Under the pieces are notes generated by a model, which saw nothing but the letters and a program-made list of their open reading frames with translations, was not told the origin of the DNA and ran no database searches. Both the position numbers and the translations under genes were made by a program. This document shows positions 1 through 39,552 of a stretch of DNA of 39,552 nucleotides, piece after piece. This stretch comes from Candidatus Bathyarchaeota archaeon (GTDB lineage Archaea > Thermoproteota > Bathyarchaeia > Bathyarchaeales > Bathycorpusculaceae), in the NCBI GenBank assembly GCA_018396875.1, contig JAGTQG010000009.1, positions 1 through 39,552 on the forward strand, in the 5' to 3' direction. Position 1 is the first letter of the stretch. Every line of letters begins with the position of its first letter.

Positions 1-2
1 AA

Positions 3-323
3 GAGTCCGTTTTAAGAGAAGCTCAAGAATTAGGCATTAACGTTTCAAAAGCTTGTGAAAACTACCTTAAAATTCTAATCCAAACCATAAAAACAACCAA
101 TGCACAAATACAACAGCAAAATCAAACGCTTCCACAAAAGGAAGGTATCGGAAACGTAGTTTCTGATAAAGGATGGTGGGGTAGCTGGGATTTGAACCCA
201 GGATCGCCAGCGCCCCAGGCTGGTATCCTAGACCAAGCTAGACGACTACCCCATATATTTTGGATGGTTACCTCTGTCTATTTACGTTTTCGGAAAAGTT
301 TTAGCCATCTATTTCGCAGATAA
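3..323 (+). CDS. 5'-truncated CcdA-like/int(N)-type ORF reading through tRNA-Pro
   Basis: An open frame enters from the left edge and ends at TAA 321-323. Its first part (ESVLREAQELGINVSKACEN and following residues) resembles the CcdA-like antitoxin fold found at the N-terminus of many archaeal tyrosine integrases. A polar linker follows, then the frame runs antisense through the tRNA-Pro gene, giving the typical tRNA-derived peptide WWGSWDLNPGSPAPQ. In SSV-type elements the attachment site lies inside the integrase gene, so integration leaves an int(N) fragment overlapping the tRNA. I infer that this is such a fragment. A stand-alone CcdA-like antitoxin that happens to read into the tRNA is the alternative. 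No catalytic recombinase residues are visible. Confidence 0.5.
   Translation, partial: ESVLREAQELGINVSKACENYLKILIQTIKTTNAQIQQQNQTLPQKEGIGNVVSDKGWWGSWDLNPGSPAPQAGILDQARRLPHIFWMVTSVYLRFRKSFSHLFRR
177..252 (-). tRNA. tRNA-Pro (anticodon GGG)
   Basis: The reverse strand folds as a complete cloverleaf. The acceptor GGGGTAG pairs with CTACCCC, with discriminator A at 177. The anticodon stem CCAGC/GCTGG encloses loop CTGGGGC, with T33 and anticodon GGG. The variable loop is CGATC and the T arm is CTGGG-TTCAAAT-CCCAG. No intron is present and no CCA is encoded. Its 3' half lies inside an antisense open frame, consistent with use as an integration site. Confidence 0.95.
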
Positions 324-368
324 TTCAAATCTTTTATTGTTTTGGCTTCTGTTACGTGCTGTAGTTTT

Positions 369-926
369 CTATGTTATTATTTTGAAGAGGTCGGCTTTTG
401 TTATTATGCCGATGACTTTGCCCTTTTTTGTTACTAGGACTGCTGGGTAAACGGAGAGAAGGCTTGAGATTAATGGTAGTGGGGCGTTTTCGTCTATTTG
501 TGGCGGGGCTTCTTCCATTATTTCTTCGACTGTTTTTTGGGCTACCTGTGGTAGGTCTTTTGTTGCTGTGACCTGGCTTAGTATTGTTTTTTCCGAGATG
601 CATCCAACGCATTTTTCGCCATTGAAAACTGGCAGCTGGGAGAAACCGTGTTCCATCATTAGGCTAATGGCTTTTGCAACTTTGTCGTTTTTCTGAACGC
701 CTACAACACCTTTATGGAAAATTTCTTTGGCAGTGTGGTTTTTTCCAAGTTCCAACTTCTCTAGAACGTCAAAGATTGCTTTCACCTTGCTGTAGGCTGG
801 ATCTATTTTTCCAGACTCTATTTTGGCAATGAACGATTGGCTTACGCCAGCAATCTTTGCTAGTTGTTTTTGAGTTAAGCCCAAGAGTTTTCTCTTTCTT
901 GCTATTTCATCTAACAGGGGCAGCAT
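369..926 (-). CDS. HTH (XRE-type) transcription regulator with a CBS-domain pair
   Basis: A 185-residue cytoplasmic regulator. Residues about 10-65 form an XRE-type helix-turn-helix (LTQKQLAKIAGVSQSFIAKI). Residues about 70-183 are two CBS motifs, the first ending near CVGCISEKTIL and the second ending in GKVIGIITKADLFKI. CBS pairs usually bind adenosyl ligands. In methanogens such as M. jannaschii (MJ0100) a CBS pair is fused directly to the homocysteine-forming HcyBio domain and has been reported to bind AdoMet and MTA. Here the HcyBio gene has no CBS pair but lies divergently next door, so I infer that this protein senses AdoMet or a relative and controls the homocysteine operon. A nested palindrome sits between the two genes. 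The family call is firm; ligand and target are inference. Confidence 0.85.
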   Translation of the reverse strand: MLPLLDEIARKRKLLGLTQKQLAKIAGVSQSFIAKIESGKIDPAYSKVKAIFDVLEKLELGKNHTAKEIFHKGVVGVQKNDKVAKAISLMMEHGFSQLPVFNGEKCVGCISEKTILSQVTATKDLPQVAQKTVEEIMEEAPPQIDENAPLPLISSLLSVYPAVLVTKKGKVIGIITKADLFKIIT

Positions 927-940
927 GTTTCTAATTGAAA

Positions 941-980
941 TGCGAAAGTTCCTAATATTCTTTTTGGAATATTTTTCGCA
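941..980. promoter_or_regulatory. Nested inverted repeat, candidate operator of the HTH-CBS regulator
   Basis: An outer perfect 7-bp pair, TGCGAAA (941-947) and TTTCGCA (974-980), encloses an inner perfect 7-bp pair, AATATTC (954-960) and GAATATT (967-973). The element lies just upstream of an AT-rich box (AGTATTTAACT, 985-995) that would serve as the TATA element for the rightward homocysteine operon, and a few bases from the start of the leftward regulator gene. That position suits an activator site for one gene and a repressor site for the other. Confidence 0.5.
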
Positions 981-1073
981 AAAAAGTATTTAACTTGGAA
1001 TACTGGTAATGAAGAATCATCGGAGGGTTGCAAACTCGAACAAAGAACCGTTACAGAAATTAACCGGAAAATC

Positions 1074-2159
1074 ATGTGCGGAGACGTCCAAGTTTTAACA
1101 GTTGAAGAAATGAAAGCATTAGTTGAGAGCAGCGGCATCAAAAAAGCTTTTAATGAGGTGGATGTTGTTACTACAGCTACTTTTGGACCCATGTGTTCTT
1201 CAGGCGCTTTCCTAAACTTTGGACACAGCGAACCTCCAATTAAAATGGAGAAGGTTTGGCTTAACGATGTTGAGGCTTATCATGGGAATGCGGCGGTGGA
1301 CTGTTACATAGGCGCCACAAAAATTAGCGAAACGCGGGGATTTGAATATGGCGGTGGGCATGTGATTGAGGACTTGGTTGCTGGCAAAGAAATAGAGCTT
1401 AAGGCAGTAGCCTATGGGACAGACTGCTATCCAAGGAAGGTTTTAGAGACAAAGTTCAAGATTCACGATTTGAATCAAGCGGTGCTCTGCAATCCCAGAA
1501 ACTGTTATCAAAGGTATAATGCCGCCACAAACAGCACCGACAGGACGCTTTACACTTACATGGGAATTTTACTCCCAAACTACGGCAACGTAAATTACGC
1601 TGGATGCGGCGAACTAAACCCGCTGATCAACGATCCCACATACAGAACGATAGGCATAGGCACCAGAATTTTTCTTGGCGGCGGGGTTGGCTATGTAATC
1701 GGCGAGGGAACCCAACATGACCCCAAAAGCGGTTTTGGAACCCTTATGGTTAAAGGTGACTTGAAAAAAATGAGGGCTGAATACTTGCGAGGCGCAACCT
1801 TCCACGGGTATGGTGTAACCCTTTACGTGGGCATAGGGGTCCCGATACCAATCCTTGACATGGAAATAGCCAAAAACGTTGCAATCAGAGACGAAGAGAT
1901 TTTCGTAAAGATCTTAGATTATGGGGTTCAAAGCCGAAACAAGCCGGTGGTCCGTGAAGTCAGCTATGCAGAGTTGAAGTCTGGAAAAGTTGAAGTTGAA
2001 GGTAAGAGCGTAAAAACGGCTTGCACTTCCAGTGTTGAGATAGCCAGAAAAATAATGGTTGAACTCAAAAAGTGGATCAGTGAGGGCACGTTTTTCTTAA
2101 CAGAGCCCGTTGAAAGGCTTCCATTGGATGTGGAGTATCATCACATGAAAGTGAGGTGA
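1074..2159 (+). CDS. Homocysteine biosynthesis protein (HcyBio family)
   Basis: Member of the HcyBio family (pfam01837; M. acetivorans MA1821 type), which takes part in making homocysteine from aspartate semialdehyde and sulfide. The family signature TFGPMCSSGAFLNFGHS, with its conserved Cys, is near the N-terminus. A second conserved Cys region (NPRNCYQRYNAATNS) and a Gly-rich segment (GIGTRIFLGGGVGYVIGEG) follow. At 361 residues it lacks the C-terminal CBS pair of MJ0100-like proteins. It heads an operon with a ferredoxin and a COG2122 protein. The start is uncertain: ATG 1074 is the first standard start, but the same frame stays family-like back to about 1050 (TVTEINRKI) and a GGAGGG Shine-Dalgarno lies at 1022-1027, with no standard in-frame start after it. 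Confidence 0.88.
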   Translation: MCGDVQVLTVEEMKALVESSGIKKAFNEVDVVTTATFGPMCSSGAFLNFGHSEPPIKMEKVWLNDVEAYHGNAAVDCYIGATKISETRGFEYGGGHVIEDLVAGKEIELKAVAYGTDCYPRKVLETKFKIHDLNQAVLCNPRNCYQRYNAATNSTDRTLYTYMGILLPNYGNVNYAGCGELNPLINDPTYRTIGIGTRIFLGGGVGYVIGEGTQHDPKSGFGTLMVKGDLKKMRAEYLRGATFHGYGVTLYVGIGVPIPILDMEIAKNVAIRDEEIFVKILDYGVQSRNKPVVREVSYAELKSGKVEVEGKSVKTACTSSVEIARKIMVELKKWISEGTFFLTEPVERLPLDVEYHHMKVR

Positions 2160-2165
2160 CGGCTG

Positions 2166-2339
2166 ATGCCCAGAAAATGGATGGAGAACAAATGCGTTTT
2201 CTGTTCGCTGTGTACGGCTCTCTGCCTCTACGAAGTTTTCAAGCAGGAAAATGGGAAAATTCGAGCGGATTTTGTAAAGTGTGCTGACTGCGAAGAATGC
2301 TTGCCAAGCATAGGCTGTCCAAGGAGGGCGATAAAATGA
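2166..2339 (+). CDS. Small 4Fe-4S ferredoxin of the homocysteine operon
   Basis: A 57-residue protein, too short for most ORF filters. It begins MPRKWMENKCVFCSLC and contains two cysteine clusters, CVFCSLCTALC and CADCEECLPSIGC, each able to hold a 4Fe-4S cluster. It follows the HcyBio gene within 10 nt and its stop overlaps the next start in an ATGA arrangement. In M. acetivorans the partner of MA1821 is MA1822, a NIL-domain ferredoxin. Here only the ferredoxin part is present and there is no NIL domain. The inferred role is electron transfer to HcyBio during sulfide incorporation. Translation is almost certainly coupled to its neighbours. Confidence 0.88.
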   Translation: MPRKWMENKCVFCSLCTALCLYEVFKQENGKIRADFVKCADCEECLPSIGCPRRAIK

Positions 2340-3058
2340 TGATAAGCTCGGCTGAAACTTTGGCTAGGAAAAAGTTTAGAATCAAAGAGACAGCGTGTAC
2401 AATAATAGCCGACAAACCCGAAGCCTTAAAAGTGGCCGAGGATACGATAGCCTACCATCGTAAACAACTAGAGTCTTACATTAAGTCGCATGCAGATTTT
2501 CTGTACGCATTAAAACCGCTGGAAATAGCTGATGGGCCGGACGTTGTCCGGCTGATGGCTTGGGCTTCTGCGAAGGCTGGTGTTGGACCTATGGCCTCTG
2601 TTGCCGGAATCTTAGCCGACCTGGCTGTTGAGGCTATGCTTGAATGTGGAGCGAAAACAGCGATAGTCGAAAACGGTGGAGAGGTAGCGGCGGTTTCCGA
2701 AACTCCGGTGGATGTTGCCCTTTTAGCTGGAGATTCTCTGTTGTCTGGAAAGCTTGGGTTTAGGGTTGAGAAGTTCCCTGCTGGTATAGCCACAAGCTCA
2801 GGCGTATATGGACATGCATTAAGCTTTGGAGAGGCTGAAGCCGTAACAGTTTTCGCCAAGAATGCAGGTTTAGCGGATGCCGCCGCCACAGCGGTGTGCA
2901 ATGTTGCACGGGGAAACAACCCAGACCATGCTATAAGAAAAGGGGTGGAAAAAGCCCAGTCCATCGAAGGTGTTGAAGGCGTTATGATAATCTATAAAGG
3001 GAAGGTTGCCTTGGCTGGAGAGATTCCTAAACTGATTAGTCTTTGGAAAGGAGGTTGA
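2336..3058 (+). CDS. UPF0280/COG2122 protein, homocysteine synthesis (MA1715-like)
   Basis: A 240-residue ApbE-related protein of the UPF0280/COG2122 family. Typical features are the central glycine-rich part (GPMASVAGILADLAVEAML), VENGGEVA, and the ATSSGVYGHALSFGEA and LADAAATAVCN segments. The M. acetivorans homologue MA1715 was shown to improve sulfide assimilation into homocysteine, and here the gene sits directly in that operon. The start is set at ATG 2336 because it overlaps the ferredoxin stop (ATGA) and is preceded by AGGAGGG; an upstream TTG at 2297 would lie well inside the ferredoxin. The family is certain; its exact chemistry is not established. Confidence 0.88.
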   Translation: MMISSAETLARKKFRIKETACTIIADKPEALKVAEDTIAYHRKQLESYIKSHADFLYALKPLEIADGPDVVRLMAWASAKAGVGPMASVAGILADLAVEAMLECGAKTAIVENGGEVAAVSETPVDVALLAGDSLLSGKLGFRVEKFPAGIATSSGVYGHALSFGEAEAVTVFAKNAGLADAAATAVCNVARGNNPDHAIRKGVEKAQSIEGVEGVMIIYKGKVALAGEIPKLISLWKGG

Positions 3059-4128
3059 AAGACCTCGACAACGGAAATGGAACCACAAAAATTGTGTTCA
3101 AGTTCGGTGGGAAATCCCTATCTGATGGCGGACAAGCAAGACAGTTGGCTGAAAAAGTGTTTTTAGAACTGGAAGCCGGTAGGCAGCCAGTCATTGTTGT
3201 GTCCGCCGTTGGAAACACAACAGACATGCTTATCCAATACTGTTGCAAGGCGTGCGGTGAAAACATCTCTAGAAAAGATTTGGACGAAGTAATTGCTATG
3301 GGGGAAAGAACAAGCGCAAGGCTTTTCACGACAGTTCTAAAAGCCCAAGGCGTAAATGCGAAATTTCTAGATCCATCGGATAGCGACTGGCCAATAATAA
3401 CGGACGACTGTTTTGGTGACGCCAACCCTATGGAGGGGGAGTGTTTACCTAGGATTCGAAGCAAACTGGAAAAGCTTTTCAAAGAGAATGTTGTGCCTGT
3501 GATACCGGGCTTCGTCGGTAAAACTCTACGTGGAGAAATTACAACGCTTGGTAGGGGCGGAAGCGACACAACGGCTTTCTTAGTCGCCAAAGCCATAGGT
3601 GCTTGCGAAGTCGTAATCGTTACGGACGTGGCGGGTGTGTTGTCCGCCGATTCCAAAGTTGTTCCAGATCCAAAAATAATCGAGGAGATAAATGCTGAAA
3701 AACTTGCAAACCTATGTGACGTTGGCGCCAAATTCATCCACACAAAATCATTAAAGTTTTTAGATGGTTCCTTCAAGGTCAGAATCACGAGTTACAAATG
3801 CAGAATATTGAGTGAAGGTGGGACGGTTGTCCAAGGATCCGCCCCAAAAAGCAACGTTTACGAAGGAAACTTGCCGATTGCTTGTATTACTATGGTGGCT
3901 GAAAAACCTTCAAAAATCTGGGACAACATTCCAAGAGTTTTAGAAGTAGTCAAAAGATATGGCATTTCTATTTTAACACTTTCAGCAGACACCAATTCAT
4001 TAAAACTGTATGTTCAGGAAGTGGACGCTGAAAAGGCTGCTAGGGCTTTACATTCAGAACTAGTTTATGATGGGCGGAGTGGCTTTTTGGCGCTGGCTTT
4101 GAAGCGGGAAATGAACAAAGTCCCCTAA
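3043..4128 (+). CDS. Aspartokinase (homocysteine-operon copy)
   Basis: Aspartate kinase, which phosphorylates aspartate at the head of the Lys/Thr/Met pathway. The amino-acid-kinase domain starts at FKFGGKSLSDG and includes VIAMGERTSARLF, the nucleotide-site stretch TTLGRGGSDTTAFLVA and VTDVAGVLSAD. A shorter C-terminal ACT-like region follows from about residue 280. The first motif is KFGGKS rather than the common KFGGTS. TTG starts at 3043 and 3055 are both possible; the GGAGG at 3050-3054 lies between them and overlaps the end of the COG2122 gene. Placement suggests that this copy feeds aspartate semialdehyde to homocysteine, while the second copy at 7398-8573 serves lysine. Convergent with dapL. 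Confidence 0.88.
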   Translation: MERRLKDLDNGNGTTKIVFKFGGKSLSDGGQARQLAEKVFLELEAGRQPVIVVSAVGNTTDMLIQYCCKACGENISRKDLDEVIAMGERTSARLFTTVLKAQGVNAKFLDPSDSDWPIITDDCFGDANPMEGECLPRIRSKLEKLFKENVVPVIPGFVGKTLRGEITTLGRGGSDTTAFLVAKAIGACEVVIVTDVAGVLSADSKVVPDPKIIEEINAEKLANLCDVGAKFIHTKSLKFLDGSFKVRITSYKCRILSEGGTVVQGSAPKSNVYEGNLPIACITMVAEKPSKIWDNIPRVLEVVKRYGISILTLSADTNSLKLYVQEVDAEKAARALHSELVYDGRSGFLALALKREMNKVP

Positions 4129-4160
4129 GCACTAGCACTCATTTTCATCTATCAAGTATA

Positions 4161-5325
4161 TCAGAAAATTTTCTTAAGCCTTTCACACGCCTCTTTTATT
4201 CTCTCCTCTGGGCATGTTGCCGAAAAGCGAACGTATCCTTCGCCTTGGCTGCCGAATCCAACGCCTGGCGTGGCGACAACGCCGACTTCCAACATTTTCT
4301 TGACAAAATCCATAGAGTTTACGCCGCATTTAGCCCAAATATAGAATGTGGCTTTAGGCATTCGACACTTCAATCCCAAGGCATTTTATTCTTTCACAAG
4401 AATTTCCACCCGTCTATAATAGGTTTGGCAAGCCTCCTTCACAAACTTTGGAGGGTTTTCCTCCTCATACATTTTCAAGGCTTTTGCAGCTGCCAACTGT
4501 ATGTATTTGGGCGGTCCTGAATCCACTTGTGCCTTAACCTTCTTAAGCCCGGCGATTAATTTTTCATTTCCAACAGCAAAGCCTATTCGGCTGCCAGCCA
4601 TGCTAAACGTTTTTGAACATGAATGGAATTCAACGGCTATCTCGCTTGCCTCGTCTATTTGCAAAACGCTTGGAGCCCGGTAATCACCAAAGACTATTTC
4701 AGAGTAGGCATTATCATAACACAAGATTATTTTGTTTTCAACGGCGGACTCCACAAGCTCTCTAAGCTTTTCAATGGATGTCACGGCGCCCGTTGGGTTG
4801 TTGGGATAATTGACAAACATCATTTTAACGCCACCAGCATCCATATCCTCAAGATTTGGAAGAAAATCGTTGTCTTCACGCAAAGGAAAGTATACCGGCG
4901 CACCACCGTTTAGGATGGTGCATCCGTTAGCGTACACTGGATAAGCAGGATCTGGCAGTAATACACGGTCTCCCTCGTTGAGAAAAGCCCTTGCAATGTT
5001 GCATAAGCCTTCTTTCGACCCAATCAAGGCGACAACCTCTCGGTCGGGGTCCAAGTCCACATTAAACCTTCTCTTGTACCATTCAGAAACAGCCAACCGA
5101 AACTCGTATTCCCCTTCACTGGACGAATAACCATGGTTCTCGGGTTTGGCTACCTCCTCCTTCAAAGCGTCCACCACAATTTTTGGCGGCGGAAGGTCCG
5201 GGTCCCCTATACTTAAGGAGATTAGATCCCACACCTTCCCGTTTTTTCTGTCTGACTATTTTTTCTAGTTCAGCAAACAAGTATGATGGGAGAGCCTTAA
5301 CCTTCTGAGAATAGTCAAATTCCAA
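4161..5325 (-). pseudogene. dapL: LL-diaminopimelate aminotransferase, disrupted (frameshift plus in-frame stop)
   Basis: Class I/II PLP aminotransferase, most likely the DapL that makes LL-diaminopimelate from tetrahydrodipicolinate; no dapD/dapE genes are in the operon. The PLP lysine is in SCSKTFSMAGSRIGF and the NNPTGAV motif is present. The gene is broken twice. Near 5228-5230 one extra base in a G run (coding sense) shifts the frame after KKREGV, and removing one base restores GVDLISLSIGDPDLPP. At 4386-4388 an in-frame TAA separates RRVEILVKE from NALGLKCRMPKATFYIW, which continues in the same frame to 4161. The TTG start at 5325 has a GGAGA signal. Lesions may be real decay or sequencing errors. 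Confidence 0.8.
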
Positions 5326-5356
5326 GAGGTTCGTCTCCTAAAGATCTATGGTGCCT

Positions 5357-6112
5357 TCAAAAACCTTTTCGGCGGGTCCCTCCATCAACTTTTCCAAGAA
5401 CTTTTGCGGCAACAGCGCTTGCACACGCTCCAGTCCCGCAAGCCATGGTTTCGCCGACTCCTCTTTCCCAAACTCTCACTTTCAACAGTTTTCTTGAAGA
5501 TACTTGGACAAATTCGACGTTAGTTCTCCTAGGAAAAAGTTCATGGTTTTCCAACAATGGTCCAACAGTTTCCACCGGATAGCTCTCAACATTTTCGACA
5601 AACACTACACAGTGGGGGTTTCCCATGGAAAGAGCTGTGGCTTTCAAGGTTGTTCCACCAACATGAATGGGCTTGTCTATGAAAGTGTCATTCCATTTAA
5701 TGGGGATTTCCTCGGGCTTAAAGCTTGGAGAACCCATGTTAACTCTTACAGATTTTACCTTATCACCTTCCAATTTGAGATCCAACACTTTGACGCCGGC
5801 TAATGTTTCCACAAGGAGGGAAGTCTTCCATACTAAACCGTTTTCAAAACAATATTTAGCGAGACATCGAATGCCGTTTCCACACATTTCAGCTTCCGAT
5901 CCATCTGAATTAAAGATTCTCATTTTCACGTCAGCCCTTTGGGAGTGATACACGAGCAGTAGGCCGTCAGCACCTATCCCAATTCTTCTCTTACATAGCT
6001 TAACTGCTAGGTTTGGCAGCTCCTCTTCAATTAGCGCTTTGCCTCGGTTATCAATCACTATGTAGTCGTTTCCAAGCCCATGCATCTTCCAAAAACTTAT
6101 CCTTCTAACCAT
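5357..6112 (-). CDS. dapF: Diaminopimelate epimerase with a damaged C-terminus
   Basis: Converts LL- to meso-diaminopimelate. Both active-site cysteines are present: one in EAEMCGNGIRCLAKY and one in MACGTGACASAVAAK. The N-terminus KMHGLGNDYIVID is canonical. At 251 residues it is shorter than the usual 270-280. After AAKVLGK the frame ends in seven aberrant residues, yet the +1 frame gives the normal family ending (LMEGPAEKVFEGTIDL) with its stop at 5338-5340. About 20-25 residues that usually carry a VHLxGGDL motif are missing between the two. I read this as an internal deletion plus frameshift near 5385-5395. The start overlaps the lysA end by 16 bp. Activity is doubtful. Confidence 0.82.
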   Translation of the reverse strand: MVRRISFWKMHGLGNDYIVIDNRGKALIEEELPNLAVKLCKRRIGIGADGLLLVYHSQRADVKMRIFNSDGSEAEMCGNGIRCLAKYCFENGLVWKTSLLVETLAGVKVLDLKLEGDKVKSVRVNMGSPSFKPEEIPIKWNDTFIDKPIHVGGTTLKATALSMGNPHCVVFVENVESYPVETVGPLLENHELFPRRTNVEFVQVSSRKLLKVRVWERGVGETMACGTGACASAVAAKVLGKVDGGTRRKGF

Positions 6113-7385
6113 TCCGCGATCCTCTGCCTCTTAATTAAGTCTTCGAAGGTTTCAGCCTCCCGTATCAAGGTGTACTTACCATTTTTAACAAGCACCTCGG
6201 CGGGTCTCGGCCTAGAATTATACTGCGAGCTCATGGAAAAACCGTAGGCGCCCACGTTTAAAATCGCAAGCAAATCGCCTTCACATATCTTCGGCAGATG
6301 GCGGTCTTTGGCAAGAACATCGCCAGACTCGCAGATTGGACCAACAACATCATAGGTTTCTGTTGGCTGTTCATTCAATTTGTTTGCGACAAGAATATGG
6401 TGATACGCCCCGTACATGGCGGGTCTTATAAGCGTGTTGAACCCGGCATCAACTCCGGCAAATCTCTTGCTGGAAACACTTTTTATCGCGTTAACCCTTG
6501 TTAGAAGAACTCCGGCTTCAGCAACTATAAACCGTCCAGGTTCAATCCAGAGTTCGGGCTGTCCTAGCGAGTACTCATCCAGCTTGCTTGTGAACATTTC
6601 AACCAGCTTACTGGCAAAGGCGTCGAGGTTAAGCTCTTTTTCTTCTGGTTTATAGGGAATCCCCATTCCTCCTCCGAAGTCGATGAAATCGAAGTTTATT
6701 CCAAGTTTATTGTTAATTTTCCAAGCAATCTCGAGGAGGCGTTCTCCAGACTTGAGGTAGGGGGCTACATCCATAATTCCTGAACCTATGTGCATGTGGA
6801 TCCCAAACCTTTTCACGCCAGCTTTTTCCGCAGTCTCATAGGCTTTGAAAGCGGAGTCTTCATCCATCCCAAACTTTGCATGTTTGCTGGCGGTCACCAC
6901 GTATTCATGGTGTCCCGCACCACGTTCTGGGTTTATTCTAAATGAAAGTGTTTCCGGAACACCCAGCCTAAAAAGCCTCTCAAGCTGAGACAAGGAATCC
7001 ACGTTAACCATGACTCCCTCGCTTAGAACATATTGCAGTTCCTTATCTCCAACATTCACCCCAGTGTACAAAATTTTACTAGGATTGAAGCCGCTTTCAT
7101 GGCTAAGTAGACTTCGCCTGCACTTACAGTGTCCACGTATGCTCCCTCGCTATGGAGAATTTTTAGAACCGAAATGTTCGTGTTAGCCTTGGCAGAATAT
7201 AAAATTCTGAACTTGCCATACCTTTTTGAGAAGGCTTCACGCAGCCTCCTATAGTTTTCTCTTATCTTGTTCTCGCTAATCACGTAAAGAGGTGTCCCAA
7301 AAGTTTCCGCCAGTTTAACTGTTGAAACACCATCTATGTAGAGTTCGCCGCCAACGTTTTCCAGTGGGTTTTTCAGTGCATTCAT
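6097..7385 (-). pseudogene. lysA: Diaminopimelate decarboxylase, single-base frameshift
   Basis: Last step of lysine synthesis (meso-DAP to lysine), a fold-type III PLP enzyme. The PLP lysine is in LYSAKANTN. Other family motifs are HIHMHIGSG-like (FGIHMHIGSGIMD), EPGRFIVAEAG and CESGDVLAKDR. The first 100 residues are read from 7385 to about 7095 and the rest from about 7090 to 6097 in another frame. Adding one base to the GG run near 7091-7093 restores the expected MKAGFNPSKILYTGVN. All other parts look normal. A homopolymer contraction is the simplest reading, either a real mutation or a sequencing error. The gene sits 12 nt after the aspartokinase gene in the lysine operon. Confidence 0.85.
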
Positions 7386-7397
7386 TGAAAGTCTCCC

Positions 7398-8573
7398 CTA
7401 GCCTTTAAGAGCTTTAATGGCTTCTAGCGCCTTTTCCAAATCTTTTTCTTCAAGAAAAACGGCGATTGTCGCTTTGCTTGAAGAAATCTCCACAATGTTT
7501 ATTCCATTCTCAGCGAGGGCACTGGATATCTTGGCAACCCATCCCGGAGATTCAATAAACTCTGGGCTTAAAACTTCTATTGCGCCAACATTTTCTTTTA
7601 TGCTTACATCCTTAAACTCGCCTATCTTACATAACTGCGAAAGCAAAGTTTTCTTATCGCTTATTTCCGTAAATATTGTAATGGAGCTTCTGCCAGTGCT
7701 CAAACCAGCAATTTTTCCATCAGTAAAAGTCGTCAAGGCTTTTCCAATAGCTGACGCGTTGAGCTCCCCTACGAGGGTTACAGCACATAAGCCGTTATGT
7801 CTTCTAACTTCAAAAGGGTTTGAAAATGCGCCTATAATCTCAGTTCCATTGGAGGACAATCCGTTATTAAAACTGACAACTCTCAATTTTTGGTGGGGAA
7901 GCTTGTATTTGAGGGCTTTTGGATGAACTATTTTAGCTCCACCTTGGGCTAACGAAAACATTTCCTCGACTGTTACTTCTTGCAGAGGCTTAGCGTCAGG
8001 AACAAGCGATGGATCGGCAGACAAAACGCCCTCAGTGTTTTTCACGAGAATTATTTCATCAGCATTTAAGCAGTTGCCAAGCAAGGTTGCGGTTATGTCG
8101 CTTCCACCCCTGCCCAGAAGAGTTATGCGTCCCTTCCTATTCTTGCCAATAAAGCCGCACACAATTGGTACACATTCGCCTAAAAGAGGCTCAACAAAGG
8201 TTTCAACCCTCCTTCTGGTTTCTTCGAGGTCCGGCTCCGCCTCCAGAAAATTTGAGTCCGTTATTATTGGCCAACTTGGACTTTGAGGGTCGAAATATGT
8301 TGAGTTTAAGCCAACCGTGTTAAGAGCTGAACTGAACATTCTGGCGCTGATTCTTTCACCCATCGAAACAATGTCGGCGTAGTCTGCTTCGCTAATTTTT
8401 CCGATTTGTCTAACATGGTTGATGAGGTTGTCTGTTGTTTTCTCCATGGCGGAGACAACAACCACCACTTCTTCGAAGTCCGCTGCCTTAACCATCTCAG
8501 CAGCTTGTCTAAAAGACTCTCCAGAGCGTAGTTCTGCTCCGCCAAATTTCACAATAACTCTTTTCTTAACCAA
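7398..8573 (-). CDS. Aspartokinase with C-terminal ACT domains (lysine-operon copy)
   Basis: A 391-residue aspartate kinase. The kinase domain runs from VKFGGAELRSG through VSMGERISARMF, TLLGRGGSDITATLL and VKNTEGVLSADPS. From about residue 265 two ACT-type modules follow (AVTLVGELNASAIGKAL and WVAKISSALAENGINIVEIS), which in this family bind lysine or threonine for feedback control. The usual KFGGTS motif reads KFGGAE here. The start is TTG 8573 after GAGGGA. It lies 30 nt downstream of dapB and 12 nt upstream of lysA in a tight lysine operon, so lysine-sensitive control is a reasonable inference. This is the second aspartokinase in the window. Confidence 0.88.
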   Translation of the reverse strand: MVKKRVIVKFGGAELRSGESFRQAAEMVKAADFEEVVVVVSAMEKTTDNLINHVRQIGKISEADYADIVSMGERISARMFSSALNTVGLNSTYFDPQSPSWPIITDSNFLEAEPDLEETRRRVETFVEPLLGECVPIVCGFIGKNRKGRITLLGRGGSDITATLLGNCLNADEIILVKNTEGVLSADPSLVPDAKPLQEVTVEEMFSLAQGGAKIVHPKALKYKLPHQKLRVVSFNNGLSSNGTEIIGAFSNPFEVRRHNGLCAVTLVGELNASAIGKALTTFTDGKIAGLSTGRSSITIFTEISDKKTLLSQLCKIGEFKDVSIKENVGAIEVLSPEFIESPGWVAKISSALAENGINIVEISSSKATIAVFLEEKDLEKALEAIKALKG

Positions 8574-8603
8574 GACGCTTTCCCTCTGGGCTAGACTAGC
8601 GGT

Positions 8604-9395
8604 TCAAATGCCTAACACGTCTTCCATTGAGTACACTCCGGGTTGTTTCTGTTTCATCACCCATTCTACAGCGTGGAGCGCGCCTAATGCGAAAGCGTTT
8701 CTTGAAAAAGCCATGTGGCTTATGGAAATCATATCGTATGGTCCAGCCACTATCACCTCGTGGATTCCCGGTATTCCTCCAGCCCTCACCGATAAAACTT
8801 CAAGTTCCTCATTTGTTCGCAGAGACGTTTTCTCTCTTCCATGAACCATCTTGCTGTAGCCCTTGGAGGCCGAGATAATTTTCGCCATGGACAAAGCTGT
8901 TCCGCTTGGCGCATCCTTTTTCTTTGAGTGATGTGCCTCCACAATGCTAATTTCATATTCGCTTGGCAGATGGACCAGTTGACGAAGCATTTTAAACACC
9001 AAGTTCACGCCTATGGAAAAATTTGAAGCAAAAACAGCCGGAACCCTTGACGAAACAAGCGTTCTAAGTCTATCCAACTGTTCCTCAGTAAAACCAGTAG
9101 TGCCCATAACTATCCTCTTACCCATGCTTGCGGCTTCGGGAATATTAGCCAACTCAACCTCCGGTGTGGTGAAACTCAAATAGACATCCGCTTTCTCCAA
9201 TGCCTCCCTAAGCCTTGAAGGTCCATAAAGTGGCACATCCAAATCGCATATCTTCAACTCACATAGCGTCTTGCCGAGTCCAGGGTTGTTTTGAGAGGCT
9301 ACGGCTCCAACAATTTCAAAATTTCTGTTTAAGGCTTCTAAGATAACTGTCCGCCCCATCTTCCCAGTGGCGCCAGCCACGCAAATCTTAATCAT
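8604..9395 (-). CDS. dapB: 4-Hydroxy-tetrahydrodipicolinate reductase
   Basis: Reduces the DapA product with NAD(P)H in lysine synthesis. The N-terminal Rossmann motif is VAGATGKMGRTV. The catalytic/substrate signature EAHHSKKKDAPSGTA is intact, including the His pair and the Lys before DAPSGT. VMGTTGFTEEQL is also typical. Length (263 residues) matches the family. It overlaps the end of dapA by 8 bp, indicating translational coupling. No disruption is seen, in contrast to the last three genes of the operon. Confidence 0.95.
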   Translation of the reverse strand: MIKICVAGATGKMGRTVILEALNRNFEIVGAVASQNNPGLGKTLCELKICDLDVPLYGPSRLREALEKADVYLSFTTPEVELANIPEAASMGKRIVMGTTGFTEEQLDRLRTLVSSRVPAVFASNFSIGVNLVFKMLRQLVHLPSEYEISIVEAHHSKKKDAPSGTALSMAKIISASKGYSKMVHGREKTSLRTNEELEVLSVRAGGIPGIHEVIVAGPYDMISISHMAFSRNAFALGALHAVEWVMKQKQPGVYSMEDVLGI

Positions 9396-10428
9396 AAGTC
9401 AACCCTTTCCAGCACTTTTCGTTGTAAAGCCTCTCGGACAAGTCGACGTCAAAGAAGTTTTCAATTGGGGTTAGGATTTCAGGATTTTTCTCGTAAACTT
9501 CCCTAGCTGCTTTCAAAACGACATCCAAGCCTTTCCGCGTCATCTTTCCAAGAGGCGGCCTCAAAGGACCAGAGGGCATCCCGAGAATATTCATTAAAGT
9601 CTTACATGGCAGGGGGTTTCTCGCCCTGACAACAACTTCGCCGAGAGACGTTTCCTCAATCGTTTTCACAGTTACTATTTGGAATAATGGATTCAGTTTC
9701 TGGCAGATTTCCAGAGCTTCGTTCACTCTTCTCTCTAGTAGCAGCTTTGTCATCTTTTGGACGGCGGCTGGAGCAATGTTTGACACAACAGAGATGACTC
9801 CGGAAGCCTTGATTGCATCATCTGCCATCATTTTGAAGGTTTTATCGTCGTCACCTGACAATATGTCGAAGTTTTCTCCACACAACTTTCTTGTCAATTT
9901 CATGTTTTCAAAATCGCCTGTAGCTTCTTTCACGGCTCTAACATTTGGGTGTTCCCTATGAAGGATTGCAAGGTCATGTGGCAAAAGCTGTGTTCCAGTT
10001 CTCCCGGGGATAACGTATGGAATTATCTGAGCGTCTGGAAAACGTTCAGCCACTGGGGTGACATATTCGCGTCTAATCTCTAAAGAGCTTGGTCCATTGT
10101 AATATGGGTCTACAAGCAGAAAGGCTTTCACGCCGATATCGTAGGCTTTTTTGGTATTCTCTAACGTTTTACGGGTGCAGTTGCAACCTGTCCCAGCGAT
10201 AGTCAGCAGTTTGTCGGAGCTAAATTCGTAAGTTTTTTCAATGACAAGCAGTTGTTCTTTTGGGTTTAATGTTGGGCTTTCGCCGGTTGTTCCAACAGCG
10301 AGAACACCGCTAACTCTTTGGGATATTTGAAACTCTATCAGGCTTTGAAGCCCTTCAACGTCCACTCTTCCGTTCTTAAGCATGGGAGTTATCAGCGCAG
10401 TATAGCAGCCCTTAAACATGCTTTCCAT
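9388..10428 (-). CDS. dapA: 4-Hydroxy-tetrahydrodipicolinate synthase
   Basis: Condenses pyruvate with aspartate semialdehyde, the first lysine-specific step. Motifs present are GTTGESPTL, the Tyr in LVDPYYNGPS and the Schiff-base lysine in RAVKEATGD. The start is ATG 10428 (MESMFKGCYTALITPM), preceded by GGAGGA; a longer frame to 10473 lacks a better signal. The protein is about 346 residues, some 50 longer than typical DapA because of a C-terminal extension after PPLGKMTRKG. A 2-keto-acid aldolase of the DapA superfamily is the alternative in isolation, but the operon makes DapA likely. It is the first gene of the lysine operon, divergent from an Lrp-type regulator. Confidence 0.9.
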   Translation of the reverse strand: MESMFKGCYTALITPMLKNGRVDVEGLQSLIEFQISQRVSGVLAVGTTGESPTLNPKEQLLVIEKTYEFSSDKLLTIAGTGCNCTRKTLENTKKAYDIGVKAFLLVDPYYNGPSSLEIRREYVTPVAERFPDAQIIPYVIPGRTGTQLLPHDLAILHREHPNVRAVKEATGDFENMKLTRKLCGENFDILSGDDDKTFKMMADDAIKASGVISVVSNIAPAAVQKMTKLLLERRVNEALEICQKLNPLFQIVTVKTIEETSLGEVVVRARNPLPCKTLMNILGMPSGPLRPPLGKMTRKGLDVVLKAAREVYEKNPEILTPIENFFDVDLSERLYNEKCWKGLTYD

Positions 10429-10495
10429 GGGCTCCTCCAAGTGATGAGAACTTTTGGTATAGAAATCGGTCAAGTTTATAAGAATTTCGGAAAAA

Positions 10496-10527
10496 ATTTT
10501 AAATATTCAGTAAAGTTTATTTAAAAT
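10496..10527. promoter_or_regulatory. Symmetrical divergent promoter between dapA and the Lrp-type gene
   Basis: A perfect 9-bp inverted repeat, ATTTTAAAT (10496-10504) and ATTTAAAAT (10519-10527), provides TATA-like boxes in both orientations. The rightward box lies about 25-30 bp before the regulator start, and the leftward one allows a leader of about 40 nt before dapA. The 32-bp symmetric block could also be the regulator's binding site, which would control itself and the lysine operon together. Confidence 0.55.
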
Positions 10528-10547
10528 AAGTTCGAAAAACGTACCAA

Positions 10548-10967
10548 GTGATAAGAATGGACGAAATAGATAGGAAGATCATTCAAATCCTTAAGCAGAA
10601 TGGGCGAGCCACATACGGCGAAATTGGAAAGGCCGTAGGCTTGTCAGAGGGCGCCGTTAGAAAAAGAATTAAAGATCTTGTTAGTTCTGGCATAATCAAG
10701 AGGTTTACGTTGAAGCTTTCGCTTTCTGAGGGCGCTGAAGCCATAGCGCTGGTTTCGGTGAATCCCTCGATTCCTACCTCTGAGATTTCGGCTAAATTGT
10801 TAAAGATACCCCACGTTGATACTGTGTACGAAGTTACAGGCGAGTATGACATTGCAGTTATAATATCCGCCATGAGCATAGCCGAAGTCAACGAGTGCAT
10901 CGAGAAAATCCGCAAAATAGACGGCGTCATAAAGACAAACACCATGATTATCTTGAGAAGCTGGTGA
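10548..10967 (+). CDS. Lrp/AsnC family regulator, probably of lysine genes
   Basis: A 139-residue Lrp/AsnC protein. An N-terminal winged helix (DEIDRKIIQILKQNGRATYGEIGKAV and SEGAVRKRIKDL) is followed by a C-terminal RAM/ACT-like ligand domain (about residues 65-135) with the characteristic VYEVTGEYDIAVII segment. GTG 10548 gives the usual MIxxDEIDRKI beginning and lies near the predicted transcription start, so the mRNA may be leaderless; ATG 10557 is the alternative. It is divergent from dapA across a symmetric promoter. Sulfolobus LysM, of the same family, is a lysine-responsive regulator of a lysine cluster, so a similar role is inferred. Confidence 0.9.
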   Translation: MIRMDEIDRKIIQILKQNGRATYGEIGKAVGLSEGAVRKRIKDLVSSGIIKRFTLKLSLSEGAEAIALVSVNPSIPTSEISAKLLKIPHVDTVYEVTGEYDIAVIISAMSIAEVNECIEKIRKIDGVIKTNTMIILRSW

Positions 10968-11038
10968 AGGTTCTGGCGAATAGAGTAATAAAGCCGAATT
11001 TAATTGTAAAGACGCAACCTTGAGGGGGGTGGGTTAAA

Positions 11039-12091
11039 GTGAAGTGGAAAGTTGCGATTCTCGGGGCGACGGGTGCTGTGGGTCAAAGGTTCATTCAACT
11101 GCTTCATAATCATCCATGGTTTGAGATTGAGGTGCTTGCTGCTTCTGAAAAGTCGGCTGGAAAGCCCTATGGCAAGGCATGCACTTGGATATTGGAGTGT
11201 GAGATGCCGCGGGAAATAGCCGACATGCCCGTGGTGAACATTGACGTCAAGTCTGTTGAAAAGGCTGGAAACATCGACTTTGTTTTTTCAGCGTTGCCGT
11301 CGGATGTTGCAGGTCCGTTGGAAGACGAGTTTGCCAAAACTTATCCAGTTTTTAGCAAGGCAAGTGTCCACAGGCTTGAGGAGGACGTCCCCTTACTAAT
11401 ACCTGAGGTGAATCCAGATCATTTGGAGCTTGTGAAAATTCAGAGGGAACGAAGAGGCTGGGGTGGTTTTATATCTACAGACCCGAACTGCTCAACCATC
11501 CAGTTAGCAATTACCCTAAAACCGTTAATACAGTTTGGCTTGAAGAAGGTTGTTGTTTCGACAATGCAAGCCCTCAGCGGGGCGGGTTTTCCGGGCGTGC
11601 CATCTCTCAGCATTATTGACAATGTTTTGCCGTACATACCCGGAGAAGAGGAGAAGATTGAACAGGAAACTCTAAAGATTTTGGGCGAGTTCAATGGTGA
11701 CAAAATTAGCCCAGCGAAAATTCAGGTGAGCGCAAGCTGCAATCGTGTGGACGTTAAGGACGGTCACCTAGAATGCGTTTTTGTAGAGCTTGAGAAGAAG
11801 CCGTCCGTGGAGGATGTGAAAAAGGCGTTTAAAACCTTTAAAGGAGAGCCTCAGCGGCTTAACCTTCCATCGGCTCCTAAAAACCCAATTGTGGTTAGGG
11901 AAGAAGCGGATAGGCCTCAACCCAGGCTTGATAGAGAAGAGGGAAACGGAATGAGCGTAGTTGTTGGAAGAATCAGAGAAGACCCCGTGTTAACAATCAA
12001 ATATGTCTGTTTAGGTCACAACACGATAAGAGGCGCCGCCGGAGCCGGACTTTTAAGCGCGGAGCTAGCTGCGAAAAGGGGATACCTCTGA
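11039..12091 (+). CDS. asd: Aspartate-semialdehyde dehydrogenase
   Basis: Reduces aspartyl phosphate to aspartate semialdehyde, the branch-point substrate for both the homocysteine and the lysine operons in this window. The NADP-binding motif is GATGAVGQRF. The catalytic cysteine is in STDPNCSTIQLAI. A histidine region is near GHNTIRGAAGAGLLSAE. At 350 residues it belongs to the archaeal/fungal-type branch. GTG 11039 follows a GAGGGGGG ribosome-binding stretch. It lies downstream of the Lrp-type gene on the same strand. Confidence 0.95.
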   Translation: MKWKVAILGATGAVGQRFIQLLHNHPWFEIEVLAASEKSAGKPYGKACTWILECEMPREIADMPVVNIDVKSVEKAGNIDFVFSALPSDVAGPLEDEFAKTYPVFSKASVHRLEEDVPLLIPEVNPDHLELVKIQRERRGWGGFISTDPNCSTIQLAITLKPLIQFGLKKVVVSTMQALSGAGFPGVPSLSIIDNVLPYIPGEEEKIEQETLKILGEFNGDKISPAKIQVSASCNRVDVKDGHLECVFVELEKKPSVEDVKKAFKTFKGEPQRLNLPSAPKNPIVVREEADRPQPRLDREEGNGMSVVVGRIREDPVLTIKYVCLGHNTIRGAAGAGLLSAELAAKRGYL

Positions 12092-12163
12092 CTAGAAGTT
12101 TTGTAGGGAAAGCTATTTTACGTTCTAATGGCTCCAATATCAAAGCGCTTGGAGGTTGGAAAA

Positions 12164-12355
12164 ATGCCCTTTGTTCAGGTACATTTGCTTGAAGGACGGA
12201 CGGAAAAGCAAAGGGAAGAAATTGCGAAGGCTTTTACAGATGCCCTCGTAAAGATTCTTGGAGTGCCCAAAGAAGTTGTTTGGATTCAATTCATTGACAT
12301 GCCCAAATCGCATTTCGCTGTTGGCGGGGTTCTTAAAAGCAAAGAAACAAAATAG
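12164..12355 (+). CDS. 4-Oxalocrotonate tautomerase family protein
   Basis: A 63-residue tautomerase-superfamily subunit beginning MPFVQVHLLEGRTEKQ, so the catalytic N-terminal proline is in place once Met is removed. The helix RTEKQREEIAKAFTDAL and the C-terminal part are typical of 60-70 residue family members that form hexamers. ATG 12164 is chosen because GGAGG precedes it and it exposes Pro1; an in-frame ATG at 12128 would bury it. The physiological substrate is unknown. It follows asd on the same strand but is not obviously part of the pathway. Confidence 0.85.
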   Translation: MPFVQVHLLEGRTEKQREEIAKAFTDALVKILGVPKEVVWIQFIDMPKSHFAVGGVLKSKETK

Positions 12356-12364
12356 TTTCTCGTC

Positions 12365-12682
12365 TTAATTTTCTTTTTCCTCTTCTTTTATTGGTTTTGT
12401 TGAAGCTTCTCTTATTAGTGGTTCTTGGCGTCCGCCTTCTATTTCTATTTTGGCGTTTGGATACTGCTTTTCAAGCTGTTTGCGGAGGGCGTTCACATCT
12501 ACGTCTTTACCCACTTTAGCTTTGACTTTTGTGCCTTCTGGTGTTTGGACTACACTTATTGAGTAGCCGCTTGAAAGTTCGGCTTTCTCTAAATCCTTAA
12601 AGAGGCTTTCTATTTCGTTGAACAGTGAACCGCCGAAAAGTTCGTCTAGGAGGCTGCGTTTCCGCCTTTTCTCGGCGGACAC
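12365..12682 (-). CDS. Conserved hypothetical protein, basic head and alpha/beta domain
   Basis: No family recognised with certainty. GTG 12682 gives about 105 residues. An N-terminal KRRKRSLLDELFG and helical segment (FNEIESLFKDLEKAEL) is followed by a beta-rich part (GYSISVVQTPEGTKVKAKVG), a helix (VNALRKQLEKQYP), then IEIEGG and an acidic/charged tail. A TATA-like TTATTTA about 22-25 bp before GTG 12682 suggests a leaderless transcript; an in-frame ATG further upstream (12778) would lie before the promoter. It is tail-to-tail with the tautomerase gene and divergent from purE. Confidence 0.65.
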   Translation of the reverse strand: MSAEKRRKRSLLDELFGGSLFNEIESLFKDLEKAELSSGYSISVVQTPEGTKVKAKVGKDVDVNALRKQLEKQYPNAKIEIEGGRQEPLIREASTKPIKEEEKEN

Positions 12683-12799
12683 GGCGCCTTTCACCGGTAA
12701 ATAACTGAGAGTGGCTTTGGGCTTAAAGGTTTTGTTGGATACGCCTATGTAGATAAGGCTAATAAGGGTGCTTGGCAAAAGTCCTTTCCGTGAAGTTTA

Positions 12800-13294
12800 A
12801 TGACTGGAAAAGTTGTTGTTTTAATGGGTTCGGAAAGAAACTTGGAGTTTGCGAGGGAGATTGGCAAACACTTGGAGGCATTTGGCTTAGCCTACGAGTT
12901 TCGGGTGGCTTCAGCCCATAAAACGCCTGAAAAAGTTCTCAAAATCATTAGAGAGTACGAAAATGAAAATGTTGTTTACATTACTGTGGCTGGAAGATCA
13001 AATGCCTTAAGCGCTTTTGTGGACGCAAACACCACCAAACCAGTTATTGCTTGTCCACCTTATTCGGAGAAGTTTGCGGGCGCGGACATTTATTCTTCGC
13101 TTAGGGTTCCAAGCGGCGTAGGCTCAGTTGTGATTATCGAGCCGGAGGGCGCCGCTATTGCTGCGGCTAAAATTCTCGCGTTGACCGACAAAAAACTTGA
13201 GGAGCGGGTGAAAGCCTACCAAAACGCCAAAAAGGAAGAAATTGAACAGGCGGATCAGTCCGTTAAAAAGGGTGTGGCGCGTGGGAAGCGTTAA
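12800..13294 (+). CDS. purE: AIR carboxylase, class II PurE
   Basis: A 164-residue PurE-fold enzyme. It starts with VVLMGSERNLEFAREIG and has RVASAHKTPEK and the substrate-loop region VAGRSNALSAFVDANTTKP. The AGRSN...CPP...SSLRVPSGVG pattern resembles the animal/archaeal class II enzymes, which carboxylate AIR directly with CO2, rather than bacterial class I PurE, which isomerises N5-CAIR made by PurK. No purK is nearby. It is cotranscribed with purC, whose start overlaps the end of this gene by 14 bp. Confidence 0.88.
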   Translation: MTGKVVVLMGSERNLEFAREIGKHLEAFGLAYEFRVASAHKTPEKVLKIIREYENENVVYITVAGRSNALSAFVDANTTKPVIACPPYSEKFAGADIYSSLRVPSGVGSVVIIEPEGAAIAAAKILALTDKKLEERVKAYQNAKKEEIEQADQSVKKGVARGKR

Positions 13295-14327
13295 AGACCT
13301 TGAAGTTGTGAAGAAGCCAACTAAAACCCGCATGGGGATTGGCAGGTTCCACTTTTCAGACCGCTATTCGGTTTTTGATTGGGGTGAAATGCCCGACCAC
13401 ATAGACGGGAAAGGCGCCGCCCTATGTCTTATGGGAGCTTACTGCTTTGAAAAACTCGAAGAGAGGGGCATTAAAACTCATTACCGGGGACTCGTGGACA
13501 AGAGGGGCAAACTTGTGCGCTTCGACGAGCTTGAAGAGCCAACAAACATTATGGAGTTTCATCTCGTAAACGTCTATAAGCCCAAAGCCTACGTGGGGGA
13601 GGACGGCAAACTAAGGTACGACTACAGCATTTACACGCCCAAACTCAAAAATTTTCTAATCCCATTGGAAATAATTTACCGCAACGGCTTGCCAGAAGGC
13701 TCATCAGTTTTCAAACGGCTTGAACAAGGTCTAGTAACCCTCGAAGAGCTGGGCTTAGACCATTATCCGAAACCTGGTGAAAGGCTTGCCAAACCTATTT
13801 TCGACGTTAGCACAAAATTTGAGGAAAGCGACCGCTACATAACGTGGCGGGAAGCCCAGCAGTTAGCGGGATTAACGGATGATGAAGTGCAGAAGATTAA
13901 AGAAGTTCTTCTTAGGGTGGATGAGACCATTACGGAGATAGCCTCTAAGGCGGGTTTGGTGAACGAAGACGGCAAAATAGAGCTAGCCTTCGACGACAAA
14001 AGACGGCTTATGGTGGCGGATGTTGTTGGCACACTGGACGAGTGCAGATTCACCCATCAAGGCTTACACGTCAGCAAGGAGGTTGCTCGCACATATTATA
14101 GGCAAACGGAATGGGCAAAACAAGTGGAACAAGCGAAACAAAAAGCCAGAGAACAAGGCATAAAAGACTGGAGAACGCTGGTGAAAGCTCAACCACCGAA
14201 GCTGGAGCCAAAACTGAAAACACTGATAAGCCAAATGTACATGGCGGCGGCAAACGAAATAACTGGCAGAAAAATGTTTGACGTGCCAAATCTCGCCGAG
14301 ATAATGAAGAATTTTTTGGAAGCTTAA
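13281..14327 (+). CDS. purC: SAICAR synthetase
   Basis: Ligates aspartate to CAIR in purine synthesis. Recognisable parts are the N-terminal GRFHFSDRYSVFDWGEMPD, EFHLVNVYKP, PLEIIYRNGLPEGSS and LMVADVVGTLDECRF. GTG 13281 is taken as start (VGSVKDLEVVKKPTKT), overlapping purE by 14 bp; a longer frame to 13242 has no better signal. The length of about 348 residues is above the 230-250 residues of bacterial PurC, with a C-terminal helical extension after the core. The next two neighbours (purE, purP) are steps of the same pathway. Confidence 0.9.
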   Translation: MGSVKDLEVVKKPTKTRMGIGRFHFSDRYSVFDWGEMPDHIDGKGAALCLMGAYCFEKLEERGIKTHYRGLVDKRGKLVRFDELEEPTNIMEFHLVNVYKPKAYVGEDGKLRYDYSIYTPKLKNFLIPLEIIYRNGLPEGSSVFKRLEQGLVTLEELGLDHYPKPGERLAKPIFDVSTKFEESDRYITWREAQQLAGLTDDEVQKIKEVLLRVDETITEIASKAGLVNEDGKIELAFDDKRRLMVADVVGTLDECRFTHQGLHVSKEVARTYYRQTEWAKQVEQAKQKAREQGIKDWRTLVKAQPPKLEPKLKTLISQMYMAAANEITGRKMFDVPNLAEIMKNFLEA

Positions 14328-14332
14328 GCCTT

Positions 14333-15766
14333 CTAAGTTACTATTTCGTGGAGTTGTTTCGTTTTCCACGCTCGCCTTATTTCTAGGGCTATGCGGTCCC
14401 CGGTGCTCATGGGCTTCTTGTATTTCGCATTAGCATATTGGGAGCCTATGCCCATGTGGACGTTGGTTCCTCCGCCATGACGTAGCGCCACATCCTGCGT
14501 TACGGGTATGTGCATGTATGGGTCCCGCTCCTCTGGCACATCGTATAAGCCGTAGTCTGCGGCTGTTTTGGCTTCTACGCCGCTTGTGTAGTCCAGTTTA
14601 ATCGTTGGTTTCAGCTCGTATTTTGATATTCGGTCCCATGTGATAAGCGTTTGTAGACACCATGCGCCTATTATGCCGGGCGGCTCGTGTTCTCTGCACG
14701 CCAATAGGAAGCGGTCTGCGTAGCGTTGCACATCTTTTAGGAGGGATTCCCTTAGGCTTAGCATGGCATGAGCTGTAACCTCGAAGGATGGAACCCTCTT
14801 GATTTTCTGTTGAACCTCTAACGGGAGCCTTTTCAAACCGTCAAGGATTGTTTCTCTGCGTTCATCTATGGATAGAAACTGGTTGGCTAGGCATATTCTA
14901 GCCTCCTCAATTGTCACATTGTAAAGTTTGGCGAACCATTCTTCCACGTCGCCCCATTCGCTTTTAGCGTCTAGCGGCGAGAAGAAGAAGTTAAAGTTAG
15001 CATGGGGTCCAAGAACAATTTGTTCCACACGGGCATTTTTCAATGATTCTTCGTCAAGGTTTCCAGCTTTAACCTCTTTTTCAACTTTTTCCTCCAAATC
15101 CTTCGAGTCTGCTGCAAATATGAATTCTCTTTCGAATTTTCTGTGGGCATGCTCCGCCTTCAACAGCATAGGCTCATCAATAAACTCTTTAAACCTTATT
15201 CCGCCCTTTCTTACCTCAAACTTGTATGATTTCGGGTATGGGATGCCTGCCTGTTCTGCAAACCAGTAATAGTCTTTCTCGATTTCGCCTCGATTTTCGA
15301 TTTTCAAGAGGGTTCTTGAGCCGACTATGGGAACAGCAAACTGGTTTTCAATCACACTGCAATATTCGTCTCCGCCAACATAAACCGAAAAGGCTCTGTT
15401 TGGAATCTGCAAACACTCCAAATCCACAAGCTCGTCCACATACTTTACAATATCCGAGTACCTGTCAAGAATCAAGATCACGCTTTTCCAATCACCATTC
15501 TTTTTGATGTCTTTCGGGTCGTTTACCACGCGGATGTCCCGTCTCACAAGGCTTGGCAAGTCTTCAATAGGCTCGTCGGGTTTTCCAACCATTGGGTTCT
15601 GGAGGTATATGCGGGCTCTTCCAGGTGTTGTGTAAATTATGCTCCTCAAACCGTAGTTGCGTTGCCCCTGCCAAGCATCCAAAGCCGAATGTGAACCCAA
15701 GTTTAACCCTATGGGTTCCTTGTATTTTTTGGCTATTTCCTGCATCTCCTCTCTGCGTATAACCAT
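14333..15766 (-). CDS. purP: Formate-dependent FAICAR synthetase (PurP family)
   Basis: ATP-grasp enzyme of the archaeal PurP family (DUF1297/DUF1246 type), which formylates AICAR with formate and ATP instead of folate. Family features are IGLNLGSHSALDAWQGQRN near the N-terminus, the ATP-grasp core around PMLLKAEHAHRKFEREFIF, and the C-terminal GGGTNVHMGIGSQYANAKY. At 477 residues it is longer than the roughly 330-360 of typical PurP, with an insertion in the central domain (about residues 255-340). Convergent with purC, 5 nt apart. The family is secure. Archaea often carry several PurP paralogues, so exact activity is a little less sure. Confidence 0.85.
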   Translation of the reverse strand: MVIRREEMQEIAKKYKEPIGLNLGSHSALDAWQGQRNYGLRSIIYTTPGRARIYLQNPMVGKPDEPIEDLPSLVRRDIRVVNDPKDIKKNGDWKSVILILDRYSDIVKYVDELVDLECLQIPNRAFSVYVGGDEYCSVIENQFAVPIVGSRTLLKIENRGEIEKDYYWFAEQAGIPYPKSYKFEVRKGGIRFKEFIDEPMLLKAEHAHRKFEREFIFAADSKDLEEKVEKEVKAGNLDEESLKNARVEQIVLGPHANFNFFFSPLDAKSEWGDVEEWFAKLYNVTIEEARICLANQFLSIDERRETILDGLKRLPLEVQQKIKRVPSFEVTAHAMLSLRESLLKDVQRYADRFLLACREHEPPGIIGAWCLQTLITWDRISKYELKPTIKLDYTSGVEAKTAADYGLYDVPEERDPYMHIPVTQDVALRHGGGTNVHMGIGSQYANAKYKKPMSTGDRIALEIRRAWKTKQLHEIVT

Positions 15767-15880
15767 CCAAACACCGTGGGCTAGATTCAGAAAAGCATGT
15801 TTTAAACTTTTTCAACAAGACTGTTAAAACCGTCCATGCTCCTTCTGACTAGAAGATTCTTCCATACAAGGTTATAAGCC

Positions 15881-15893
15881 GAGAATAATTCTC
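15881..15893. promoter_or_regulatory. Small palindrome beside a TATA-like box
   Basis: GAGAATAATTCTC is a 13-bp palindrome (6-bp arms). It lies directly after a TATA-like GGTTATAAGC (15871-15880) and before the start of a small rightward gene. Its place between TATA box and expected transcription start would suit a repressor site, but it is short and could be chance. Confidence 0.3.
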
Positions 15894-15925
15894 TATTTTG
15901 ATGGGAGAAAGGAGAGAACCATCAT

Positions 15926-16117
15926 TTGGCTGAATCTTACGGTTGGTTGTTCGTGGATTTTATACCCCTACTTTATGAGAAAAGACGAATTGCTAGACAA
16001 CTTCAAGTGGAGACTTGGCTAGATTTAACCCAGCTCTTAAACGAGTTGAAGCTCGAACTGGGCGATGGCGGAACAAAGGAGAAAGGCGAAGAGGCTAAAG
16101 TTGATTATGTTGTTTAG
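15926..16117 (+). CDS. Small hypothetical protein
   Basis: A 63-residue frame from TTG 15926. GGAGAG ends about 11 nt before the start and a TATA-like element lies 45 nt upstream. It reads MAESYGWLFVDFIPLLYEKR and then a helical stretch with leucine repeats (LDLTQLLNELKLELG) and a charged tail. No family recognised. Its end overlaps the tail of the convergent kinase gene by 4 bp. The promoter-like layout and ribosome-binding signal support a real gene, but coding evidence is weak. Confidence 0.45.
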   Translation: MAESYGWLFVDFIPLLYEKRRIARQLQVETWLDLTQLLNELKLELGDGGTKEKGEEAKVDYVV

Positions 16118-16887
16118 AGCCCACAAACCTTAAGGATCTCCTCAAAATTTTTGCGGCTTTTTTCAGTCTTATATCGCCTCAACGCCTCTATTAGGGCTTT
16201 TTTGTCTTTTTCGCCAAGCTTCTTGTTCACTTCTTCAGCCACGACACCGTTTATGAATAGAAACTGTGCAATTGAGGTAACGTTTGATGGCTTACGGTTT
16301 AGGCTTGCTGTTTCAAAATCCACTATGACCGGTTTGTCTTGCTTGTCCACGATAATGTGTTTTGGAGCATGGCTTAACTCTCCATGATCTAAGCCCACAC
16401 TGTCAAGACGCCAGCACTGTTCCAGAACATCTCTCAAAACTTTTTTCAAACGTGTTTTGCCTCTGCAACTTTCCAGCCATTTGGGAAACAAGTCGCCATC
16501 TACAAACTGCATGACGAGAAAATTTCTGCTAAAATCCAAAAGCTTCGGTCCAACGCCAACCGAATTGGCTACTTTAAGCATTTCAGCTTCGTGTTGCATC
16601 ATGGAACGATCCGCGTCCACCCTCCGGATTTTTATAGCGGTGGCCTCGCCACCTGCCTTGTAGGCTTTCACCACTAAGCCGACACATCCTTTCCCCAAAA
16701 CGTGGAGGTTCAGGACTTGTTTTTCTCCGCTGAACTCGACGGCTGAAACGCTAAGCCTCTTAAGCTCTTTCAATCGTTTTTGTAGCTCTGTTTTGCTAGG
16801 CCTTGGATAACACAGTATGGTGGCGTACAGCTCATCCGTAAGCTTTTCAAGAGGCACCCGTAAAGGTTCGGCTATCGTGTCCATCAT
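16114..16887 (-). CDS. COG2112-type predicted Ser/Thr protein kinase (RIO-like)
   Basis: A 257-residue atypical kinase of the archaeal COG2112 group. The Gly-rich loop is LGKGCVGLVVKAY and the ATP lysine is in ATAIKIRRVD. The catalytic loop is HGELSHAPKHIIV and the metal-binding motif is VDFETA, so HGEL stands in for HRD and DFE for DFG. The following RKPSNVTSIAQFL is also typical of the group as I know it, so I treat these as family variants rather than losses. Substrate unknown. It lies just downstream of the EF-2 paralogue on the same strand but has its own TATA-like CTTTTAAATT about 35 nt before the start. Confidence 0.82.
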   Translation of the reverse strand: MMDTIAEPLRVPLEKLTDELYATILCYPRPSKTELQKRLKELKRLSVSAVEFSGEKQVLNLHVLGKGCVGLVVKAYKAGGEATAIKIRRVDADRSMMQHEAEMLKVANSVGVGPKLLDFSRNFLVMQFVDGDLFPKWLESCRGKTRLKKVLRDVLEQCWRLDSVGLDHGELSHAPKHIIVDKQDKPVIVDFETASLNRKPSNVTSIAQFLFINGVVAEEVNKKLGEKDKKALIEALRRYKTEKSRKNFEEILKVCGL

Positions 16888-16938
16888 GGTATAGGCTATA
16901 GCTAACCGAATTTAAAAGCTACAAAGTGGGAGGGTTAA

Positions 16939-16958
16939 AGCGACAAAATTTTGTCGCT
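16939..16958. terminator. Perfect 20-bp palindrome at the end of the EF-2 paralogue
   Basis: AGCGACAAAATTTTGTCGCT is a perfect 20-bp palindrome. It starts within the stop codon of the leftward EF-2 paralogue and, in the transcript, is followed by TTTAACCC. It could form a short hairpin (GCGACA stem) acting as a terminator, or it could be a protein-binding site upstream of the kinase promoter. Confidence 0.45.
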
Positions 16959-19176
16959 ATTCTTCTTCGATGAACTCTTCTGGTTTTGGCGGTGTTGGCG
17001 GTAGACCTTTTCTTTCGCGGATTTGCCGTATCACGTCTGCCTGCATGGATTCGGGTACTGGTGCCCATCGGCTGAACTGGGTTGCCCAGAAGGCTCTGCC
17101 CTGTGTTGATGAGCGGAGTTCGTCGGCTATTCCGAATGATTCTGCCACTGGTAGTTCCGCTTTCACTATGACCATGTCTTCCTCGTTAACCATGTCAAGG
17201 ATTCTGCCCCTCCGCTTCTGCAACAGCGAAATCACTGGGCTGACGAAGTCGTTTGGCACCTTACACTCAAAGCTTAGAATAGGCTCCAAGAGCTTTGGCT
17301 CGCTTAGGAGGAAGGCTCCCCAAATAGGGCGCCACGTCATCGGCAGAATCTGGGCTGGGCCCCTGTGTACTGGATCCTCGTGGATTAGGATGTCTTCAAG
17401 GTTTACCTTAAGCCCGTACATGGGTTCTTTGGCTAGAACACCCGTCATGACGGCGTCGCGGAACCCGGACTTCACATGGTCTAATACTTCTTCAACATAT
17501 TGTCTGCCCTTAATCCTGTTAACCAGTATGTTTGTGCCCTCGATGGCAATCACGTTGCGGGCGTCTTCAGCTGACCAGCCAAACTCTTTCATGAGGATTT
17601 TCTGGCGTTCGTCGCGGGTTTGCATCTCATTAATCTTGCCCGTTTTGACGGCTTCTATAACCTCTTCTGGAAGCTTTTCAACGGTTACCCAAAGCCTGTT
17701 ATGCTTGTTTGGGCTTTTGCCCATAACCGGCGGGCCCTTGTAGTCGCGGCTTATGGTTTCACGGTAGATCACTATGGGCTTGCTCATTTTCACTTTTAGG
17801 CCAGCCTCTTGCATGCGGTAGGCTGTAACCTCTAAGTGGAGTTCGCCCATTCCGCTTAACAAGTATTGGCCGCTCTCCTTGTCTATCTTGAAGTGGAGGT
17901 TCGGGTCTTCAAGCGTGATCTTGTGGATAACCTTGTCGAAAAGCGGCAGGTCCTTAACGTTTTCAGGTTCAACGGCCACTGTGACGACGGGATCTGAAAC
18001 ATACTTTAAGGCTTCGAAGGGCACTGTTTCGACGCCTTCTTCGGCTATGGTTTCGCCCACGTGTATGGAAGGCAAACCCGACAATGCTGCAATGTTGCCG
18101 GCTGGAATCCGCTCAACGATAACTCTGTCGGTGGCCATGCTCATGTAAACCTGCTGTATCGTGCCTTTTTGTCGGCTTGTCACGAGGCGAACAACCTTGC
18201 CCTTCTCCACGGTGCCGCTGAAAACTCGCCCAATGGCGACGACGCCGCTGTGAGGATCCACCTCGATGAACGTGACACACATTAGCAAAGGCCCGTTGGG
18301 GTCAACTTTAGCCATGGCCTTGCCCGTTGGGCTGTTCGGGTCGCCTGGCCAGATTTGGCTCTGCCTGTAGGGCTGGGCCTCCAGGGGGCTTGGGAGATGT
18401 TCGCAGAACATGTCCAGTATCGGGTCGTAGACGGGTATGCGTTTGCTGAGAGCCTCCACCTTCCGTCCAACTTCTTCTGGTTCGCCTTGATAAGCCTCGA
18501 TTATTTCTTTGAAGGTTATGCCTTTTTCTTTCATGTGTGGTAGGTTTAAGCCCCACTTGTGAAGTGCCGAGCCAAAGGCAACGCGTCCATCTTCAACTTT
18601 AACCTGCCAGTCTTTCTTGTGCTCAGGTGGCGCATACTTCTCAATAATGGTGTTTATTCGTGTGATTATCCTTGCAAATCTTTTCTGTATTTCTTCTGGG
18701 GAAAGCTTCAGTTCGCGTATTAAACGGTCAACTTTGTTAATGAAAAGGATGGGTTTAACTCTCTCGCGGAGGGCTTGCATCAAAACAGTTTCAGTCTGAG
18801 TCATGGGGCCTTCAACAGCGTCCACAACCACTAAGGCGCCATCCACGGCTCTTAGGCTTCTGGTTACGTTTCCGCTGAAGTCTATGTGGCCGGGCGTGTC
18901 GATTAGGTTTATGAGGTAGTCGACGCCTTTGTAGGTGTGGACTAGGCTTATATTGGAGGCGAAAACTGTCATTTGCCTTTTTTGTTCAAGCTCCCAAGAG
19001 TCTAGGAAAAGCTTCTGGCCGGCGACTTGCTCGCTTATGATGCCAGCCGCCGCCAAAAGGCTGTCTGAGAGAGTGGTTTTTCCGTGGTCTACGTGTGCGA
19101 TGATGCTTGTGTTTCTTATCCGTTCCGTTTGAGTCATCAGTTTAACTATGTCTTCTATTTGCCTATAGCGTCCCAT
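16957..19176 (-). CDS. Elongation factor 2 paralogue with altered switch I
   Basis: Full-length archaeal EF-2 (739 residues), the translocation GTPase. G1 is AHVDHGKTT, G3 DTPGHIDF, G4 NKVD, G5 FGSALHKWG. In switch I the usual RGIT reads RQMT (EQKRQMTVFASNIS), so the Mg-coordinating Thr is kept but the preceding Gly-Ile is replaced. Domain IV keeps the diphthamide histidine in HEDPVHRGPAQI. The start MGRYRQIEDIVKLM matches family N-termini. It is divergently arranged with a second EF-2 gene whose switch I is canonical. Both have all five domains, so this is a true paralogue, not a fragment. Whether this or the other is the main translocase cannot be told from sequence. Confidence 0.92.
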   Translation of the reverse strand: MGRYRQIEDIVKLMTQTERIRNTSIIAHVDHGKTTLSDSLLAAAGIISEQVAGQKLFLDSWELEQKRQMTVFASNISLVHTYKGVDYLINLIDTPGHIDFSGNVTRSLRAVDGALVVVDAVEGPMTQTETVLMQALRERVKPILFINKVDRLIRELKLSPEEIQKRFARIITRINTIIEKYAPPEHKKDWQVKVEDGRVAFGSALHKWGLNLPHMKEKGITFKEIIEAYQGEPEEVGRKVEALSKRIPVYDPILDMFCEHLPSPLEAQPYRQSQIWPGDPNSPTGKAMAKVDPNGPLLMCVTFIEVDPHSGVVAIGRVFSGTVEKGKVVRLVTSRQKGTIQQVYMSMATDRVIVERIPAGNIAALSGLPSIHVGETIAEEGVETVPFEALKYVSDPVVTVAVEPENVKDLPLFDKVIHKITLEDPNLHFKIDKESGQYLLSGMGELHLEVTAYRMQEAGLKVKMSKPIVIYRETISRDYKGPPVMGKSPNKHNRLWVTVEKLPEEVIEAVKTGKINEMQTRDERQKILMKEFGWSAEDARNVIAIEGTNILVNRIKGRQYVEEVLDHVKSGFRDAVMTGVLAKEPMYGLKVNLEDILIHEDPVHRGPAQILPMTWRPIWGAFLLSEPKLLEPILSFECKVPNDFVSPVISLLQKRRGRILDMVNEEDMVIVKAELPVAESFGIADELRSSTQGRAFWATQFSRWAPVPESMQADVIRQIRERKGLPPTPPKPEEFIEEE

Positions 19177-19223
19177 GATTAGGCATACCTCACGCTAACC
19201 AAAAGCTTGAAAACTGAAGGTTG

Positions 19224-19316
19224 TTTGCATGGTTTTCCAGCAGACATTTCATCCACTTGCTCGCCGAGGTTAGGCTACATGCAAAAGAGAACTGAACCAT
19301 ATTAACTTTTTGCATG
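19224..19316. repeat. Three copies of TTTGCATG between the two EF-2 genes
   Basis: The octamer TTTGCATG occurs at 19224-19231, inverted (CATGCAAA) at 19278-19285, and again directly at 19309-19316, all in the 226-bp space between divergent EF-2 genes. The last copy is just upstream of the TATA-like CTTTTAAGG (19329-19337) of the rightward gene. It may be a regulatory motif shared by both. Confidence 0.35.
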
Positions 19317-19402
19317 AAAGCACAAGACTTTTAAGGCTACGTTAAACCTTGTCTCTTAACCGTTTGCTGATTGTCCAGAAGCCAAGCACCGGGGATTTTG
19401 TC

Positions 19403-21613
19403 TTGCCAAGGTTCCGGCAGACCAGCGAAATCCTCAAACTGATGCATAGGAAGGAGAATATTCGCAACATTGGCATAATAGCCCACATAGACCACGGCAA
19501 AACAACAATGACAGACTCACTTTTGGCAGAGGCAGGCTTGCTCTCGCCCAGAATCGCCGGCGAAGCCCGGGCTTTAGACTATTTGGAGGAGGAGCAAAAG
19601 CGCGGCATCACCATTAAGACGGCGAACATTTCGCTCTTACACGAGATTGGCGGACGCCCATACGTAATAAACTTGGTTGACACGCCGGGACACGTGGACT
19701 TCACGGGTAAGGTGACCCGAGCCTTAAGGGCTATTGACGGCGCGGTGGTTGTGGTTGACGCCGTCGAAGAGGTCATGGTGCAAACAGAAACCGTGACACG
19801 TCAAGCCTTAGAAGAAAGAGTGCGGCCAGTCCTATTCATCAACAAGGTTGACCGTTTGGTTAAGGAGTTGAGGCTTACGCCCAGCGAGATTCAAGAGAAG
19901 TTTTTGCGGATAATCCGCGACTTCAACAGCCTAATAGAGGTTTATGGCGAACCGGAGTTTAGGGACAGATGGAAGGTTGACCCGCAAAAGGAGACCGTGG
20001 CTTTTGGTTCAGCCCTCCATCGTTGGGGTTTCACGGTAAAAATAGCCCAAGAAAAAGGCGTAAAGTTCAGCGACATCATAGAAGCCTACAACAGCGGCGA
20101 ACACCAAAAGCTTGCGGAACTTATTCCACTGCATGACGCCATCCTAGACATGGTTGTCAAAAACGTTCCAAACCCAATTGAAGCGCAAAGGTATAGACTT
20201 CCAAAAATTTGGAAAGGCGAAATAAACTCCGAGGTTGGGCAGGCCATGCTGAACTGCGACGACAACGGACCGACGGTGATGTGCATAACAATGGCGCAGA
20301 TGGACCCCCACGCTGGACTCGTGGCAACTGGAAGGCTCTTCTCCGGCACTGTTAAGGAGGGCGACCAAGTTTATCTTGTGGGCGCCCGCAAAGACTACCG
20401 CATACAACAAGTCTCCATGTACATGGGTGCCTTCCGTGAAGTCGTCGACAAGATAACAGCCGGAAATATTGCTGCGCTTTTAGGCTTGGACCTGGCTAGG
20501 GCTGGCGAGACACTGGTGGACATAGCCCACAAAGACGTTATGGTGCCTTTCGAACGCATTAAATACGTTTCGGAGCCCGTTATAACCATAGCGGTTGAAC
20601 CCAAGCACCCTAAGGACTTGCCGCGTCTAGTGGAAGCCATGAACAGGCTTTCCATAGAAGACCCGAACCTTGTGGCAACTATAAACAGGGAGACTGGCGA
20701 ATACTTGTTAAGCGGAATGGGCGAGCTCCACCTTGAAATTGCCGTCAAGTTTTTGCAGGATTATGGTGGAGGCTTGGAGCTTATAACATCAAAACCCCTA
20801 GTCGTCTATCGGGAAAGCATCTCTGGAAAAGGCGAAACAGCCATGGCAAAAAGCCCAAACAGACATAACAGGTTCTGGGTTCAAGTTGAACCGCTCGAAG
20901 AGAAAGTCATAAACCTCATAGAAAAGGGCGAAATCACCGAAGAAATGGGACGAAAACAGATAGGCAACATGCTCTTCAAGGAGGCCGGCTGGCCCGCTGA
21001 AGAAGCAAGAAACGTTTGGGCCATAGACGAGCACCGCAACATTCTTGTAGACGTGACAAAAGGCGTGCAATACCTTCAAGAGGCAAGGGAAATGATAATT
21101 GCTGGCTTCAAGTGGGCATGCAGAGCTGGACCACTATGCGAAGAACCCATTCGCGGGATTAAAGTCAAACTTGTGGACGCTCAACTTCACGAGGATCCGG
21201 TGCATCGGGGTCCAGCCCAGATAATGCCAGCCATCCGCAGAGCCATACTGGGCTCGTTTTTGACGGCTAAGCCAGTTCTGCTTGAGCCGGTTTACCACAT
21301 CGACGTTTCAGTTCCAGCCCAGTGGGTCGGCGACTGCATAGAAATAATCACCAAAAAACGTGGTAAAATTTTGGCTTCGGAGCAGAAGGGCATTTTAACC
21401 GTTATTGATGGTTTGATTCCGGTTGCTGAAACCTTTGGCTTGTCGGCTGAAATGCGTTCAGCCACCTCTGGACACGCCTTTTGGCAGTGCGCCTTTAGCC
21501 ACTGGGAAAAGGTCCCAGAAAACATTGCCGCCGAAGTTATACGGCACATTCGTGAACGCAAAGGCTTGCCGCCTGAAACGCCCACATCAGACATGTTTAT
21601 TGATGAAGAGTGA
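19403..21613 (+). CDS. fusA: Elongation factor 2 (canonical copy)
   Basis: Archaeal EF-2, about 736 residues. G1 is AHIDHGKTT, switch I EQKRGITIKTANIS, G3 DTPGHVDF, G4 NKVDRLV, G5 FGSALHRWG. Domain IV carries the diphthamide histidine in HEDPVHRGPAQIMP. TTG 19403 is taken as start because it gives LPRFRQTSEILKLM, like family N-termini. An in-frame TTG at 19349 lies only about 15 bp after the TATA-like box (19329-19337), upstream of the expected transcript start. The stop overlaps the next gene's start (GTGA), so the glycosylase is cotranslated. All GTPase motifs are normal, so this is the better candidate for the housekeeping translocase. Confidence 0.93.
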   Translation: MPRFRQTSEILKLMHRKENIRNIGIIAHIDHGKTTMTDSLLAEAGLLSPRIAGEARALDYLEEEQKRGITIKTANISLLHEIGGRPYVINLVDTPGHVDFTGKVTRALRAIDGAVVVVDAVEEVMVQTETVTRQALEERVRPVLFINKVDRLVKELRLTPSEIQEKFLRIIRDFNSLIEVYGEPEFRDRWKVDPQKETVAFGSALHRWGFTVKIAQEKGVKFSDIIEAYNSGEHQKLAELIPLHDAILDMVVKNVPNPIEAQRYRLPKIWKGEINSEVGQAMLNCDDNGPTVMCITMAQMDPHAGLVATGRLFSGTVKEGDQVYLVGARKDYRIQQVSMYMGAFREVVDKITAGNIAALLGLDLARAGETLVDIAHKDVMVPFERIKYVSEPVITIAVEPKHPKDLPRLVEAMNRLSIEDPNLVATINRETGEYLLSGMGELHLEIAVKFLQDYGGGLELITSKPLVVYRESISGKGETAMAKSPNRHNRFWVQVEPLEEKVINLIEKGEITEEMGRKQIGNMLFKEAGWPAEEARNVWAIDEHRNILVDVTKGVQYLQEAREMIIAGFKWACRAGPLCEEPIRGIKVKLVDAQLHEDPVHRGPAQIMPAIRRAILGSFLTAKPVLLEPVYHIDVSVPAQWVGDCIEIITKKRGKILASEQKGILTVIDGLIPVAETFGLSAEMRSATSGHAFWQCAFSHWEKVPENIAAEVIRHIRERKGLPPETPTSDMFIDEE

Positions 21614-22512
21614 TAATTGTCATGGAGAAAATCGTTTTAGCGTCCGATCAACCTTTTGATTTGGATTTAACTCTTTGCTGTGGGCAAGCTTTTCGTTGGG
21701 AGAAGAATGGCGAATGGTGGTATGGCATAGTCGCCGACAAACCCTTTAAGGTGCGACAAGGAGACAGTGTTCTCGAGTTTGAAAATGCAAACCCCGAGTT
21801 TGTGGAAAAATATTTTGGATTAAAGGATGACTTGCCTCTGATTCTTAGGCAAATTTCAAAAGACAAGCACATGGAAGAGGCGGTTAAAGCCCTTAAAGGG
21901 TTGAGGATTTTACGCCAAGACCCATGGGAATGCCTGGTATCCTACATCTGCGCCACATACAAGAACATACCCGCCATAAAAAGAATGCTCTTCAACCTTT
22001 CCAAAAAGCTTGGAGAAAAAACAACTTTTAACGGTCATGTCTTCTACACTTTTCCAACACCGCAAAGCCTTGCAAAAGCAAGTCTTCAAGAACTTGCCAG
22101 CTGCGGTTTGGGTTACAGAGCCAAATATGTGATGGAGACAGCCAAACGCGTTGTAAACGGGGAATTCGATATTGAAGAGCTAAAGGTGGAACCCTTCGAA
22201 AAAGCCAGAAAAAAGCTGCTCGCTTTGCCCGGCGTCGGTCCCAAGGTAGCTGACTGTGTTCTGCTTTTCTCTCTTGAAAAGCTTGAAGCGTTTCCGGTGG
22301 ATGTTTGGATGAAACGCATAATCACAAAGTATTATGCAAGCCATTTTGACGAAACCTTTGTGAGAAGGGTTTCCTTCAAAAAGTCGCTGACAAAGGCGGA
22401 GTATGAAAAGCTAAGCCTTTTTGGTCGGAACTATTTTGGACGTTTTGCTGGCTACGCCCAGGAATACCTCTTCCACTTTGAAAGGCTAAAGGCTGGGAAA
22501 GCCTTAGGCTAG
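21610..22512 (+). CDS. ogg: 8-Oxoguanine DNA glycosylase (OGG1-type)
   Basis: Excises oxidised guanine in base-excision repair. The N-terminal OGG domain contains LTLCCGQAFRWEKNGEWWYG. The helix-hairpin-helix and GPD region reads LLALPGVGPKVADCVLLFS, with the catalytic lysine in GPKVADC, and the catalytic aspartate is in FPVDVWMKRI. At 300 residues it is a eukaryote-like OGG1 homologue rather than the short archaeal Ogg2. GTG 21610 overlaps the EF-2 stop; ATG 21622 (MEKIVLASDQPF) is equally possible. Cotranscription with EF-2 looks incidental in function. Confidence 0.9.
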   Translation: MIIVMEKIVLASDQPFDLDLTLCCGQAFRWEKNGEWWYGIVADKPFKVRQGDSVLEFENANPEFVEKYFGLKDDLPLILRQISKDKHMEEAVKALKGLRILRQDPWECLVSYICATYKNIPAIKRMLFNLSKKLGEKTTFNGHVFYTFPTPQSLAKASLQELASCGLGYRAKYVMETAKRVVNGEFDIEELKVEPFEKARKKLLALPGVGPKVADCVLLFSLEKLEAFPVDVWMKRIITKYYASHFDETFVRRVSFKKSLTKAEYEKLSLFGRNYFGRFAGYAQEYLFHFERLKAGKALG

Positions 22513-22513
22513 A

Positions 22514-22930
22514 CTAGATAAGATTTTTCTCTTTAAGCTTTTGTGCCGCCCAGTTGCCGTGGGTTGTCGCCATGGAAATGGCTTCCGAGACAAGCCTCTG
22601 CGCCACGATGGGGTTGTGCTGCTTCACATGTTCAATGGCTTTTTGAAGGTTTGTGGCGATTTCCCTAAACCCTTCAACTTTTGAGGCGTTAGCCGCGATA
22701 TTGACCTCCAAGATTAAGGCGTTAAAGTAGGCTGTGAGCAGCCTCTCCGCTCCAGCCAGTTCTGCTTCTTCTCTGATTTCGCCCAAAAGCTCTAGTAAAC
22801 TTGAAGCCACAATAAGGCTTGTTTTGAATTTCTCCGCGTAATTGAACACCGTTAAAGCCTTTTTAACCTCCTCCTCCGTCAAGGGCTGTTCAACTCTTAA
22901 GGCTTTTCTTGGAAGGCTTTGGCACGCCAC
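22514..22930 (-). CDS. Conserved all-helical protein of unknown function
   Basis: About 138 residues, predicted almost entirely helical. It contains TEEEVKKALTVFNYAEKFKT, LIVASSLLELLGEI, a middle segment rich in Ala/Leu (LLTAYFNALILEVNIAANA) and a conserved-looking end (HGNWAAQKLKEKN). No signal peptide, membrane segment or metal motif. I do not recognise the family. The GTG start overlaps the upstream thioredoxin-fold gene by 34 bp, so the two are cotranslated. The true start could be slightly further in, near LRVEQPLTEEEV. Tail-to-tail with the glycosylase gene, 1 bp apart. Confidence 0.7.
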   Translation of the reverse strand: MACQSLPRKALRVEQPLTEEEVKKALTVFNYAEKFKTSLIVASSLLELLGEIREEAELAGAERLLTAYFNALILEVNIAANASKVEGFREIATNLQKAIEHVKQHNPIVAQRLVSEAISMATTHGNWAAQKLKEKNLI

Positions 22931-23208
22931 TTTGCCAGTCTCTTCTGCACTTCCTCTTCAAGCTTCTCTTTAGAGATTAGGCGTCCAGCCACGATGACTT
23001 CGTCGCTTAAAACTATGCTTGGAACACTCATAACCTGGAGGTGCAAGCCTTCCTCTAAGCCCTCTTTAGTGTTCATGTCTATTTCACGGTAGACTAAGCC
23101 GAGTTTTCGGGCAACTTCTAAGGCTATTTGTTTGGCAGCATGGCAACTCGAACATGTTGGCAGAGTAAAAACCTTAAGCTCCGGAATTTTAGAACCAAAG
23201 CCCTCCAT
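22897..23208 (-). CDS. Thioredoxin/glutaredoxin-fold protein with CSSC motif
   Basis: A 103-residue small redox protein. LKVFTLPTCSSCHAAKQIAL shows a beta strand leading to a CxxC active site, and the cis-proline loop is in MSVPSIVL. A charged C-terminal helix follows. ATG 23208 (MEGFGSKIPELKV) is preferred to an upstream in-frame ATG at 23259, which would overlap tmcA. Likely a thiol-disulfide reductase in the cytoplasm; partner unknown. It sits between tmcA and a helical unknown on one strand, with overlaps that suggest one transcript. Confidence 0.85.
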   Translation of the reverse strand: MEGFGSKIPELKVFTLPTCSSCHAAKQIALEVARKLGLVYREIDMNTKEGLEEGLHLQVMSVPSIVLSDEVIVAGRLISKEKLEEEVQKRLAKWRAKAFQEKP

Positions 23209-23255
23209 GCTTCTAAATTTCGTGCGTTTCGTCCTTAAAATTGTTTTGATGCAGT

Positions 23256-25571
23256 TCAAACATTGTAGAAAGTTGCCATTTTAGCGATGTAGGAGCGCAC
23301 TTCAGCCTTAAGACTTGAAGACTGAATTTTGAAGGCCCTCGCCACAAGACCCCATGAACGAGCTTGAAGACACCTGGCAATAAGTTTAGCTTCAGCATCC
23401 ACGTCTAAGCCCATGCGGACTTCTCCGGCGCTCATGAAATGGGTTTTCAAGAGCTGTTTAACAGCGTCGCATGCCCCTTCATAGGCAAGTTTTCCTTCAG
23501 AATATTGAAGAAGCCTGCCCCTCTGGGATTCGGAAAGCGGAAAAGTTTCGCGGCTTGTCCAATCTTGTCCCTTGAGAAGCCTCGCTGCCACTTGAGGCTC
23601 TATGTTGAAATACGTGTCTGGCAGAGCGTCCAAAAGCCTAAGCTTAAACTCTCTGTGGATTTCCCGAACCATGCCTTGCACATTATCGTTTAAGGGCTTA
23701 ACAACTATGACGCTGAACTCTCCAGAAGCAACATTCCGCATGGGGCTTATGTGAACTGGCACAAAGCCATTCTTAAGCCAAAAATCCACAAGCTCCGGGT
23801 TCGCCCCGAAGCTGGCTCCAACCCAGTCAAAGCCCTCCCGCTCAGCCTCCTCGCAAAGCCTTTGGAGAGCTAGGCTTCCCAAGCCTCTGCCCATAAGCTC
23901 CGGGTGAACAGCGATCCTAACAACCCTTAAACCCCTAAGCTTTGAAAAGGCCACGTGTTGCGGATTGTACTTGACAATGCATGAAGGAATAAGGTGGCCA
24001 GATGGAGGTTTAGCTGTTAAAACCTGCTTCACAAGTTCGTCGCTCATCCTTCCCTCTTCGTCAATTTGCAAAGCTACTAAAACCTTGCCCGAACTGGAGA
24101 AAACCGCCCGGGCTGAATGGTGAGGCGCATCCCCAAGAATAAGCAAGTCGTCGGGCCTATTCCTATAATGGGCGAGCACGTATATGCCCACAAACTGGCG
24201 TAGATGTGCCTCATCCTTTTCAAACCAAAAGTCTAAGTCTGGTTTCTCATACCTGCACTCTTCAAGGCGTATTTGTTCACCCTCAAGCTCGGCTGGCTCG
24301 GCGTTCAACAATAAAGCGTCGTAAAGCCACTTTTCAACGGGATCTTCAGGCGCATATCTTATGGGCTCCTTAAGCTCGATAATGTAGGGCTTAACATCCT
24401 CAAGTTTTTCAAGAGACCTCAAAAATCTCAGAGAGAAGCCTCTGCCAGCACCCTCGTAGCCATGCACCGTTGAAGCAAAAACCGTTTTCGGAAACTTCTC
24501 AGCTATTCTAAACAGAAGCGAGACGTGGATTCCGCCAGCTTCGTCGACAAGGACAGCGTCAGCCGTCTCGCTGATGGTCTTGTAAGGTGGAATAAACTCT
24601 AAAGTGCCGCCTTTGCATGTGAGCTTATAAACCAAGTCGTTTAGGCGTTCACGTTTAACCTTCCAACCAAAAGTGGAAAGGCCCCGTTCAGCCATCTCGA
24701 AAACTGTTTGGACTTCCTCGCATGCTGGAGCGGTGACAACAACCCTTTCAAAGCCCATAAAAAGAAGAGCTGCCGCTCCAAGCCCAAGAAGAGCTGACTT
24801 ACCCCTTCCACGGTTGGAAATCAAAACAATCAAGCCCTTCTTTTTAATGTCGAGAAGCTCGAAAGCTTCAAGGGCTTCCATTTGTTCCCGAGTTAGGGCA
24901 AGCCTAAAAATCGGCTGGGGAATCCTGCTCCTCTTGGGCGGAACCGGCTTTTCCTTAACAGTTTTAGGCGGGTTTAGAAGTTCTCCCTTGACAATTTTCC
25001 AGTTTTCAAGAATCCATGTGCATGGATGCTCCAGAATTTTTCTCACGAAAAGCTTTTCAAACCTATTTTTTAGGTCGCTTTCAGCGTAGGGTGGAGAAAC
25101 CAACTTCTTGTGGGTGCTTGTACTCCAAGGTTTTTCAACCTTTAAATCAAGGTTGTAGAGGATCGCTAGTCCTCCGCCCCTAACGGTTTCGATAAGCCTT
25201 CCAAGGTCGTTGGGTCTTGCACCCTTAGACATGTCAAGAATGAGAATATCGTTAGTGGTTCCCATAATCCTATGTGTATCCTCATAGGTGTAGCGTTTAA
25301 CGTTGCTTACGGAAGAGCCCAACACATCAAGCTTTCCAGTCAACTTCTCAAAAGTTGAAACTGCAGTGTCGCTTTCCTCATCATAAACAAAAACTACTTT
25401 TTCTTCGCCTTGGCCCTTGAGGGCTTGATGTTTTGAAACTATGTAGGCTAAAACGTTCAAAGCATCCTCGCCATAGACAACGAGGAGTCTTCTATGAAAA
25501 GCCCTTAAGGCTTCTTTCATCATCTCCGTTAGCAAACGTTCAGCGTTTTGCCTGTTTTCAGTGTTCGCCAA
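23256..25571 (-). CDS. tmcA: tRNA(Met) cytidine acetyltransferase
   Basis: Makes N4-acetylcytidine in RNA using ATP and acetyl-CoA. A 771-residue protein with the full TmcA/Nat10 layout. An N-terminal DUF1726-like domain is followed by a RecD-type helicase module with Walker A ISNRGRGKSALLGLG and Walker B VLVDEAGGIHV, then a GNAT domain around VVRIAVHPELMGRGLGSLAL, then a tRNA-binding C-terminal region. TTG 25571 is the longest start and has a weak signal; ATG further in is possible. The gene is adjacent to, and divergent from, a tRNA-Met(CAT) gene, the classical TmcA substrate in bacteria. Confidence 0.93.
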   Translation of the reverse strand: MANTENRQNAERLLTEMMKEALRAFHRRLLVVYGEDALNVLAYIVSKHQALKGQGEEKVVFVYDEESDTAVSTFEKLTGKLDVLGSSVSNVKRYTYEDTHRIMGTTNDILILDMSKGARPNDLGRLIETVRGGGLAILYNLDLKVEKPWSTSTHKKLVSPPYAESDLKNRFEKLFVRKILEHPCTWILENWKIVKGELLNPPKTVKEKPVPPKRSRIPQPIFRLALTREQMEALEAFELLDIKKKGLIVLISNRGRGKSALLGLGAAALLFMGFERVVVTAPACEEVQTVFEMAERGLSTFGWKVKRERLNDLVYKLTCKGGTLEFIPPYKTISETADAVLVDEAGGIHVSLLFRIAEKFPKTVFASTVHGYEGAGRGFSLRFLRSLEKLEDVKPYIIELKEPIRYAPEDPVEKWLYDALLLNAEPAELEGEQIRLEECRYEKPDLDFWFEKDEAHLRQFVGIYVLAHYRNRPDDLLILGDAPHHSARAVFSSSGKVLVALQIDEEGRMSDELVKQVLTAKPPSGHLIPSCIVKYNPQHVAFSKLRGLRVVRIAVHPELMGRGLGSLALQRLCEEAEREGFDWVGASFGANPELVDFWLKNGFVPVHISPMRNVASGEFSVIVVKPLNDNVQGMVREIHREFKLRLLDALPDTYFNIEPQVAARLLKGQDWTSRETFPLSESQRGRLLQYSEGKLAYEGACDAVKQLLKTHFMSAGEVRMGLDVDAEAKLIARCLQARSWGLVARAFKIQSSSLKAEVRSYIAKMATFYNV

Positions 25572-25711
25572 GAGCCACCAACCCTTGAAGAGCCGCTGAA
25601 TTGAAAAGCTCTAGCAACATTCACAGCACCGTTAATTAAAAGGATTACCAAACAAGCTGCAAGCCTAAACCGTAAAACTTTCATAATAGCATGGGGATTT
25701 CTATCAAACGT

Positions 25712-25786
25712 GGGCCCGTAGCTCAGCTAGGTTAGAGCGACAGGCTCATAACCTGTTGGTCGCCGGTTCAAATCCGGCCGGGCCCA
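25712..25786 (+). tRNA. tRNA-Met (CAT), elongator-like
   Basis: A complete cloverleaf. The acceptor GGGCCCG pairs with CGGGCCC, with discriminator A. The D arm is GCTC...GAGC, the anticodon stem ACAGG/CCTGT encloses CTCATAA, and the T arm is GCCGG-TTCAAAT-CCGGC. The anticodon stem lacks the three G-C pairs of initiator tRNA, so it is an elongator Met or possibly a CAT tRNA-Ile2. No intron and no encoded CCA. Confidence 0.95.
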
Positions 25787-25798
25787 TTTTAGCACGTT

Positions 25799-26278
25799 TT
25801 AGGTTTTTAGCTTTTTGACTAAGGTGGCTGTTCTTTTGCCTAGTTCACGGCAGTACTCCAACTCTTCTTCGTCTGGGGTTTCCACGGCTGCCGCGCCATA
25901 GTGTTTGTCGTCTGCTCTCCCCTGCACTATCATGCCATGAACCAGCATGGTGTGTAATATGGATAACAGCGTTGTTTCAGCACCTGTGGCTGTTCCACCA
26001 GAGCTTGTGAAGGCTGCGCCAACTTTGCCCTCAAGTTTTCCATGAATTTTCACAGACTCGTCTATTAGCGCTTTCAGCTTGGCAGACATTTGCCCATAAT
26101 ATGTTGGAGAACCCATTATTATGCCGTCTGCCGCCAACAAATCGTCAAGGCTTGTCTGATCAACCTTTTTTACAACCACATCTACGCCCTTAACTTGTCT
26201 TGCGCCTTCAGCCACAGCAAAAGCCATTTTCTCAGTGTTCCCAGTCTTTGAGTCGTAAACTATTAGGATTTTCGCCAT
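25799..26278 (-). CDS. Flavodoxin/WrbA-like flavoprotein
   Basis: A 159-residue FMN-binding flavodoxin-fold protein. The phosphate loop is VYDSKTGNTEKMA, the middle loop is GIIMGSPTYYGQMSAKLK, and AAFTSSGGTATGAETTLL matches the WrbA-like flavin/NAD(P)H:quinone oxidoreductase branch. ATG 26278 is chosen (MAKILIVYDSK), preceded by GGAAGGTG; an upstream extension to 26302 has no support. Probably a redox carrier or quinone reductase against oxidative stress. It ends 13 bp from the tRNA-Met, tail to tail. Confidence 0.88.
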   Translation of the reverse strand: MAKILIVYDSKTGNTEKMAFAVAEGARQVKGVDVVVKKVDQTSLDDLLAADGIIMGSPTYYGQMSAKLKALIDESVKIHGKLEGKVGAAFTSSGGTATGAETTLLSILHTMLVHGMIVQGRADDKHYGAAAVETPDEEELEYCRELGKRTATLVKKLKT

Positions 26279-26401
26279 GGCAAACACCTTCCACAAACAC
26301 AAAAGTATGACTGTTGTTGCTCTTTAAGCCTTACCGTCCTTTCTAAACCTGCAATAGAAGATTTTTTCACAAGCTATAAGAGGCTAGATGGTGAATATTC
26401 T

Positions 26402-26475
26402 GGGGAGAATGGTGGAGTCTTTTTAGAGGGGAGAAAGGAGAGAAGGGAGAAAAACTCAGTTCCACCATTCTCCCC
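26402..26475. repeat. Perfect 15-bp inverted repeat with purine-rich loop
   Basis: GGGGAGAATGGTGGA (26402-26416) is exactly complementary to TCCACCATTCTCCCC (26461-26475). The 44-nt loop is purine-rich (AGAGGGGAGAAAGGAGAGAA within it). The element fills the middle of a 298-bp space with no gene, between the end of the isochorismatase-like gene and the start of the flavodoxin gene, both leftward. It may be a stable RNA hairpin, terminator, or a remnant of a small mobile element. No target-site duplication or transposase is seen. Confidence 0.7.
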
Positions 26476-26576
26476 GTCATCTTCCTCAGCGTATAACAAC
26501 CGCTACTTTTAAACTTTTCCTTTCATCGCTGATTAAACTAGTCTTCTGAAAATCGCGTAGGTGCAAACATTTTCGT

Positions 26577-27146
26577 TTACGTTTTAACTTTCTCCATTTC
26601 CCTTATGATTTCGTCTACAGTCATCAATTTCGCATTGTAAACGTATTCTAAATACCGCAAGCCTCGCTCGTGATCTTCTTGTGTAAAGGCTTCCACTCCG
26701 TCCTTTGCAACTATTATCTTGTAGCCCCTGAAGAAGGCGTCGGCTGCTGTGTGTTGGACGCAGATGTGCGTGTGTATGCCGCATAAAACCACTGTTCTTA
26801 CGCCTTCACCGTTATATAAACTTCTTAGAAGCGGATCCAGCCCAGTTTCGTAGAAGCCACTGTAGGTTCGCTTTTCAACCACAAAGTCTTTATCGGTGGG
26901 CTTAAGCTCAGGAATAACCTCCGCGCCCTTCGTCCCTTTTATGGCATGTTTTCCCCAGCGGTGAACTTCAAAATCGTTTGGATAATGTGCGTCATTACTG
27001 TAAATTACGGGAATTCCATGTTTGCGGGCTGCCTCCACAAGCCGCTTAAGATTTGGAATTATACGGTGTGCTCTCTCGCATTTCAGATCGCCAGTCACAA
27101 AATCATTAATCATGTCAATTACTATGACTGCTATTCGTTCTGACAT
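26577..27146 (-). CDS. Isochorismatase/nicotinamidase-family hydrolase
   Basis: A 189-residue cysteine hydrolase. The catalytic triad is visible: Asp in VIVIDMINDF, Lys in the RWGKHAIKGTKG region, and Cys in VVLCGIHTHICVQHTA. A candidate metal-site aspartate and histidine are in IYSNDAHYPND. The D...H pattern fits nicotinamidase (NAD salvage), but related amidohydrolases share it. ATG 27146 (MSERIAVIVID) is chosen; an extension to 27191 would cross the divergent promoter. Neighbours give no pathway link. Confidence 0.85.
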   Translation of the reverse strand: MSERIAVIVIDMINDFVTGDLKCERAHRIIPNLKRLVEAARKHGIPVIYSNDAHYPNDFEVHRWGKHAIKGTKGAEVIPELKPTDKDFVVEKRTYSGFYETGLDPLLRSLYNGEGVRTVVLCGIHTHICVQHTAADAFFRGYKIIVAKDGVEAFTQEDHERGLRYLEYVYNAKLMTVDEIIREMEKVKT

Positions 27147-27200
27147 ATAAAAAACTTGGAAAGAAGCTGGATTTATTATTTTCCAAAACACTCAAATGTT

Positions 27201-27908
27201 TTGAAGGCTAAAATTAAGCGTTGCAAGTGGTTTAGATTGCCCATTAAAGATGAGTGCAAACTTTGCGGAAGGGTTCTTCCTGTAGGCTATCTTAGGCGGT
27301 GTCAACGTTGCGGCAAGACCTTCTGCCTAGACTGCATGGTTCCAGACGTGGCAACCGGCGACATAAGGCGACTGTTCTGCTTGAACTGTGCAAGGAAAAT
27401 GGTTTCGCCTAAAACGGGCAACAAATACGAGGCTTTAACGCATTATCTGCGGTTTCGGTCAGCCTTCACGGACACTGTTAGGCTTTCCTTTGCCCAAATA
27501 GACGGCATAATAGGTGACAACCTACCCCTAGAGGCTTACCGCTCAACAGAATGGTGGAAAAACACGTTGGCTACTGCCCACGCAAGGGCTTGGCTCAACG
27601 CGGGATGGGAAACGGCGGAAGTAAATCTAAAAGAAGCCTACGTAGTCTTCCAGAAAACGAAAACTCAGCAAGTTTCAGGCGAGCATGAAAAAACAAGGAA
27701 AAAAGCAAGCCAACAGCCAACTAAACCCTACACGCCGCCGCCTGCACGAATATATGCAAAGCGGAAGCCTTCAAAAACGAAAATAGCGAAACTCTACGCT
27801 AGGCTCAAAAACATTGAGAGGGCTAAAGCTTCTCAGCCAAAACTTCGAGGCACCTTCAAGCCCAAACCAGCCCACGAAAAACGGCTGTTTAAACCGAAAA
27901 GCGAATAA
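27201..27908 (+). CDS. Zinc-finger protein with a DUF7662-like module and basic tail
   Basis: About 235 residues in three parts. First is a cross-brace zinc finger with four CxxC pairs (CKLC, CQRC, CLDC, CLNC), as in FYVE/RING-like folds. Second is a compact helical module (LSFAQIDGIIGDNLPLEA, WWKNTLATAHARAWLNAGW, VNLKEAYVVFQ). Its IIGxxLP...WWxN...H...AWxxAGW pattern matches the widespread DUF7662 module, probably nucleic-acid related. Third is a Lys/Arg/Pro-rich tail of about 90 residues. TTG 27201 fits a TTTATTATTTT box at 27171-27181 as a leaderless start; TTG 27156 is the alternative. Function unknown; nucleic-acid binding is inferred. Confidence 0.75.
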   Translation: MKAKIKRCKWFRLPIKDECKLCGRVLPVGYLRRCQRCGKTFCLDCMVPDVATGDIRRLFCLNCARKMVSPKTGNKYEALTHYLRFRSAFTDTVRLSFAQIDGIIGDNLPLEAYRSTEWWKNTLATAHARAWLNAGWETAEVNLKEAYVVFQKTKTQQVSGEHEKTRKKASQQPTKPYTPPPARIYAKRKPSKTKIAKLYARLKNIERAKASQPKLRGTFKPKPAHEKRLFKPKSE

Positions 27909-27955
27909 GAGGAAATTTATCATAACCACCTATGGGCGTCAACGAGAGAAAAGGC

Positions 27956-28050
27956 GCGGCCGTCGTCTAGTCTGGTTAGGACACAGCCGCCAAAACAGCG
28001 GTGGAAGCCTTCCAAGCCTGCGATCCCGGGTTCAAATCCCGGCGGCCGCA
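27956..28050 (+). tRNA. tRNA-Gly (TCC) with a 20-nt intron at position 29/30
   Basis: The acceptor GCGGCCG pairs with CGGCCGC, with discriminator A. The D arm is GTCT...GGAC and the T arm is CCGGG-TTCAAAT-CCCGG. The anticodon arm only folds when 27987-28006 is removed: CAG plus GC then forms CAGGC, which pairs perfectly with GCCTG around loop CTTCCAA (T33, anticodon TCC). The intron therefore sits in the anticodon stem, not at the usual 37/38. The last 19 bases overlap, antisense, the end of the MscS gene. Confidence 0.88.
27987..28006 (+). other. Predicted non-canonical tRNA intron (29/30)
   Basis: The 20-nt insert CCGCCAAAACAGCGGTGGAA splits the 5' strand of the anticodon stem. It can form its own small hairpin (CCGC/GCGG). 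I could not confirm a textbook bulge-helix-bulge around it, so the exact cut sites could shift, but this placement is the only one giving a perfect 5-bp stem. Confidence 0.65.
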
Positions 28051-28958
28051 CTAATTTCGTTTTGGATGAGGGTTCTATGCACCTTTATCATGTGTTTTAA
28101 GAGTTCTGAGCGGAACTCTCTGACTTTTGTGTTTGGCGGTGCTGTTGCCACAACTAGAACTATGTAGTAGTTTTTATCACTTTGTTCTTCAAGGTAAACC
28201 CTGTAGTCGCCGACATTATTTCTGTCAAACTCTTCTCGAATTTTTGATAACACTATGTCCGGATCGTATTGGACTGGAAACTCGTAGCGAACTCGCACGG
28301 TTTTTGGTTCCTCTTGCTCTTCCATAACGACGCTGTTGGTGAAGGCAATGTTGTTTGGGATTTTAACGAGTTCACCACTTTCAGACAATATTTTCGTGTG
28401 CATGAGGCCGACTTCAACTACGATGCCCCGCAGCGTCGGCATGTACTCGTCTCGGCTAAACATTTTGTAAGCTGGAAAAGCCAAGGGCGAAAGGGGCAAA
28501 CCTCCCGAAATCTTAACGTTTGCTCCAGGCTTGAGGAAACCGGTTCCAAGAATGATTAAGCCAGCGAATAGATTGGCTAAAACGGGCTGCAAGCCTAAAC
28601 CGATTACGAGTCCGGAAACGGTTGCGCCGGCGACGGCGCTTACGCCCGTAACTTCGAAGATGGCTAGCACTATGAGGCCTACGGCTACGTATCCCATTAC
28701 GACGACAACGTTTCGTATGAGGTAGACACCTCTGCCCAAATGTTTAAGCCTAACGGTTATAAGCGAAGCCACAAGCTCGATGGCTAATATGCCCAACATT
28801 ATAGCTGTTATCGCTCGGACAATATTGAAGTAGACAAGGTAGGTTTGGCGGAGCTCTTCGGGCAAAAGCCCCTGAATCGTTAGAGCCCAAAGTATGGCAA
28901 CCACAAAAACGATTATAGAGACATAGGTGACTCGCCAGCTTCGTTTCAAAGCTACCAC
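28032..28958 (-). CDS. MscS-family mechanosensitive channel
   Basis: A 308-residue membrane channel. Three hydrophobic N-terminal segments (about residues 10-32, 45-70, 80-105) precede a glycine/alanine-rich pore helix region (VSGLVIGLGLQPVLANLFAGL). A beta domain (LRGIVVEVGLMHTKIL, ELVKIPNNIAFTN) and a C-terminal alpha/beta domain follow. This is the MscS core that opens under membrane tension. GTG 28958 is the start. The last residues (ISAAAGI and stop) are read antisense from the 3' end of tRNA-Gly, so the channel's C-terminus is made from tRNA sequence. Confidence 0.9.
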   Translation of the reverse strand: MVALKRSWRVTYVSIIVFVVAILWALTIQGLLPEELRQTYLVYFNIVRAITAIMLGILAIELVASLITVRLKHLGRGVYLIRNVVVVMGYVAVGLIVLAIFEVTGVSAVAGATVSGLVIGLGLQPVLANLFAGLIILGTGFLKPGANVKISGGLPLSPLAFPAYKMFSRDEYMPTLRGIVVEVGLMHTKILSESGELVKIPNNIAFTNSVVMEEQEEPKTVRVRYEFPVQYDPDIVLSKIREEFDRNNVGDYRVYLEEQSDKNYYIVLVVATAPPNTKVREFRSELLKHMIKVHRTLIQNEISAAAGI

Positions 28959-29064
28959 GACAAGCGTCAGTTTACTGTAAAGGGCGATAAATAACCTTTC
29001 TCAATCAGAAACGAAAACTTTTACCGCTGCGTGTGCATCCCTCTATTGTTGGAGTTTAGATGCG

Positions 29065-29415
29065 ATGCGATCGCCTAGTTTGCCGCAATGGGCAATATTC
29101 GCGGTTATAGGCGCCCTGTTATCCATAACTGGGTTTATTTCAAACAATGTGGATCTTGGATTTTTCGGCATAGCCTTAACATTTGCGTGTTTTTCAGGTG
29201 CCTTGACATGTTGTGTTAGAAGCGATAATCCAGCAAAGCGAATTTTGGAGGTTGTTTTGATGTTTGGCTCTTTTGTAACAATTTTCTACGGATACTTTTT
29301 GACGGGAAGCTTGTTACTGCTGGGGTTCACGGCGCTTATTGTTGTTATTCTTTTCGTTGGGTTCGTTTTATCGTATCTTGCGCCTAAACTTCTGCGAAAA
29401 ACTGGCAAAGCGTAA
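29065..29415 (+). CDS. Small four-helix membrane protein, unknown
   Basis: A 116-residue protein with about four hydrophobic segments (IFAVIGALLSITGFI, GFFGIALTFACFSGALTC, VVLMFGSFVTIFYGYFL, LLLGFTALIVVILFVGFVL), short loops and a basic end (PKLLRKTGKA). ATG 29065 has GGAG upstream at 29051. No family recognised. It lies 47 bp before rsmH on the same strand, but no functional link is evident. Confidence 0.7.
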   Translation: MRSPSLPQWAIFAVIGALLSITGFISNNVDLGFFGIALTFACFSGALTCCVRSDNPAKRILEVVLMFGSFVTIFYGYFLTGSLLLLGFTALIVVILFVGFVLSYLAPKLLRKTGKA

Positions 29416-29462
29416 AATGCTAAAATCACGATTACAATAATGTTTGTACACCCTTTCAAAAG

Positions 29463-30353
29463 GTGTTATGCTTGCACTTACCCGTCATGAAAGATGAAGT
29501 CATCCGCTTTCTCGACCCTAAGCCCGGCGAAAATTTTATTGACTGCACCGTGGGTTTGGGCGGCCACGCCTTGGCCATCCTAGAGCGGAACAAGCCGAAT
29601 GGAAAGGTTTTAGGCGTTGACTATGACCCGCAAATTCTGGAAGAGCTTAAGCGCAAAGTGCATGGAACCGAGTTCGAGAAGCGCCTTGTTCTTGTCTGCG
29701 ATAATTTCGCCAACTTGGAGGCTATCGCCGAAAAACATGGTTTCACTAGCGTTTCTGGTGTGCTTTTTGATTTGGGGCTTTCAAGCTGGCATTTGGAGGC
29801 AAGTGGGCGGGGCTTCTCGTTTTGGAGAGGCGAGCCGCTTGACATGAGGTATAATCCACAGTTAAACGCTTTAACCGCTGAGGCTATCTTAAACACTTGG
29901 AGCCTCAAGGACATTGAGCGAATCTTGAGGGTTTACGGTGAGGAACGCTTTTCCAGACGGATAGCCAAGGAAATCGTCGAGTCTAGGCCTCTGCGAACCA
30001 CCGTAGATTTGGTTATGGCTGTGGAGAGGGCAACACCCCCATGGTACCATCGCCGCCGCATCCACTTTGCAACAAAAACCTTCCAAGCCCTTCGGGTAGC
30101 CGTCAACAACGAACTAGAAAACTTGGAGAAAGCCTTACCCCAAGCCTTAAACGTGCTTCGTAGCGGCGGAAAACTCGTTGTGATTGCCTTTCACTCGCTG
30201 GAAGACCGCGTAGTCAAAAACTTCATGCGGGCTAAAGCCAAAGAAGGTGTCGTGAAAATTTTGACGAAAAAGCCTATGAGGCCTTCGGAAAAAGAGGTTG
30301 TGGAGAACCCTAAAGCTAGGTCAGCAAGGCTGAGAGTTGCGGTAAAAGTTTAG
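29463..30353 (+). CDS. rsmH: 16S rRNA (cytosine-N4) methyltransferase RsmH-like
   Basis: Complete MraW/RsmH family protein (296 residues). It has HLPVMKDEV, the SAM motif DCTVGLGGHALAIL, FDLGLSSWHLEASGRGFSFW, LDMRYNP, the KTFQALRVAVNNELENLEKA segment, AFHSLEDRVVKNFM and the ending NPKARSARLRVA. In bacteria this enzyme methylates N4 of C1402 in the decoding centre of 16S rRNA. RsmH is a near-universal bacterial gene and not a usual archaeal one, so lateral origin is likely. It is not next to cell-division genes as in bacteria. GTG 29463 is the start. Substrate in this organism is inferred. Confidence 0.9.
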   Translation: MLCLHLPVMKDEVIRFLDPKPGENFIDCTVGLGGHALAILERNKPNGKVLGVDYDPQILEELKRKVHGTEFEKRLVLVCDNFANLEAIAEKHGFTSVSGVLFDLGLSSWHLEASGRGFSFWRGEPLDMRYNPQLNALTAEAILNTWSLKDIERILRVYGEERFSRRIAKEIVESRPLRTTVDLVMAVERATPPWYHRRRIHFATKTFQALRVAVNNELENLEKALPQALNVLRSGGKLVVIAFHSLEDRVVKNFMRAKAKEGVVKILTKKPMRPSEKEVVENPKARSARLRVAVKV

Positions 30354-30422
30354 CTAAATTTACGCCAAACGTAAATTATATATTCGGAAATTGAACAATA
30401 AATAAGCTTTTGTGATTCAAAA

Positions 30423-31460
30423 ATGGGAAGGAAAATCGCCGTTTTTTTGGCGATGTTGATCTTTGGGATAGCTGTTGCTGGCTGCGGAACATGCTTGGCC
30501 GCTGATAGTCAACCGTCATCTATCACGTTTGAGGTTATGGAAATTGCTGAGGTATCCGTCAACTGCACAACAGCCCAAGTGACGGTTGAATGTGGAGTGA
30601 TATCCACTAACGCAACACTTGTGCATTTTCCAGCTGAAATAAACATGAACGCTACAGAGTTGAAAAATGCAACTCAAATTACGCTTGTAGTCTCCACGTC
30701 GGGTTCAGTTCTTTACTTTGTTTTCAACAACACCGAGGCTGCTGGAGCTGAAAAGTATGCTAACGTGACCGTGGAAACCTACTTTGAGCAGTATTTCGGT
30801 TTGAGCTTCACGTATAATTCCACAAGCACTTTCAACGGTTATGTAAACGTAACTTTCACAGGAATTGGCGTAGGAAACTTAACTGAATTTACCCAGGGAC
30901 TTATGGGGGATTGCCTAATCCCTGATTTGGGCGGCTTCTCACAAACTTTTGTTCCAATAACAAAAGAGGTTGGCGCTTGTGTTCTCTTGGGGGCTTTTAA
31001 AGAAAGCGGAGACTTCAAATGGACCTACACGATGGGTGTAGCATACAGCACCATCTTTCCAGACGGCAGTGGCGAACACACTGTGGACGTTTTAGACATG
31101 CTTAATGTAGAATTGCTTGCGCCGTCAGACTACGCATTCATAATAGCGGTTCCCAACTCATTCTATGCGTCAACAGTGGTGCTAGATATAACCTCGGACA
31201 CAACTGTTACATTTATTTCATGCGTGCCGGATCAAACAATGATACCATATACAAGGGGTTGGTATATCGATCCAAGTGTACCATCACCTACGCAATTAAT
31301 AGGAACGTTCTTTTTCGGAGGAGACAATACGCCTGTCACGGAATTGTCGCTAACCTTCAGTGGTGTTATAATTCCAGAGTTTACGGCGCAGATGTGTATG
31401 GCGGTTTTAATGCTGATCTCTGTTGTCGCCGTAGCCTTCAAGAAACGATTTAACAGCTAG
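30423..31460 (+). CDS. Exported, anchored surface protein with PEF-like C-terminal signal
   Basis: A 345-residue secreted protein. An N-terminal signal peptide (RKIAVFLAMLIFGIAVAGCG) is followed by a beta-rich ectodomain. The ectodomain has about nine N-x-S/T sequons (for example NCT, NAT three times, NNT, NST, NLT), pointing to N-glycosylation. The C-terminus is tripartite: IIPEFTAQ, a hydrophobic helix (CMAVLMLISVVAVAF), then KKRFNS. This resembles PEF-CTERM-type sorting signals processed by archaeosortases, or a simple membrane anchor. VAGC near the signal peptide end might also be a lipobox. Specific function unknown. Confidence 0.75.
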   Translation: MGRKIAVFLAMLIFGIAVAGCGTCLAADSQPSSITFEVMEIAEVSVNCTTAQVTVECGVISTNATLVHFPAEINMNATELKNATQITLVVSTSGSVLYFVFNNTEAAGAEKYANVTVETYFEQYFGLSFTYNSTSTFNGYVNVTFTGIGVGNLTEFTQGLMGDCLIPDLGGFSQTFVPITKEVGACVLLGAFKESGDFKWTYTMGVAYSTIFPDGSGEHTVDVLDMLNVELLAPSDYAFIIAVPNSFYASTVVLDITSDTTVTFISCVPDQTMIPYTRGWYIDPSVPSPTQLIGTFFFGGDNTPVTELSLTFSGVIIPEFTAQMCMAVLMLISVVAVAFKKRFNS

Positions 31461-31960
31461 ACCTTTTTCTCCCCCTTTATCTTGTTTAAAGCCTCTCTCA
31501 GTTCTTCAATTCTCTTTACGATTATGTCTGAGTGAGCCACAATCCATGGACTTGGATTCTTTAGCCTACATACGCATATGGTCTTTTTGCCCTTCATTTT
31601 TGCATAGAAAAGTTCCATGCATGTTCCAGCAGAAAGCCTTGGCATGTAGGCGATTAAAACATCACATTTTTCAATGTCTTCCAAATCCCGCCTTATAAAG
31701 TCCAGTGGCGGAACCTTCATCCACCATTTTGGCTCATCACTTTTATACAAGATTTTTTCACGTTGCCAAGGGTCAACGGGCTCGTAGCCGCAGCGAACAC
31801 AGATCCGCCTAATCTTTTCCCGGTAGCTTTGGCGTTCTTCCATTCCTTGAATTGGACCAGAAATGAATGCTTTCCCTCTCACATGGTGCACCAAACATTC
31901 TCGGCGTGGCTTATGGAAAGGATTAAGAGCGAGACCGCATATTTTGGTTTTTCCAAGCAT
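31457..31960 (-). CDS. Nucleoside 2-deoxyribosyltransferase-like protein
   Basis: A 167-residue protein. The core begins KAFISGPIQGMEERQSYREK, continues with WWMKVPPLDFIRRDLEDIEKCDVLIAYMP and ends with SAGTCMELFYAKMKGKKTI. The ISGPI start, the D...I..CD pattern and the GTxxE glutamate match the nucleoside 2-deoxyribosyltransferase/PfkB-neighbour superfamily, in which that Glu is the nucleophile. ATG 31960 is chosen; a frame to 32143 runs over the divergent neighbour. A later start near VRGKAFISGP would fit the domain boundary. Substrate unknown. It ends 4 bp inside the tail of the surface-protein gene. Confidence 0.78.
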   Translation of the reverse strand: MLGKTKICGLALNPFHKPRRECLVHHVRGKAFISGPIQGMEERQSYREKIRRICVRCGYEPVDPWQREKILYKSDEPKWWMKVPPLDFIRRDLEDIEKCDVLIAYMPRLSAGTCMELFYAKMKGKKTICVCRLKNPSPWIVAHSDIIVKRIEELREALNKIKGEKKV

Positions 31961-31980
31961 AATTAAAAAGGCGTTTAAAC

Positions 31981-33249
31981 TTGGGGCTGCTGGACCCGTT
32001 AACCGCCATCGTAGCGGCTTTCTGCCTTCTTGGTGTGCTGCTTTATAAACGGGTAAACTTGGGAATAACGTTAACAGCCACAGCTGTAGTGCTAGCCTTA
32101 CTTGCCCTAGACTGGTGTGACATCCCCACCTTAGCCTATACAACCGTCAGTCCATCAACAACTGATGGTTTACTCGCATTGTCGGTTATCCTTGCAACGT
32201 TTGGAGTAACATGGCTAAGTCAGCTTTACAATGAGACCGGTGAGACCAATAAATTGAGCGAAAGCCTAAGCAAGCTCGTCAAGAACCCAAAAATTGTGTT
32301 GAGTACCCTTCCGGCGATGATAGGGCTTCTCCCAGTGGCAGGTGGGGCTCTTATGTCAGCACCGATAGTGGATGTTGAGGCGGAAAAACTGAAACTAAAG
32401 CCTGAAAAGAAGGCTTATGTAAATCTCTGGTTTAGGCACACGATTCTCCCGGTTTACCCGCTTAGCCAAGTGCTGATAACCACAGCAGCCCTAACTAAGA
32501 CGCCGCTTTTCTCCATTGTTTTGCTCCAAATACCGACGGTTGCAGTCATGGTGGTTGTGGGGTATCTTGTAAGCTTTTGGAAAACTAGTGCTTTGAAGGA
32601 GTTGAGAATTAAGGAAAAAGTGGGCAAAACTTCGTCGGGTCTGAAAGATTTTGTTCTAGCGTTTTCACCTCTACTAACGACGATAGTTGTGGCTGTTTGC
32701 TTAAATGTTTCAGGTTATGGGTTTTCCCAGCAAGGGTTCGACGTCCTCATAGCAACCTTCGTGGGCTTAGCTGTTTTAGCCGTAATCTCGCATTCGAATC
32801 TTAGAACCTTGATAAAACCGCTCCAAAGCTTGAGCATTTATGGAGTAACTCTCGCTGTTTATGGCGCTTTTTTACTGCGGAATGTGTTGAAGGAAACTGG
32901 AATATCAGAACTTTTCCAACCACTAGTTTCAAATGGAAGCCTAAACGTCACAGTCCTGTTGACTGTCATTCCAATGTTGTTGAGCTTCCTTTTAGGTTCG
33001 CCTTCCGGAGCAATAGCTATAGGCGCCTCAATATTGGCTGGCGTTTTAACCTTCACACCTAAAACTTCAGCTCTCCTCTACATGAGCACTTTTTTAGGGT
33101 ATGTTATCGCACCAACTCACCTATGCTTCACGTTCACGGTTGACTACTTCAAAAGCTCCCTTGAAAAAGTCTACAAATATGTGATCCCTTCTTTCTTGAT
33201 AACTTTTGCAACAGCGTTAACCGTGTATTTTCTACCCTTCTCCTTCTGA
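31981..33249 (+). CDS. DUF401-family membrane protein, putative transporter
   Basis: A 422-residue polytopic membrane protein with about ten hydrophobic segments. Typical DUF401 (pfam04165) features are STLPAMIGLLPVAGGALMSA near residue 110, FRHTILPVYPLSQ, and FLLGSPSGAIAIGASI and YVIAPTHLCFTFTVDYF towards the end. The family is related to anion/gluconate-type permeases, but no substrate is established. TTG 31981 sits close to a TTTAAAC stretch and the transcript may be almost leaderless. Divergent from the deoxyribosyltransferase-like gene. Confidence 0.82.
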   Translation: MGLLDPLTAIVAAFCLLGVLLYKRVNLGITLTATAVVLALLALDWCDIPTLAYTTVSPSTTDGLLALSVILATFGVTWLSQLYNETGETNKLSESLSKLVKNPKIVLSTLPAMIGLLPVAGGALMSAPIVDVEAEKLKLKPEKKAYVNLWFRHTILPVYPLSQVLITTAALTKTPLFSIVLLQIPTVAVMVVVGYLVSFWKTSALKELRIKEKVGKTSSGLKDFVLAFSPLLTTIVVAVCLNVSGYGFSQQGFDVLIATFVGLAVLAVISHSNLRTLIKPLQSLSIYGVTLAVYGAFLLRNVLKETGISELFQPLVSNGSLNVTVLLTVIPMLLSFLLGSPSGAIAIGASILAGVLTFTPKTSALLYMSTFLGYVIAPTHLCFTFTVDYFKSSLEKVYKYVIPSFLITFATALTVYFLPFSF

Positions 33250-33290
33250 AATCCTTAAAAGCTTGCTCGCTTTGACAGTTATTGAGCAAA

Positions 33291-33572
33291 ATGAACTTAG
33301 TAAATTTGGCGCTCGACGCAGGCAGCCTTTACAGCATAGGCTTAATCATGATTTTGCTTGGCGTCATAGTCATCTTTGCAGCGTTCGCCCTACTTTTCAT
33401 TTCAAGCATAAAAAGCGGTAAAATGAGAGGTGGCGGGGCGCTGATAATTGGGCCATTCCCAATAGTTTTTGGAACAGACAGAGAGTTCATGAAAACGATG
33501 CTTTGGCTTTCGATAGTTCTTACACTAATCGCCTTTGCCTTGTTCCTAACGGTTTATTTGCTGGGCAAGTGA
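33291..33572 (+). CDS. DUF131/TIGR00304-like small membrane protein
   Basis: A 93-residue protein with two hydrophobic helices flanking a signature loop (GGGALIIGPFPIVFGTDREF). This G-hydrophobic-GPxPIxFG-D loop is typical of TIGR00304/DUF131, an archaeal family of unknown function. ATG 33291 is preferred over TTG 33282. It is directly followed by a second protein with the same plan, so the two probably work together or as a hetero-oligomer. Confidence 0.78.
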   Translation: MNLVNLALDAGSLYSIGLIMILLGVIVIFAAFALLFISSIKSGKMRGGGALIIGPFPIVFGTDREFMKTMLWLSIVLTLIAFALFLTVYLLGK

Positions 33573-33578
33573 TATTGC

Positions 33579-33872
33579 ATGGTGGAAGAGCAAGCTGAAG
33601 CAAAATGGTTTAAACGTTTTATAACGCTGTTCTTTGCGGGCTTCATTATGATAGTGTTGGGAATAGTTTTCCTAACGGTGGCGGCTTTTCTCTCGGGAGC
33701 TGGCGATTTAAGTGTCGGCGGTTTTGTCTGGATTTTTCCATTTTTCCCAATAGTTTTCGGCGCGGGACCAGAAGCCCATTGGCTTGTGCTTTTCGCGGTA
33801 ATTTTAGCTGTTTTAGGAGTGATCGTGTTTTTCGTGTTTTGGAAAACGGCTTGGAAAGGCGTTTTTAGTTAG
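33579..33872 (+). CDS. Second DUF131-like small membrane protein
   Basis: A 97-residue protein. A short charged N-terminus is followed by a hydrophobic helix (FAGFIMIVLGIVFLTVAAFL), then the loop GGFVWIFPFFPIVFGAGPEA and a second helix (WLVLFAVILAVLGVIVFFVF). The loop IFPFFPIVFGAG is a variant of the preceding gene's IGPFPIVFGTD, indicating an old tandem duplication. The start is 6 nt after the previous stop, so the two are cotranscribed. Confidence 0.75.
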   Translation: MVEEQAEAKWFKRFITLFFAGFIMIVLGIVFLTVAAFLSGAGDLSVGGFVWIFPFFPIVFGAGPEAHWLVLFAVILAVLGVIVFFVFWKTAWKGVFS

Positions 33873-33982
33873 CCTTTCTCCTCTCTGCCGTAAATCATGT
33901 GGAGGAATATGAGAACCAGAGCAACGAATGTTGCAGTCATCAATATGTACTTCAATGTTTCAAAGTATGCCCCAATATCCAT
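33869..33982 (-). CDS. Candidate 37-residue single-span membrane protein
   Basis: A very short frame from ATG 33982 to TAA 33869, beginning MDIGAYFETLKYILM and containing one hydrophobic segment (ILMTATFVALVLIFLHMIY) followed by GREEKG. A GAGGA-type ribosome-binding signal lies 6 nt before the ATG. It ends 4 bp into the tail of the convergent DUF131-like gene. The membrane-helix-plus-charged-ends pattern and the signal favour a real small protein, but nothing else confirms it. Confidence 0.45.
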   Translation of the reverse strand: MDIGAYFETLKYILMTATFVALVLIFLHMIYGREEKG

Positions 33983-34025
33983 GCTGCTTCCTCTGCCTTT
34001 TCTTTTAAATTCCGCGTTTAAGTAT

Positions 34026-34436
34026 TTAAGGAGTTGGTTTCAGCCATTCTTGCATTAATGTTTCGTAGAGTTCGTCGTCACTGTCTATCTGTTCGTACCA
34101 GCCTAAGCTTTGGGCGATTTTCTGGGCTATGAGGTGATAGCATAGGTGGATTTTTCGGTCTAGGACGCGGAAGTAGAAGTCGTCGCATGTGCAGAATTCA
34201 GCTTCTGGCATTATTAGGTAGTCGCGTTCCTTGCCAACCACAACCCAGATGACTCTGCCGCTGGGCTTGAAGACATATTTTTTGACGCGGTTCTCTTTTA
34301 GGGCTTCGAAGGCTCTTGCAAAACGTTGCCCAAAAACCTCGTAAAGCTTTGTTAGGTTTTTGCCTGTCAGCTTACCCTCTGCCTTTGCCTCTCTACATAT
34401 GACGCTTAGCAAGTCGGTTTCGGAGTCGACGCCCAT
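34026..34436 (-). CDS. SWIM zinc-finger protein
   Basis: A 136-residue protein with a SWIM motif (CxCx(n)CxH): FCTCDDFYFRVLDRKIHLCYH, positions about 92-110. The N-terminal half is helical and basic (LTGKNLTKLYEVFGQRFARA), with a small beta section (SGRVIWVVVGKERDYLI). SWIM domains bind DNA or protein; archaeal stand-alone forms (COG5431-like) are uncharacterised, and some SWIM proteins assist Rad51-type recombinases. ATG 34436 follows a TTTAAGC box by about 20 bp, so the transcript may be leaderless. Confidence 0.8.
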   Translation of the reverse strand: MGVDSETDLLSVICREAKAEGKLTGKNLTKLYEVFGQRFARAFEALKENRVKKYVFKPSGRVIWVVVGKERDYLIMPEAEFCTCDDFYFRVLDRKIHLCYHLIAQKIAQSLGWYEQIDSDDELYETLMQEWLKPTP

Positions 34437-34473
34437 GGAGGATACAAGCTTAAACCGCTAAAGAAAGAGGGGG

Positions 34474-35070
34474 CTATTCTATTTTTATTGGTTCGCCCTT
34501 TGGTTTTCGCTCTTCCTTTATCTTCGGAAGCTTGACCTCCAAGACACCGTTCTTGTACTGGGTTTTCGCTTCCTTCACGTTAACCTTAGCTGGAAGTTTA
34601 ACTTCCTTGTAATATTTCCGTTGAGGCGTGTCCACGCTTATGGTTAATGTGTCTTCGGTGCCGTGAAGCTTGATATCCTCTTTCTCTACGCCGGGCAGTT
34701 CTGCCACCACGTGGATTTCGTTGTCGGTTTCAACAATATCCACAAGCGGCTCGCGTTCCTCTTTGACTGTAGGCCCGTAGCGGGTTGGTTTAACATTGCC
34801 GAACTCGCGGATTTCAGGCTTGCCGTCTGGCCCTATTTTTATGCTGTAGCCGTATACGAAGGGTCCCCATTCGCGTATGGTCGAGCCGTCTGGGAGTTTG
34901 CGTTCCCTAACATAGTCTTTCGGGATGCGTGAAGTGAAAGCCTTGAATTCTTCCTCCATCATTTTCTCCATTTCGCGGAATATGCGGTCAATGTCCTCGA
35001 AAAACCAACTTCCGAAGAAGGGAAATCGCCTTCGCCTGAACCATTCTGGAAAATCTTCCTCTTCAGGCAT
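34474..35070 (-). CDS. hsp20: Hsp20/alpha-crystallin small heat-shock protein
   Basis: ATP-independent holdase chaperone. It is 198 residues, long for the family because of an N-terminal region with aromatic/basic residues (WFRRRRFPFFGSWFF) and a GPFVYGYSIKIGPDGKPEI segment common to the archaeal long form. The alpha-crystallin domain spans about residues 107-190, with VDIVETDNEIHVVAELPGV and the NGVLEVKLPK signature. The C-terminal KPKGEPIKIE carries the I-x-I-like oligomerisation tail. ATG 35070 is preceded by GAGGT. Confidence 0.92.
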   Translation of the reverse strand: MPEEEDFPEWFRRRRFPFFGSWFFEDIDRIFREMEKMMEEEFKAFTSRIPKDYVRERKLPDGSTIREWGPFVYGYSIKIGPDGKPEIREFGNVKPTRYGPTVKEEREPLVDIVETDNEIHVVAELPGVEKEDIKLHGTEDTLTISVDTPQRKYYKEVKLPAKVNVKEAKTQYKNGVLEVKLPKIKEERKPKGEPIKIE

Positions 35071-35115
35071 TTTTCAAACCTCAAGGTGGTAGAGGAAGTC
35101 TTTTCTATTAAAGGT

Positions 35116-35958
35116 TTATGGCTTTCCAAAGGCTTCAAGCTGGTTTAAAAAGCCTAAAAATGTTCCATCTAGAAGGTAGATTTCCGCGTTTTTCAAGTCC
35201 ACAGCTTCTGCGCGGAGGATGGGACCAACGATTTTCTCGCTTTTCGCTGCGTCCTTCTCGTTTAACGGTTTTCCACCTAAAAACTCATTGAAGGAAGGCA
35301 TTATAAAAAGCTGGGTGGTTCGCGGCTTAATTCCATAATGTTTCCGCAAAGTTTTCTGGGGATTTTCCTCAATTTTTATTCCATGCTTCTGAAGTAGGAT
35401 TTCCGCCAGCTGATTTGGGTTGCATTTGGCTTTCACCCAAACCTGCCGTGTTATCCTAAAGCCCGCCGGGTCGCGGAGAACAATAACGGGATGCACATGT
35501 CCCATCACAAGCGTCTTACATCCTAGAAGGGATGGTGAGGGCCAGCGGTGTCCATGAAAGAAGCCTGCATCGTCTATCACTGCGCCGGAGGATGGGAGGA
35601 TTTTTATTCCTTCCGGGAGTAGAGGTTCAAGGTTTCCATCGTGGTTTCCCCGGATTATTTGAATTTGGCTTATGTGCCTCCTAAGCTCGTTGAAGAAGTC
35701 TGGCACGTCCTGCCACTCGCCGAGTTCCGCCGTTGCCACTGTGTGTTTCACGTCGCCTAGAATCAGCAGCTTATCTGGCTTGTAGGTTTTTATCAACGTT
35801 TTAAGTTTTTCCAGAAGCCTTAACGCTTGGGTTGGAACGTGGATGCCTTTTTCAGATAGGGCTATCTCCCACCCGATATGGAGGTCCACTATGACCAGTG
35901 TTCGGGCTTCCTTTGTTTTCACAATGGCTGCCGGATGGGGTGTTAAGGGCGTTATCAT
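35116..35958 (-). CDS. COG1407-type metallophosphoesterase
   Basis: A 280-residue calcineurin-like phosphoesterase. All metal motifs are visible: VDLHIGWE, LLILGDVKHT, IRGNHDGNLE, FHGHRW and VMGHVHP. The DLHIG plus GDVKH arrangement is that of COG1407 (ICC-like), an archaeal/bacterial family sometimes linked to DNA repair helicases. A C-terminal helical extension (about residues 185-280) is present. The substrate is not known. It lies 12 bp after the FBPase/IMPase-like gene on the same strand, so they probably share a transcript. Confidence 0.85.
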   Translation of the reverse strand: MITPLTPHPAAIVKTKEARTLVIVDLHIGWEIALSEKGIHVPTQALRLLEKLKTLIKTYKPDKLLILGDVKHTVATAELGEWQDVPDFFNELRRHISQIQIIRGNHDGNLEPLLPEGIKILPSSGAVIDDAGFFHGHRWPSPSLLGCKTLVMGHVHPVIVLRDPAGFRITRQVWVKAKCNPNQLAEILLQKHGIKIEENPQKTLRKHYGIKPRTTQLFIMPSFNEFLGGKPLNEKDAAKSEKIVGPILRAEAVDLKNAEIYLLDGTFLGFLNQLEAFGKP

Positions 35959-35970
35959 GGCTTCTCCTTT

Positions 35971-36843
35971 TCAAGCTTTTAGAAGGTTTAGTATTATTTT
36001 GTGGATTTTACGGTTAGCGGAAGCCACAAAGCTCAGTTTTTCAGTTGGATCCAGTTTGGCATTTAATGGTTTGCCTTCCGGTGTTGTTATAGTGGCTCCA
36101 GCCTCCTTTATGATTAGCCATGCGGCAGCCGTGTCGGTGGCTCTTAGTTTACCTCTTATGTCTATGAAGGCGTCTATGGTGCCGTCCGCCACATAGCACA
36201 GTTCCAAAGCGTTGGCGCCCAAATGGCGGATGTGTTTTGTCCGCTCTATTAGGCTTGTTATACGGGGGGCTATCTCCCTCACCTTATACGTGTTTAAGTC
36301 TACGCCTATAACAGCCTCCGCCAAGTCCACCTCTTTTGAAGGTCTTATTTCTTGGTTGTTGCGTTTTGCGCCCATGCCTTTAACAGCTGTGTATGTCACG
36401 TCGTGGAATAGGTCTGCCACCAGTGCCGTGTGCACTGCTTGAAGTTTTGGATTTGTGGATACGGCTATTGATGTGGCGTAAAAAGGTATTCCTCTTGTCA
36501 AGTTGGTTGATCCATCTATGGGGTCAACTGTAATGTAGGCTTGATCTGGTTCTGAGCCATACCTCTTTATGCCCGATTCTTCGCTTATGAGGGTGAACGA
36601 TAAGCCTTTCCCAAGTAGGGTTTCCATTATCGCTTTCTCAGCCGTCAAATCTATCTGTTTTATTGGGTCTCCGCCGGCACCCACTCCCAAGTCTGGCTGA
36701 GGCTGTTTTATGGATGCTTTCAGCAGCGACGCTGTTTGCCTTTTCACATTGGCTTTACATTCTTCTAGTATTTGAAGCCAGTCCACCAAATTCACTCTGT
36801 TGTATTTTCTGAAACCTTCAATAATAAGGTTGGTGGTTTTCAT
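35971..36843 (-). CDS. Inositol monophosphatase / fructose-1,6-bisphosphatase family (type IV)
   Basis: A 290-residue Mg-dependent phosphatase. The metal sites are ISEESGIKR and VDPIDGSTNLTRG, plus LRATDTAAAWLIIKEAG with the catalytic Asp. Archaeal members generally hydrolyse both inositol-1-phosphate and fructose bisphosphate, so the physiological substrate is undecided. The N-terminus up to about residue 20 (MKTTNLIIEGFRKYNRVNLV) looks like an extension; GTG near VNLVDWLQIL is an alternative start. Divergent from a small winged-helix gene. Confidence 0.88.
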   Translation of the reverse strand: MKTTNLIIEGFRKYNRVNLVDWLQILEECKANVKRQTASLLKASIKQPQPDLGVGAGGDPIKQIDLTAEKAIMETLLGKGLSFTLISEESGIKRYGSEPDQAYITVDPIDGSTNLTRGIPFYATSIAVSTNPKLQAVHTALVADLFHDVTYTAVKGMGAKRNNQEIRPSKEVDLAEAVIGVDLNTYKVREIAPRITSLIERTKHIRHLGANALELCYVADGTIDAFIDIRGKLRATDTAAAWLIIKEAGATITTPEGKPLNAKLDPTEKLSFVASANRKIHKIILNLLKA

Positions 36844-36930
36844 AACTCTAGAAGAAGCTTCTAAAAAATGGTTTCAGAAGACATTTAAAACGAAAATGGA
36901 AAATATAGTATATCCTCTGGGGGACATATC

Positions 36931-37149
36931 ACGAACACGAAAATTGCAGAAACCTTAGATTTGCTGTCGGACGGAAAATGGCACACGATAAAGGAGCTTC
37001 GAGAGAACGTCAAGCTTGAACCGAGGCGATTTGAAGCTTTAATGAAGTTTTTGGAGGATTATGGTTTCATAGTCGTGGACGCTGCAAAGGGTACTGTGAA
37101 GCTTAACGAAGGTTTACGTAGACTCTCTTTTCAAGAGGCTAGCCCATAA
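36931..37149 (+). CDS. Small winged-helix DNA-binding protein (start unclear)
   Basis: About 72 residues with a winged-helix pattern: TKIAETLDLLSDGKWHTIKE, then RRFEALMKFLEDYGFIVVD and a beta wing (GTVKLNEGLRRL). The frame is clearly meaningful back to 36931, where an ACG stands where ATG would be expected (xNTKIAETLDLL), 6 nt after GGGGGA and about 25 bp after a TATAGTATAT stretch. The first ordinary start is TTG 36961, which would cut off the first helix. Either a non-standard start, a lost start codon, or a sequencing error. Its end overlaps the next convergent gene by 11 bp. Confidence 0.6.
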   Translation, partial: TNTKIAETLDLLSDGKWHTIKELRENVKLEPRRFEALMKFLEDYGFIVVDAAKGTVKLNEGLRRLSFQEASP

Positions 37150-37411
37150 GCCTAAGTAAGCTCTTGTAGGCTTGCAGAAAGCGCTCCCCCTTGCTTGTGA
37201 TTTTGAAGGTGCATGGGTCACCGTCAACATGGCATAGAAGTTTTCTTTCAAGCAGAAAACCCAAATAGTGTTCCACTTGTTTAAAGCTTAGATTGCAACG
37301 ATACATCAACTGGGTCTTCCGAACTTTCCTGCGAGAAGCTTCCAAAATATCCGATATTATGTCTAGACGTCCTCGATGGCTATTGCCGGAGCTTTTGTTA
37401 ACTGCCATCAA
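37139..37411 (-). CDS. Winged-helix protein (HTH_45-like)
   Basis: A 90-residue archaeal winged-helix DNA-binding protein: DIISDILEASRRKVRKTQLM, then YRCNLSFKQVEHYLGFLLER and the wing LLCHVDGDPCTFKITSKGERFL. The KTQLMYxCNLSxxQ...YLxFL pattern is typical of pfam14947 (HTH_45), very common in archaea. Probably a transcription factor with unknown target. It is tail-to-tail with the preceding small winged-helix gene, with 11 bp shared. Confidence 0.85.
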   Translation of the reverse strand: MMAVNKSSGNSHRGRLDIISDILEASRRKVRKTQLMYRCNLSFKQVEHYLGFLLERKLLCHVDGDPCTFKITSKGERFLQAYKSLLRLMG

Positions 37412-37531
37412 TAGCGAGCACCATTAAAATTAGTGGATTCCTTTCTCCCGTAAGGATAAACCGAAAAAGGAAGATTTAAACGTTCTCTACAAAAATGAAG
37501 AAAGGAGAAGGGAAAGCCCTATTTTAAGCCC

Positions 37532-37930
37532 CTAAAATTGGCTAAGCCTCTTCAAAATTTTATCGAGGTCGGCGTTTTTCTCCATGAAAACGCTTATTTT
37601 GTTGTCGCCGACCGTGAGGGATAAAATCCTAGTTTCTTTTCCTTCTATGAGAATGTTTTTGACTTCGCCTAAGCTGAAGGTTTCTGAGAGTTCTTCGGCT
37701 GCTTCAAGAGCCGAGGATGAGAGGATGGCGTATTCTATGAGTTTTGACGGATCTTTGAGGTCTATGGCTGCGGAGGTTGAGTTTCGGAGGATGTAGCCAA
37801 TGACTCCTTCATAATTCTTAACTTCTTCAAGGCTTGTTCTAAGGTGGTCTGTGGGCGTCATTCCTTCCATGACTATGGTTGGGCTTTCTGCAGCAACGGC
37901 ATCCTCCACAGCTTTCCTTTTCTTGGTCAT
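37532..37930 (-). CDS. Roadblock/LC7-like protein
   Basis: A 132-residue protein. After a short disordered N-terminus the fold EVKNYEGVIGYILRNSTSAA, IEYAILSSSALEAAEELSET, LGEVKNILIEGKETRI, DNKISVFMEKNADLDKILKR shows the beta-helix-beta-beta-helix order of roadblock/LC7 domains, which in MglB-like proteins regulate small GTPases. ATG 37930 has GGAGG upstream and is preferred to a start at 37951. It is the last gene of a three-gene operon with another roadblock-type protein and a coiled-coil protein; no GTPase gene is in the window. Confidence 0.75.
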   Translation of the reverse strand: MTKKRKAVEDAVAAESPTIVMEGMTPTDHLRTSLEEVKNYEGVIGYILRNSTSAAIDLKDPSKLIEYAILSSSALEAAEELSETFSLGEVKNILIEGKETRILSLTVGDNKISVFMEKNADLDKILKRLSQF

Positions 37931-37943
37931 GGTATCGCCTCCA

Positions 37944-38813
37944 TCATTCAATTATGGGTTTTACTTTCACAAGTTCCCCCTTCTTGATTTCGAGGGCAAG
38001 CTGCGCTTTTTCCGGAATTTGAACAATTCCCTTGCCCTCGTACTTTGAGTCTTTTATGGGTTTGACCTTGTAGCGGGCTGTTTTTCCGTCAAAGGTTTCG
38101 ATTTCAACATACTCTATCTTCTTGCCCTCGAACATGCTTTCCCAGTTGGATATGGTTTCGCCGTCAATCCTTACAGTGTCAGATGGGACAAGTAGCCCGC
38201 CGATGTTTTCCACTATAAGCTGAACGGCTGGAACCTCGAAGGACTGTGAAAGTTCTTGGAAGGTTTCGGGAGCGGGAGTGATGCTGGTTTCTGGTTTATG
38301 TTCCTTCATTTCTATTCTGAACTCTTCAGAAGGTTTCTCAACAGACGCTTCCTCGGCGGGTTTTTCCAACTTTAGAGTTTTAGTTTCCAGTTCAGGTTCA
38401 TGGGCGAGTGGAGTCGGAGGGGTCACGTTTTTGAGGGGGGTAGGGCTGAGCTTTTCTAACACTTTTAGAACCGTTGGAACTAAGACGCGGACTAACGTGT
38501 CCACGTAGCCCACATCGGCTTTTGCGGAGTAAACTATGACGAAGTAATGTTCATTGAAGTGGTGAAGTTTAACCGTGCCCATGCTGCCTTTCAGGGTTAC
38601 GGATTCCACGCCGCCTATGGCTTCAGCCCTTTCAAAAATGCCGTTAAAAGTGTTTGCAACGTGGATCATGACCTTTTGCGGAGTACCGTCGTCTCCGACG
38701 ACTATTTCGCCGTTCTCTCTGTAAACGAAGGCGTGTTGAATGTCTGGGCAGATGTTTCGCATTTCCTCTAGGACGTTTTTTAAGGCTGTTGTGTAGACTT
38801 CGCTATAATCCAT
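37944..38813 (-). CDS. Roadblock-like domain fused to a C-terminal beta-barrel-like domain
   Basis: A 289-residue protein in three parts. Residues 1-120 are roadblock-like (IQHAFVYRENGEIVVGDDG, GGVESVTLKGSMGTVKLHHF, HYFVIVYSAKADVGYVDT). Residues about 125-195 are a Pro/Glu/Thr-rich linker, likely disordered. Residues about 200-289 are beta-rich (LIVENIGGLLVPSDTVRIDG, GKTARYKVKPIKDSKYEG, GIVQIPEKAQLALEIKKGEL), resembling a small barrel. ATG 38813 has AAGGTG upstream. No exact family recognised. Its 3' neighbour is another roadblock protein 13 bp away and its 5' neighbour a coiled-coil protein, indicating a complex. Confidence 0.7.
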   Translation of the reverse strand: MDYSEVYTTALKNVLEEMRNICPDIQHAFVYRENGEIVVGDDGTPQKVMIHVANTFNGIFERAEAIGGVESVTLKGSMGTVKLHHFNEHYFVIVYSAKADVGYVDTLVRVLVPTVLKVLEKLSPTPLKNVTPPTPLAHEPELETKTLKLEKPAEEASVEKPSEEFRIEMKEHKPETSITPAPETFQELSQSFEVPAVQLIVENIGGLLVPSDTVRIDGETISNWESMFEGKKIEYVEIETFDGKTARYKVKPIKDSKYEGKGIVQIPEKAQLALEIKKGELVKVKPIIE

Positions 38814-38841
38814 GAATTTTCACCTTCTATGGCTGAAACTG

Positions 38842-39267
38842 CTAGGTTATTTTGAAGAGGATGCGCTCCGGCACACCGTCGTTCTCAACAACGATGTACT
38901 TTAAGCCTTCAGTGTCGCCAAGCTGGTCAAGCCACTTCAGGGCTTCGCGGGCTTTCTGCAAAACTAGAAGCCTCTCCTGATAGCTGCGCACCACCTGTTC
39001 GATAGCTGTCAACTCGTGGAATGGGTTGGCATCCAAAACAATGCTCAGGTTGCCGATGGTAATTTCGCCTAAGCTTTCGGCAGCCGTCTTCTTGCCCGCC
39101 AACTTCATGACCACCTCGCGGATTTTCTTGGATTTTTCGGCTAAAGCCCTAATCTCGTCCAGGCGGCGCAGATACTCACCCAACGTACTTTTAGTCTCAG
39201 CAATCTGCTTCTCCAAGTTTTCGGCTATATCTTCAGCCGAAGCATACTCCTTTAACTCAACCACCAT
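38842..39267 (-). CDS. Coiled-coil protein of the roadblock operon
   Basis: A 141-residue protein. Residues 8-60 form a coiled coil (AENLEKQIAETKSTLGEYL, RRLDEIRALAEKSKKIREVV). A short beta unit follows (SLGEITIGNLSIVLDANP), then a second helix (AIEQVVRSYQERLLVLQKAREAL) and a small C-terminal strand pair (KYIVVENDGVPERILFKI). ATG 39267 follows a strong GGAGGTG. No family recognised. It is the first gene of the three-gene operon, 28 bp before the roadblock-barrel gene. Confidence 0.7.
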   Translation of the reverse strand: MVVELKEYASAEDIAENLEKQIAETKSTLGEYLRRLDEIRALAEKSKKIREVVMKLAGKKTAAESLGEITIGNLSIVLDANPFHELTAIEQVVRSYQERLLVLQKAREALKWLDQLGDTEGLKYIVVENDGVPERILFKIT

Positions 39268-39376
39268 ACCGTTTTAACACCTCCAACATCAACGAAACAA
39301 TAGATAGAGAGGGAAACTAGAGCGGAAACCTACACCCTACCCCCAATCCCAAACGCCTATTTACAGCATAGAAAAG

Positions 39377-39552
39377 CTATGAACTCGGAGCAGTCTCTGT
39401 CCTTAAGAACGTGTTTCCTTTTGAGCTAACCAGTTTAACTTCGTAGTTAGCGCCATTCTGCCATGTATACTGGAACGATAGATATTTCACTTCATTAGCA
39501 CCAACGGTGAGTGGCAGAGCTGGTGAGGTGTTACCAGTGAACTTCTGTCCGT
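39377..39552 (-). CDS. C-terminus of a pilin/archaellin-like protein (5' end outside window)
   Basis: A leftward frame enters from the right edge and ends at TAG 39377-39379. The 57 visible residues read GQKFTGNTSPALPLTVGANE, then VKYLSFQYTWQNGANYEVKL and VSSKGNTFLRTETAPSS. The YEVKLVSSKGNTF ending with a short Thr/Ala/Pro tail is typical of archaeal type IV pilin and archaellin-like beta domains. The N-terminal class III signal peptide that would confirm this lies beyond the window. Confidence 0.65.
   Translation of the reverse strand, partial: GQKFTGNTSPALPLTVGANEVKYLSFQYTWQNGANYEVKLVSSKGNTFLRTETAPSS

Follow-up and report, generated by a model that had tools for sequence, protein, structure and literature searches.

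In this work, we propose that three adjacent genes of a Bathyarchaeia genome, here named A, B and C, are the central part of a cassette of five genes devoted to a single type IV pilus (T4P) of these archaea, a reading which, taken as a whole and together with its proposed mechanism, we hold at a probability of about 0.55. The succession of genes that recurs across the taxonomic order is a winged-helix gene (H3), a pilin gene (P), A, B and C. That the cassette is associated with a type IV pilus is highly probable from its co-occurrence and neighbourhoods. The detailed mechanism, in which a roadblock platform, an adaptor, a barrel and H3 each have a part, is tentative, and we do not expect every piece of it to hold.

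Organisation of the locus

The window, that is the whole 39,552-nucleotide stretch of DNA that was analysed, is contig C41 of a draft genome (G000; 1.25 Mb, 93.8% complete) whose named relatives are Candidatus Bathyarchaeota. Its relevant features are the following:

39377..39552, minus strand: 3′ end of the type IV pilin gene P (57 aa inside the window, the remainder past the contig end)
38842..39267, minus strand: gene A, a 141 aa helical-hairpin (coiled-coil) protein, near-invariant across the order
37944..38813, minus strand: gene B, 289 aa, with predicted roadblock domain, disordered linker and double-psi beta barrel of the CDC48-N type
~38445-38813 (residues 1-123), minus strand: roadblock domain of B, from the model and structure matches
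~37947-38231 (residues 195-289), minus strand: double-psi barrel of B, from the model and structure matches
37532..37930, minus strand: gene C, roadblock/LC7 protein (132 aa from ATG 37930; 139 aa from TTG 37951)
37139..37411, minus strand: H5, winged-helix, Sso10a-like gene downstream of C, often but not always adjoining
36961..37149, plus strand: H6, small convergent putative winged-helix gene, a frequent neighbour with sub-threshold Pfam HTH matches only

As the original prediction stated, the three genes are separated by short gaps (28 bp between A and B, 13 bp between B and C) and have strong ribosome sites, purine-rich motifs being found before each start (GGAGGTG for A, AAGGTGA for B and GGAGGCGA for C). 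The start of C is probably ATG 37930, which matches the starts of its relatives. The pilin-like gene that had also been noticed upstream of A is indeed there, as a remnant ORF (39377-39550) truncated by the contig end; full-length relatives of P start with an archaeal pilin N-terminus, the same-genus copy reaching 20.6 bits against Pfam Pilin_N, below the cut-off of 25.2. The winged-helix-like H3 gene of this genome is located on contig C11 (25943-26278), where it faces outward 32 bp from the contig end at 26310. Since P is cut by the end of C41 and H3 lies at the end of C11, the contig break probably falls inside the cassette. On the other side, H5 matches Pfam HTH_45 (66.7 bits) and NCBIfam Sso10a_fam (70.4 bits). 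Across 45 cassette loci (the window plus L032-L075), the H5 family is present in 19 and the H6 family in 17, and the membership of H6 in the cassette is uncertain.

Elsewhere in the window, we found a full-length gene for an MraW/RsmH-type 16S rRNA methyltransferase, a mainly bacterial family (29463-30353, plus strand; Pfam Methyltransf_5, 323.6 bits). Two divergent elongation factor 2 genes adjoin each other (16957-19176, minus strand, and 19349-21613, plus strand; 739 and 754 aa), both with all EF-G/EF-2 Pfam domains; they are possibly EF-2 and an EF-2 paralogue. A tRNA-like gene predicted by ARAGORN at 27956-28051 on the plus strand has an undefined anticodon ('aa') and is perhaps intron-bearing or spurious.

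Conservation and distribution of the cassette

Gene order was counted over 58 loci with B (8 duplicate loci dropped, two genomes counted twice), 40 long loci having been chosen by hand for spread and long contigs. P precedes A in all 44 testable loci, A precedes B in 48/56 when a strict rule is applied, C follows B in 53/57, and H3 lies upstream, within 2.6 kb, in 32 of 35. The exceptions are of three sorts: automatic starts that overlap (3), copies that are secondary or decayed, and a single truncated A. Indeed, among the loci where A is missed (L016, L023, L061, L062, L064, L069, L074 and L075), the first three do possess A, which is overlapped by the automatic start of B; C is missed in L061, L064, L074 and L075, and H3 in L047, L048 and L049. 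The genes flanking the cassette vary between groups; in genus g48, a MinD/ParA-like ATPase gene with a small partner gene lies a few kb away (L056:2352-3541, L057:2228-3423, L068:14253-15427).

The three genes are all under purifying selection, as measured by dN/dS between near relatives with unsaturated synonymous sites: 0.013-0.035 for A (5 comparisons), 0.146-0.208 for B (6 comparisons) and 0.170-0.280 for C (5 comparisons). Identity to the window copy is 68-97% for A (26 relatives across the order), far above that of B (28-71%, 31 relatives) and C (34-70%, 29 relatives). With such values, A is constrained in the way that core machinery is. Together with the conserved gene order, the selection acting on all three genes argues that the A-B-C arrangement is more than chance. 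Thus, the linkage of the predicted three-gene unit is kept, but its extent has to be revised, since the conserved unit also takes in P and the upstream H3.

B is found in 90/162 genomes of the order and A proper in the same number, that is 93 matches minus three genomes having a longer paralogue only (G011, G082 and G152); among these are broken copies (G079, G116) as well as fragments at contig edges. Both genes occur together in 89 genomes. The cassette is not a feature of all Bathyarchaeia, a possibility ruled out by the lack of any A match in family f5 and in 20/32 genomes of genus g5. Outside the order, A matches were obtained in 57 genomes of a 398-genome phylum sample, with 24-36% identity for the twelve homologues from other Thermoproteota that were aligned. 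In the same sample, B yields two weak matches to its roadblock part (E 4.5e-4 and 5.5e-4), and C gives eight weak matches (E 3.3e-6 to 6.8e-4) in a 384-genome sample.

Predicted structures of A, B and C

The presence of two roadblock proteins, anticipated by the original prediction, is supported by the Pfam Robl_LC7 family for C (26.9 bits for a cut-off of 23) and by the modelled fold for B. In agreement with the former, the profile of C retrieves roadblock proteins among sequences of solved structures. No Pfam family matches B over its cut-off, and PF03259 gives no match at E up to 1; its profile shows a weak kinship with C over the roadblock part (hhalign probability 14.5%, E 0.0019) and weak matches to double-psi barrel and roadblock sequences of solved structures. 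The AlphaFold2 model of B (mean pLDDT 80.5, roadblock and barrel mostly above 90) displays in order a helix, two strands, a helix, three strands and a helix, then a disordered linker and a barrel, so that by its modelled secondary structure the N-terminus has a roadblock fold. Residues 1-128 match MglB, Asgard roadblock proteins and Ragulator subunits, the best match being MglB (6h5b_C; Z 14.5, 2.3 Å over 116 residues). As for the C-terminal barrel that had been predicted, residues ~190-288 of the model match a VCP-like double-psi barrel (7dg9; Z 13.9, 1.8 Å over 88 residues, 24% identity), and the B C-terminus is, as modelled, a double-psi barrel of the CDC48/VCP-N type. A PRC barrel was also considered and is ruled out, the structure matches being double-psi barrels. 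A Pfam search over the 289 residues found no AAA ATPase domain in B.

The predicted coiled coil corresponds to A, whose model (pLDDT 74) is a helical hairpin flanked by beta strands: a strand, a 46-residue helix, a small hairpin, a 33-residue helix and two strands. Structural comparison of A retrieves only generic helical hairpins (Z 8-9), Foldseek returned no match at E 0.001 or better, and the comparison of its profile with sequences of solved structures gave nothing convincing. Neither A nor B has a DNA-binding match in Pfam or NCBIfam. Altogether, both points on which the original prediction hung are upheld, the roadblock fold being present and the three-gene linkage conserved.

Bathyarchaeia also have a second A-like family, a longer paralogue of about 180 aa (177-183 aa), found at L122:5796-6329, L123:5567-6115, L124:5689-6240 and L125:5839-6390. 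It lies near a different T4P motor gene in 4/6 stretches (L124, L125, L175 and L176, the last two chosen knowing that such a gene was near, and not L122 or L123). Another uncharacterised protein precedes it in L122, L123 and L125.

Association with type IV pilus systems

The genome harbours three T2SSF-type systems. The first is a two-chain Tad-like system (C1; L130), the second a single-chain system with a 567 aa platform, a 542 aa ATPase and a 986 aa secreted beta-helix/PKD/Ig-domain protein (C8), and the third a second single-chain type (C15). Orthologues of the C8-type platform, taken at E 1e-130 or better, a cut chosen after viewing the list, occur in 93/162 genomes. A and this platform are both present in 77 genomes and both absent from 56, with 13 having A only and 16 the platform only (p 1.2e-16). 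Across the order, A is also correlated with the Tad system (70 both, 20 A only, 15 Tad only, 57 neither; p 2.6e-13). Within genus g5, A follows the single-chain platform (12 both, 0 A only, 2 platform only, 18 neither; p 4e-7), but its strong order-wide correlation with the two-chain Tad platform vanishes (1 both, 11 A only, 0 Tad only, 20 neither; p 0.38), so that the Tad-like machine was rejected as main partner. All these p-values are optimistic because genomes share ancestry and are not independent samples. Genomes with only one of the two count against the association: several of the 13 A-bearing genomes without a platform orthologue are incomplete, but G087 and G092 are 95-96% complete, and the 16 platform genomes without A include four that are 90-97% complete (G010, G057, G069 and G094). 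In favour of it, the A gene of G079, a genome lacking any T2SSF match, is interrupted by a stop.

The secreted protein of 986 aa (beta-helix, PKD, Ig-like) precedes the single-chain T4P ATPase gene (L147:3646-6606) and is likely an adhesin or a surface part of the pilus system. The two-chain Tad-like operon has next to it a gene for a TackOD1 zinc-domain protein (PF18551, 131.6 bits; L130:2557-3540), and a neighbour of this type has been reported for thaumarchaeal pilus loci (PMC5847659).

Neither a T2SSE ATPase nor a T2SSF platform is encoded in the window. Among the 45 cassette loci, the single-chain ATPase-platform-pilin operon lies divergently beside H3 in four (G028, G031, G022 and G029), all of family f4, and a pilus motor operon is beside the cassette in 0/37 non-f4 loci. 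Since the ATPase and platform genes are mostly not at the cassette locus, the latter is an accessory cassette and not a complete pilus locus. The same operon adjoins the cassette in the f4 genomes G023 and G017, and an extra A copy in G048; these three stretches were fetched because the platform was known to be near, and L172 to L176, likewise fetched because a platform had already been seen nearby, are outside the 4/45 figure. The neighbourhood survey for pilus genes proposed by the original prediction thus uncovered a pilin in the unit itself and a T4P operon adjoining it in f4 loci.

Outside the order, 28 stretches were fetched from the 57 A-matching genomes (16, then 12 new). A pilus ATPase or platform gene is near A in 11 of them and 17 have no pilus motor gene; compared with the 0/37 non-f4 cassette loci, used as internal background, this gives p 2.4e-5. 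In L107, A is followed by the ATPase and the platform, and in L121, A, a large secreted protein, the ATPase and the platform are successive on one strand. Genes beside two further distant A copies (L111:5339-6271, L113:5001-5873) have no Pfam match.

Proposed role and alternative explanations

Roadblock domains dimerise and assemble into heteromeric platforms, through which NTPases, in most cases small GTPases, are regulated (PMC9481161, PMC10933270, PMC4316618). We can propose the following role for the cassette. The pilus served would be the one built by the single-chain platform (~567 aa) and its T2SSE ATPase. B and C would associate by way of their roadblock domains, forming a cytoplasmic platform that controls the pilus motor or its docking, while A would be a conserved hairpin adaptor contacting the ATPase or the platform; the double-psi barrel of B, carried on a flexible linker, would bind a client or a ligand, and H3 would set expression. 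The gene order, the modelled folds of B, the family of C, the co-occurrence with this pilus system and the linkage to it in family f4 are observations, whereas we infer the pairing of B with C, the adaptor role of A, the binding by the barrel and the part of H3.

It may be asked whether the pilin is simply a passenger or client of A-B-C proteins that serve another conserved process, such as envelope biogenesis, secretion or division. A is conserved like core machinery and the cassette is usually apart from the pilus motor operon, as would be expected for such a general scaffold. Nonetheless, the cassette and the platform are jointly missing in 18/32 genomes of genus g5, where the cassette is thus dispensable, the pilin adjoins A in every testable locus, and distant A homologues lacking B and C are also near pilus motor genes; we find this explanation quite improbable. 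The scaffold for membrane, division or motility machinery of the original prediction stands as regards motility-type surface machinery, to which the cassette is linked, but no sign of a division role was found. It seems equally hard to credit that the winged-helix neighbours, B and C relay a signal that sets pilin expression and leaves the motor untouched. This would account for the frequent presence of H3 upstream and of the Sso10a-like H5 downstream, and the output domain of an archaeal response regulator was reported in one case to be roadblock-related (PMC5847659). Yet A and B have no DNA-binding match in the families searched, and distant A homologues accompany the ATPase and the platform, not winged-helix regulators.

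The closeness of the B roadblock to MglB raises another possibility, namely that B and C together would act as a GAP/GEF platform on a small GTPase of the MglA or Rag kind with its gene elsewhere, the GTPase then positioning or switching the pilus. Small GTPases are indeed the targets of MglB and of other roadblock complexes, and in Myxococcus, MglA promotes the assembly of T4P (PMC9481161). However, searches for the Ras (PF00071) and Roc (PF08477) families gave no match over cut-off in the 93.8% complete draft genome, when the Ras model passes its cut-off in 12/14 control genomes, and no GTPase gene is recurrent among the frequent neighbours of the cassette. The missing GTPase had been noted originally for the immediate surroundings, and extends to the draft genome for these two families. 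We consider such a switch unlikely, and on present evidence a Ras-type GTPase would be dispensable for the cassette. Since the genome has no Ras or Roc match over cut-off, the pilus motor ATPase is the simplest target for the roadblock platform.

A broader version of the direct control of the motor by the cassette can be envisaged, although we regard it as rather doubtful. A could be a core cofactor of T4P motors across Thermoproteota, docking on the hexameric T2SSE ATPase in a FliJ/YscO-like manner, and would be coupled in Bathyarchaeia to a GTPase-free roadblock pair, one member of which has a CDC48-N-like barrel recruiting or sensing clients; roadblock control would then act directly on the ATPase, possibly an older use than Ras-type switches. 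The usual view of roadblock proteins is that they partner small GTPases and foreshadow the regulators of membrane traffic in eukaryotes. A pilus-tied cassette with two roadblock proteins, in a genome without a Ras or Roc match over cut-off, offers a concrete case in which to study what roadblock platforms may do in the absence of such a GTPase. It also provides a functional hypothesis for A, at a time when many cytoplasmic pilus-linked genes of Thermoproteota have no known role.

Comparison with known systems

Several known systems share features with the cassette. In Myxococcus xanthus, MglB, MglC and RomY/MglB are roadblock regulators of T4P and gliding polarity; MglB is the closest structure to the B roadblock domain, and MglC is a second roadblock paralogue (PMC7949163). 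These Mgl proteins act on the small GTPase MglA, whereas the cassette genome has no GTPase match for the families searched and B has a barrel in addition. Ragulator (LAMTOR) and the Asgard roadblock proteins, which are dimeric platforms, have the same fold as B and C, but they belong to a context of membrane traffic and Rag GTPases, with neither a pilus link nor additional domains like those of B. The C-terminal fold of B is that of the CDC48/VCP N-terminal double-psi barrel; unlike CDC48/VCP, B has no AAA domain and only the first subdomain type.

A is a hairpin similar in size to FliJ/YscO, and genome context associates it with a secretion-type ATPase, but it differs from them by the beta strands at its ends. 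The scores of A against YscO (4mh6, Z 8.1) and FliJ (Pfam match, E 0.042) are both within the range of unrelated coiled coils, so that this likeness is a lead only.

The nearest precedent is the roadblock protein arCOG02603, encoded with archaeal T4P genes (Makarova, Koonin and Albers 2016; PMC4858521). Its loci resemble the cassette in associating a roadblock protein with type IV pilus genes in archaea, but the passage concerned describes a single arCOG, with no second roadblock protein, double-psi barrel fusion or A-like partner. In the literature searched, including the text of PMC4858521, we found no description of the cassette, of the B fusion or of a role for A; the word Bathyarchaeota has 0 occurrences in that text, and the A family may stand unnamed in the supplementary tables (191 linked arCOGs). 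Altogether, archaeal T4P associated with a roadblock protein were already known, and what seems new here, within the literature searched, is a form with two roadblock proteins, one of them fused to a barrel, that is apparently free of a GTPase.
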